This document shows, piece after piece, positions 1 to 64,000 of a stretch of DNA of 64,000 nt. This DNA comes from Sphagnum magellanicum (lineage: Eukaryota > Streptophyta > Sphagnopsida > Sphagnales > Sphagnaceae): positions 9,206,146 to 9,270,145 of the forward strand of contig CM038921.1 in the NCBI GenBank assembly GCA_021904315.1, in the 5' to 3' direction. Every line of letters begins with the position of its first letter. Within the stretch, counting starts at the first letter, position 1. A program made the translations under genes and the position numbers. The notes beneath the pieces are model-generated. The model made no database searches. It had not been told where the DNA came from and was given only the letters and a program-made list of their open reading frames with translations.

Positions 1-1911
1 CAGTCATTGCTTGGGATGCAGTCTTTTCTGTCAGCTCCAAAGCTCCAGCAATTATTGTGGTCTCATCATGTGTTAATTCGCCACCTTTCCCAGCCTGAAA
101 ACTCCCCCATCAAGTCATACAACAGACCAATAGCAAGCTCCTTTGCATTCCCAATGCAGCCTCCATAATGGCTGCAACCCTTTCAAACATTGTGAAACAC
201 TGGGTTATGCATTCAACTAATACTAGGCCAAATATCATGTTCAGGATATTTTGTTGTTGGTCTATGTCCGGGAATATAGAAAGGCTAGTGCCTGAAAAAA
301 TTACCTCATTGCCATGCAAGTTCACAAGTGTTTTCAACTCAGCCCGCCGAAACAGTGGTGCATGGTCCTTGCCAAGAATTGTATCCAGGAGCTGCTCCAT
401 AAGCAAATGAACCTTTCAAAGATGTTGCAAGTGAAAGACATTCTTGGACCAGAGAACTACTGGATGGCCACAACAACAAAAGCTTGCCACTGTGACACAC
501 CCATCTGCTATTAATTGTCAAACAGTGCCCTACTGTATGTTACAGTATGGAAGGAAGTATAGAAACGTAAAACAAGGAAGACCATTGCAACAGACCAAAC
601 TGCAGTTGGAAGTTGACTAGCTAGCTTTCAACATGTCCCCCAAAATAATTATGAGAATAGGGCTGAGCATTGAGCAAGGAGAAGGTGGGTACAGAAAGTA
701 CCTTGCTAATTGGATAAGAAACTGGGAAGAAGACAACAAGCAGTATACGAACTACTGGTGCCATGGCTGCTCCAACAGCCAATCCATGTCGAGAACAAAC
801 TGCTTGTGGGAGAATCTGAAACAGGTATGGAAGGAAAGGGGTTATTTTGTAAAACTGGTTCAAAAGTGTCACTGTGTCATGAGGATCTAAAGCACTACAA
901 GTGTGCACAAGGCTGCATGTTGAAAGTGGCTTTTGTAAGTTTAAATAAATGGCAGTGTCCAGAGCACAAAACAATATGTTATTTACCTCTCCAAACATCA
1001 GGATTAAGGTCACTGAGATGAGAACCGCACCCCATGCTTCAAGCAAAGCATCAAGAAAGATAGGCAGCGCCTGGTGACAGAAGCATATCGAGTAAAAAAC
1101 TGATTGATCTGGACATCCCTTCTGACCACTCACTGAAAAACCGACATTGTTTTATGTTGCGCTTCAGACACCGTTTGAAACAGGAGGATGATGATGAGTT
1201 ATTGAACTGAAGATTTCTTTCTGGCAGGTGGTCACATGCCTATTCTGAAAACTTTCACAAGAGTTATGGCATTGGCATGCCAAATCAGAAGTCAGCAATT
1301 TGCACAAAACATGGTTTTGCAGGCAGATACAGACATTTTGCATTGATCAAGGATTGCTTGAGAAGAAAAAGGAATCACTGAGCAGCATCAGTACCTCCAT
1401 TGCAAGTGCGTTCCCTATCAACAAGGTACACAGCAGCAGATGTTGGTTCTTCACCACTGGTAGAATTTTTTCTGTAGAGAAAAGGAACAAACCCAGCCAC
1501 TTAGCAGAATGCAAACATGAAGGAAATTTTGCCGAGAAATGAGTTCATGGCACTTTTTCTTTACACGGGGCAGCCCCTCGAAGAACCTTAGTGCTATAGA
1601 CGATCGCAGTAGAAAAAAGTGCAACACAAAAGGTTACTTCAAGAACAAGGAGAGAGAGAGATGACGAAGGACATGGGCCGCGTGTTGACAGAGAGAGATA
1701 CACGAAGGAAGTGAGGGCTCCGGGATGAAAGCAAACCTGCATGTTTCTTATCGGCAGGTGTGCCTGATTTGATAAGAACTTCAAGGTCTACAAGCCCCAG
1801 CGACATGAGCCCAAGCGTCAATCCCGACATCAAGCCCGCAAACAACACCAGTCCGATTATCACCACAACATATACGTAGAAAGTTGGCGTTCCCGGCGTC
1901 TCGTGAGCCAT
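1..1911 (-). CDS. DUF21 domain-containing (CNNM/CorC-like) membrane protein, N-terminal half, partial
   Basis: The spliced reading frame has six exons on the minus strand: 1911-1737, 1471-1395, 1070-987, 815-702, 391-305 and 94-1, the last continuing beyond the left edge. All complete introns have GT donors and AG acceptors and the codon phases match (first junction 1+2, the others phase 0). About 210 residues are visible. The N-terminus MAHETPGTP leads into a hydrophobic helix and the DUF21 signature [20 protein letters not shown]. Next come [70 protein letters not shown] and [20 protein letters not shown], which are hallmarks of plant CBSDUF proteins. In this family a four-helix DUF21 membrane domain precedes a cytosolic CBS pair; the CBS part would lie outside the window. 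Members are ancient Mg2+/metal transport-related proteins; substrate and membrane here are unproven. The start chosen is the ATG at 1911; an in-frame ATG at 2004 lies upstream but adds residues the family lacks. Confidence 0.93.
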
Positions 1912-3400
1912 TTGCTTGCTTCTCTTGCCACTCTCGACTGTTGTTGCCTTTCGACTATAACCAGCAGCAGCAGCAAAGCAAAACTCAATGAACAAAGAAA
2001 ACAATTGACAAGCTTCTCAATTCTTGTGTGGAAGAAAACAATGGAAGATGACAGTCTCCCCGTATTGATGCAGAACCTGAAGCGTCAAAGTGATTTGCCA
2101 GTCCTCGGGTGTTGGATCCTGCTCTGGACAGTTCTTCTTGTAAGGCGACGACAAGAGATTAGAATCGAAAGGATGTCAAGAATACGGAGCGAAGCTAAGA
2201 TTGCCTCTTTCTTCTGTCTGAGTGTTTAGAGGACGAACGAGGATGTTTTCGTTCCGGATCCACGAGCAATGTTCATGTTTACGATGATGATGGCGCAGCA
2301 GCAGCGGACTTATTAAGCTTTCATAGCTCCTCGTCCTCAACTTTGTTCACCGACTGCCAAAAACTGCTTCGAAAAACTCCCCGTAATTGAACTACAACCG
2401 AGGAGACATCAATACCGGATCCGATCCGCCGCTGTGAGTCCTGCTGTCACAGAGACATTCAATTCCGCAGTGAAGAAGAGTCAATCGTGAATGCAGTTGG
2501 ATCTCAAATCAAACTTCCTGTCAGCCGCAGACGTTATCGAAACTGGTTCCAAACCGGTCTACAAGAGACTACAACATGCTTCGTGTATGCAAGAAAAATA
2601 CGACATATTGCAGGAAAAAATTGACACGAGCAACTTTGCGACCAAAAGCAAAAAAAAGAGAAAGAATCATCACCTGCGTCGATAGAAGAAGATAAGTCAT
2701 CTTTTTGTTGGAGAAAGGGACCTCCGAATTGGAGAATCAGGAAGAGAGGAGAGAGAGGGAGAGAGGCCCCCCGGCGAGGAGACATGCTTGTGAAGAAGTT
2801 CCTACCAAGGAATGTGCATTTTCTTTACCCGCAGCGGCTACTCCACACATCATGATGCCCAAAACCTCGTAGTCTCGCGCATTTTTCCCTGTGCACAAAA
2901 GCTTGAAAAAACGGAAAAAAAACACACACACTCCTAATAAGCGTGTAGGTAGTCTTTCCCCACAAAAAAAAGAAAAGAAAATAGTAGATACACTACCGCA
3001 ACAATGATGATGATATAATCCCCAAAAAATCAGAAAATGGAGCGGAAGAAGAATACCTACGTAGGTAGATCCTGCGCCCACACCTCCTCTCTCTCTCACG
3101 AGAAAAAAACTGCCTCACGTGTAAAAGTCCGGTGTAGGAAGGAGGCCGTTACAAAACTCTTCACAGAACATAACAAAAACAAAAATATGCTGAGAAAAAC
3201 AGGCAGCATATTTTGTAAGGAAAAGCGAATGATGAACACAGGATGAGTTTCCCTGCTCTCACTTAGAAAGAAAGATACACAAAGACAGAGCTCCGCCGTG
3301 GCTGGGGAAAATAAAAAGCTCTGGATTAATCCAAGGTGATGTATTAGAGTAAATAGGTTGGTGAGTGAACATTTAAAAAGCAAAGGAGGTTGAATCCTCA
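1912..3400 (-). promoter_or_regulatory. Upstream/5' leader region of the DUF21 gene
   Basis: This stretch is GC-richer and CpG-richer than the AT-rich DNA beyond 3.4 kb, as expected for a transcribed leader and promoter zone. It has purine-rich runs (GAGAGGAGAGAGAGGGAGAG near 2745-2765), poly(A/G) tracts and several short ORFs on both strands that match no family I know. A 5' UTR intron is possible but no boundary can be assigned. No clear TATA box was identified. Confidence 0.4.
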
Positions 3401-3590
3401 CACATTGTTCCTTTGTTTCTGAAACTCAAAGAACATTTGTAGCCCTCCACCTAGCACTTTAGATGTCACAAAAATTGTTCAATTTGATAAAGGAATTGGG
3501 GAAAATATGGGATGTTTGGTGTAAGAGGGTTCAATGTTCAACAAGTGGCTCTATCACGAGAAGCTCTGTCTTGAAAATAAGAAATTACAT
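3400..3590 (+). repeat. Diverged direct repeat, left copy (partner at about 17875-18060)
   Basis: The stretch with the pieces CTCAAAGAACATTTGTAG, GTCACAAAAATTGTTCAATT and GAATTGGGGAAAATATGG reappears in the same orientation at about 17.9 kb with roughly one change in five and small indels. The two copies bracket the Helitron-containing block. The family is unknown. Confidence 0.6.
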
Positions 3591-4959
3591 TTAATGTTTT
3601 ACTATGAACTCAAGTTATATTGGATGAAAGTTTATTGGTTTTATGAAAAATCATTAAAATTTATTTTTCACATTTGTACTAAAAAATAAAGTTTTCTAAC
3701 CATCTTAGAATTCATTCTACATGTTTAGAAATTGAAACCATAGTTTCATTATCTTTTCTTTAATCATACAAATGAATATAAAGTTGTAAATAATTATATT
3801 ACTTAAGAAATTTTATATAATTTAGACAATTTTTAGCAATGTGCATGAAGTATTTCGATGTTTTGAAACAAACATCAATATTGAATGGATATAATTTACA
3901 TGGAAAGATTTTTATTTTTTGTCTCATTTTCATTTTGAATTTTGAGAATTTGACATTTTTTATATTTGTTTTTGTCAAATTTTGGGTTTAGGTTTTTTAT
4001 GAAAGGTATATTGTTACGATGTCTGATGGGTGTATGTGTGGAGAACAATCATTCAAAAATGTTGTGTTGGTATTGATATTTATGTTTTTTTTTGCATGTA
4101 TGGTCCATGAAAAAAATGTAAAACTACAAATTCAAGCCACAAGGTGCCAACATTTTTGGAGTAATTAATTAGGTGGAAAATGCAACATCTACATGCATAT
4201 TTTCACAAACGTTACACTTTAAATAAATGGAGACATTAATGGTTTTTTGTTATATATTGGAAGTGTGTTTGGTAATTTGAATGCAATATAAATTGGTTTG
4301 TGAAAATCTAACCAATATGTTTTTTTTACATTAGATTTGCATTCATTTCCAAAGATAATTGCCCATATATGATAATTGGGGTCTAACTTTTGTGATGTTT
4401 TCACTAAATTGTGATTTTAATTGGAATTTATCCATGAAATATAATGGTTCTTGTTTATTTTTCGGTTGGTTATTGTCTTTTAGATTATTAACATTAAAAT
4501 CTCCCATAATGATGATTAAAGAATGTTCAAAAAATTGTTAAATTATAGTTTGAAGATTGTTTAGGAATGTAAAAATTGAACATGAATGAACTTTATACAC
4601 ACATACAATATATATACTTTTCATGTATTAATATAAAAAGTTGTTGCTATATAATTTAAACCATCATTAATTATTGTATTTAAGGAATCTAAGTGCATGT
4701 GTATGTCATACATCATCATTAACCCATGACCATTATGCATTGAAATATATGAATACTTTGATGAATTTTATAAATTTGTGCACATCTATTGATGCATGGT
4801 GTATTTTTGTTTTTATAAAACATAAGATATGAGACATTTGAAGGTTATGATCATGATTGATGGATTCGTAATGTTGGCATAAAGAAGTTGTATTCAAGGG
4901 TTGTATAATTACATGAGAATTATGTAAGTTTTTTAATTAAAAAATTAATAGTGTCCAAG
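3591..4959. other. AT-rich DNA, no gene seen
   Basis: The composition is very AT-rich with little CpG. It lies just downstream of the helicase C-terminus of the minus-strand Helitron, so its 3' terminus (CTRR preceded by a hairpin) should be here, but I could not identify it. Short ORFs are chance or antisense. Confidence 0.5.
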
Positions 4960-7900
4960 TTGTAATTGTTTTCAATCTATTCATTTCTACATGTACTCTT
5001 AGATCCACATAAAAAATTTCATGTTGGAAAGGAACTAACAAGAATTATTTTTCTTTTGTTTGAATGGGGGATAATACTATATATGTTAACCCATGTTTTT
5101 TTAATGTCAATGGGATCAAAACCAATTCATCTAACGATAATCCATGAGAATGATGAATGGTTCTTGTTATTGCAAGTTGAATTGGAAATTGAATCCTTAT
5201 TATGATAAATGATTGGAATTTACCAATTCTTATATCTTTGAAGATAGGTTCAATTGGTGTCCATTTTTATTCAATGTTGTAATCATAATAATGATTATAC
5301 TTTTCTCTTATTAGTGTTCCAATTATAAAATTTTGAACATTATCCATATAATATTTTTTCACAATATGTTGTTAATGTTTTTAAAATGTCATCAACTCCA
5401 TTCACAATACCATCAAATGTTGCATAGTTATTAGCACATTATTTAACCGACACATCTATTTTTTATATTGATTATAGAGTGTAAACCTACAATTTTACTT
5501 GGATCATTTGAGAGTTTATAAGATGGCAGGCATGATTGATGGTTGATGTCCACTGCTTTGAAAATAACAGTGGGACCAAATGTGCTAGTAAACACATTTT
5601 CATTGTGTTTTTGCATAAGTTTAGTTGTATAAAATAAATGCAAAATAGTAAAATTGTTGGGTGGTTATTGATTACAAATTAAATTTATGGATTTAATATC
5701 CTTTTTATTTTATATTGCAGTATGATTTTTTTTCAAAGTTTGTATAAAAACCATATCAAACATAACTTTATTTGGTTCATAACATTGGACATATGTTTGC
5801 CAAAAAATTGGTGATAATGCATTAACATTATCTTTGATATTTTGAAAGATTCAACTATCTTTCACAGGGGGTGCTTGATAAAATTCATTTATCATGATAA
5901 CATCAACACCACCAAAAAAATTGTTTTGAATGTGTTTTATGGATCTTAGCATATTATTTACAACATTAAACATTTTAACACCAACAAGTGATATTTCATC
6001 TATCACAATAAATTGTAAATGTTCATATCGACATGTAAGCCTATTTAATAAGTTTGATGATAAGTTTAATAAACTAGATAAGGATTGTTGGACAAGTATG
6101 TTCAATGCTAAATGTATTGTTAAGCCGTCAATATTGAAAGCATATTTATTTGTTGATGCCATAAGTAAAACCTTGGTTTTTATTAAGTCAGGAAGATATG
6201 TCTTTATTGTATAATCATAATAATCCTTAAATTATGAGTTTCAATGTAAAAGTTTTACCAATTCCAACACCCCTTGTCAAAAATAAACATATCAATGTAT
6301 CAAGGTACAATTGATTTTTATGCACAACAATATCAAATATTAATATTTTTTTTCATTTAATTTTCTAAGTAAACTATGATATTCAAATTATTGCATCATT
6401 ATGAAATATGATATTTTGTGAAATTTTCATTTTCTAAAAATTGTGATTTTTGGTCTAATCCATTACATGATTGAATGACAAAGTCAAATCATAAATCATA
6501 GTGTTCAAAATTAATTGTGTTTATTACAAAAACTGTAGGACGTCGATCATTTACTTCATTATTTACATCGTTAGTCCAAATGTTCGTTGAATACAATGGT
6601 TTCGATTTTGATCTATTAACTCATTTAGCTCTTTTGTATTTGGACATGACATTTAATAATTCAAAATAGATTTAATCTTAGAAATGTCATCATGTTGTTG
6701 ACAATATGCATCATGCTAAATTACATTAGTTCCAAATTAAGAATTTTTTGAATTTTGAAATGGTGAATGTAATAAAACTTGTTTTCTTGACCAATTTTTA
6801 ATATATTTATTATAATTTACAAACCTAATAATTTTGGGTTTGTGATGTTTTGAATTTTCTTAATCTTATAAAAGAACTAAATTCTACTAATGACAACGAT
6901 TCATATTGATTAGGACAATTAATATATTTGTTTATGATCAATCAAAACATTATATTAGTTGAATTTGGTCTAATTCATTTAATGGAACTTGTGATTTTAA
7001 CACAAAAACATGTTTTTTAAAAGGGGAAATATTTATGAATTGAAATGTTTGAAATGAATGATATAATGGTAAAGAAAGCACAAGGTAAGTAACAAGTTGA
7101 GCAACCATTTGTTGGGCATTAAAAAAAACATTACCTAACTTTTGAATTCTTGTATTTGCATATATATTATTTGCAATGTATTTTTTTACAATAGACTATA
7201 GTTATGATGTTATTGATTTATTTATTTTTGTCATATATGATGTGCAATATGTTATACTTGCATATGGGTCCAAGATAAATTGAATATTTGTATTTGCAAA
7301 CCACAAATGAATAACAAATATATTAAATGCATTATTTTTTATGTTTTTAAGAGTTCATTTTAAGAAAATGTACAGCTCTGTTAATTTAATTTTAAAACTT
7401 AATATATATGTATTTTCACCAAACTTTAAATATTTTAAATATTTTAAAAATGATATATCATCATTTTTAATAAATATTTTAAAGATTGAAAAAAAAAATT
7501 GCTTGTGTTTAGAGGTATTATTGTGAAAATGGATAATTTCCATTTATTTGAAAAGGTTCTAAAATTTTTGTTTGAAGCATAGGAGGCAATGGGTAATGAA
7601 ATTTACAAACAACATGATTTTATTTTTTACATGTACATGTATGTTCATGTTATTGTGCATTTCGTCATGGTTTTGATAACAATGATACATCATTAGAAAT
7701 ATACATGTCTATAAATTGTTCAATTTTTTCATTTGTGTGTACTCCATACACAAGCGCATTTTTTATTGATAAAAGTCCATGGTCATGTAAGCTACCATGA
7801 TTTTGGAATTTAATGACAAAATATATATATATATATACCCAAAAAATAATGATCTTTTGTGATAAGTTTGCGAAAACAAAATGTTTTATCATAATATCTT

Positions 7901-10535
7901 GCACATGTGACAGGGTTAATTCGTATTAATTCTACTGTACAAACAAATTGGAGGTCTTTTATTTTATTTGAAAAAATTAATCTTGAAGCATGTAATGTGT
8001 GAAAAACTTTAATGAAAGGATCCCATAATCTTTCAGTAAATGTAAAAATGACAAAGAACGTTGGAAGACCAAATTGTCAAATCACTACAAATAATTTTTT
8101 TCACAACCTTTGAAAATATTCAAATGAATTACACAAAATTTCCAAATAATGATAATTTAAATATGGTTTGAAAATATTACCTAAATTTGGTTTATATTGT
8201 ACTTGATAAACTTTTAAAGTTCTACCACATAGTTTTCCATTTCATATTCACACCCAACTAGAACCTATGATTTTTTAGATGGAAATTTTAACAATTTTTT
8301 TAAATGTTAGAAATATTTGTTGAAAAATCCCCAGATTTATGAAATAATTCCCATTGAGTTATTTGTTGATATGAAAAACCTTCAAAAAATTGTCGAGGTT
8401 GCCCATAGAACAATGTTGGAATATTTAGTTCTTTTGAATGTTTATATTTAAATAAACCTAAAAAATGAAAGTTTTGATTTGGGGCAATGGAATATATAGT
8501 ATTTTCATAATCCATTATTTTTGGAACATCTAAAAACTTATGTATCATTGAATTTGTTGGTGTACAATGTATTTAATTCTCGTCAAAAGTAGAGTTATTA
8601 AATGATGCATTATTATAAGTAGGAATTTGAAAATTTGAATCCATATGCAAAGCAAACAAACTTGCTCATTGATGATGAATGCTAACATTCAAATCTTTAT
8701 ATAATGGTGTTTCAATTAAATCTCGTAAATTGATCATCACCATATTTGACAAACATTTCTTAACATATAAAATGATTTATATTCAAGACGTCATTTAAGA
8801 AATGCATCTATTGTTTCACCATCATGTGGTAAATGTGGTAATATTGATTAAGTTTGATCCACATTTGCAAGGACATCAATAACATTACCATGCATTTGAT
8901 ATTGCTCATACCCCTGGAGTTTATAAATTTGAGCAAAAGCAAAACGTGGTGAAATAAAACATTTTTATAATTGTGTTAATTTTTGGATTAATGGAATAAT
9001 TTTGTTTCTAGAAATTTTATTTGGTACTTGATATAAGGGTGGTTTATTTTCAGTAATATGACATAAACAACTTGTACATATTTATGATGTTGAATTAGGT
9101 TGTATTTGAATTTGAAAATATATAGAAAGTTGTTTTGACAATTGATTTGAAAAACATTTAAGTTTTTTTTAAAAACATAACTAAAACATGGAATTATGGG
9201 AACACCTTGGATTTTTTAATTATAAATTACAATGTATATTGAATTATGTGTATTTTCCTTTATATTAACATCATGTTCTATTTTATTTGATTCAACATCA
9301 TGTTTTGCAAAAAGTTGTTGTGTGGAAATTAGTTCTTTAATTTCTTTTAGAGTGCATTGAACATATGACAATTGAACTTTGTCATTTATGAAATATTCTT
9401 GTGATTTTCTTGTCTATATATTTCATGTGATTCATAATTTGTGATCTTGTTATTTTAATATTTAAAAACATGTTGATGAATTTAAAGATTTTTGTGTAAT
9501 AAGTTAGATTTGGACAAACCGCTAATAATTTAAAAATATTGTTGTCATAAAATGCCCAATCAAAATATTCTTTTTTTCTTTTTTGTGTTACATTAGGTTC
9601 AACAATCAAATGGGAATGTTCCATTTGAATTTTGGAATTTTTAAAAATTTGATAAAGTGAATTGAAATGAAAGGATTAAACAAAATCTCATTGACATGAA
9701 CTTTTGTGTTGTTTTTCAAAAACAATTGTAAGTATTGAATATAATTTCTAATTTATTTTTTAATAATATTTGTATAACAAGAAGTGTTAAACAATGAAAC
9801 AACATACTCCAATGGTGAATCCTAATTATTTTTCAAAATGTCCATTAATACATAATCAAAATTTTCATTTCAATAAAAATGTGTAGTTAATTATGATAAT
9901 TGAATAGGAGGTTGTCGCATCACTAATTCTGAAAGATATGGAAAATCATTTAAATTTATGGTAACTTTGGAATCATTAACTTGAAAAGTATGCAAAAACC
10001 TAAATAAACCATTAACATATTGAATTGGTTCAAAATGTTGAGAACTGTACATTATTTGTAAGGGGATAGATTGAAAATTCATGTCGCATCGAAACATAAT
10101 GTGTTTTGATACTTTATTTCAAATGTAAACTAACCTTTGTAAATATTCAACTATTCAAAATATTGTAGTGAAATTTCCCCACAAACCTCCCATAGTAGTA
10201 GTTAATGCCATTTTTGTCACATATTAATGTTCATTTGTGACCATGCCTTGATGCAAATCAAACAAAAAACTTGGATTTAATTTTCAAACATGACTTTGTT
10301 GGGTTTTTTTTATATTCAATAATAAACATTGATTTAAATGTGCCATGTTATTTTGGCTCAATTCAAGATATGATAAATGATTATCCAATAAATATGATAT
10401 ACAATCAAAAAGATAATTGTTTATTTCATATTTACATGTTGAAACTAGATGAAGGCCACATGAATGCAATACATGTTCAAATGATGAATCAACAAGATTT
10501 AATGAAGGTGTTTCCATTATTATTAACTTCAATTT
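4960..10535 (-). pseudogene. Helitron Rep/Pif1-helicase (RepHel) pseudogene with OTU-like N-terminus
   Basis: The reading moves between frames and crosses stops, but the order of parts is clear. About 10480-10100 is an OTU-like protease region (LFDCISYLLDN, later GGLWGNFTTI). About 10097-8850 is a Helitron N-terminal region (RFAFAQIYKLQGYEQYQMHG). 8548-8300 reads YSIAPNQN and FYGQPRQFFEGFSYQQITQW. The Rep HUH motif is LHDHGLL, with HDH at 7787-7779. The two-tyrosine motif YCTSY lies at 7249-7235, followed by MTK. The Pif1 helicase Walker A GVGIGKTFTL is at about 6276-6250 and Walker B FIVIDEISLVG at about 6010-5985, then FFGGVDVIM and FYQAPPVKDS. The C-terminal helicase motifs HSHGLSLDELV, KKHGLTYIVL and FYVDLRVHVEMN end near 4966. 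In-frame stops lie just after Walker A, and the OTU GNC-type active site reads NNY. The intact family would nick and unwind DNA for rolling-circle transposition; this copy cannot. Confidence 0.88.
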
Positions 10536-10649
10536 AATGGATATTTATATAAACAAAAACATTGTTCCCACATAAACACATTAAAAATAAATAAAATCGA
10601 TGACTAATTGAAGACTATTTACTTTTTTCTCTTGTTTTTTTTGAAAAAT

Positions 10650-11130
10650 TTCTTGCATTGAAAAACTTTTTATATTGGAAATTTACTTAACTAGAAAAAT
10701 TGCTTGAATTAAAAAATTGATAGCATTGAAAAACTTTTAATTAAAAAAATATTAATGTTAAAATTTTGCATATATTGAAAAAAAAATTCATTGAAAAACT
10801 ACTTGCATTGAAAAACTATTTATATTGGAAAATCATTTGCATTCAAAATCTACTTGCATTAAAAAACTATTTTCATTGAAAAAAATTGCTTGCATTACAA
10901 AACTATTTTCATGAAAAAAACTATTACATTGAAAAAACTACTTGCATTGAAAAATTACTTTCATTGAAAAAAAATCCTTGCATTGAAAAACTACTTTCAT
11001 TGAAAAAATTATTTACATTGAAAAATTGTTTGCATTCAAAAAACTAATTTCATAAAAAACTACTTTCATTAAGAAAAATGCTTCCATTGAAAAATTGCTT
11101 TCATTGAAAAATTATTTCACATACAAAATG
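10650..11130 (+). repeat. Degenerate minisatellite, unit about 17-20 bp (TTGCATTGAAAAACTACT-like)
   Basis: More than 15 imperfect copies of a TTGCATTGAAAAACTA(C/T)T motif follow one another, separated by small A-run length changes. The tract lies just upstream, in the transcription sense, of the RepHel pseudogene, between it and the RPA-like fragment. No coding is seen. Confidence 0.75.
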
Positions 11131-11571
11131 TTGCATTTAAAATTATTTTTGGCATTTGATGGAAATTAATGTATAAGAACTTTCGTTTCTTCTATAAAAA
11201 AACTATGAAAATGACTATACAATATGGGTTATTTAAACCAAATTTTGATATAGGGAGTTTCCACATATATAAATTTTCATATACTAAAGGTAATTATAGA
11301 AAGGTCACACAAAAACTATCAACAACCTTAATGTCTAAGAGGATTTTTATTTAAAAATTGATTTTGATTCAACAAAATCAAATTTGCGTTTCACACTCCA
11401 TTGGACATTATCATTAGGAATAATTGTCGAAGGAGCAACCAAAGTTTCGCCCTTCAAACTGGTTTTTGGTTGTGGGATAAATTGTTGGATGTCTTTTTTA
11501 AAGCTAACAAGGGCAAATGTGGTCAATAAATGAAATTTACCATGAATATGAATTGAAATGAAGAATTGAAC

Positions 11572-11844
11572 TTATTTTGGACAAGGCAAATCCAAGAATT
11601 CGGATTCTGTCATATGCATAATTGCTTCAAGCCATTTACTCTCAATAATCAAGAACACAAGTTCATCATTGGTTACAATGTAACCACGAAAAAAACTTAA
11701 TTTTTGAATTGTTGATTTTGAATGACAAATGTTACAATAAACACCGCATGTTGGATAAATGTTGACATTTGTTACATGACAACTTCCACGTGCTTTTTGA
11801 AATGGAGGTGTAGTAGGGCTAGCTATGGACAACACTCTAGTCAC
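11572..11844 (-). pseudogene. RPA-like zinc-ribbon/OB fragment (Helitron-associated)
   Basis: The 90-codon open stretch contains YPTCGVYCNICHSKSTIQ, a zinc-ribbon-like cysteine cluster, then FFRGYIVTNDELVFLIIES. This resembles the RPA70 DBD-C-like fold found in plant Helitron RPA ORFs: a zinc-binding knuckle inserted in an OB fold. It lies on the same strand as the RPA-like OB region at 14933-15669 and is probably its C-terminal part, now separated by about 3 kb of repeats. No start or splice evidence was found. Assignment to RPA is inference from pattern and context. Confidence 0.5.
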
Positions 11845-11859
11845 CTAGGAACAAAAGAT

Positions 11860-12990
11860 AATATGTTCAAATGAAAAGGTAAATGAAGATGAACATAAAC
11901 ATAAAGAAATGTGCAAAAAAGGTAGATCAATCAAAAAATATATAAAACCATGCACACACATACATATAATATGTAAATAAAAAAAATGAAATGCATAATA
12001 AAAGATGTTATGGAAACATAACAAGGCAAAGAATTAAGACCTAAAGAAAAGACAAAGAATAAGATTAAAAAAATAATAACAACAAAAGAAATATATTTGT
12101 AAGAAAAAGGTCATTCAAACATGGAAAAAACCATTATACCCCCTTCTTTCAAACCATATATCTCTTTTATTCGTTATTTTTAAAAAAAGATTTAAAAAGC
12201 TATGGGCTGAAATTTAAAGCTTTACAAATGGTCTTGGACATGCAAAAACATTAGACCTATATATATATATCTTAAGCTTCAAAAAAAAAATTGGTTTTTT
12301 TATGCTTAAACCTTACATTTTCACCTCCTTCACTTCCATAAGCCACATCTTGTCCATTTAAAAACTAATTCTAGTGATTTTTATGACATTAGATGCACCA
12401 AGAGAGGGGCTACAAAATCTTTTAAATGTTCAAAAGCTATTGACCAATGTGGACAAAAATATATAACTTTATTTATAAGGGATTTTCACATATTTGTTTA
12501 TTTCCCATATTGAAATTACAATATGTTATTCTTTGAACAAATACATTCCAAACTTTTTATCCCATATTTTTTACCCAAAAACGAATTCCATTAGATTATA
12601 TAGAGACAATTTTTTCACTCCTAGTATTAACATTGTATTTTATGTTTAGTATATAATAGAACATGGATTTTTGTTCTTTAGAGATATAAAATTAAAAAAA
12701 GTCATATCAATGTAATTTTATTTTCTATAGATCATTTTAGTCAGGAAAATTATGTGACCACCCGATTATCCCCTCCTCAAGGAACAAAAAAACCAAATGG
12801 TTCTTTTTGCTTTTTTTATATTAGATTTGGGTCTCTTCTTTTAAAAGAACCAAATCTCCTTAGGAAGAAGTGAATTGGGTTGGGCATTTGAATCTCCTTA
12901 CTACTTAGGCAAAAAAAAAAGTTTGAACCTAGATTGCAAAAGACCATTTGGTTCTCACTCGATTGATTTTTTATTTCTTTTTTTTCGTTT
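11860..12990. other. AT-rich DNA without gene
   Basis: Poly(A)/poly(T) rich DNA with a short TA run near 12262 and a stretch at 12795-12965 with repeated CCAAATGGTTCT/AGAACCAAATCT-like words in both orientations. No coding recognised. Confidence 0.5.
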
Positions 12991-12994
12991 AGAA

Positions 12995-14640
12995 ACCTAG
13001 TGGCCACCAAGTCGCTCCACGCTAGATTGTGAATGACAACTTGTTGGCCACCAAGTCATTCCATGTTAAACTACGAATGATGATTTGGTGGCCATTAGGT
13101 TGGTTTTTTTTTTGCTTGGAGACCTAATGGCCATTAGGTCATTTGATGTTGGACGAAGGATGAATTACTAGCCACAAGGTTTCCAAGTGAAAAGTTAATT
13201 AATTAATTAATATTTTTTGGCTCTTGGAAACTTGGTGGCCACCAAATCATTTGACGCTGGATTCTGAGCGACATGGTGGCCACAAAGTTGTTTAACGTTG
13301 GACCGTGAAGGACAATTTGGTGGCCACTGGGTTGTTTTTTTTCCCCCACTTGGAGACTTGTGGCCACTAGGTTGTTCGACGTTGGATTGTGAGGGATGAC
13401 TTAATGGCCACTAGGTCGTTTGATGCTGGATTGCGAGAGATGACCTAGTGGCCACCGGTTACGCACTCCCAAGTCCCTTGTTGAACCCACTTGAGGGTCT
13501 AACTATGTAAAGTTGCGGAAAGTTGAGACTTGAGAGGCGCTATCGACTTCCAGCACTAAAAGGGGTAGAGGGGCATGCTAGAAGTTTCAGGATTAGACTA
13601 GGAAGATGGATTAGAAAATCAAGCTTGAATCTACATCCAAAACCAACCACAAGAGGGTTAGTTAGCATTCGGGAACACCCTTGGGTGTTGGGACAAGCCA
13701 CGGGCACTTTTACACACAAGATTCATCACAGCCCGGACTCGGGGGAAGCCACCACCTTCCCCCATATAGTATACTATGCAGCTCTCCGCCAAGGCTACAT
13801 CCAAATGGCTATTTTTCCCGGGACTCCCAAGTTGAAGCCCTGAAACTGTCCGGGGTTGGAGTCCCGAGACTTTGGACGCTCATAGCTCCTCGCTCCGAAC
13901 TCAGATCTGGACAAGGTCTAAACCAAAGTTGTAGCTCTCGTTGAGAGCTTTCCAACGTCGTATCGCACTCCTTGAGGCGACGTCGGGAAGAGGTCGATTC
14001 CTGACTTTTAGTGGTCGGGAGTCAAACTGGCAGTTTGATTCCTGGCCCTTCTTTTGCCCATAACTTGGGCTACAGATGTCCAAATGGCCCATGTGAGGCC
14101 ATTTCGGGCATCTACACTTCAAGAGATTTCCATTGATATAAAGAACACACAAAGGTGAGGAGATTTGACCCCTCAAATCGTCTTCTAAGTTTTCGAGAGT
14201 CCCAGAGGACTCCATTTTTCCCACTTTTGGGAGTGTGAGTTGCATTCTCACACTTAGCCCCAAAGTGGGGTTACGATAACCAGGTTTTTTTGTTTAGAGA
14301 CCTGGTGGCCACCAAGTTATGCGACATTGGATTGCGAAGGATGATTTGATGGCCACCAAGTCATCCCTCACAATTTAACATGGAACAACTTGGTGGCCAT
14401 TAGGTCTCCAAGTGAAAATAACCCCCAAAAAAAAAAAAATTTGACTTGGTGGCCACCAAGTTGTCTCTTACAGGTCTCCAAGCAACAAAAAAAAAATGAC
14501 TTAGTGGCCATTAAGCCGTCCCTCGCATTCTAACATTGGATGATTTAATGGCCACTAGGTCTACAAACGAAAAAAAATTTGATTTTAATTTTTTTTTGTT
14601 TGGAAACCTAATACCTAGCAGCCACAAGGTGGTTTCCATC
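12995..14640. repeat. Palindromic minisatellite / fold-back array built on ACTTGGTGGCCACCAAGT
   Basis: The array is made of units of about 45-100 bp carrying variants of the 18-bp palindrome ACTTGGTGGCCACCAAGT. Each is followed by a spacer such as GTTCGACGTTGGATTGTGAG and by TTGGAGACCTAATGGCC. In the left half (about 12995-13457) the spacer runs one way. In the right half (about 14276-14640) the spacer also appears reverse-complemented (CCCTCACAATTTAACATGG), so the whole block is a large imperfect inverted repeat. It is interrupted by the 0.8-kb element at 13464-14268. Confidence 0.75.
13464..14268 (+). mobile_element. GC-richer 0.8-kb non-coding element (copy A), flanked by GGTTACG repeats
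   Basis: This block is much richer in G+C and CpG than everything around it and splits the palindromic array. The 7-mer GGTTACG is found directly at both edges (13457-13463 and 14269-14275), as expected of a target-site duplication. It starts CACTCCCAAGT and ends CCCCAAAGTGG, so CACT/AGTG lie at the ends, though the inverted repeats are weak. A hairpin GTGTGAG-N7-CTCACAC lies at 14233-14254. The segment 13725-14267 is homologous, in inverted orientation, to 51574-52125. Open frames inside (e.g. 13523-13843) match no protein. It could be a solo LTR or a non-autonomous DNA element. Confidence 0.65.
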
Positions 14641-14932
14641 CTCGACTTTGAGAAACCGCCTACTGGACCACCTCAGAAAATTAAATGAACACCCAATTTT
14701 TTTCGACATTAAAAAAAAAACATTTTGAAAATTTGTTTTTCATTACATTTTTAAAAATTATTCATTATTTTTTTAAATATAATTGATCATGAGATGAAAA
14801 TTAGGTTATGTTTGATGTTTTATGTGTAAATTTGAAAAAAAATTAAATGATGCAAAGGAAAGGAAATGAATTTACCTTTTTGAATGGAGATTGAACACTT
14901 GATAATTTATTGTGTAACTATATAAAGCAAGT

Positions 14933-15669
14933 TCAAGTACCTTCGTCAACAACCTTTGTTAAAATTGTGTAATGTTTTACCCTCGAATATTGATCTCCTT
15001 TTGTTGTTGTTGTCACATTTTTTATTAAAACCATTACACAATGGCCTCCATTATATGCTTCAAAAAGTTGTTCATATTTTGTTTTGAAGTTGTTACAAAG
15101 AGTAAAAATGTCTTGGTCAAATTCACCTTCTCCATTTGTAATCAACAATTGCTTTTCACATTTACTATCCCCTATTCCCTCTACAACAATGACGATGATA
15201 GCACTGGTAGCAAACCTCCAATTTTGAATAGAATTTCTAAATTCCCTAATGGAATCCATGTGAAAAAACATGGGAATTAACTTAGGTTGGAATGTAGGAA
15301 TTGATGACACAATGGTTGTCGATTCAATTGTGATGACAACATGCATGTCACCTTTCTCAAAACCTCTTTTAGACTTTGATTTAATGCCAAAATTTTCCAC
15401 CTTCACAAACATGCCTTTTTGCAAATGTTGCTCATGCATTCTATATAAGGCGATTTCACCTTCAAAGTGATTGTGGTAAGAGCTGCCTTGTCCAACAAAT
15501 CACAATGCAAATATGTATAACTTGGATTTTCCATGCTCTTATTTGCAATTTGATCAAAAGTGCCATACCTATTGAACACTTTTGCCTCAAATGCAACATC
15601 TCTAATTCCGAAATCCAAATCATCCACCATAACAACCAATCTAGTCTCCTTCATTAGAACAATAACCAT
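14933..15669 (-). pseudogene. RPA70-like single-stranded-DNA-binding protein, OB-fold region, frameshifted
   Basis: Reading from the ATG at 15669, VDDLDFGIRDVAFEAKVFNR and YLHCDLLDKAALTTITLK look like the first strands of an RPA OB fold. Near 15460 the frame shifts to EGEIALYRMHEQHLQKGMFV, KVENFGIKSKSKRGFEKGDM and later FDQDIFTLCNNFKTKYEQLF, to a stop at 14933. The shift falls inside an otherwise continuous domain, so a single-frame defect is likelier than an intron. RPA-like proteins bind ssDNA; Helitrons of plants often carry such ORFs. The strand and position upstream of RepHel support that origin. Confidence 0.6.
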
Positions 15670-15779
15670 TGTGGAAAAAAGGAAAGAAGAACTTACCAAA
15701 ATGAATTTGACAACACAAATGAAGTAGCACTTGGCAAAACTAAAAGTTGCAAAAACACATGACAAAACATGCACTTATA

Positions 15780-16617
15780 AAAACACATATTTGCAAAAGA
15801 AGTAAAAAAATAGTCAACAAATGGTGAAAGCTTAAATTAAATACAATGTTCTTATTGTGAAAAAAGAAAGACAACAAACATACAATGTTGTATTTATATG
15901 GGAAAAAGACCTAACTTAAACCCTAAACTTAACTTAAAACCTAACCCTGAACTTTTTTTTATTTTATATTTACTTTAAGTAATTTTGATTATGGTTGGTT
16001 TCAACTTAACAATAAAATATCATATCCATGGTTTGATAGCTAAATTATGGTCTAATAATGAATAAGACATCAATACCCTTGACATTTTATAAATTTTAAT
16101 TATTGACTTTCAGTAACTTTGACTATGGTAGATATCTACCATTAACCATGGATATTGATGAACCATGGTTTGGTGGTTAGATTGTGGTCTAATAATGAAA
16201 AAAACATTCATACCCTTGGCATCTTAAGAATTTGAATTATGCACCTCATGCTTACACTTAGACTTTAAATATTTCAACTTAGATTTGAAAGATATTAATA
16301 CATAAACCTTAAATTTTTCTCCACTATTTGACCATTCTTTTCATTTCACTCAAATATAATATTATTATTTGTTAAACGCCAACTTTTTTTATCATGTACA
16401 TAAAAAAAATTAAACACACAAAAAAATCACAATTGATTTTTTTCCCCTTTTTTGGTTAAATGTATTAAGTGTTCAATTTTAAACAAAATATTTTTTGTTC
16501 TTTCAATTAAATTTTTAGAATAAAATTTTTGTGTTGAAAATTTCCCATTCCCCAAAAAAAGATATTATTTTTTATAAAATATTTTCTTGAGAAAAAATCT
16601 TCATTAAATCATTATAT

Positions 16618-16664
<47 letters not shown>

Positions 16665-17870
16665 CATCTGTTTTCTCCAAACACCCCATCCCACACCACT
16701 TAAAAAAAAATTCCTTGGAGAATTAAAACAACCAAACTTTTACCTCCCATGCCACCCAAGAAACAACCCTTTGACTTAAATCCACATTCCCAAAACAATT
16801 CACCTATCCCAATCCCTTAAAAAAAAACCTCTTTTGGAATGGGGTGAAATTACCCCATCCTCCCCTCTTCACCCAAAAAAAAACCCTTTTGCAAAAGAAA
16901 AAGAAAATTAACCCTTTGTCCCCTTTTTTTTAAAACTCCACTTACAACTTGTAATTCTTTCAATTTAATTAAATTATCCACTCCTTATACCTATTAAAAC
17001 CCTATAATAAAAAAACAAACTCATGAGAGAGGAAAATAAATAAATTAACACTGTTGCTCTCCTTAAAATTTCACCTATAAACCCCAACGTACCCCCAACC
17101 CAACTTTATAAACTAGCTGTGTTTACCCCATGCATGCTTGTTAAAACCTAAAATCATACATGCATATCTACTATTTGAGGGCAATAATTTTTTTTATAAC
17201 ATAAAAATTTATTAAATCTTCACCAAAGCCTTATTGAAGGTTTTAAAATAACATCAAATTAATTAAAAACATTTATATCTCAAAAAAATTATATTAAATT
17301 ATATATTTATTTTAAAATTGACGTATTTTATCTTAATCAATTCTTGCATAATTTTTCAAATCTCATTTTAATAAGATTTAAAACAATTGAATCAAATTAT
17401 TTGTATGTTTATCAAACAAATTTCGTTTAAAAAATTAGTCATATGAAATTTTTTAACATTTCATAGTGATATTAAACCTCCTGATACAAAAAGGCAAGTA
17501 ACAACCCAAAAATAATAAAATGATATAGAGACATGGTTAAATCAGTTACCCAACATTCATATTTTGAGAAGAAACCCAATAAGTAAATGGGTAGATTTCA
17601 AAACAACCCATCAATTGGATGGCTGCACCCAAAATCTACACATGCCCATCCATTTGCTTGGGCCAATATAAAAAACTTACACACAAACCTGTAACCTTAT
17701 CCATTCACCCAACTTTTGATTCTCCGACCCCTATACCTGCTCAGAAGGTGTTCCCACAACAGCCTTTGTAGGACAGAGCCAAGAATGAGTGAATTGAAAC
17801 CAATTAGGATTTTGAGCTTAAAATCTTAGAGCTATTTTTTCAAAAAAACTGAAGTAAACTATCACTCATC
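15780..17870. other. AT-rich intergenic DNA, C-poor then C-rich skew, no gene
   Basis: This stretch includes CCTAAACTTAAC-type degenerate telomere-like words at 15920-15955, a 44-nt poly(A) run, and a conspicuously pyrimidine/adenine-skewed tract (16665-17130, many CCCC and AAAA runs, few G) downstream of it. No conserved coding seen. Confidence 0.5.
16619..16662 (+). repeat. Poly(A) tract, 44 nt
   Basis: An uninterrupted run of A. It could be the tail of a LINE/SINE-type retroposition ending here on the plus strand, but no upstream retroelement ORF or duplicated target site was recognised. Confidence 0.9.
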
Positions 17871-17874
17871 CTCT

Positions 17875-18060
17875 TTCTATGTTTTGCTCCTTTACTTCTC
17901 ATGCTCAAAGAAAATTTGTAGACCTCAAGTTTGTGCATCCAATGACACAAAAAAAATTTCAATTTGATTAAGGAATGAGGAAAATATTGGAAAGTGTTTG
18001 ATGATAAGTATGTGCTCGGTGATGGGTGGTTCTACCCTCTGTAGTGTCAATTTGAAAATT
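17875..18060 (+). repeat. Diverged direct repeat, right copy (partner at about 3400-3590)
   Basis: CTCAAAGAAAATTTGTAGAC, ATGACACAAAAAAAATTTCA and GAGGAAAATATTGGAAAG correspond in order and spacing to the copy at 3.4 kb, in the same orientation. See the finding for interpretation. Confidence 0.6.
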
Positions 18061-18064
18061 CTAT

Positions 18065-21000
18065 AATCATACTTTCTTTAAAACATCCGAATATTATGAC
18101 TCCACTTGTATTGGGTCTTACTTTCAATATTTATACCTATAATTTATACACAGGATAATTGATTGATCACTCAGAAACACAGAGACAAACAGTGGTCTTG
18201 GTGGATCTTCAACAGAGATCTTGATCTTTCAGAGAGAATTTGCATACACAATATACATACAATGTTATAATAACAAACCATAGCAGAACTTTCTTGAGAG
18301 AGACTTGAAGCCTGCTGCCCCATTTGTGTTCAGAGATAAGACTCAGACATGATGATCAAACCTACTTAAGGTTGAAAGCTTTCCAGGAATCTGGAGAGTT
18401 TTTGCTCTTGTAATCTGCTGCAGGCATGATGATGCAACAGATCAAGCAAAGTGGCCATAGGAATCATGCTGTATTATCATTTTGGTCCTGTATTTCTTCT
18501 TCAAAGAGCTTCTTCACATAATCTTGTGGGTCTTGTTGCTGGCTATCTGTTTCTCAAAGGAACAAAGCAAATTTCCCACCACCAGTAGAAATGTTGCCTA
18601 ACAAAGAACATACTGTAAATGTGCAGGACGAGGTGAGATGGGTGGTGGGCAGGGCTGGGACTAAAAGAAACATCAGGGCCATGAAGAGCAAATCTACTCA
18701 TGCCGTGTTTTTCTTGGAGTGCACACAATATGCATGTAAAGGAAGGAAGCATTTCTCCACATGCTTTCTTTGAAACTGTACATATCCCAATCTGTGGTTT
18801 GGATGCACTCAGATGCACTTCAAAAACCTTCTTACAAGGGACATCTAATAAGAAAAAAACCACACAATTCAGCTGATTTGATTCTCCTGTCAGCAGAGTG
18901 CTTCAAAGTATGATTGCAACAGTACACCCCACATGCAGGACATCATCATCATCATCATCATCATTGCAGACACTCAGGTTAAAGACCTGCAGCATCTTTT
19001 GGTTGTCAGAACATTGTATGAAGAGAACATCAAGTTCACAGTGGATCAAAGTTCTTCTTCACTTGATGATTGATTCAAACCTCCCTGCTTCAAGCAATGC
19101 CAAAACCAACAGTCGTTAGGATTCACTGCATACAACAAAAATCCAAATTAGCAAGGTCCATAATCTTCTAAACAATCCAGGAGCAACAGGAAAACTTGGT
19201 CCTGACGTTGTCTAGCACTCCAGAGACCTGGCTAGTAAATAAAAAGCATCAATAGTATCATGCTCATTCAAGCTGCAACAAGCTTGTAAGGGTAAGCTTC
19301 ATTTGATATTAGCTTGTCCCTTGTAAACACAAGCATCCAAGCTGAACAAATAGAGAGGCCCACATAGAAGGTGGTGGTTGGGGCCTTCTGCACCCCTGAA
19401 CATATCCTTTACTTGCTCTGACAATTGACATAAACTTGGCACATACCTTATATATACCAATTCACAGAAACAAAATCACAGCATTTGTCACTAATTCAAA
19501 GGGAAAAAAAACCAAAGACCATTACATTCAAATGGCAGAAAGGACTCTTTGGTAGGAGATGAGCAGGTTCTGTTGATTGCAACATCTCTGTGTTTGCAGC
19601 ACCCCCCTCCCCCATCACTGTCTGCACATAAACATTACCATGTGCCAGCAAAGTCAAACCCTAGGGTATACAAATGACATGCAGATAGGTGAAGAAATGA
19701 AGGCACACTTACCTTAAAAGTTTATACCAGTGCTCCGCTGTGAATGAAGCAGTTATCTGGCATGCACCAGACATCAATCCAGACATACAATTCCTTCCTG
19801 GGCCAACAAAACCCACAACCCCTCCTCATCTTTGTCCTCCACATCCACATCTTTTGCTCCTTCCCCTCAGAAACAGCTGAAAACATGAACATGGATAGAT
19901 TTGTTCCAGCCAAATTCTTAGGGTTAAGTCTTCTTTTCTTTTACTTCAGAAGAATAAGGCCATTTCAGTATATTTGTAGCCCTGCAGATTGCAAGCATCC
20001 AGTCTCCTACACAAGAGACTCCACTACCTACATTGTCAAATTCTTCATGAACGAACTACAAGCCCTGAAACATGGCAGCAATGTAACAGAACAAGAAAAC
20101 CACAAACAGTTCACAAAGCTTACATAACAACAGAATGCCCAGAAAATTGCTACTGAAAATGACTCTGTGAATTGATGAATGTAGATTCTGCCAGAATGCT
20201 CATTCTACGGATTCCATTGGAATTCTTAGTAGAAAGTTCATTTGTTTTTCCAAAAGCTTCTTCCCAAGGATTTGAGTAGCAAGGATGGGCTTCATCACCA
20301 GCTCATGCCACAATTGGTTGTTTCTTCTCGATATAATTGCCCATGGTCTATACCAATTCATGCCCACCAATGCATGTGATTTTGAGAAAGTGTTAATTAA
20401 TCAGCATCTAATGTGGTTGCTTGTCTGCAGCTGGCTGTTGAGTTAGCTACAAATGTTGGCATGGGTTGAGCAATCAAGCAAGCCTCTTGTGACTGCAGGT
20501 GCTGATGAGAAGGATAATCCCCTTGAAGTAGGACAATCCTGCTGTAAGTGCCCACCCAAGGTGGAGTCAAGGGGGTGTTTGTTTCCTGAATGCCCCCACT
20601 CTGAGGGCATTACCCAATGTACAGCACCAGGTATCACTGACTGAAAAGCAAAAAAAAAGAGGCAAGGCATTTCAAAAAACGAAATGTCCACCCCTATTGT
20701 GTAGGAAAAATTCCACTTAATAACATGCCCTTCAGATACACTAGAAATCTTCTGCTGGTGCTTTCTGCATTGTTGTAAACCCAATCTGTGATTAGCACTT
20801 AATCATGCATTGGACTTTGAATAAAAGGTCACCAAAACAAAGAATCCAAAGAAGACGATTGTGTCTGCTTGCAAAACAACCAAGCTTGAATTATTGGAGA
20901 GATTGATTATTCAATCCTAATGCCTTATGCTGTGACACCCAAGTGGTGATGTCTATGTCTTCTACAGCTTCTCACAGCTTACTTTTATGATGGTCATGAG

Positions 21001-21078
21001 ATTGCTTGCTCCAAAGAAATGACAATTCTCCCCTGGAATAATGGCCCCAATGAAAAATGAACATGTGACACCCCTGAA
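18065..21078. other. Intergenic region with mixed composition, no assignable gene
   Basis: Base composition is closer to genic DNA than the flanking AT-rich blocks, and a short (ATC)n microsatellite lies at about 18942-18965. Several ORFs of 60-127 codons exist on both strands (e.g. 18543-18863 minus, 19744-20127 plus, 20443-20784 minus) but overlap one another and show no family motif. The right end probably includes the 3' UTR of the rhodanese gene. Confidence 0.4.
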
Positions 21079-24047
21079 TCAGATAGACTTGGGTGAGAAA
21101 TATTGATCCCTGATGGGATATTCCCTACTCCGCATCTTGCTAGGGGAAGGAGTGCGTTGTCCATTATTTGGACCACCAATCACACCCCAAGTTAGGAATT
21201 GCTCATGTCGTGCTCTGGCCCTGCTCTTTTCTGCATCTGATTTTGTGTAAAAGCAATGAGGACATGAAACACCTTCTTCCCAAAGAGGAGATGTTGCATC
21301 TGTGTCATCAATAGGCTTCTTGCATGCATAACATAACCTGTAGCTTCCCTGCTTCAGCCCATGACCTACAGACACCCGCTTATCAAAGACAAAGCACTCT
21401 CCTTCCCACAAACTTTCTGCACGAGGCATTTCCTCAAGGTACTTCAATATCCCTCCTTCCAGATGATACACCTGCAACATGTAATGTTCAAATCAGCACA
21501 TCTGTCATCAATACCAGCCAGATTGATGATTGATCCAAGTGTATCTAGAGTTTTGGAGCCAAAATAAGAAAGACATTAAGTTTATGAACTCCTTGTATGG
21601 TTTCTTAGAACAGCTTTTGATAATACCATAGTATGGCAAACAACCATGTCAGATGACGAGACATAATTTGAAGATCTTTCTTAACAGAGTCTTTGTGAAA
21701 GAAGGTAGCAAGTTCATGAGTATGAATGGAATAACCTACTTCCTGAAACCCCTGATTGATTAGAAATGAAGTTGCCTTCTCACAACGAATCCCACCAGTA
21801 CAGTACATGGCAATTCGTTGGGGATTTGAAGACTCATTCATCACATTTATGTTTGCCTCTTCATTGAGAAGTGCCTGACTCTCTGCCTGCGGTTCTCCAT
21901 GATCATCTTTGCACACCTCTTGACTGCCACTGGAAAGGTGTTGATTAGCCCAAGCAGGAAAGTCTCGAAATGAGTCTGTCTGTGGGTCCACAGCTCCTTT
22001 GAACTTCCCAATACGAATCTCATATGCATTTCTTACATCCACAACCATCTGCAATCAGTGCCCATACAAGAATATGCATTCAGGAGTGCTATTAGGAGAT
22101 ACTGATCCCCAACATTAACAGCCTGGTCTCTCTCTTGAAGAGCAATGATTATTAGCAGAAAAGCACCACCACCACCACCTACATCAACTACTCCAATAAA
22201 ACACAGAAAGTGCAACAGATCCAAAACACACAATAGCATACTAATATCATTGTCACAAAACGGAAAGTATTATACGCACTGTGTTTGGGTCAGATATGAG
22301 CTCATTCCATTCCTTGGGTCTCACATACTTGCCAACTTTCTTAGCAGGGTCCACACCTGGAACACCCAGCGGCACCACCTGTGATGCAGCAGTGACCAGT
22401 CAGAAATGCCACACAGATCCACCACACTTCCCACCGACATGAGCATGTAGCACAGACTAGCCTCACAAATGGATCTCAAGCCTTTCTTGCATTGACAAAG
22501 GAAGGAGGATCACATGGGTTATGTTCTGAATTGTTGCTATGTTGTCAACCATACAGTAAGTACTGCTGATGTATAAGGGAATGAAGTCTTCTTGACAGAG
22601 CTTCTAGGTTCCAATGTGCATTACACCTGGATGAGAATGACACAGCAAGCAAAAATCAACAATATACCTCCTTCTTCAGCTTCACACGAACATGATCCCA
22701 GCGGAAAGGAGCATCAATGCCAGCACCAAGAGGAGATTTATGAGTGTGACCATGGTGCAGTATTTCATCATCCGGTCCTGCTGGAGCTTCAGTGCACCTT
22801 AGATTAGATAAGCGCTCATCACTTTGGATGCTTGACATCACAGTCTCAACTGCCACTCGTGTGCCACAAATGCTTCCATTTATCCCTTCATGTGCCAGAA
22901 TTATGCTTCCTGACACCCGCTGCAAAGTACATTGGCCCATCAGTAACTTCAGGCAGTAACTTGCAGAAAGTGGAACACTTCAAAGAGCCTTCTGCAGACA
23001 CAAATACGAGTACTATGTATACTTGGATAATGCGAGCTTTTCATTGCCAGATTTGGATCTGGCCCATGTTTTTTCTTTGTTGCATTTGTCAGGCTTCTAC
23101 GAGAAAACTGTGAGTATAGATATGCAGGCAAATCTGCATCTTGTGCTTGCTATTCTTGCACTCGGAAGTCTTAGGGTTTAGGGTTTAGGGTAAGAATCAC
23201 AGATGGCAAGGCCAAATTCAACATCTGCATCATCTTCAGGCAAAAGCCATTGCAAATCTCTTCCTTGCTCTTTGTGTCTTGGCATCCAAAGTTCTGATCT
23301 TTGTCTTTAAGGTTCGATCGAATTTTCTTTGTATTGATATGCAGAAGAAAAAAAATGGTAAGCACTTGAGAGAGAAATCCTACAATAGAGCTCCAAAGTC
23401 ACATATCAAAAAAGAAAAAACTGCAATTGTAACAAAGTCCTTTTCGGTTAAGAGCTTGGAGAATGGAAGACGGAGCTTACATTGGCCTCACAAATCTCCT
23501 TCAACGGAGCTCGCATCTGCTCACAATCTGGCAAATTCGCAAACTTGTAGAAAGAAACCACGAGCAAGGAAGTTCCAGCAGGGTTTGCTGCATCATCGTC
23601 TCCCCCCGTGCCCAGGCTCCTCGCAGCAGGCGTCTTCTCCTCTACTCGCCGCCCAGACTCGCTACTACTAGCACTAGCACCGTGTTGGAGATACGCCTGC
23701 GGGCCATCCACAAGTTGGAAAGAAGAAAGAAATCCCGCAGACTTCTTCCCCCAAACAGCGATTTGTGGGCTGCCGGATGCCTTCCCGGACTGGAATCCTC
23801 TGTCATGCGACAATAGCATGGTTCTGTAGTTGGAGGAACGCATGACCTGATGAGAATCCACGCTCTTGCTACAGAAGGCGAAAGAAGAAGACACAGTAGC
23901 GCGCGTCCGCAAGGCCATCATGGTAAGATTGGCATGCTCTACGCTTGCCAGTGCATGAGCCACCGCTCTGTGCGTTCTCAAATTGCAACGCACGCGCATC
24001 AAGCCCTTCCGTCCACCATTCCCAATTGCACACCAAACAAAGAACAC
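21079..24047 (-). CDS. Rhodanese / UPF0176 (TrhO-like) domain protein, STR7/STR8-like
   Basis: Five exons join into 539 codons: 24047-23481, 22919-22668, 22378-22280, 22048-21740 and 21471-21079 (stop). Every intron is phase 0 with GT...AG. Residues 1 to about 140 form a basic, Ser/Arg-rich N-terminus that could be an organelle transit peptide. It is followed by [14 protein letters not shown] and [16 protein letters not shown], the UPF0176 N-terminal fold, then [20 protein letters not shown]. The rhodanese domain [19 protein letters not shown] ends in the active-site loop CTGGIRC (catalytic Cys389). The C-terminal part has [16 protein letters not shown] and two CxxC pairs (Cys456/459 and 479/482) that probably bind zinc. 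Bacterial relatives hydroxylate tRNA wobble uridine; the plant role and location are not established. The length exceeds typical plant homologues (about 450-475) because of the long N-terminus and an insert around residues 345-375. Met17 (23999) is an alternative start. Confidence 0.93.
23171..23190. repeat. Telomere-type repeat / telo-box in rhodanese intron 1
   Basis: Nearly three copies of TTTAGGG on the plus strand (AAACCCTA telo-box on the sense strand of the gene), inside intron 1 (22920-23480). Telo-boxes are known promoter/first-intron elements of plant growth-related genes; a role here is inferred only. Confidence 0.7.
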
Positions 24048-24690
24048 AAGAGAAGCATGTCAAGAGCCAAGCAAAGAGCTTCCTAACACGGAACAAATGT
24101 TCCGCAAAGGGCTGGCGTCAGGGCATTAGGGCTGGAATGCGGAGGTCTGAAATCTAATCTTGAGAGTGCTTCTGCTGTTGTTGTTGTTGGTGCCGTTGCT
24201 TTTTTTAAATCTTTTCTTGCATCAGATCAAGATGTAGTTGCAAATCTCTGGTGGATCTTGGTGACATATAGGTAGGTATTCACAAGTGAGAGATTATGAG
24301 ATGCTAAGAGATCTTGGCTGCCAGAGATGCAGACACACATGTAGTCAATCAAAACCTGAATACTCTTTATTGATATTCTCCAGGGTTCCGTTCATGAAGA
24401 GGACAGAGAGGAACAGAGAACAGAGGGATAGATAACAATGATGGGGAAAGAGATTAGTGATGGAGGTATGGTTCTGAATGTGGAGAGGCAGAGGTGAAAG
24501 GTATGTCAGAGGAGACCACCACCCTTAAGATAACATCAAGCAGACAAAGGGTGACCAAAGCAGGTAGCAATTCATTATTTGCCGCACATCTGTTTCTGTA
24601 CTTATGGTTTTCTTTGTGTCATTTTGTGAAGGCCTGCTAGCACCTGCTGTTTCTATAATGCTCACAATTGTTCTTCTGGTCAACTTGCCA
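24048..24690. promoter_or_regulatory. Upstream region of the rhodanese gene, possibly bidirectional
   Basis: This stretch of moderate GC contains a GTT-rich repeat (24175-24190) and no recognised ORF. It separates the minus-strand rhodanese gene from the plus-strand exon-like pieces at 24.7-25.5 kb. No TATA box or defined start site could be assigned. Confidence 0.3.
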
Positions 24691-25520
24691 ATATAGCAAA
24701 CTCTTGCAAATGGATGAGAAGGTTGCTTATGGTGAAGTCTGGGTTGGACCTTGATCACCGGCAGCATGAACATGATCATGCTCATGAGCAAAGGCACAGC
24801 TGCTGGTCTCATTCTAGGTCAGTCTCTACAGACAAGAAAAGGTACATTACAGGTTTTCTCATGCTCAATTCTGGTCATGTGTGCAATATTGTAGGTGCCT
24901 GCTTGCATGCCAGGCAAGCTTTGGCATGTCCCTGTTTTTTAGTCCTTCTCATATTCTCTTGATAATGCTAGAAGGGAAAGGTTACAGGGTTAGATCATGG
25001 CTCTGGATATTGCTTGCAAAATAGAGAATATGCATTCCTTGGAAGAGTTCTTAGGAGTCAAAAGGAAACCTGATGTTGATGATGTTGTTACATTAATGTC
25101 TTTGAGCTGTACAGTTTTTGGTGAAACCTGAGTTGTTTCCAAACCTTATTCAGTTTTGGGTTGATGTCTGGCAGCAAATATGCAAGAGACTCTGTTGCGG
25201 CCCTTTCTGGTGCTACCATCATGATAGGTGCAGCAATGTCAGGTGTGTGAACTTCGAAGCTCAGGAAATTTTTGTTTCAGATGTATTGGAAGAAGCATCA
25301 TATACATTTTGCATGGTGTCTTTTTTGTTTGTAAACTTGATCGATTTGGTTATGGGTTGCTTGTGACTTTTCTATTTCATTTTTGAAGTCTTAATTGGCT
25401 CCTATTTGACAGCTTACCGTTGAGGAGTCTGTTCGGGCATTGGTTTTAGAAGTCTCTCAGGCAGTGTAGAAATTCAGAAAACTAGAACATGAACTGAAGC
25501 AAGAAATCCTGACATAGTAA
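24690..25520 (+). pseudogene. Exon-like fragments of an unidentified plus-strand gene
   Basis: Several stretches read like protein and touch splice-like sites. They are a His-rich segment HRQHEHDHAHEQRHSC followed by STDKKR and a GT donor (about 24710-24842); ALDIACKIENMHSLEEFLGV and KRKPDVDDVVTLMSLS (about 25000-25107); KYARDSVAALSGATIMIGAA (about 25177-25242); and, after a CAG acceptor, LTVEESVRALVLEVSQAV, a TAG stop, then KFRKLEHELKQEIL and a stop (25413-25517). Part lengths and phases do not join cleanly, and the TAG interrupts what looks like one helix. I do not recognise the family. It may be a decayed gene or a real gene with a boundary I misread. Confidence 0.35.
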
Positions 25521-25529
25521 AACGCTCTT

Positions 25530-28500
25530 TCTTGGCAGTCACTTAATATGGATTGGAATGGTTCACACATAACTAGTTCCACACCTAATGCAATGTGAAT
25601 TGTCGTTTGTTTGTTTTTCTTTTTTTTCTGCTTTTTTCTTTCACAGCTAATCTGTCGTGGATCTTTCTTTTGTAATTTCTTTTCTCACATGTATGTATTA
25701 TGGATCTGTAATGGTTTGCCCACAATTGGGTTCATGCCTACATAGTATGGAATCAAACTTTGCCGTGATTGAATACACGTGTAAAATTTCCTACTATTGT
25801 TTGTTTTGTTTCTTCACAATTGAGATCTCCCAGACCATAGGCACCTCAACTATGTTCTTAGTATTGGACAAGTATCCTACTATTAATTTTGTTTGTTTGT
25901 TTTGTTTCATCACATTGAGATCTCTCAGACCGCAAGGCCCTTTGTTGTGGTCTTAGTACTAGTGGAAAGCTCTTGATGCGTAGGGGGGAGGCTAAGGTGA
26001 TTTTACAATGTTGAGACTTGCAATGTAAGAGTATCTGAATTTCGAGTTTTTTTTTATCATTAAAAATTCAACAAAAATAAAAATAAAAATAAAATTATTA
26101 TGGTAATTAAGGGTGTGCTCTTTGTTTTGCTAGAAAGCTCTCAATGGGTACATGTACATTGAGGTTGTTTCAGAACTTTGAGACTTGTCTTGTGGAATAT
26201 ATTTTAATAAACATTATTACAATTTTGATAAATAAATTGGGTCTAAAACATATATACTATGTTACTCGCAATGTTTTTTTTTCAAATTTGTCAAGTAGGT
26301 AGGTTGGTAATCGTTCACAACAGGATTTAGCCAAGTTTGGTTACGAGGCAAAGAAGAAAGTAGAAAATTTTAGGAAGTGTTCAACATTTTGCTGACATTT
26401 TAGAACTTATTGTCTAAATATGATGATTTCAAATTACTTTACACCATATTGTGGCAACTTTGTGCAATTTTTTTCCAAAAAACCTTTGAAGTTGTTGCCT
26501 AAACTTTTTTGTTTATTGTTGAAATCCAAAAATTCACTGAAAACAAAATCAGCAATTACCATAGTATATATAACATGAGTGGTGTGTTTAGCTTAGGCCT
26601 CAGTTTAATTAGGTTCAACATAAGTCTACATAGGTTTCAAAAATGTTGAAATAATTTGGGAATTTTGGTGTTCAACTTTTATAGGTGTGGGGCACATGAG
26701 GGTGAATCCAACCACCATTGCCCCCTTAAGTGATGTCAATGTGGCATTGAAGTGAAGATGAATTGTGGATTTACTTCACCCCTTGGTTCATTTTGTGATG
26801 GCAAACCTTTGGTTTTTCATTGTGAGAATCCAAGAAAAATCCCAAGTTTTCCTAGAATAAAATTATTTATTACACCACTATTCTTGGAAATGATCATCAA
26901 GATTCTTGTTGTATTGCAAAAATGTTTTACAAGGTGTGTTCTAGTTTCTTTGATTTAGGGTTCTTTATCTTACAAGATGGATGCATCAATCTTCTCACCC
27001 AATTATTTCTTGAACATTTTCATGGATTATGAAGGACATTTTTTTTCCTCCTTTGAAAAAGATTTAATTTTTATAAGACTTCAAGAAGATATAAATAAAT
27101 TATGAACTAACTCACAATTCATTTCCTTTTGGACATTTCTGAAAAAATATTGATAATAAAATTGCAAGTTTTTAGGGAAGCAACCTAAAGGATTGCAAAA
27201 AGTAACTTGATGTAAATTTTATGGATGATGTGCAATGGAATTAAAAATAGGTGTGACAAAAGATATTTCAATTGTTTTAACAAGATTATTGTGAATAGGT
27301 TATTATAATAAGATAAATGCAAAAAAAATTGATGCAGGGTTTGCAAATGTTTCCTACAAAGTGTTAGGTGATTTGGGATATCACTATAGGAATGTAAAAA
27401 AAGAATGTGAAAAATTGACAAGTATATTGTTATGAATATCTTTCTACAATTTAACAATGTTATTCTTCATATAAATTTAATTATTGTTGTCATTAAATCC
27501 AATAGGTTTGTACTCATTGTTATTCATATTAGTAGATTATTACATTCAAATGCAAACCACATTTTAATTATTCAAGAAGTGGGTATTTAACCCACAAACT
27601 TTCATAACATACATTATAAATAACAACACATTCATTTGTTGTGTTGTGAGTTTTCTATACAAGTTTTTCACTCTCAATTGTTTTGCTCCACCTTGCAAAA
27701 GATAACAAATGTGGCTTGTCGAACTTTTTCAAAACTTAGACTTGTACTTTACAGTTCAAAAAGAAAATAAAATAAAAATTATTAATGCAATATACTAAGC
27801 AAAAGTTAAATATTGGGCACAAAGGAAATTCTTGCATGACTACAAAATGTATGCAAAATATATTTATTGAGGATTTTTTTAATAACTTACGATAGCCACC
27901 AGGAGATTATTTGTGGTCGACACTCAACAAATCAAAATTACAAAATTCGACTTTTTAAGTAGTTTAACTATCTATTGCGATTTGTATTTTGAAATAAGTA
28001 TTCCCTTAATATCACAATCAACAAAAAATGGTTAAAAAACCAAAATAACCAAAAAGAAGATGAATATGAATCATCGAGATTTATTTATTATAGGGAGATA
28101 AATGTGATGGTCACACTAATGAAAATTGTCATTGATACTTTGCTTAAAATGGAAAGATTTTAACATGACAATGATGATGAAATGCCAAAAATTAGGGAAA
28201 AATGAATTAGTTTTAAACATCAAAGGCTATTCAATCCTACCACATATAATGCTATTGATACAATGACATTTTAGAATTGGAAAAAAATTAAAGACTTCTG
28301 GAAACAATTGTATAAAAATGTAATTTGTAAAACCATAAAATAAACTAACATCAATGAAATGAAAGAGTTGAACTAATGTAGGATGTGCATTTATTTGTGT
28401 GTGTTAGGTTGTTTTATCATAACAATTTGAAAAATATTATTGTTTAAAATTTCAAATCCACTAACAATTTGTAATCAAGTTTGCAATTTTATAAAAATTT

Positions 28501-29290
28501 AATTTGAAATTGAAAAAGTACATCATATGGGACATTAGATATCTAAATCCACAAAAACTAATAAAAAAAAAAATTGTAATTTCATATGTAAGAAAGTACT
28601 TGAATTATTTTTTAACCATTATAATCACAAAAATTACAATTTAAATTGAAGAAGATGGAAAATATATTCACAATTTTTTAAATATTTTAAATATGACATT
28701 TGATAATTGATTTCACATAGTTATGTTGAACACATCAATAATGTACAATATAAAAGGACACTTGAATTATTTATGGCCATTTTAAAACAGGACATTTGGA
28801 AATTTATTTCAAATATTTTCAAAATTATATTCGTAATTGACCAAAATATTTCAAACATGAATATTGTGATCTAATTCCATTACTACAAAATTAAATTGGA
28901 CTACAATGCATATATAAAAATATATTTCATCTTTGGATGTGGTTATTCAATTATAAAATTTGTGATTTGTTATCAAAAAAATTTTAATTTTAAGTTCATA
29001 ACTAATATAATACTATATAATTGAAATGTTTGATTTGTTACTAGCATAACCGTTTTGATATATATATATTTTTTTTTTCTCATTAGGCTAAAGTGCTTGG
29101 CGCTTCCTTCTTTATGCATGCTTACATAGTTCAATTATTTATATTCTAAATTTATGTTCCTTGTTTGCCAACCTATCATGCTTATAATTACCAACCTATC
29201 AACAACAATGCATTTATAAAAAATATTTGAATTATTTTTATAAATTTCCAACTATGCGATATGAGATTTATTTCCAAAACATATGTATAA
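25530..29290. other. AT-rich intergenic DNA, no assignable gene
   Basis: Mostly low-complexity AT-rich sequence. Two related words, CAATTGAGATCTCCCAGACC and CACATTGAGATCTCTCAGACC, recur near 25816 and 25911, so a short local duplication is present. A decayed coding-like run (GFANVSYKVLGDLGYHY, about 27330-27390 plus) has no known family. Confidence 0.45.
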
Positions 29291-29299
29291 TAAAACTTT

Positions 29300-30150
29300 G
29301 AATTTTTGGGTGAAGGGATTTTTGTTTCACCACAAAGATGTGGCAATCCTCCGATGTTTTATTGTGGGGTTTGGGTGGACACCTCGTGACGAGCTGTATG
29401 GCATTGCAAACCAATGGATCGATCCCGATCTTGGTCTGCATGAGCCAATTGGCATTCCCGAGCTATCCACCTTCGATCTACAAATGTGCATGATCCTCTC
29501 TGCTTATAGTAGCCCATCTGTGACAGGGTTGTACAAATTCCTTCAAGTTCTTATAAATTATTCATTAGGTTTTTCGGGGTGAAATGATTTTTGCTTCACA
29601 CCAAAGATGTGGCAATTAGCTGTCAGTTCCTGATATGAATTTCTTGTAAGTTCTTGTAAATTGTTCATCTAGTTTTTGGGGGTGAAACGATTTTTGTTTC
29701 GCCCCAAAGATGTGGGAATCCTTTGTTGTTTTGTTTGGGGCGTGGGTGGACACCTCGTGACGAGCTGTATGGCATTGCAGACCAATCGATCAATCTCGAT
29801 TTCGGGCTGCACGAACCAATTGACATTTTCGAGCTATTCACCTTCGATACAAAAGTGCGCACAATCCCCATTGTGTGTAGCATTGATTGTTTCTTTATGA
29901 CAGGGAGGTCCAAATTTTTTCAAGTTTTTGCAAATTCTTCATCAGGTTTTTCGGGGTGAAGTGATTTTGGCTGCACCCCAAAGATGTGACAATCTTCCAT
30001 GCGTAGTATTATTCAAGTGTTTTGTTTTGGGCGCTGGTGGACACCTCGTGACGAATTGTATGGCATTGTAGATCGATCGATTGATCCCAGTCTTGGTCTA
30101 CGCGAGCCAATTGGCATTCCCGAGCTATTCACCCTCAATCCAAAAAAAAC
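29300..30150 (+). repeat. Tandem repeat, three units of about 290-370 bp with hairpins and a shared open frame
   Basis: The core GGACACCTCGTGACGAGCTG lies at about 29377, 29748 and (with one change) 30039. Each unit follows a near-perfect hairpin of the form GGGGTGAAACG-T-run-GTTTCGCCCC (29308-29333, 29575-29603, 29678-29705, 29952-29979; the second is an extra partial unit). The plus frame stays open in all three cores, reading WTPRDELYGI, then LGLHEPI and a version of IPELFT. CpG content is higher than in the surrounding DNA. No family recognised. Confidence 0.7.
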
Positions 30151-30199
30151 CATGTGTCGATTAAAATTAAAATTTGACTTCCATTGTGCGATGTAGATT

Positions 30200-31360
30200 C
30201 TCAAAAATAAATGCAAAGTTGATCAAAACATGTAGACATATAATCTACGATTGGCATGCACAAAATGTGTTTGAACCCATATGGCATGCCAATTTTTTAA
30301 AAATTAATTTTCTTTTCAGAAATTAACAAATGAAATTCTTGATTTACTTGAACATTTGTAATCATCATTTAAAGTTTGAAATCATTTTTAAAGCTTAAAT
30401 ATATAATTATACACCTTTCAAAAGACAATGGTTTTAATTTACACCATGAACAACCTTTTTAAATTCAAATTTAAAAATCATAATTTAACATGCAAATTGT
30501 GATGTAATCTTATCAATATTTTTTAAAACACATATGGAACAACATATTAGGGAAATAAATGTTTTCTTTAGAAATAATTAATGAAACTTGTGATTTTTAT
30601 AAAATTTTATTTCAATCATTACAAGTTGAAAATCATTTATAAAACCTAGATACTAAATTATATCAATATCAACTAACAAATGATTTATTGTGCATAATGC
30701 AAACATATTTCATTGCGCATTAAAATGTAATTAAAACCTAAAATTATTTTTACAACTTAATATAAAAACTTAAACGTAAATAAAAAATACCTAAAAAAAC
30801 AAAAATTATAAAGGTAAAATCATTACAACAAATCATGGTTTATTTGATTGAAAAACTAAAGAAAGAAACTAATCATTTCAACATTTGGTTAATTTGACCA
30901 CTTAGTCATATTAAACAAATTAATTTGAACATGTCTAGCTTCGTTGTTAGTTTTTTGTGATTGACCACAAAATGATTTTTTGACTAATCAAATCACACAA
31001 AAAATTAGGTAACCAAAAAAAAATTAATTAAAAAAATTCAAATTTTAAATAATATAATATAATATAAAAATAAATACCCATCCACCTTCTATGGCTTCTT
31101 AAAACCAACCAAAAGAACCATGTGTTTTTCATGCCCCGTGCTTTTGGTTAAAATGAACATCCTTTTGGTGAATACAAACATTTTAATCAAGTTGAACTTT
31201 TTAAAAAACCATGATTTGTTGTTTTGATTTTACAATTGATTTCAGAACCAAAGTAAACTCATGATAAGTTTTTCAATATATATGTGATTGAAATGATAAC
31301 ATTATACTATGATTTTTGTGTGACAATGGTAACTCCAACATTATGGTATGTACAATATTT
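30200..31360. other. AT-rich DNA, nothing recognised
   Basis: Very AT-rich sequence with no ORF of note, no repeat structure beyond simple poly(A)/(T) runs and a short TAATA repeat near 31050. Confidence 0.5.
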
Positions 31361-33955
31361 CATTAGAAGAAAAACATGAATTTTTTACTACTTTTTGTGA
31401 CTAAATTTTAGTCGCAAGAAACATTTTGCAACTAAAATCCTTTTCATCACTTAAGATAAGTCGCATGTGATAAACTAGTCGTAAATGACAAAGGGTATTG
31501 TATGAAAGAAAAAATTCAACAAATACATTTCATCTTTTGACTCCATTGTATATGTATTATCACATGTGACTAGGATGCAACTATTTTGGTCACAATTGAG
31601 GGCTGCCACATGTCTTAATATTTGATTATTATTATTATTTATTATTTTGAAATAATCTAAATGTTCAATTCAAATACTTGCATGATATTATATTATGACA
31701 CATGGCCTAATTTAAATATGCCATGCGCCATTAAAAAAATAATTAAAATATTAATATTTGGTTGATAGGTATTTAGGTAGGTACATAAATAGGTGCTTAC
31801 AATCTTTACCTACTTACTTACCTACCTACTTAAGTAAAAAAATAATAGGTAGGTTCTACCTTCCTAGGCTAAATACCTATTCATATAGGTTAAATAGATA
31901 AGTAGGTTGCGGTGGTAAGTATTTTAAAAATATGCATCATTTATTTTTTTGTTTTGGGTTGAGCCTTTTGATTAACTCATCCCATGTGCACAAATTTCTT
32001 AATGTGAAATCAGATGGTCACACCTCCCTTGTTTATACAGTGTTCAAAATAGGAATAAAGAATAAACAATATGAATAAGTTTTGGAGTTGCAACTTCCTT
32101 ACAAATTAAGTTGTAATTCCAAAAAAATTTCATGCCTTACTTTGTTAGTTTTTAGATTTTTAAATAATTCAAATATTAGATAATTAGATAATCATTTAAT
32201 TGACAATGATTAAATTTACATATATTTAAATTATAAACTATACATTACAAATATTCAATATTCATTATCAATTATTTAAATAAGCAAAAAATTCTTAATA
32301 TTTAACAAACTAACTATTCACTTACTTATAAATTATTAATACATAATTCATAAATAATTTAATAATTTAAAAATATTTTATTACTTTTAAAAATCTCATA
32401 TAAATTATATATAATATAATTAATGTAAAAATAATTTAATGATTATAGTTTTAAAATTAAATATTTATTTAAAAATTATAAATAATGAATTAAAAATATT
32501 ATAAAAAGTAAATTCTTACACGAATTTTTAAAAAATTATTATTCAACTAATTACATTACTTATTGTATAATTACATTTATTGTTGTAAAATTATATTAGG
32601 TCAAGATTTTAAAGTAATGTCACATTAATTTAATTAATTAATTTCTTTTAATATAAGAATATAAATGATATAATATACAAATCTATGTTATAACAATAAT
32701 TATTTAGTTTCATTTAGATTTAATAAACATAATCATTTATAGTTATTTATAAAAGTGATTTATTATGGATAACACTAGTAGAAAAAACCCTTGAAACTCA
32801 ATCAATATTTTTTTGAATTAAAATATAAATTTAAGATCCAAAATAGTAATTCAGAATTCAAATACCAATTTTTAGATGAAATAAAGTTTTTGAAGTTAAA
32901 TATCAAATTTCAACTTCAAATAAAAATAATTAAAATCAAGTTGCCGATTTTTAGACTCAATAAATTTCTTAAAATTGAAATAATAATTTCCTGATTCAAA
33001 AATAATAATTTAAAATTCAAATATCAAATTTTAAATCAAATAATTTTTTTGAATTTAGATAACAATTTTCAGAATTGAAATGTCAATTTTCATATTCAAA
33101 ATTGAAATGTCCATTTTTAGATTCAATTACTAATTTTCAGACTTGAAATATTAATTTTGAGAATCCATAATAATAATTTGGAATATAAATTTCAGGTTCA
33201 AATCAAATGATTATTTAAAATTGAAATGCAAAATTTTCAGAGCTGAAATATAAATTTTCATATGCATATAAAAATATTCAAAATTAAAATGTCCATTTTT
33301 ATTATTAATTAATACATTTCTGAATTGAAATACTAATTTTTGGATTCGAAAATATTAATTTAGAATTGAAAATCAATTTTCAGATCAAATAAGTCTTTTT
33401 GAATTTAAATGGAAAATATCATATCTAAATCAAAAAATTCAAATTCAAATAATTTTCTAATTAATTGAAAAAAAAAATTTCAGGTTCAAATATCAAGTTT
33501 CAAATTCTTATGTATTTTTTAAAAACTTAAAATAACAGTTTTCATAATTGAAATATATCAATTTTCATATTTGAATAAAAAAATTCAAAATTCAAATATT
33601 AATTTTGAGATTCATTATATGAACAATATACATATGTTTGCATACTATATATATAATTTTATACATACATTAAAATACACCCCTATGTCATTGTAGATAA
33701 CCTTTAGGATGTAACTAATTTGATGAGTATTGCAACTAATGGGACATATCAACCTATTAATGGATGAAATAAATGTAAAATTGATGCAACCAATAGGATG
33801 AAGTTTTTAATAATTGCATCACAATTGTGAAAATTACCAAAATAGTTGAAAGTTGGTTTTGTAGTTCCAAATATTCTCAAATCTAATTACAAATGACTAC
33901 AAGTTGCATGTAGTTGTAAATGGAGTGGTTACATTTTGGCTTATTTTTATTAGTG
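31361..33955 (+). mobile_element. CACTA-like (En/Spm-type) non-autonomous element, copy A
   Basis: The left end CATTAGAAGAAAAACATG and the right end, whose reverse complement reads CACTAATAAAAATAAGCC, make CACTA-type terminal inverted repeats. A 3-bp TTT lies directly outside both ends, as expected for the 3-bp target duplication of this superfamily. Both subterminal regions match the element at 36309-38896 in the same orientation (e.g. TTTTTGTGACTAAATTTTAG on the left, TGTAGTTGTAAATGGAGTGG on the right). The middle holds (ACCT/AGGT)n tracts at 31770-31900 and a degenerate tandem array of AATTGAAATATCAATTTTCA-like units (about 32800-33620). No transposase was seen. Confidence 0.75.
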
Positions 33956-36308
33956 TTTTACACATTTAATAACTATGATTTTGAAATGTATTTAAAAATT
34001 AGCAAATGATGCAGTGATAAATTAATTTGGTTAGTATTAAATCAATGAAATAGTAAAACAAGAGTTTCAAAAAGATGAATTAAAAAAAATCAAGTTTAAG
34101 AATTCAAATGTAAGCAAAGTCTGGTTCAAAACATGAAAAGTTTAATAGAATTTTCCACTCAACCTTTCGACCACCCAATGGGTTCAAAAACCCAATGATC
34201 CACCTTTCAGTTCAAAAATTAATCCTACATATCCTCTAATGCCTCAGCATCGAAGTAACTTCTAATTCTAAGATCATAAACACATGAAACTACTCATGAA
34301 AGAGGTGAAAGTAAGGACATTGGGGCTTGACCTTATGGCTCGACATATGATGGCAACTAGATTTTGATGGAAGGATCCTAAAACAATTCATCTAGTTTGA
34401 AGAATGAAAGGCTAATCAATGAAGAAAACATTTCATAAATCAAGTTAGAGAACAATGTGAGAGATATAACATAATGAATAGAAAGAATGTAAGATATTGA
34501 AACAAGTGATAAATTTATTCATGCAAACATCCTTTCGGAGCATTTTGTAACAAAAAAATCAATGTCAAAGTTATAAATATGGTTGAATTCAAGGTCGAAC
34601 ATGTCCGTTACAGTAAATGGGTCCAACAATTACAAAAAAAACCTCCAAATTCAACTCCAAAGTAAGGATGTGGTGCCCAGTTTTGGCACACCTTAACATT
34701 ATCACTTGCATGGAGAAAGATAATTAGACACAAGGGTTGATGCAAAGATTCAAAATGAGTTTTTTGATAAAAACATAAATCAATGCAATTAAGACAAGCT
34801 GTTTACTCTCAAACTACTACTCCTAGGATTTGCTTTTTAAAATCCCATCCTTAGGTTTGGACTCCCAAAAAAAACAAGTTTTCAATATTGACAACATTTA
34901 TTATTAGATACATGAAGATAATAAATCATATTGAGGACTTTCCTAATAATCGAACCAAAATCGGAAATAATTCCTTTGAACAACTTAATCGTTTTAATCT
35001 CAAGTTGTAAAAACAATAGCGCTTTAATGATAAAAAATTTGAAAAAATATATAATTCAAAACTTAATAAATAAAAGTAAAATATTTAATGGTAGAAAGTT
35101 GCCCTGTGTAACCATTTATGAAATTGGGAATCAAAAAAATTGAACTTGGGGAATATTTCTTTTTTTTCAAAATAACAAATTCATTCCACACCTTCTACTC
35201 AACCAAGACACAATAATAAGTGAACATCTGAAGCTTTTTAGTCAACATCTCAAGTTTAAGTTCATGTTGTAATGAACTTGTATTTCTTTCAATAAATATG
35301 GACCTATGGATGGATCACATATTGGAAAATGCTTATAAAAGGTCAAGTAATGATCTTTCCTAACCTAGTCCATGGTTTTCTCCATACATTTTTGGAACTT
35401 CATTGGTGAACAATATTGAATGTTCAAGAACTTTTCATAATAATGTTTGATCACGACATCTCTAGTTACAAAAATCTCACGTTGCAAGAATAATGCAAAA
35501 TAAACATTAAAAAGTAGAATACATAAGTTATAAATAATATGAATTCAAGTGAATGTGAAAATTTTAAAACTTTTTATATGCACTCAAAAAATTCATTTGA
35601 AATGAAGGAATGCCAAATCTTACGCAATTTGATTCAACATTTTTTACAAACATATATCGAAAGTACTTCTTTGAACTATTCAAGTGGGATAATCCCAATA
35701 GGCTACATGTGGAAAAATTTATAAACAAGGCTAAGTTTCACATGGTTTAATTTAACAGACCTAAAGAAACAAAAGCAGGTAATAAGAGGAAAAATCTTTG
35801 AGGTTTATTTGATGAACAAAAACAAAAAAAACGTTATAAACTTATTTATTGAAATCAGTCATCGCAATGAGCAATTCAACAAACCCATGAGAGGTATTTA
35901 AAACAATAAAATCCCTGGAGATGTGTGAAGAACGCTCATCATTGCGTATATGATTGATATATTGCAACTAAGTTTGTAATTTGTGATTACCATCCTAAAT
36001 AAAAAAACATTTGTTTAGACAAAGACTTGAAGTCAAGATTAACAAACACAAAATTTTCAAATTTCTCATTCTTTTAAATTTAGTGTTGATTTTAAAAAAA
36101 CAAATGTTAGTCCATAAATTCCAATACTTCAACAAGACAGGAAGGAGGAGGATTAAAATGAATGATAAAAACAAAATCAATTCTAGAAATAACATGTTAC
36201 AAATGGCAAGAAATAATGGAAGGAGGATAATGACTAACAAAAAAAGAATCAATTCCAACGGTAATAGGTTGGGGGTAGCAATAAGTAACATTATCAAAAT
36301 TAATATCA
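33956..36308. other. AT-rich DNA between the two CACTA-like elements, no gene
   Basis: Low-complexity, AT-rich, CpG-poor sequence. Open stretches of 60-113 codons occur on both strands, but they overlap antisense and show no conserved motif. Confidence 0.5.
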
Positions 36309-38896
36309 CACTAGTAGAAAATGACAATTTTGTAATTCATCTTTGTGACTAATTTTTAGTCACATGTGACATTTGTAATTAAAATTTTAATAGTTGCTTT
36401 AAACATTCGCATTGAAAATAGTTGTAGATGACAAAAAAATTTGGATGAAAAACAAATTCAACGAAATACACCTTCATGTTTTGACTTATCATAAATGTAT
36501 TGTCATTTGCAACTAGGATGCAAATTGTTTGTGAATAATGGAATAAGTTATGTCTTGCCATGCGTCACAATTTTTAATAATTTAAAACATTTTAATTATA
36601 ATTTTGAAATAATTTAAGACATTTAATTTTCATGTTTATATGTTTTTAGATTATGACATGTAGTGTAATATGAAGTTGCCATGTAACATATTAATTAAAT
36701 TTGTTCAAAATAATTTAAAATCAATATTTAGGTATGTAGGTTGAACTAAATACCTACCTACCTACCTACCTACCTACCTACCTACTTACCCATCTAGGTT
36801 AAACACTTGTTTGAATAACACCTACTTACTTACCTAGGCCAAATACTTATTTAAGTAGGTAGGTAAATTAACGAAGTAGGTAATTAAATATAAATATATG
36901 AATATTTATATTTTATTTTGTGTTAAACATATTTTAATGGCTAATGTCATATGCCCATTTTTTTACTATGAAAATGTAAGTCAAAACATTTTGTTCATAT
37001 ATTTTTCAAAATGAAAATGAAAACCAAAACAAATGGGATAAACTTTTTAGTTGCAAGTAATTTATCACTATACATTTTCAGTTGCAAACTATTTGTGTAA
37101 CTAAATTTTTTATCCCATATGTTTTGGCTTTTGTTCTCATTTAAAAAAAATACAATTAAGTAGGCAAATGATTAACTAACTAATTAACTAATAATTTAAT
37201 GAATTAACTAATAAGATTATTAATTAATGAATGGAAAAAGACTAATTTATTAATGAAAATTCTAATTTATCAAATAACAACCAAACTAAAAAATTACATA
37301 ATAGTATATTTAACAAATTAATTATATTATGAGTTAATTATTATAGATTATTAAATTTATTAGCTAAATAAATAGTAAAAATATTTAATTTGAATTATAT
37401 ATTAACTATAGTGATCGATCCCAATTTAATTAATTAGGAATTGGTTCATATTGAAATAATTAGCTAATTATTAATAACTAATTAACTATTAACATTAATG
37501 AAATTATTATTGCAACTAGTTGGTAGCCAAGGTTAAATATTTTATTTTTATTATTCATATTTTTAGTTCATTCATTATAACTATTTATGAACTATTACAA
37601 TAAATATTATTTATTTTTAATAAGTATATTTATTTTTCGAAAATAATTTTTGCATTTGTATAATAAGTTATTAGATTTCCTTACTAACAATTACAGTTAA
37701 TAATATAATAAAATTGATTATAATCAATGTCTAATTAATATTTCGTAAATATTAATTATAAATTCGAATCAATTTTTTTGAAAAAATATATTAATATGTT
37801 AATAATTATTATAATTTAATAATATTTCATAATTGATTACTTATAATAATAATAATAATAATAATGATGTAATTTGTAATTAGCCTAGGTTAGCTATGTA
37901 TTTTAGTCTTGTTAAATATATTATTATGTCACTTGTAGGGTTATTGTACGATTTATTATAAATAATTTTTTATTAAAAAAATCTTAATAAATGCATAGTC
38001 TTTATAGAATTTAATAATATAATAATAATTTATTAGATTTATTTAGTAATTATTTCAGTATTTAAAAATAAATAAAAATATTAAAATATTAAAATATAGT
38101 AAAATTATTATTGGAAATATTGACTAAGTTAAGTTAATTATTTTTTAATTTGAATAATAATTATTATGTCAGGTTTTATAGCTTTCTTGAATTATAAATA
38201 TTTAATAAAAATAATAGTCTTAGTAAACATAATGGTTTTAATTTCAAAAATTATATTATTATTTTTCCTATCATACTAATATCATCATCATCATCTTCAT
38301 TATGTAATAAAATAATATTACTTTGAAATTTCAATCAAAGATAATATTTATTATTATTATTATCTGTAATTAATAAACATTTATAATATAATATAATACA
38401 AATAATAAATGTCATTTGCAATAATTTAAAAAAGTATAATAATATAATTTTGATAAACTTGTAATATGGGCACAATATTTAATAAATATTTTAAATATAA
38501 TTTTAATATACTCAAAATATACACATAATGTAACCATAATATTGAGGTTATTTATGCTAATAATAATATTTAAATACATATGAATATGGGTGTTTACATA
38601 TATTCAAAGTAGACATTTGTAAATCTTAAAATAGGTAACTATATTCCTTAAAATATAAAATACACCATTATATACTCATAGGGTTGCAATTGAATTGGTC
38701 ACATTTGCAACTAAGTGAAACATAAGTTGTTTTCCCTGGATGAAAATCAAAATAGTCACAAACTAGTTGCAATGTAGTTATAAATATGACCAACACAAAA
38801 AATAGTTACAAAAATGTCCAAAGTCAATTACAAATGATTAATAGTCGTATGTAGTTGCAAATAAAATAATTACATTTTGGCCTATTTCTATTAATG
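36309..38896 (+). mobile_element. CACTA-like (En/Spm-type) non-autonomous element, copy B
   Basis: The left end is CACTAGTAGAAAATGAC; the right end read in reverse complement is CATTAATAGAAATAGGCC, matching the left end apart from C/T and G/A changes. Subterminal regions match copy A in order and direction, including AGTCACATGTGAC near 36357 and an (ACCT)n block at 36755-36785. The 3-bp flanks differ (TCA and GTA), so no target duplication is preserved, or the right end lies a few bases further (a TAGTG occurs at 38898-38902). The interior differs from copy A and is nearly pure A/T. No transposase coding found. Confidence 0.72.
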
Positions 38897-39220
38897 GTAG
38901 TGGATGACATATTACCTAGGGGATTAACGCCATTTACATTGAAGTTCTCAACATCCAAATAAATTGAAGGGTTGTAAGTATAATCAAACTAACCAATGTA
39001 GCATGAGAAGAATAAGAATGATCTACTTCAACTTGAAACTAAAAAAATTAGGAAAATCAGCAAATTGAGAAAAAATAACAGGTCCATTATGAGAGGGTGA
39101 CAAATCATTAACTCTATTATTATTAGCAAAACCTGCAGAAAGTGTACAAGGTGTAACTAAGGGAGTGGATGGAGATAAAAAAAACTAATGAAAAAACTTT
39201 CAAAAAAATCTACTAATTAA

Positions 39221-39514
39221 GAATGATGATTTTGGAGAAGTTTTCCATAATTAAACTTTCATCAAGCAAAGATCAAATACAAGATGTTTGATTAAGAATG
39301 ATGATTTTGGAGAAGTTTTCTATAATTGAACTTTCATCAAGCAAAGATCAAATACAAGATGTTTGATTAAGAATGATGATTTTGGAGAAGTTTTCTATAA
39401 TTGAACTTTCATCAAGCAAAGATCAAATACAAGATGTTTGATTAAGAATGATGATTTTGGAGAAGTTTTCTGTAATTGAACTTTCATCAAGCAAAGATCA
39501 AATACAAGATGTTT
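39221..39514 (+). repeat. 75-bp tandem repeat, about 3.9 nearly identical copies
   Basis: Units begin at 39221, 39296, 39371 and 39446 with GAATGATGATTTTGGAGAAG; the last is cut short. Only a handful of substitutions separate the copies, so the expansion is recent. Although 75 is a multiple of three, every plus frame has a stop in the unit, so it is not a coding repeat. Confidence 0.95.
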
Positions 39515-39519
39515 CATAA

Positions 39520-40340
39520 AAACAAGACATTTTGAATTGTGAAATGAAGCAAAGAGATATTAAAAAAAACGTATAGGAAAGAGTGCAATGAAAGAAAATA
39601 CTAATGAAATTGCAATGAAAGAGTGCAATGGCTGAAGCAAAGTGTAGATGAAGGAAAAGAACAAGTTAGAGAATGTTGTCAATGATGATAGAAAACTTGA
39701 ATTCTAGCCTGGTACACTTCTACTTGCGTAAAAACAAAGAAAGTGACATTGCAACCAAAGAAAGAAAGAAAGGGACAGGAAGTAAAGCTTCTGGCAAGCA
39801 GAAGAAACAGAGAAAGAAGGTGGAGATATTAAGGAAGCAGAAAATGAGACTTGGTTTAGGGTTAGGGCAAGAAGGCGAAAGGCGAAGAAACAAAAAAGCA
39901 AAAAGCCAGACATCTTCTAAGATTAGGGCAAGAAAGCGGAAAGAATTTGGAAAGAAGCCAGAAAGATAAAGATGAGGGTAAAAAATTTCAACCAATTCTT
40001 TACACCGGAGAAGGTTTCCGTAGGAGGACCTTTCCAAATTCTCAGCCTTGTCACCTTGGCCTATGGTAATATAGTAAACCCACCTTTGTAATTACGCCCT
40101 TGGTGTTACCACCCCCCGCTCCCCTCCGCCCTAAATTACCTCGAGTGAACTAGGGTTAAATGTGCAATAGGGTTTGGTTAGGGTTTTGGCGTTCATCCAC
40201 CACGCAGAAGAGTACAGACGAGGTTGTATCAGAATCCAAGTTTTGTTTCTAAATTTGGACTTTGAGTGAGCGTTTTGTCGAATGGCCAGCGCGTGAAACA
40301 GCCGCGTTGTCGCCCACGAAGTTAGCCTTACTGTCGTTCG
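39520..40340. other. Region upstream of the metacaspase gene
   Basis: A purine-rich tract (39660-39970) gives a Lys/Arg-rich open frame that is probably compositional. From about 40075 the DNA is GC-richer, with AGGGTT words at 40150-40185 (GTTAGGGTTTTGGCG), suitable for a promoter. No TATA box was clear. Confidence 0.4.
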
Positions 40341-40343
40341 GCC

Positions 40344-40751
40344 ATGAATTCAGGCGCATTGCAGCCTGTGGAGGAAAGTCCTGAGAACTATGGTGGTGGT
40401 TTGTTTTTCTTGGATACCACCCATTGTGTGGTGTGGAAAATTCACACACGCTGCGGAAAAATGTTCGGAGTTTCGTCCATGGTGTGTGTGTTTTCCCGGA
40501 AAACCTCCCGGACTAGAGTAGTAGTCGGGGAGTCGGAGAAAACCGACTCGGGGAGTCTTCTTCACGATGGTTGGCAGAAGCTTTGTCGTCTCAGTTCCTT
40601 TGTGTTGGAGAGGGAAACTGTACAAAAGAGTGAAGCGGAGCGAGCATCTTTGGTTGTGTTGTTGAAGCTTTGTTCTCCTTTTCCTCCTCTCTTGTTGGAA
40701 GATCACGAGAATTTGGGATTGTCAGCGGTGCCAAAAGAAAATTGGTGCTGA
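40344..40751 (+). other. Upstream open reading frame / 5' leader of the metacaspase gene
   Basis: A 135-codon frame starting MNSGALQPVEESPENYGG ends just before the GA tract and the metacaspase ATG. It has no family resemblance, and the antisense frame is open as well. It may simply be GC-rich leader or, if transcription starts upstream of 40344, a translated uORF that would reduce downstream initiation. Confidence 0.3.
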
Positions 40752-40756
40752 ATTTC

Positions 40757-40758
<2 letters not shown>

Positions 40759-40814
<56 letters not shown>
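40759..40814 (+). repeat. (GA)28 microsatellite abutting the metacaspase start codon
   Basis: Twenty-eight uninterrupted GA units whose final A is the A of the ATG at 40814. GA-rich leaders in plants are bound by BBR/BPC GAGA-binding factors; such a role here is inferred. Confidence 0.9.
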
Positions 40815-40816
<2 letters not shown>

Positions 40817-43800
40817 TGTGGATCTCGAACGGGAAGCATGTCCAGGGATATCAAGAAGAAGGCCCTTTTGGTAGGGTGCAACTATCCAGGCACTGGAAAA
40901 GGAGAGCTTACTGGGTGTTGGAACGATGTTCAATCTATGCGTGAAACCCTAATCAACCGTTTCGGTTTCAATCCGCAAGACATTTGGGTGCTCGTCGACG
41001 AGCCGCAGCAGTCCCTACAACCTACAGGGGGAGTCGTAAAGTGGTATTTGGAGGAACTAGTTCGCGATGTGCAGGCACGTGATGTTTTGGTCTTCCACTT
41101 CAGTGGCCATGGTGTTCAGGTGGGTGTGCAAAATGCAAACTGTAGACCGTAAACCCTATTTCTAGTTTTTCACAGGCTACACTAGACTGCACCCATTTAC
41201 TACCCATGTCGCTCGGATTCTTTGTGCGCAAAATGCAAACCCTAAACCCTAAGCTAGTAGAGCCTCAAAATTACACTACACTACACCCATGTACTACCTA
41301 TGTGTCTTGGATTCTTCCTTTTGTCAGCAAAAGGTCTCTAGGATCTTCAGATTCAAGGAACATCTCCACATTCCACTGCTGCACACTATCCAACACTCCT
41401 CCTCCCTTGCAAGCGCCTATATCTTTGAAGATGTTACTTCAGTCCCAGTTAGGTCGTAATAGATGATTTATCTCCAACTCACTTGTTTGTGTGTTGGGGT
41501 TGGAAAGTCTCGTATAGGACACTAAATTCTGTCACTATTTTTGTTGTCATGCTCAAGCCCATTTTGACATATCTGTAGGGCAATCTTAACATACAGGCCC
41601 CAGGTCATGCATTCCTCAATTATCAGTGTTGTGCACCACGAGCTTGCAGTTCAAAATGTCTGTTGAGTTGCAGAACTCTTCGACCTATTTGAACTGCACA
41701 CACACACACACTCCCTCTCATGCACATGAGCAATTCACCAGCCTTAACAATCAGCTCAAATCATGTAGGTTGCAGAGATAATGCATGGAGATGATTCTGG
41801 ATATATCATTTACTAATAAGATCTCTAATGTCCAGAGTTTGCTTATTTTGTGCCAGTTACCACCAGAGGGCGAACCTGATGAGACTGGTGCTCATGAGTG
41901 CATAATCTTGACTGACAAGAATGTTATCACAGGTTTGCTTATGCCTGCCAACATTATCAGTATTTTTGGTGTTTCTTACAGTTGTGCTAAGAAGTTTCAA
42001 ACACTAAGAGATTGTACCATTGGATCAGAGCTGCTGAGAAGGTTCCATGTTTTGAGTGCTAGCAGTCTTGGCCAGCTGAGTTCCATCCATTGGCAACTGG
42101 GATCCCTTAACCATCTTCCTGAGTTTTATTATGTTCTTGTAAGTCTGCTTTTGATAGATTTCAAGAGCATGTAAGAGATGCAAAAAGATTGTCTAACTGT
42201 GCTTGTTCGTCTTTTGATTTTAAGCTATTATATGCTGCCACAGCCAAAGAGGGTTTCCATTCCTTCAGAGTCTTTCCTATTGAAAAAGTAGACAGGAATT
42301 TCCTGGATTCTGTGGGTCATTTGATCTTAATTTGTTTAAGCTTGCAGCTTCTCAATTGGAAAGAAAATTGATGGGGATTTTACACACTTTATTTCCAAGA
42401 GGATATAACCTAGAAGGCAAGTCAAACAATAGAAGATCTCCTAGGGTACGTAAAGCCTCTGCAATGTTGTGGAGAAAGGGTTGTAAACCTTCCTTTGTTC
42501 GTTCTAATAAAAAAGTTTGGGTTCCTGTCAATGTTCATCCCTGTCTCTCTGTAAGTCTTCCTCTCCCTATTTCACCAATTCTTGAGGAGAATGGTTCATC
42601 TTCTAATGATGTACAACCAGATCCTAGTTGTAACCCACATCTTTCTTCTCACAGAGTTTGTAGCTACAGAGATTACAAAAGAAGACTGGTTTTTCTTTCT
42701 GCTCTTATGTCTTAAGGTAAGTTCTCTATTGCTTTTCTCTCTAAGAATAAAACCATTGGTTTATATGCTTCTGTTGTGGTCTGAGTTTTCTCCTTGTATT
42801 CTTCGTATCGACATTAGCCATCCTTTGCGACTCTCTAGAATTTTGAGCCATTTTATTGAAAGAAAAGTTCCTGTCAAGTGCCTGCTTCCTGGCTAAAGAT
42901 CACATTATCTCAATCTTTGTTTCTTCTCATTTGAATAGTTTACATCTATCTTCCATTCTAAACCTTCCTTCTGTTTTAGATTGTCTTCCTTCCATTGTTG
43001 GAAAGTTTTGTTCCCCTCCCTTGGTTGCTTGGAAATATGTTAAGACTTTTGGCAAGAGTTTTTCAGCTATAGGGAGTTGGGAAGGTCTGTTCATGCTACT
43101 GAAGTTCATAAAAAATCATGCTCTCTGGTTGTGATTGTAACTGGACCCTATGTTGATTCCCACCATGGTCATTCCTGCAAATCTTGACATCCTCTCAAGG
43201 CCTAGTTGGATTGAACTCTTTTCTAGAGGCACAAAGTTCAAAAGAGCTTTATTGTCTCACTTGTCTATTGAAGAAGCTATTGAGAAAGGTCTCAAGAAGT
43301 TTGTCAATAAACAGGAAGAACTTCTAGGAGTTCAAGGGATCTTGAGTGAATGGAAAGCCAAAGTTCTTTTGATTGTGCATAAGAGGACCTGTTCTTTCTC
43401 TGTGGTTCAATCCTCTTCTAATTTGTTTTTGTCAGTTCCTTTAGGGGATTTGGATTGCCTACAGAGTCTCCAGTGTTCCTCAGTTATTACTTACATGGAT
43501 AAATGTAGTAATAATTTTGTGTTTGTTTGTTAGAGGTTCTATGTTTTTTCAGTTTTCTTTGAGCTTAATTCCCCAATTGGTACTTATGTGGTCTCTAATC
43601 TTGCCCAGTCTGACACCCTGAAATCTCATCTTTCTTTTAATAAGGCTGATAATTTTAGAGGTGGAAAGTGTGGCCTCATCTTCTGTTTCTTTGTGCTGTT
43701 TGGAAGTTTCATAAAAATCTGATTAAACCTAGATTTATTTGTGCAGCCAGCTCTACTTCTCTTACTGAAGTTTCTAAGTGGTTTTCTTTCTACAAAGCTA

Positions 43801-46347
43801 TTTTTCCTATGGGCAATGACCTTAGGGTGTTGAAACTTAGGAAAGCAGATGTTCCTTGTGTTAGTAATTGGATTCTAAATGATTCTACAGGAGTAGTGGA
43901 TTTAATAAAACAACTTAATCTTTCAAGATCGGAAAAAAATTCTCCACTCCTGTTGTAGTCTTTTGATTTCTCAACTCTATACACTAAATTGACCTAATGG
44001 ATCTAAAAGTTTGTATGAAAGTGCTGATCAATAAAGTGTTTCATTGCATGTTGAAACTTCATCGTTTTAAGACTTTGCTGGTTCAAAGATCTGCTTTGAA
44101 CTTCAGGTTTTTGTGGTTTGCTTGAAAATCTTCATAGCTTTAAAGTTATGGAGGCTCCAGATTTGATCTCTTGGTTGAATTTCTTGCTAGATAATTTCCT
44201 TCTTTCTTTTGGTCATTGTGCTTATAGACAATGTATTGCTATCCCTGATGCCCTCTAGTCAGAAGGATGGGTGCTTTGGTTGTCATTAAGTATTGTTTTT
44301 TGTCTTCGAACAGATATTGACTTCCGTGTCCTTGTGGAGAATCTACCTTATGGGGTCGAGTTCACTCTCATAGCCGACAGCTGCCATAGTGGAGGCCTTA
44401 TTCAACATCTAGAGGAGCAGATTGGTAGTGGCCCTCAATTTCAGCGACCTCCAGATCAGAGCAACTTGGAAACCTCTACTGGGAGTGGCTCATGGTTCCA
44501 TACTTGGCTTAACAAGGAGCACCAGCAGGTTGGACCTGGGCCATGTGGATATTCAGGAGTACATTGCCAAGGTTACAGTGGATCACATTTTGCTTATGCT
44601 GAAGGCAGTAGTGGAAATGATCATGTGGGCACTTATTCTCAACCTCAACTAAGTGTTCTTGAAAAGTAAGAAATCTAACACCCCTCACCTTTCTCCCTTC
44701 CCTTTTCCCTGAATAAATCCAATGCACAGCCTTAATAACTTGCAACTTCTTAATCTAACATGGGGTTCATTTTGGTCTTGTATCCTGCAAATTGCTCAAG
44801 ATTGTCTTCAGACAAAGCAGTCTATAAGGTCTACATGTCTCTCTTCACATTCCCCGCTCTGTTGTTTTTTCAGGTGATCCTGAGGGCCCTTTGGCTTCTA
44901 ACATACATTTCTCTTAATTTCCGGTTTCCCCCCAATGTTCTGCCATAAACAGTAGAATTGGGCTAAGTTATTGCTCATATGGCATTTTTGAGGCTTGAGG
45001 GTTAGGAGTTCTTCTCACTCATCCAGATGAAACAGGAGTCATTCAATAAAATCAACTGAACTTGTCTACTTTGTCTGTGTTTTAATTCACCAACAGGCAC
45101 AGAATGTACTGTCGTACATCCCGACAAGCTAGTTCTCGCTTGGTAAAGAAGTGTCTGACAGTGGACATGTTCATTGGAATGCTGAGCCAGCGTACACACC
45201 GTCAAGTGGAAGTTGGCAACATCCGGGCAAATCTCTATGACCTGTTTAAAGATGATGCTAGCATCATGGTCAAGAGTTTTGCAAGAAATATAATCTTGAA
45301 ATATAACCTCCAGGTTTTCGTGCATCCCTTTTTACCTGTGTTTCTGATGTGGCTGTCCAAGGTGAGTTTGAAGTTTCCACTCTTGAGTTGGTGGAGAATG
45401 TGTTTGTAAGGCTGTAGAATGACTGTAATGTTGTGACAGCTTGGATAGAGCAAGAGGGATCCTGCCACCTTAGCTTGAAGCCATGCTGTCTTGAGCTTTT
45501 GAAGAGGCATACCAAACTCAGGATGAACAGCTGCATTCACAGTTCTAGAACATGTCAACAGTCTTCATCTAACACCAAATGTTCAAAGGAACTGTTTGGA
45601 ATTGCTTTTTTTTGTGCATGCTACACATGCTAGTGATGTGTCTGATGATGCTACACTTAGTAGTCCTTTCTAGTCATTTGGTCTTTTTTCTGGAGTGACC
45701 CAAGAGCTTAGTCAACACCCAAGGCCTTGCATCTGTAGTTGGATTACATCTAGTACATGTCCCAATTACAAGTTGAGGAGAACTTGACCCAAATGTACCA
45801 TCCTACTGCCTTTTCTCTAGTCCCCTTCTCTTGACTTGGGTTCACTGAGCACAAGGTGACAGTTGCTGCCAAGTCTTAAATGAGACATATTGTCTTCCAA
45901 TTGGAGTTACTCTTTTTTTGTTGGTTCATCTATTGCTTCAAGAAGTTTGACCTCAGCATTTGGTTATGTGGGCAGGAAGACAACATGTTGAACACAACTG
46001 GCAACTTGGCTGCTCAGTTCCTCAAACAGAGACTGAAGGATGAAGGTAGGACTTACGCGAGGCCAGCATTTGCAGCAGTGCCGCAGTCTCTTGATACTGC
46101 AGCTTTTGATAATAAGTGTGTTCTGATCAGTGCTTGCCAGTCATATGAGGATGCTTTTGACTTCGGACAAGGCTATGGAATCCTCAGCAATGCAATTCAG
46201 ACCATATTGAGGCAACACAGAGACCCGATTGACAATTTCCGCTTGGTTCTGGCTGTAAAGACTCTGCTTAAGAATCAGGGGTTCCCTCAGCATCCCGGCC
46301 TGTATTGTGGTGCCAAGAAGGCCGATTCTGTATTCATTTGCTATTAG
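40814..46347 (+). CDS. Type II metacaspase (Arg/Lys-specific, Ca2+-dependent cysteine protease)
   Basis: Five exons give 440 codons: 40814-41119, 41857-41932, 44314-44665, 45097-45313 and 45976-46347. GT/AG borders and phases agree (0, 1, 2, 0). The p20 domain starts at KKALLVGCNYPGTGKGELTG and holds the catalytic His99 in FHFSGHG and Cys151 in ADSCHSGGLI. A long Gly/Ser/His-rich linker follows (about residues 165-245). Exon 4 carries the RLVKKCLTVDMFIGMLSQRT and VEVGNIRANLYDLFKDDAS segment typical of type II linkers. The p10 domain has KCVLISACQSYEDAF and GYGILSNAIQTIL and ends GLYCGAKKADSVFICY. Lack of an N-terminal LSD1-type zinc-finger prodomain and presence of the long linker place it in type II (MC4-MC9 group). 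Family members self-cleave on Ca2+ rise and act in wound and cell-death responses. The start could instead be Met9 (40838). Intron 2 (2.4 kb) contains retroelement debris. Confidence 0.95.
42780..44260 (+). pseudogene. Reverse transcriptase remnant (Penelope-like or related) inside metacaspase intron 2
   Basis: Broken frames on the plus strand read as one retroelement ORF. In order they give GPYVDSHHGHSC; NLDILSRPSWIELFSRGTKF; VITYMDKCSNNFVFVC, which resembles the VITxADK motif; WKFHKNLIKPRFICAASSTS, the 'K.HK.P.KPRFI' RT motif; NWILNDSTGVVDLIKQLN; SFDFSTLYTKLT, RT motif A; and LDNFLLSFGHCAYRQCIAIP, the region before motif B. The sequence ends there, before the YxDD box. Stops and frameshifts are frequent. 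The lineage is uncertain: the motifs resemble Penelope-like elements more than LTR or LINE RTs. No GIY-YIG endonuclease was seen. Confidence 0.7.
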
Positions 46348-48490
46348 AGATCTCTCTAAATTAGCACATACCCAGATTCTAATTGTGAAGGATTTCCCAT
46401 GTGGCAGTGTCCTACTGTCACAACAGTGGATGACTTACATTTGTTGATTAGCACATTTATAGGGGAGAAAAAAAATTAGTTATCAAGAAGCATTGTTGCA
46501 AGTTGTGGATCCCAACATAAGAGCTAAGCATGAAAAAAATCCATACAAGCTGTGCTCAGTCTGCATACTATGGATTCATCACAAGGAACTGATTCAGGAG
46601 ATGTGGGTAGATGGGTCAGAAGTCAGAACTGTGCACTTGATGCCATCTGCTGGTGACTATAAGTCTATTAGAGAGATTCCCCCTGGAGATGTCCCTTGAA
46701 GGGTTCCTTGTGGCACATTTGTACTGTAAATGAAAGGACATGAAAGTTGATTGGCAGTCCATGTTTCTCTAACTCAAATCAATGCTGAACATTTTGATAT
46801 CATGAGACAAGTCACTGCTCAAAGGTTGTTTCCAGTTGTTGCAGCAACCAGGGGTTTCAGGTTTCAGCTGCTTCATAAATGGAGAATCCAGTTGGAATTC
46901 ATGATATGGGCAACCATAGTACCTGCATCGAAGCCTCTCCAACAGGTAGGTATTTCCCTTCTGTATATGATGATGCCTTCTGAAAATGAGCATGCATGGC
47001 ACAGAATGTTTGAAAGGTTTCAGGAAAGGGTTTCTGATGGTTTGGTAGAAGCTTCTTGTTCTCAAAAGCAGAAGGATCAATTCCCTTGCTTGTGGATCCC
47101 TAAAACCTAATTAGGAAAAATATTGTCATGGAGATCTAACAGTTACCTACTGGCAAACGGGTAGGGCATGGCAGATTTTGCCAGGTAATCACTCAGTGTG
47201 TGAGGCCGGTAAAGGTGTTCCCTTGTTGAAAGATCTGTAGTATCTCATGAAATTGTTAGGTAGGTTGTAAGTTGGGATAAGTAGGTAGGGAATGACAAAA
47301 TTGGCCATCATGACCAATTCTGCTATTTGAGAAGGCCTGGAAACTTGCTGAATCAGGGGAGACCTTTCAGTATATCTTAGAATACTGTTCCCTTGCTTGT
47401 GGATTTCTAAATCCTCATTAGAAAAATAAAAATAAAAATTGCCTCTTGCCATGAAATTTGGGCAAGCTGGGCAAAGGGCATTGGTTTTGTTTTCTCAACT
47501 ACAATTGGAAGGGGTGGAGATGCACTAGTGTGTCTGTGCTTGAAATGGTTGGGTGGTGTATTGAAGAGCAAATTGTTCCAAAGTTACTGCAATTGAGGGT
47601 GCATGGGGAGTGGATGGAGAGTGTTGGACAGGATGGTTCAATGTCATGGGTTCTCTTGGACTGCCATGCTTGGAGATGATGCAAGTGCATGGCCTCACAA
47701 AAGAATGTCTTGGTCATTTTGACCAGATCTGTTTAGATTCCATTTTGGTTTATTTTGACCTTGTAGTCATGCTGGCCTGCATTCCTTCGAATCCATGAGA
47801 GTGGTTTACATGATTTTCTGCAAGCAGTTGAGCATGATACCTGCATGGGGTGATCATCTTGTCATGCTGGCTGCCTGCACAGAGGAAGGATTTGATTAGT
47901 ACTATCTCCTAAACTAAATGCTTTGTTTGGGGGGCGGAGGGGGTATTCCTTGGTTGGTATTATCAGAGTTCATTTTAATGTGGAGATGGAAGAAAAAAAA
48001 CCATTATGAAACAATAAGATCTTGAATGGGGTCCTTGATATAACACAAGCTTTACATGTTTTCTTAAATCCTTGCTCCTACAGGCAGGTTGGATTTCATT
48101 GCAGATGCTAAAGTACAGAGGCCAGAAAGGGGTATGAGGAGACATCTGGGGTGAACCTGGCTCAATTTCAGGATGATGCTCAAATGGATCATCCAGAAGT
48201 ATATTAAGCCAAATTTGACAATATTCAAAGTATGAAAGTAGAAAATCTTAAGCACCGTCTCATATTGTAAGCAATTGTGACCCAAAAAATAAAATAAAAT
48301 GTATTTTTGGAGGTTTTCCATTTTTAAAAAAACAGAGAATTTATGATGGAATAATCTTTTTGTAAAAAATATTTTTTCTGCAAGATGGCAAAAATTTGCC
48401 ACCCAAAAAATCACTGCCTCTGAGGCAGAAATTTTAATTGAGGGAAAGGCACCCTACATACACACTAGAGAAATTCTACTGGTTCTGTAT
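46348..48490. other. Region downstream of the metacaspase gene, no assignable gene
   Basis: Its left part probably contains the 3' UTR. Two similar pieces, TTCCCTTGCTTGTGGAT near 47081 and 47390, show a local duplication. ORFs of 60-119 codons lack recognisable motifs. Confidence 0.4.
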
Positions 48491-48495
48491 GTACT

Positions 48496-48606
48496 ATGGA
48501 ATGGTCAAGCTGCTGCCCATTATGTTGGGCAAGACGCCAAGTGAGAGCCTGTTAGGACAAGACACCCCAACATACATAATGGGCAAGGGTGAGACCATTC
48601 CATGAC
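48496..48606. repeat. Imperfect inverted repeat (about 110-bp hairpin)
   Basis: The left arm ATGGAATGGTC...GCCCATTATGTTGGG pairs with the right arm CCCAACATACATAATGGGC...GACCATTCCAT around a loop of about 30 nt, with one internal loop of about 8 nt and a small bulge. It could be a short MITE or a transcribed hairpin precursor. No neighbouring gene explains it. Confidence 0.7.
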
Positions 48607-48950
48607 ATGAACGTCCACGGTGACAAATTCCATATTTTATAATAAAAAAAAGCTCAAAAAACACAATTTTGTCATTATTACAAGTGTATAATCATCACCG
48701 GAAGTTGATGGCATATAATGGGTTCAAGAAAATGACATAATCTGCCATTCCAGACGTTGTTAATGGTATGGTGAAGGGACCATCATTGCAATTTGCTTAT
48801 TAACAAAACACTTATTATTCCCTTATTGCTGCACACTATTGTTCCCTACCCTTGCACACCAAAAACCCTACTGGGTATTGTGCATTGGTGCCATTCCCTA
48901 TCCTTCTTGCAAAGCAGCACTTGTGTTCCTGCAAATGAAATACTGATCTT

Positions 48951-48970
48951 AAACCCTAAACCCTAAACCT
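48951..48970. repeat. Interstitial telomere-type repeat
   Basis: Nearly three CCCTAAA units in intergenic DNA. Confidence 0.8.
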
Positions 48971-48974
48971 ATAA

Positions 48975-51570
48975 AGTGTGCAAGGTCTTGGTGTGCAATG
49001 AAGGAGTGTTATGATGGGGGGTTTTTTTTTTTAAAGCCTGTGCAATGAGGACTGCAACCAAGAATGTGATCATTGAATAAATGGAAAATAATGAAGTCAA
49101 AATTATATCACTTTTGTGTAGCCACATTTTTTCACCTAAAGATCATACTTGGGCTCCACGACTGCTTGCTACACACTACCGGTGACAATTTTCCTTCTTT
49201 ATTATGTTCCCGAATGATCATCAATAATTCATCATTATTATTTAGGTCAATGTCAAATTGAATTTCAATTAATATAAATATCATGGACATGAAAATGTGC
49301 ATGTTAATTTGCCATTTCATATCCTTGTTGGTGGATAGGGAAAGAGGTGAAATAGTTATAAAGATAAGAGACAGTTATTAAGAAAAGAGTGAGATAGTTA
49401 AGCTTGAAAATGAAGTGGTTATATTTGGAAATGTTTAGGGTTTAAGGTTTTTAGGGTTTGACAATATGACTGGTCAAACTCATATTGTCAGCCTACCAGC
49501 TTGCACTAACATATACACACATGCATGTCAAAATGATCCACATGAAAATAATCATAAAATTTGCATGGAAAATGGGTTCAAACCAGTATTGACCGGGTAT
49601 CGCAATTTCAAAAGAAATCAGTTGGGTCTGTATATCTAATATCTTGAGGGATCTACTACCAGCATAGTTGAGAATTGGCCTTACAAACATTATTAGATCA
49701 TGAAAAAACTAATAATTATAATGAATTAAAAATAATTATAATTCAAATAATTTGTAGAAACTGACCCACAAACATTTGGATATTCATAACTCAATCATGT
49801 CACAAGACAAATGTTCTTGCACACATCAAATACCATATCAAATATTTTGACTATTGGTGTAACATTTGTTAGTAACAATAGTTATGATTTTTGAAATTGA
49901 ATACCCATCAATATCAATATTGGACTCATGTTTCATGATGACATTTCACCTTCATTGAAATGGCAGATCGTCACATATGGTTTTATTAATTTTATTTTGT
50001 AGTTTTGAGAAAAAAATGAAATGAAATGAAATGAAATAAATAAATAAAACCATTTGAGGAAAAGGATTAAGAGAAAAGCAATGAATTTCTTTAGTTTTAA
50101 TTGGGGTTTTAAAATGTACATAGCGCAATTCATTAATCGAATGTCGTCAACACAATCACCAACCATCCTCCAACAAGCTTTTCAATTATAATTTTTAAAA
50201 AAATCTCTATAGGCATGAACCCCACATTTGCAACAAATATGAAATTTTTTATCAAGTTGTTTTTTTGGGGATTTGCAGTAGACACCTACTACAAAGGGGC
50301 GACTATACCTTCAATGTTAAAAAGATAAAAATGTGTTCACATGGACACTAGCCAATGTTCCAATGATCTAGAACCTCTTGCTTATGCCTTCTTTTGGGCA
50401 TAACTAAATTATCATTCATGATTGAAAACCTATAAAGGTGAAAGATGTATTTTATAAATTGCAATAAGTACAATTCCCCACAATTATTGATAACCAAGGT
50501 TTAGTCAATTGTAGGTAATGAACCAACATACATTCTTAAGAAATAACATGAATTGCAATTTATGTCTTTGAATTAACCAATTTTGTAACACCACTCCAGT
50601 TCAACATTTTATTTTTTTCAAGTTTTCTTAAGTAGCCTAGGTGGCTACTTATGCTCAATATACTTCTAACTAGTGGCAGCCACATGTGATTCAAGGGGTG
50701 AATTATAGCTAGTTACTTGGGTTTAGAAGGGGACGAACATTGGGTACTAAGTTAAGTGTTGGGTGCAGAACTTGTAGCTACACAATTCTAGGCATGGTAA
50801 ATTATGCATATGATCACATTCAATTGGTACTAGGAAAATTGACAATCACATTGAAATTGTGATAAAAAAAATTGGCACCCAAATCATGAAGTAACCAGTA
50901 TTTAGACACCCAAAGCCAAAACCAAGTAGAATATCAAGATAACTTTGTTTTATTTGTTTTGGTGTAACAAACTCAATACTAGGTGCCTTCAACATTGTCT
51001 TTCCTAATGGAATTGAACCTTGATCATTATGGACCTTGTTCACTCCAATAGCAAAGTACCTACTTAGAAAAACATAAGTTAGAACATATAGCATGCATAT
51101 TAAAAAACTTGTAACTATGTGGATTAACAAAATGAAAAATCCAAGGTAATCAAAACCATACAAACAAATGCAAAGGCTCAAGCATCCAATCTAAGGCCCT
51201 TTTTTTCCATATTCTAAGTTTTGATTGTAGTATCAAACGGAAATGTTTCAAGGATAACTTTTTTGGGTGCACACATGTGCATAGATCTAAGTGCATTGTC
51301 AACCTACTTCTCAACTTTTTTCCCACAAAGTTCAAGGCACCAACCATCTTCCACATATTGATGATTAAGTCGATCTCTCTTTAGTGGGGGTCCTTATAAG
51401 ATTATGTTGTATGTTGTGCGGGCAATTTATAACAATTATATTATGTTATTTGTGATCGGTGCTTTAAAGGTTGGCATATGGAATATTTTATCACAACCCT
51501 AGCCTTAGGCTTGCGACCAAAGCAAAGACATAAAAAAATGTGGGCCAAAAGTGCAATTTAGGAGTTGCAT
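48975..51570. other. AT-rich intergenic DNA, no gene
   Basis: Contains a (GAAAT)n/(AAAT)n microsatellite at 50012-50047 and telomere-like GTTTAGGGTTTAAGG at 49432-49460. No protein-like frame recognised; the ORF at 50846-51181 (minus) is hydrophobic and low-complexity. Confidence 0.45.
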
Positions 51571-51573
51571 TTG

Positions 51574-52125
51574 CACTTTTAGAAATGTGAGGGAATGAAC
51601 CTACACACTCCCAAGTGAACTCCCATTTTGAGAATTAGAATCCTTATGGAATCTCGAATTTTCAAAGAAGTATTTCAAGGGTCAAAACTCGTTGGATCAA
51701 AAAAGTTCCTTGTACAATTAAAAAGTTCTTGAAATTTAGATGCCTAAAATGGACTTGCATGACTCATTTGAGTATTTAAAACACAAGTTATGGCCAAAAA
51801 AAGGACTGGGAGTCAAAGTGTTAATTTGACTCCTACTCACTAAAAGTCAGAATCACCCTGAAATAAGTGCATTTAGGTGGCGTGTCACATATCATTGAAA
51901 AAAATTCAACAAGGGTTACAACTTTGCTTTAGACCTCACCTCAATCGAAGGTTTGCACAAGAAGTTATGGCCCTCCAAAATGTTGGAAGTCTCAATTTTG
52001 GGAATTTCAAAACCCCCAACTTGAGAGTCTTAGGACAAAATGACATTTGGATGCAACTTTCAAGACTAATCATACAAAATACTATAAGGGGGAAGGTGAT
52101 AACTTCCCCCAAGTTTGGGCTGTAG
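51574..52125 (-). mobile_element. Older, CpG-depleted relative (copy B) of the 13.5-14.3 kb element
   Basis: Read on the minus strand, it follows copy A through shared landmarks in the same order: ACAGCCC...GGGGGAAG...CACCTTCCCCC, TATAGTAT, CATCCAAATG, ACTCCCAAGTTG-like, GGCCATAACTT, GACTTTTAGTG, GGAGTCAAA, GGGAGTGTG and a terminal AAAAGTG. Most CpG sites of copy A are TpG or CpA here, the mark of methylated-cytosine decay. Right-hand homology is lost at about 52125. No coding. Confidence 0.7.
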
Positions 52126-52129
52126 CTGA

Positions 52130-52910
52130 ACAACGGGTGGCAGGACAGTGACTCCATGACTGTGCAGTTTGTGTGAACACAAAAACCTTGATCAGGGTAA
52201 TCTGGCCGCCGCTATTGATGAGTGGCGGCGGATTTCTTCTTCATTAGTGTGAGAGGGAAACTAGATATGCATGGGGTGCATGGGAGAAGGTGGTCTGTCT
52301 GTGTGGGATGGGAGGACAGGAAGATGACGGCGCGTTTGATGAAGAGGAGCGGCGCCACATTAATTATGGATGGAGGAAAGCTGTTGGGGAGAAAAGTGAG
52401 GAGGAGGAAACTTGTGCAGGAAGCTGGATCCAAGGATGTAGAGAAGAGGATGATCAGTTGGAGGCAGATCGATGGGTTTTTTGGGCAGAACAGTTAGGAG
52501 CTTGGGGAACTCTCATCTGGTTGCTCTCTTTTTCCGTTGCGATTAGTGACCAGAAACATCTCTGGCTCTTGGATCTAAGAAAGCTTAGTGGGAATTTAGG
52601 ATGAAGGCAATCGACATAGCAATTTTGGGAGGCAGGAGAGTTGGTTCTGTACGAGACATTATGTGTAATAAGAGTTATGGAGTTTTGTCTCTCAGATCTA
52701 TTTCGCTTGAATTGTGTGTTGCATAGTTGTGAGATTGCATTGTGCCCGCTCTGTCAGAGTGAAGCAGCATCGGGAGAGGTTTGGTTATTGCTGTGTCTTC
52801 TCTGTTTCTTTGGATCCCTCCTTTTTGGTTACAGGGCTATGGTGAGTCTTGTGAATCCATGTGAGCTCATGGTTCATCCGTGCACCAAAAGTGTTTCAAT
52901 TACGCACTAA
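52130..52910 (+). other. GC-richer island with open frames, unassigned
   Basis: Directly next to copy B lies a purine-rich, GC-richer block with overlapping plus-strand frames at 52222-52497 and 52290-52604, the second with DQLEADRWVFWAEQLGAWG and SDQKHLWLLDLRKLSGN. No family recognised. It may be the remainder of the same mobile element, a captured gene fragment, or the edge of an unrecognised gene. Confidence 0.3.
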
Positions 52911-52914
52911 CCAA

Positions 52915-54070
52915 CTTGTTGTTTGGTTTGTGCAAGTCCGTGTGAATAATTGACACACTTGTCACTCATTCTAATCCCCATCTTGGAGCTCCAACACACC
53001 CTTCTACCCATGAAGTGCTATGAGTTAAAGAACATACCCCAACTCCTTTCATTGTTTTCACTTTCGGACTTGCATTTGAATCTTTCAAAGAATGTGGGGG
53101 TGCATCATATGCCATTGTTGAAAGAATTGTTACTCAGAAAATGGTTTTTCCTTCAATGCACAAAATAAACCTATGTGATTATTCTTACAATTAAATAGTA
53201 GGAAGAAACTTAAACTATTTTTTAGAATGATTCACATTTGGTTAAAAAATTGAAGGATTATAATTGGGCAATTAATAATGGGGCTCATATTTGCACCTAA
53301 TTTTTTGGTCCTTTCACCTTAAAACCAAAATATTTATTCACAATGGATTTCCATAATATATTTCCTACATTGTTATTTAGCTTAGGGAGACCTTAGCCTA
53401 GAAATGGGGCCAAACAAGTTTGGATGTGTTGTACCATTTAGGGTATTTTTTTAATTATGTGTTGTATGTGTGTTGACATTGATGATTATAGGCATTAATG
53501 TAGTAGCCCATGACTAGTGTTTGAATCTAATGTGTGAAATTGAATTACTAGTTCAACATTCATGAAAAGTCACCAAATGTAAGATCATTCAAAAACTATA
53601 ATTTATAAGTTATAAAGTTTAAAATAAATTTTTTAAAATTATGCACGATTCAATTGGCCTCTACTAATCTAGTTCGATAACTAGTGAAAAATATTGAACA
53701 AGAATTTGATATTTACTTTCCCACAAATCTCCATATATATATGTAAAAATTCCTAGCAATAAAACAACATTGATTGTAAAAAAGAAAAAAAATTACAAAA
53801 GATAATCAATTTTTATAAACAAACCACGATATTATTGAAAAGAAAGCATGCAAAATTTGTCTTATCTAGTATATACTCAAATATCAAAATGATCATTTTC
53901 ACTATTTTACAATTATTGTGTTGGGTCTAAATTTTCAAAAAATTACCAATCTGGAAGACCAATGGCTATTGAAGGCACAAAATTCAAAATTTTAAAAGGT
54001 TTTTTGACCTTTAACAACAATCTTCTTTAGCAATACTTGAGGTTGAAACACCTTGAGACCTTGTATTGAA
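52915..54070. other. AT-rich DNA, nothing recognised
   Basis: No repeat or protein-like frame was found; the short ORF at 52950-53168 has no motif. Confidence 0.45.
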
Positions 54071-54078
54071 TCTACAAC

Positions 54079-55082
54079 CTAAACAATTGTACCTTTAGAA
54101 AAAGAATTGCACAACAATTCAAATAAACACCCATTATTATTGAAATTTGTTTCAAGTGTAATGAAAGGAAATAATTGCTTGCACATAAAGTTGTTTAACA
54201 ATTTCAAAGGAGGCATGGTGTTCTCCTTTGCACATTGAAAAGCTCTCAAAATGCAAGAGAAAAAAAACATGAAAAACAAAACTTAACAAAAAATAAAAAT
54301 CAAGTTATTAATTCTTAAATACTAACACTACAAAAGGGACACATGAACTTTGAAGGACCATCAAAGCTCAAAAAAACCTTGCAATTCACATAAAACTTGG
54401 AAGTAACAAGAATTGATATTGTAGAAATTCAAATTGCATAAATAAACAAACTAGGTAAGGTCTTTGTATTTACTTGACCATTAAAAGATTATGTCATTGT
54501 TGCAAGATTGTTGCAATTTGTGAAAGACAAACTAGTTTGGAGTCTAGTTTGAAGCTTCAATGAATTGATTTACGTACCATTTATGGATTTGCAAATTTCA
54601 CTCAAAATATGCAAGCTTCAAAGCTTAGAAGGACATTGGATGATACAAGCTTGAAGTGCAAGTCTAAGATTGCAACTCATTCAATAACTTCAAAATTCAA
54701 GGCTACATTTTATTTTATTTTTAATGTATGTATTGTATGTGTTGGAAAAATTCCTATGAACACAATAGAAAATAGGTGTTTAATCTCTAGACTTTGTGCA
54801 TGAACTTTATGATGACAAAGTTTACATAGAAAAGAGGTGGTGTTCTGAATGGCATATTGATGAGTTTGATAGGAAGTGACTCCTTGATGTGCAATACATC
54901 TCCAAAATTAATAAAATAAGTGGCTTTAAAAACTTGCACATCGTTAAACTTAAGTGATTTTGGTAAAAACAATTTTCCCACTTTAAAGTATGGAGGTTGA
55001 ACAACAATTTTTCATGTAAAATTAATGCAAAAAATTGCCAAAAAAAAGGTTGTTCTAGTTTTGGGCTCTTGAAAATTTTCAA
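54079..55082 (-). pseudogene. Degenerate coding-like tract downstream of the hAT pseudogene, unassigned
   Basis: Several minus-strand stretches look protein-coding: KLFLPKSLKFNDVQVFKATY, FINFGDVLHIKESLPIKLIN and MPFRTPPLFYVNFVIIKFMH (54981-54787), then AFQCAKENTMPPLKLLNNFM and ETNFNNNGCLFELLCNSF (54240-54085). I do not recognise the family. The shared strand suggests one element, but a link to the hAT pseudogene is unproven. A CACTACAAAAGGG word at 54327 could be a CACTA-type end without a partner. Confidence 0.35.
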
Positions 55083-55519
55083 AAAAATTGAATTCCATCT
55101 AGGTTATTTGACCAATTTGTCTTGAGTACCATAGATATGGGTGAAAACCAATTCTTGTGATTCTATTAAAACAACTAAAGTCCATCTACCCGACCCTTAC
55201 CCCTTGGTTCTTTCTTTGAAAAAGAAAAAAATTCCCAAGAATGGTCAAGATATTTACACTTTTACCAAATCTGACCAAAAGAATCAAAATTTACATCTTT
55301 AAAAGTTAATGTTTGACAAATTCACCAAAATGAGAATCAATACCATTGTTGGGCAATTCTTTTTTTAAAAATGAAAACTGTTAGGTACAAGTTTTAGAAA
55401 AATTTATGACACTTGTTTCGATTCTTTTTTTTCAAAAAACATTATTTTTAACAAACTTGGGTAGGGTTTCAAAAACTTTTGAAAGATAATTTGACACAGG
55501 TTTCAAAGTGCCAATTTTC

Positions 55520-57871
55520 ATATATTTCATACTAGTCAATTTTCAAAGGTGGTTATCACATAACATTTATCTCGAAAAAAATTCAAACAATGATTTTTTA
55601 TTTTAAAAAATAAAAATTTACAAAAGGCACCAAAAAAAAACACACACACACACATAAATTCTTCTTCCAACATTTTATATGTCCAAAAATTCAACTTTTC
55701 TAACTCCTCTTCAAAATTTAAATGCTTTTCAATCGTCTCTACCAAATTGGAAGGTGGTTTACAATCAATTGTCTAATCATTTGGCCAATTTTTTCTCACA
55801 AAAATCAATTTTTCTAAATGATCTAATTGTGAAGAAAATTCCCTTAGGTTTATAAATATCCATGGTAAAGAAAAAACCCTTTTAGTCTCAATTTGTGATC
55901 CTATAATCCCTAGGATTTGGTGGGCCAAAAGACCAACATTAGGAAACATGACTTCATGCTTTTCCCACCATTGACAAAAAACATTTCATTTCCTTGGGAT
56001 CTACTTGGTAGCATCTTAAAATCAAGAGTTCTTTAATGACAAGTTCCTTCATTCATTTGTGCTAAGAGTTTGTTAAAAAATATCCAACTTGGAATTTTCA
56101 TTTGATGTTTGATATTCACATCAAACTTTAAATTTTGTCATTGGATGTAAATAATGATATCTTTTTAGAAACATAGGATATAATGATTGTTTGTCATATT
56201 CCTCAACAATGTTCACACCTTCTTCATGACCAATAAAAGAAGATATTAAATGAAAGCTTTTAAATTTAAGGTTTTGGATTAAATGTAACATCTTGTGAGA
56301 TTTTCTTTCTTCATATCTTCTTTAAAAAGAAAAGAAATATTCAAAAACATCACAAACTTCCCTCTTGATATTGATAGCAAACAAAAACAACTCAAAAGCA
56401 ATCACAAAATTATCAGCAATCAAATTGACTTTGGTAGGTGGGTTTGTAACTGTTTCCCTACATTTCAACTTTCAAGCACAAATGGTAATGCTAGATTGCA
56501 TTGCATTAGACAATAACCAATAGCTACTAAACTAGTTCACAACACAAGCACTCACAACATGAGAAAAAAAATCACAATTATTTGAAAATGTGCCAAGTAA
56601 GAAGAGTTGGCATTGTCTTACTAATTTTGATAATATTTTTCCTGTTATAACGAAGGACAATTCACATTATTAAATTGCAAGGCCTCTTGGAACATAATGA
56701 TTTTGCTAACAAACCTACAATAAGAATTAGAATTGCAATGTTAATGTATATGCAAATAACATAATTGAACAAGAAAACAAAAAAACCTTAAATTGGAAAT
56801 GTTACTAACTTATAACCAGTTAACACAATTAAATAAGAAGGAAAAGATTAAAAGATTTGTAAGAGATTAGAAATTCACCTTATTTTTATTAAAATATTCA
56901 ACTTTCTTAATTAGGTGAATGTTTGAATTTACACATGCATTGTTCCGTTCATGTTTGCATTTCCCAAACTTTTAAAATTAAGTTATATAATTTTGCAAAT
57001 TTGACTAGGCAAACTTGATTGAAACAAATCTAAAGTTTTACAAACCTTTCCACCAACTGTAGCATATTGATAAGCCTTAAAAAAACATGGCCAAAATAAG
57101 TACCTTGAAAAACTTCATCCAAACCTAAAACTTCACATCTCATAATTGATTTCAAAAGAGTTGTCAAGTTACAATATTTCATGAGACAATTCTTTTTAGA
57201 AGGGAAGATAACTCTAACACACAAATGCAAAACTAGATATTTGGACCAAACATTGTTCACAAATTGTAATGGCAATTGATTCTTCACAATTAAAAAGTTA
57301 AGGTCTTATAAAAAATGTTTTTTGTTGCACCTCATTTTTTTGGAAAGGATTTTTGATGACACAAACTTAGATATTGCATTGCATAATGCATCAAGCCTGT
57401 TTTTGTTGGTTGTTTTTCAAAAATTAATTTCCTTTTGTTTTTTGAAAATGAAAAAATGATCTGCATCCACATGTTTTTTTCAAAGTTGTTATTCCATATG
57501 TTTTATAATATGTTATAAGATCTTTTTTCTTTTTTTTGTGATTGGAATAAGAGCATGCACATGATTGGTGTAAAAACACATACATATGGTGATTTGGGGA
57601 CTACTTCCATCAACATCTTTCCCATCATTCACACAATAAAAAACCCAACAAATTACATTCATGTTCTACTTTTCCACATTTTTCTTTGAGCATGCAATTT
57701 TTGAAAGTTTGTTTGAATTTTTCTTCATTTCCTTCTATTGACTTTTTTGTTGTGTTTTGTACTATTTGAAAACTTTCCATTCATAATTTCATCTTCCATA
57801 TTTAATTCATCAAGAAAAATTTCATTTTCACCATCAATTAAAATTACATTTTCATTTTTATTTGACTCCAT
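55520..57871 (-). pseudogene. hAT-superfamily transposase pseudogene
   Basis: The frame begins at a candidate Met (57871) with MESNKNENVILIDGENEI, and crosses stops and frameshifts. Recognisable parts are NQLPLQFVNNVWSKYLVLHL (57287-57228, DUF659-like); SSFIGHEEGVNIVEEYDKQS (about 56260-56200); and WWEKHEVMFPNVGLLAHQIL, GIIGSQIETKRVFSLPWIFI and LEKLIFVRKNWPND (about 55980-55770), the hAT C-terminal dimerisation region. VETIEKHLNFEEELEKLNFW then leads to the end. Intact hAT transposases excise and reinsert DNA with 8-bp target duplications. The BED finger is not clearly readable and terminal repeats were not found. Confidence 0.78.
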
Positions 57872-57879
57872 TTTCCAAC

Positions 57880-58510
57880 AAATATTAAATAACATGGGGG
57901 GGGGGAGGGGGAAATGTAAGTTTTACCAAAATTGTGGGTTTTGATTTGAGTTGTTTGGTCTATGCTATGAATATGAAAAAAACCCATTAAAAAATTTACA
58001 AACATTTACAAGGCAAAATCAAACTTCTTCATCTCCTTCCTCTTTACATCACATAGAAGATGTGAAAAAAAAAGTATGAATTTGTTACAATGTATTGTGC
58101 AAGTGGGATTTTGGTCCTGCACATTATATATATATATATGTTCAATAAGTGGCAAATATATAATTAAAAATATAAACTTCAAAAAAAGGAAAATAAATTT
58201 AAAAATGCACAACGAAAATAAATCCAAAAAAAAAGAGGTTAACTCACCTTGTCAAAGAAGGAAACTAGAAATTGGTTTCTTTTCCTTCTCCCACACATGT
58301 AGAAAAACAATAGCACAACATACACATTGAAAAAAAAAAGGAAAAAAAAAGAGAAAAATTTAATGAAAAAAAAGAAAAAGAAAGAAAGATACTTAAAGTT
58401 GGGTTGGTAGTTGAAAAAGAAGTTGAAAAAATATTTTTTTCTATTTCTACACCAAAAAAATTGAAGGATGGAATACTAATATTGAACAAAACAAGGCAAA
58501 ATTGAAAAAA
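57880..58510. other. AT-rich DNA with a G-run and a TA microsatellite
   Basis: Contains a run of ten or more G at about 57896-57910 and (TA)n at 58123-58137. No coding recognised. Confidence 0.5.
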
Positions 58511-58514
58511 AAAC

Positions 58515-58830
58515 ATTAAGAGTGCACAACAAGGAAGCGACAAAGACCACTGGAAAGGGGTAAGAAAGATACTTGAAAAGGAGGTGTTGAAAAGCTTTGT
58601 GATAAAGAAAATTCACAGGTGACAAAACCCACCAAGAACGCATATCAAGGAAATAATGAAACTCACAACAAAGAGACAACAAAGCTCACAATAAGGAGAC
58701 AATGAAACTCACCAAAGGCACACAACAAGGAAGTGATAGAACTCCCAACAAGGAAGCAACAAAGCTCGCCAATATGCATAGCATAACAAATAAGCAATGA
58801 AGCTCGCAAGGAGCACACAATAAAAAATTG
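58515..58830 (+). repeat. Degenerate minisatellite (CAACAAGGAAGCAACAAAGCTC-like units)
   Basis: Words such as CAACAAGGAAG, CAACAAAGCTC and GACAATGAAACTCACC recur every 25-45 bp with substitutions and indels. No coding. Confidence 0.55.
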
Positions 58831-59579
58831 ACAAACAACACAAGTTCAACAAACAAAGTCAAATAACTAATCAAAGCATTATCCTCATTACAAGCAACAA
58901 AATAAGCACAAAACTAAAAATGTTTTCTATTCGTAAAAGAGGGAAAGCGTGAGGAGAAAGCTTTCACAACAACTATGTGGCACCTCCTCCAATAAACTTT
59001 TTTTTTCTTTTAAACCTTGCTTAAAAACTACTTCTCACCAAGGTTTTTTTTGTGGCGAATTTTTGTTACTTGGTGACAAAAAAAAGGGTTGGAGAATTCA
59101 ACAAAGTGATTTTTGAGAATTAAATTTTTTTTGCTATATTTCGAGAAAAAAAGTTAGAAGTCGCTAGTTAGACAATGTGTTCGATTAGGTTGCCAAAAAT
59201 AAGCATGATTCCAAAAAAGATCTACTAATCCACTAGGACAGTTGCCATTTATTGCTAATTAATGTTGAGGATCCTTGCCAATACATCTACTTGAGGAATT
59301 TGAGAAAAAAAAAACCTTGCTTCTCACTACCTAAAACCTTGACCTTGCTATTTTTTAGTACTTTGATAGGGTATAAAAAGAATAAAAAAAACAAGGGTTT
59401 TAAATGAACAATTTTGAATTCAGTGAGAACTAAGAGGTGGGTTTCAAAAAGGATCTCAGCTTTGATGATACCTTGAAATATTCAAGGTGAGAATCAGCTT
59501 GAAACCCTAACCAGTTCTCACCTCCTTTTCTGATACCCGCCCAACTCTTGTCAATACTTGTAATATAGGGTTCAAAGTC

Positions 59580-59705
59580 ATCAAGAATATGTAGAATTAA
59601 ATGTTGATTTGTAATTCAGAAGACTTTGTCTATGGGGACTCAGAGATGGGCTCTGGGGTGCATTTCTTCAAGGAAACTGGGGCTACTTCAAGGCCAAGCA
59701 AATCA
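59580..59705 (+). other. Isolated exon-like island
   Basis: After an AG acceptor-like ATTTGTAATTCAG (59609-59621), the frame reads DFVYGDSEMGSGVHFFKETG and ATSRPSKS, ending at CAG|GTGCAC. The composition differs from the AT-rich surroundings. The opposite strand also has a protein-like reading (LLGLEVAPVSLKKCTPEPIS), so the coding strand is uncertain. Family unknown. Confidence 0.25.
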
Positions 59706-60174
59706 GGTGCACTTTATTAATGATGATAGTCTAGACATTGCTATGAATCTACCAATTCCATGTGTTGTATTATTGTGACAAAAATCCTTTTCTCACATAT
59801 TCTATAATATTACAAAAAAACAAATGTCAGTCATCAATGCAAGAAAAAAAAGAAAAAACAAAAAAAGATGTGCTAGGAGGAGCCTAGGATTTTAATTATA
59901 ATTCTTGCACCAATGTCAACTTGAACCAAAGAGTTGGTACAAATTTACTACTCCTTATGGGAAACATGTCCTCCTTAAGAATATAGTTTGAATTTTACTC
60001 AAGAAACAGTGCATGTACTGATTTGGTGCACTTGAATAAGGATCTTGAAAACAGTTAGATTCAATATTCATGTTTGTCTAATAAGTGCATCCTTCAATTG
60101 TATAGATTTTTGTGCATAGATTCAGACTCAAGTTTACAAGAGCAAACCCATTTTCACAACACAGTATGACACTT

Positions 60175-60515
60175 TGGGTGACTTTAGATGAGGGTCCAAG
60201 GTCCAGGGACCAATGAATTCAAGCATTCTTATTGGTCGAAAGCTTTGAATTGGTCCCAAGGCCTTTAGACGAGGGTCCAAGACCAAAAAGTGGCAAATTG
60301 AGGCTAAACCTACATGGCACCTGTTTTGGAGGGAAAATCAATTGGTTCAGACCAAAAAACAGTGCTAAAAGGAGAGCTCCTGTGATTTGGAGAACCAAGA
60401 ATGAGGCTAGCGACCAAGGTATAGTCCAACTCAAGGATTCAATTTGCTTCAAATCAGTCCAAATTGGTTCCTAAGAAATTGGACTCTGGACCCTTGTCTA
60501 AAGTGGGCCTTAATA
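60175..60515. mobile_element. MITE-like element with ACTTTAGA(Y)(R)AGGGTCCA terminal inverted repeats
   Basis: ACTTTAGATGAGGGTCCA at 60181-60198 is matched in reverse complement by the end at 60487-60504 (ACTTTAGACAAGGGTCCA), giving an 18-bp inverted repeat with two mismatches. A third copy, CTTTAGACGAGGGTCCA, lies inside at 60263 in the left-arm orientation. At about 330 bp it is too short to code. Target duplication was not established. Confidence 0.65.
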
Positions 60516-60959
60516 GTTCATCCAAAAGTTGACATACCAGTCATTTTTATTATTGCCACTGAAGGAACTATTGCATCAAACACATGCTGGGTATCAAGAT
60601 GGGTATCAAATTTGATACATGTGATTAAATCAAAAATCAAATACCCAGTTCTGATCCATATTCTAAAAGTGATTAAAAAATTTCAAATACTCGATTATGA
60701 TATATAGCCATGGTTCTGGATTTTATTGGAAAAAAAATTCAAATATAGTCACTAGAAAATTGTTGGGGTCCTTTTGCCTGTTCTTTCATGAAACCAGACG
60801 GTTATTTGATTCGGGTTTTCAAATAACCTGGACTTGGCAGTTCAGCTTTGATTCTGAACTTGGTTTTCCAACTCCTAAAATGGGCAGTTCTTTGATTTTT
60901 CACTCTTGATTGTTTTTTTTCAAATACCCGGAGGGTTTCACGACAGAACTGGCGGGTAT

Positions 60960-61500
60960 TACAAGCATCGCCTACCCTAAACCACCCAGACTGGTACTCC
61001 CTTCCTCCCTTCAGGATTCGTCGTCATCATCACCTTCTTCTTCTTCTTCTTCTTCTCCAGATTTGTAATCTCCAATACACACTCGTTGTAATCGCTGCAC
61101 ACACAACACCTCGTCAGTCCCCCCACCTTCCATGCGGTACTATTCATTCTATAACACTGTTGAATAGACTGTCATTCTGTTGTTGTTGGAAGGCATTGGA
61201 ATAATGCATGCTACCTCCTGTAGTGTTATTGCTGGCAGCAGCAGCTAGCAGCCGCGATTTAGTCCTTACTTTCACCTACTGCATAGCTCCTTTTGGAATT
61301 CAGGTTCACATGTCCTTCGCTGTGTCCAGCTCAAGTATAACGTGTACTGTACGTGTCGTTGCAGCTAAAAGGACAACAAGCGACGGCCCACACACAACAA
61401 GGAGAAGCCTTAGAGAGGAAGGGAGTAGTCAGGGACCACAGCAAAGTTCCTGAACAACGATGACAAAGTTAGTTTCCTTCATGGTAGGCCCTGCATCTTG
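60960..61500 (+). promoter_or_regulatory. GC-richer, CT-repeat-bearing region, possible 5' end of a plus-strand gene
   Basis: ACCCTAAACC at 60972-60981, a (CTT)n tract at 61032-61055 and local CpG richness resemble a plant transcription start region and 5' UTR. The open frame at 61208-61453 (MLPPVVLLLAAAASSRDLVL...) has no recognised family, and its Ala-rich start may be compositional. Any further exons would be beyond what I can identify. Confidence 0.25.
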
Positions 61501-61509
61501 AATTAATTG

Positions 61510-64000
61510 CCCAAGACCTGATGATTTCCAGGCTTCAAAATTCTTTTCTTTTTAAAGTTATCGCAGCAGCAGCAGCCGCCTCCACCCTCCTCAGTATGTC
61601 CTGCAAGAGTATTTCTCACGTCCAAGATTAGTTATTTAACTTTTTCTCAACTTCAGTCCTCACCCAGAAAACTCGAAACTCAGACTGCAAAAGGTATGAG
61701 ACTACTAATAACAACCCACCTGGACCAATCAAACCATCTAGCCAATCAACAGCAGGTGTAAGGCTTTGCTGTGCCTTTTGCCAGCCTCAGCATTCTGTGC
61801 TGAAATACTGGGACAAGAACCCTTCTGTTGAGCCAAACCGGCATTTTTAGGCCTATTCTTCATCCAAAAGTTGTGCAGAATATATACTGGAGTTGCTCAT
61901 ATGGGCTTACATCATTTGCTCCTCTTTTGCCTAAGAGCGTGGGTAACAATTGCTTGATGGGAACTTGATGGGAACACATTGGGAATGTAACAAATCCAGA
62001 AGATCCCCCCCCCCCTCCCTTCTCTCTTTTCCAAACTGAAAAAAACTGGGTCTTTCCAAGGGTGCATGGTGTATCACCTCATTGGCCAAGTAAAATTACT
62101 ATTCCTAACTCTTTTCATCAATCATTTGTGCCTAGGCTAATGCCAGCCTCTTTGTTCATGGGTATCTATTGACATTTGCAAATGGACTCACTATGGATGA
62201 GATTTTTTTTGAGTGCTCATTTCACTAGCTCCAGCCTTCTTTTTTCTTTTCTCAAGGGCTTATTTGACTTGCTCTGGTCATGGGTTTTCTCCCCCTTAAG
62301 TGCCCTTTTCACGTGGTATGGTCTTTCATTCACACATGAATTCACTCACTTCACTTTTATCAATGATCAATTTCCCATCATCCGTACTGGTTCAAATCAT
62401 GTTTTTGTGTAATGTAAAGCTTGAGGGGAGACACTAAACACCCCCCTAATGAGCTCTTTTCACAAAGTCCATTTATAGACTGTTGTGTCTACTCAAGAGT
62501 GGAGCAATCCTACACCTTCTTATAGGTGGATTTCAAGAGGAGCCTTTCTCACTTCTAAAAGTGAAAAATGTTTTGTTGGGTTTGCTGTTGATTTCAGTTT
62601 AGGAACCTGGTTACCAAGCCAACAAAGTGGAAACACAATTTGCAATAAACATTTCTTGGGTTCAAAGACAACAATGTCCATTACATGCCAAATTGAGATC
62701 AAAACGTTCTAAGATGAGAAATCCATAGAGAAGAGAGGAAAATTGATTATTGGTAAGTTTGAGTCAAATACACTAAGGTTGCACACACAAGCCGGGTGTT
62801 TGTCCACATGGGAACTAATGTTCTGTGCATATATCCGTGGATATATTAAATTTCTGGAATAGTCTTTTGGCCAACAGTTTCAACTCTTGCATCAACTGCA
62901 TATTTCAACATACATCTACCATATTTTTAATGGAAAAAGGGACAGAAACTCAAACACAACCTTATTATATGGAAAGCAAAGACATCAGCACAAAACAATG
63001 AAAATTGGCAAAAAGGTCTGGGTCAATGCTATGCTATGAACACATGTATTGGCTAGTTGATCTTTGGGTAAAACCCCTCAGCTACATACCTACTTCCATG
63101 CAAAACTTTAACAAAATTTTATACAATAGTCTAGTTGAATATCTCAAATGTATCATGTTGGAAAAGGGTGGGTCTAAGAACAAGTTAAATGTATCTCACA
63201 TGTCTGTATTAATCTACTCAATACAAGAGACCTTGAATGCTTGCTTTCAGCTGAGGTCTCAATTCACAATCTATATTGTAACAAACACTTAAATATTTTC
63301 TTTTAACTTAGAGTTGGAAGTCAGATCTATATAGTGAACCACACGTAATGTTCATGACAACTGTTCCTTACCGGAAATCACACCAAGTACGATTGTTGCT
63401 TTGAAATGAGAAGATTTTGACATCGAAAATGGAAAGTACTCAAAGTTCTTATCCAATAAGTTATTCAAAAGAAGGCCATTGGGGTGCTTTGCCTTGTGAT
63501 ACTAACAACTCTTGTCTGGACCAGTTTTGGAGAAAAATCAATTTCACTTCTTTGTCCCCCTCCTCCTTCCATCTTTTTCTTTTCCACTTTTGCCATTAGT
63601 TCCTTGTTTTGATGAAACTGGTTGTTCTTGCACCCAGTTCAAAAGACTTTGGGAATTGCTCTAATGAATTAGGTGTAACATTTACATTTGTTAGTCATCA
63701 AGGTCACGATGCACAAGAAATTAGAATATCAAATAAACAATGTCATTGTCAAAAGCAACACTTTGACAATGCAACACTTCCGCACTTAGTGTGAGCATCA
63801 AATAGTGCCTAGGCCCTATAGAAAGAAAAACTGAAATCAAGTACAACAAATTATTGGACTGGAAACCTTCAAGTTGTTGGAGGTTAACGCTACAAAGTGT
63901 AATGTTCATAATGCCATTAGTTGGTGTGGACATGCACATTTGCATCTCCAAACTAATGCCACGTTTTAATATGCTTTAGAAGCACATAAAATAGAGTTTG
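61510..64000. other. Intergenic or intronic DNA, no assignable gene
   Basis: Mixed composition with a C-run at 62006-62016. ORFs of 60-95 codons (e.g. 62485-62712, 63005-63292 plus) show no firm motif. If the region at 61 kb is a gene start, this could be a long first intron. Confidence 0.35.

Follow-up and report, generated by a model that had tools for sequence, protein, structure and literature searches.

The question raised by this locus is what kind of transposon it holds, and whether the protease-like sequence upstream of its replication protein belongs to that transposon. The initial annotation placed a Helitron of a plant genome at 4960-10535, with an ovarian-tumor (OTU)-like protease region at the start of its Rep-helicase reading frame. 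Our analysis of the window, a stretch of 64,000 nucleotides, instead points to a dead copy from an abundant family of rolling-circle transposons of Helentron-like type that has spent a long time in the genome of a land plant, most likely a peat moss, a reading to which we assign a probability of about 85%. The span first proposed was too short: neither end of the element falls inside it, and it omits an endonuclease domain at 4966-4331. The main features of the element are as follows.

3542..17782, minus strand: whole element of about 14.2 kb, with its 5′ end near 17782 and its 3′ end near 3542, both good to a few bases
17770..17782, minus strand: 5′ terminus, TTGGCTCTGTCCT, from the end comparison among copies
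3563..3572, minus strand: inverted match to the 5′ end, in a subterminal position some 20 nt short of the 3′ end
12978..14577, no strand assigned: GC-rich repetitive stretch within the element, with related repeats at the same place in copies L067 and L068
10620..11130, no strand assigned: decayed tandem array with repeats some 17 and 18 bases long, immediately upstream of the OTU frame and aligned in copies

On the minus strand the element reads, in order, an extra ORF, the OTU-like region, a Rep with an H-x-H motif, a PIF1 helicase and an AP-type endonuclease. Alignment with copies from the host genome shows that this series is bounded by ends common to other copies. At the 3′ end, the alignments to L055, L056 and L057 all terminate at 3540-3542, and L057 is collinear with window positions 3540-10814 at 84.4% identity; L058 is a partial copy that covers 6906-10883 only. 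At the 5′ end, the L068 alignment reaches 17785 and an end piece of L067 terminates at the same position. These two copies are collinear with the upstream part of the element, extra ORF included, and L069 gave no alignment to that part. When 12 pairings of a 5′ with a 3′ end were compared, 4 gave an inverted match of 8-10 bases (8 for the two window ends, 10 for the window 5′ end against L056 or L057, and 8 for L067 against L055); these lengths come with no chance control, so the match does no more than hint at subterminal inverted repeats. The four 3′ ends have predicted folds of -4.5 to -16.6 kcal/mol, a range given without control folds, and the flanks are T-rich in most copies. The GC-rich stretch is perhaps a nested insert. 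Elsewhere in the 64-kb window no second Helitron was found, Rfam and tRNA searches returned no match, and NCBIfam gave none for four proteins.

The class of the element is judged from its catalytic regions, all of which lie on the same strand.

7665..8076, minus strand: Rep domain with an HDH motif (about 7779-7787); Helitron_like_N (PF14214) at 8.9e-5 and 23.2 bits, below the curated 28.9
7235..7264, minus strand: tyrosine motif region PYASITYCTSY, aligned in copies
5440..6300, minus strand: PIF1-type helicase (PF05970, 4.4e-13, over the cut-off)
4331..4966, minus strand: AP-type endonuclease (Exo_endo_phos_2, PF14529, 9e-5 on a single-frame reading of the window)

The initial view that the element is a plant transposon of the rolling-circle type is upheld. 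Helitron_like_N recurs in L056 (2.8e-5, again under the curated threshold). L057 gave no match to it and has the helicase (1.3e-12). A Rep motif search over 12 loci matched eight well; as L056 and L062 are one place, these represent seven distinct copies, and all seven carry H-x-H. The same Rep and PIF1 helicase would be expected of a canonical plant Helitron (Helitron1) that had acquired an OTU region, since both are common to the two classes. That reading is improbable given what stands behind the helicase, where the window and two of the three copies tested carry the endonuclease (L055, 3.3e-7, and L057, 2.8e-8, both over the curated cut-off); L056, which lacks most of that stretch, gave no PF14529 match. 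In addition, the 3′ terminus is CTTG, not CTRR, in four copies. Within the window, a small endonuclease HMM ranks the corresponding tile first of 1164, with 2 of 5000 shuffles scoring as high. The helicase and endonuclease frames are both decayed, and a multi-frame composite of the endonuclease scores 1.7 bits only and yields no Pfam domain. An AP endonuclease behind the helicase defines Helentrons in the available text of PMC4067079. Because the predicted AP-type endonuclease follows the helicase, the element is, as judged from its encoded domains, Helentron-like and not a canonical plant Helitron, and its original assignment to the Helitrons is not supported.

The OTU-like region lies upstream of Rep on the same strand.

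9894..10517, minus strand: OTU-like cysteine protease region, in which the Cys position reads Tyr and the His is present

The words on which this identity was first proposed (LFDCISYLLDN, GGLWGNFTTI and YLQRLVYI) all fall in a single frame of the minus strand, from 10544 to 9891. Of its 217 codons 4 are stops, compared with 17.8 expected and with counts of 22 and 19 for the two remaining frames of that strand; as few stops arose in 19 of 20,000 Markov sequences for that frame and in 79 of 20,000 for any of the three. The minus-strand frame 10517-9894 is therefore the remains of an old coding frame. An HMM for which PDB alignments supplied five cellular OTU domains ranks the OTU tile first of 1164 six-frame window tiles, a score equalled by 2 of 5000 residue shuffles. 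When each of the five domains was left out in turn, the tile ranked first or second in four of the five models and seventh in the model without OTUD5. The match spans the Trp-Gly to His half, with the His in register and a Trp-Gly to His spacing of 48 residues that falls inside the cellular range of 47-50. The Cys half reads INNYLFDC, and its 78 residues from Cys to Trp-Gly compare with 55-59 in the five cellular OTUs. The His stretch LQIMYSSQHFEPI scores highest in the OTU reading and is equalled at 2 of 127,924 window positions; the Cys stretch INNYLFDCISYLL is also highest there, but is not rare in the window (50 of 127,924). Pfam OTU does not match the window copy on its own, and the case for OTU therefore requires its relatives.

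Such relatives proved plentiful. When the OTU reading was searched against the host genome (438,994,042 bases in 31 contigs), at least 156 matches were recovered, with 150 of 468 candidates scored. We aligned the window reading with 21 of 29 loci (L026-L054; L040, L045, L046, L048-L051 and L053, mostly shorter matches, were excluded) to give 22 rows, in which the words EIGNCLF, GGLWGDF and HFEP are frequent. The catalytic Cys column holds Cys in 11 of the 22 rows and Tyr in 8, the window among the latter; the His column holds His in 20 and the first Gly column of the GNC motif holds Gly in 12. This bears out the proposal that the NNY of the window is a GNC motif altered by decay. Pfam OTU (PF02338) matches 7 of the 22 rows at E ≤ 0.1, with a best value of 1.6e-5, so relatives with an OTU profile match do exist. 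Furthermore, comparison of a profile of the copies with the OTU profile gave E 6.2e-5 and a score of 34.3; none of 300 column shuffles scored as high, cross-controls were low, and the alignment extends from the Cys to the His. These profile results weigh against the idea that the region is some other N-terminal domain resembling OTU by chance, which we regard as very improbable, even though it would account for the missing Pfam match in the window copy, for a PDB search with the copy profile that gave no OTU chain, and for a whole-genome PF02338 search (22 candidates scored, 11 matches at E ≤ 0.001) whose matches include none of the copies from the OTU-reading search. At the level of the family, the region is thus predicted from its sequence to be an OTU cysteine protease with catalytic Cys and His and with putative de-ubiquitinase activity.

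Whether this region travels with the element was addressed with a second probe taken from the N-terminal part of Rep.

8303..8572, minus strand: Rep N-terminal piece used as genome probe, with at least 150 host-genome matches (150 of 299 candidates scored)

The linkage count took in 150 of the 156 OTU matches and the 150 listed Rep matches. Among the matches listed there are 131 OTU places, on 19 contigs, and 139 Rep places, and for 75 of the 131 OTU places a Rep place follows on the same strand, 0.5-8 kb downstream; the distance is under 2.5 kb in 69 of these 75, with a median of 1733, and only 2 neighbours are discordant. This linkage shows that the OTU region is part of the element and does not lie beside it by chance. 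A further 56 OTU places and 64 Rep places have no partner among the matches listed; many copies are fragmentary. Carrying OTU was the criterion by which copies were chosen for full retrieval, so the frequency of OTU-less members cannot be read from them. The family is large and long resident, and the window copy is badly decayed.

Loss of CHG sites is a mark of plant-type CHG methylation. In the element, CpG stands at 0.28 and CHG at 0.24 of expectation, with the control trinucleotide GHC at 0.94, compared with CHG values of 1.17 and 1.11 in two genic stretches of the same window. This difference shows that the element has long been subject to plant-type methylation. The window also contains a metacaspase-like gene, which is consistent with a plant. 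Contamination of the assembly by DNA from an animal or fungus would fit the mainly animal and fungal distribution of Helentrons, as well as the suspicion that a few earlier plant hits were contamination (available text of PMC4067079). However, the OTU places are spread over 19 contigs of a chromosome-scale assembly, and the CHG depletion is typical of plant DNA methylation; contamination is scarcely credible and is, for practical purposes, refuted.

The remaining coding region of the element lies furthest upstream.

14936..15618, minus strand: extra ORF of the element, with a 188-aa open stretch (15499-14936) and an upstream piece in another frame

An RPA-like ORF had been proposed without a position, and we took it to be this one. 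Its place within the element is confirmed by the collinearity of L067 and L068, and its identity as RPA was not: Pfam gave either no match or DUF223 at E 0.051, which is a hint only, a PDB search gave no significant match, and an RPA70 profile ranked the ORF 73rd or worse, with 212 of 300 shuffles scoring as high. By eye, the ORF resembles two OB folds.

Scans of viral and genome contig collections, which hold no eukaryotic reference sequences, revealed no relative outside the host, and tblastn against phage sequences gave no match. Fifteen scan hits with the signature EFQxRGxPHxH look like phage-type Reps (best tblastn to the element, E 0.32) and were set aside, as was L001, apparently a chance match of bacterial or phage origin.

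By analogy with the Helentron family, an intact member would use its Rep to nick and join single-stranded DNA and its PIF1 helicase to unwind DNA, and the AP-type endonuclease may help at the target. The OTU domain, on the same analogy, would free transposition proteins, or host factors that limit them, of ubiquitin, and may in this way spare transposition proteins ubiquitin-dependent removal. The window copy is itself incapable of these transposition functions, as its frames are broken; its sequence has lost C to T in the way that CpG and CHG methylation would bring about. It is possible, though rather doubtful, that non-angiosperm land plants host an ancient, high-copy Helentron lineage of their own, gained by horizontal transfer or retained from before the plant-animal split, in which OTU counters ubiquitin-dependent host control. 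The family copies provide material for asking whether the element arrived by horizontal transfer, and with them one can test if an OTU domain carried by a transposon acts on ubiquitin in a plant.

Among plant elements, the closest comparison is with the angiosperm Helitrons that carry RPA (PMC4683698), which share with this element a rolling-circle Rep-helicase and, possibly, a single-strand-binding ORF. The available part of that account describes neither an endonuclease nor an OTU domain, whereas both regions are found here, and it restricts plant Helitron RPA to monocots and dicots. Helitron2 likewise pairs a rolling-circle Rep with a helicase and has asymmetric terminal inverted repeats, which are only suggestive here, but it has no endonuclease as far as the available texts of PMC4067079 and PMC5148889 describe it, in contrast to our element. 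The match to Helentrons, as presented in the accessible sections of PMC4067079, is closer: both have Rep, a PIF1 helicase and, at the C terminus, an AP endonuclease. Helentrons are described as having further ORFs for OTU and RPA, and our element has the OTU region and an extra ORF with no RPA match. For the subterminal inverted repeats and T-rich target of Helentrons, it offers a short inverted match that has no control and flanks that are mostly T-rich; on the 3′ side this match is some 20 nt away from the terminus, compared with 38-60 in mite Helentrons. Unlike the Helentrons of that source, which are absent from most plant genomes, this element is present at high copy in a land plant.

A literature search covering best-ranked results and few subscription journals returned no earlier OTU-bearing Helentron in a land plant. 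The combination of OTU with a second DNA-cutting domain has already been described, mainly in animals, and its firm, high-copy presence in a land plant is unreported in the literature searched. The animal OTU/VTD Helitrons (PMC9741609) resemble our element in placing a de-ubiquitinase-type domain in a Helentron. In the available text of that study, 121 VTD-containing elements also hold OTU domains, and the VTD domains of zebrafish Helitrons show de-ubiquitinase activity, with transposon OTU domains not yet assayed. The VTD elements in that text come from vertebrates, insects, cnidarians and molluscs, whereas the element here comes from a land plant. The family, whose Helentron-like architecture with OTU recurs at considerably more than a hundred sites on chromosome-scale contigs, extends this class to a plant that is probably a moss.

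The genome that harbors the window element also carries a second, distant OTU-like lineage (L070:1050-1697). Its OTU-like frame is open over 215 aa, contains MDCLF, GGLWGDF and NHFEP, and shares 33% identity with the window reading. A Pfam search of this locus at a threshold of 0.01 returned no match, and a Rep-like piece, as judged by eye, lies downstream of the frame. In addition, PF02338 matches above the cut-off were observed at G000:C2:10991506-10991910 (L019, 7 stops) and G000:C8:11291639-11292055 (L020, 4 stops), neither of which is among the listed copies of the window element's family.

Immediately beyond both ends of the element are direct repeats that are 75% identical (window 3405-3525 and 17884-18008), perhaps representing a host repeat that took the insertion. 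Within the element, a GC-rich repetitive stretch spans window 12978-14577, with a GC of 0.48 in window 13001-14000; the rest of the element is AT-rich. Related repeats occur near the same place in two other copies (L067 and L068).

The window also contains these gene-like pieces:

624-1151, minus strand, CNNM-like piece (1.1e-6)
40637-41152, plus strand, metacaspase-like gene piece (Peptidase_C14, 2.2e-13)
45880-46344, plus strand, metacaspase-like gene piece (Peptidase_C14, 0.0032)

Across the window in 1500-base bins, CHG observed/expected is ~1.0-1.4 in genic bins and falls to 0.1-0.3 in most AT-rich bins, and the low-CHG bins outline old methylated transposons.

The Reps of 15 viral contigs (L002-L016) bear the EFQxRGxPHxH signature, which is common to these viral Reps and the Helitron-type Rep.
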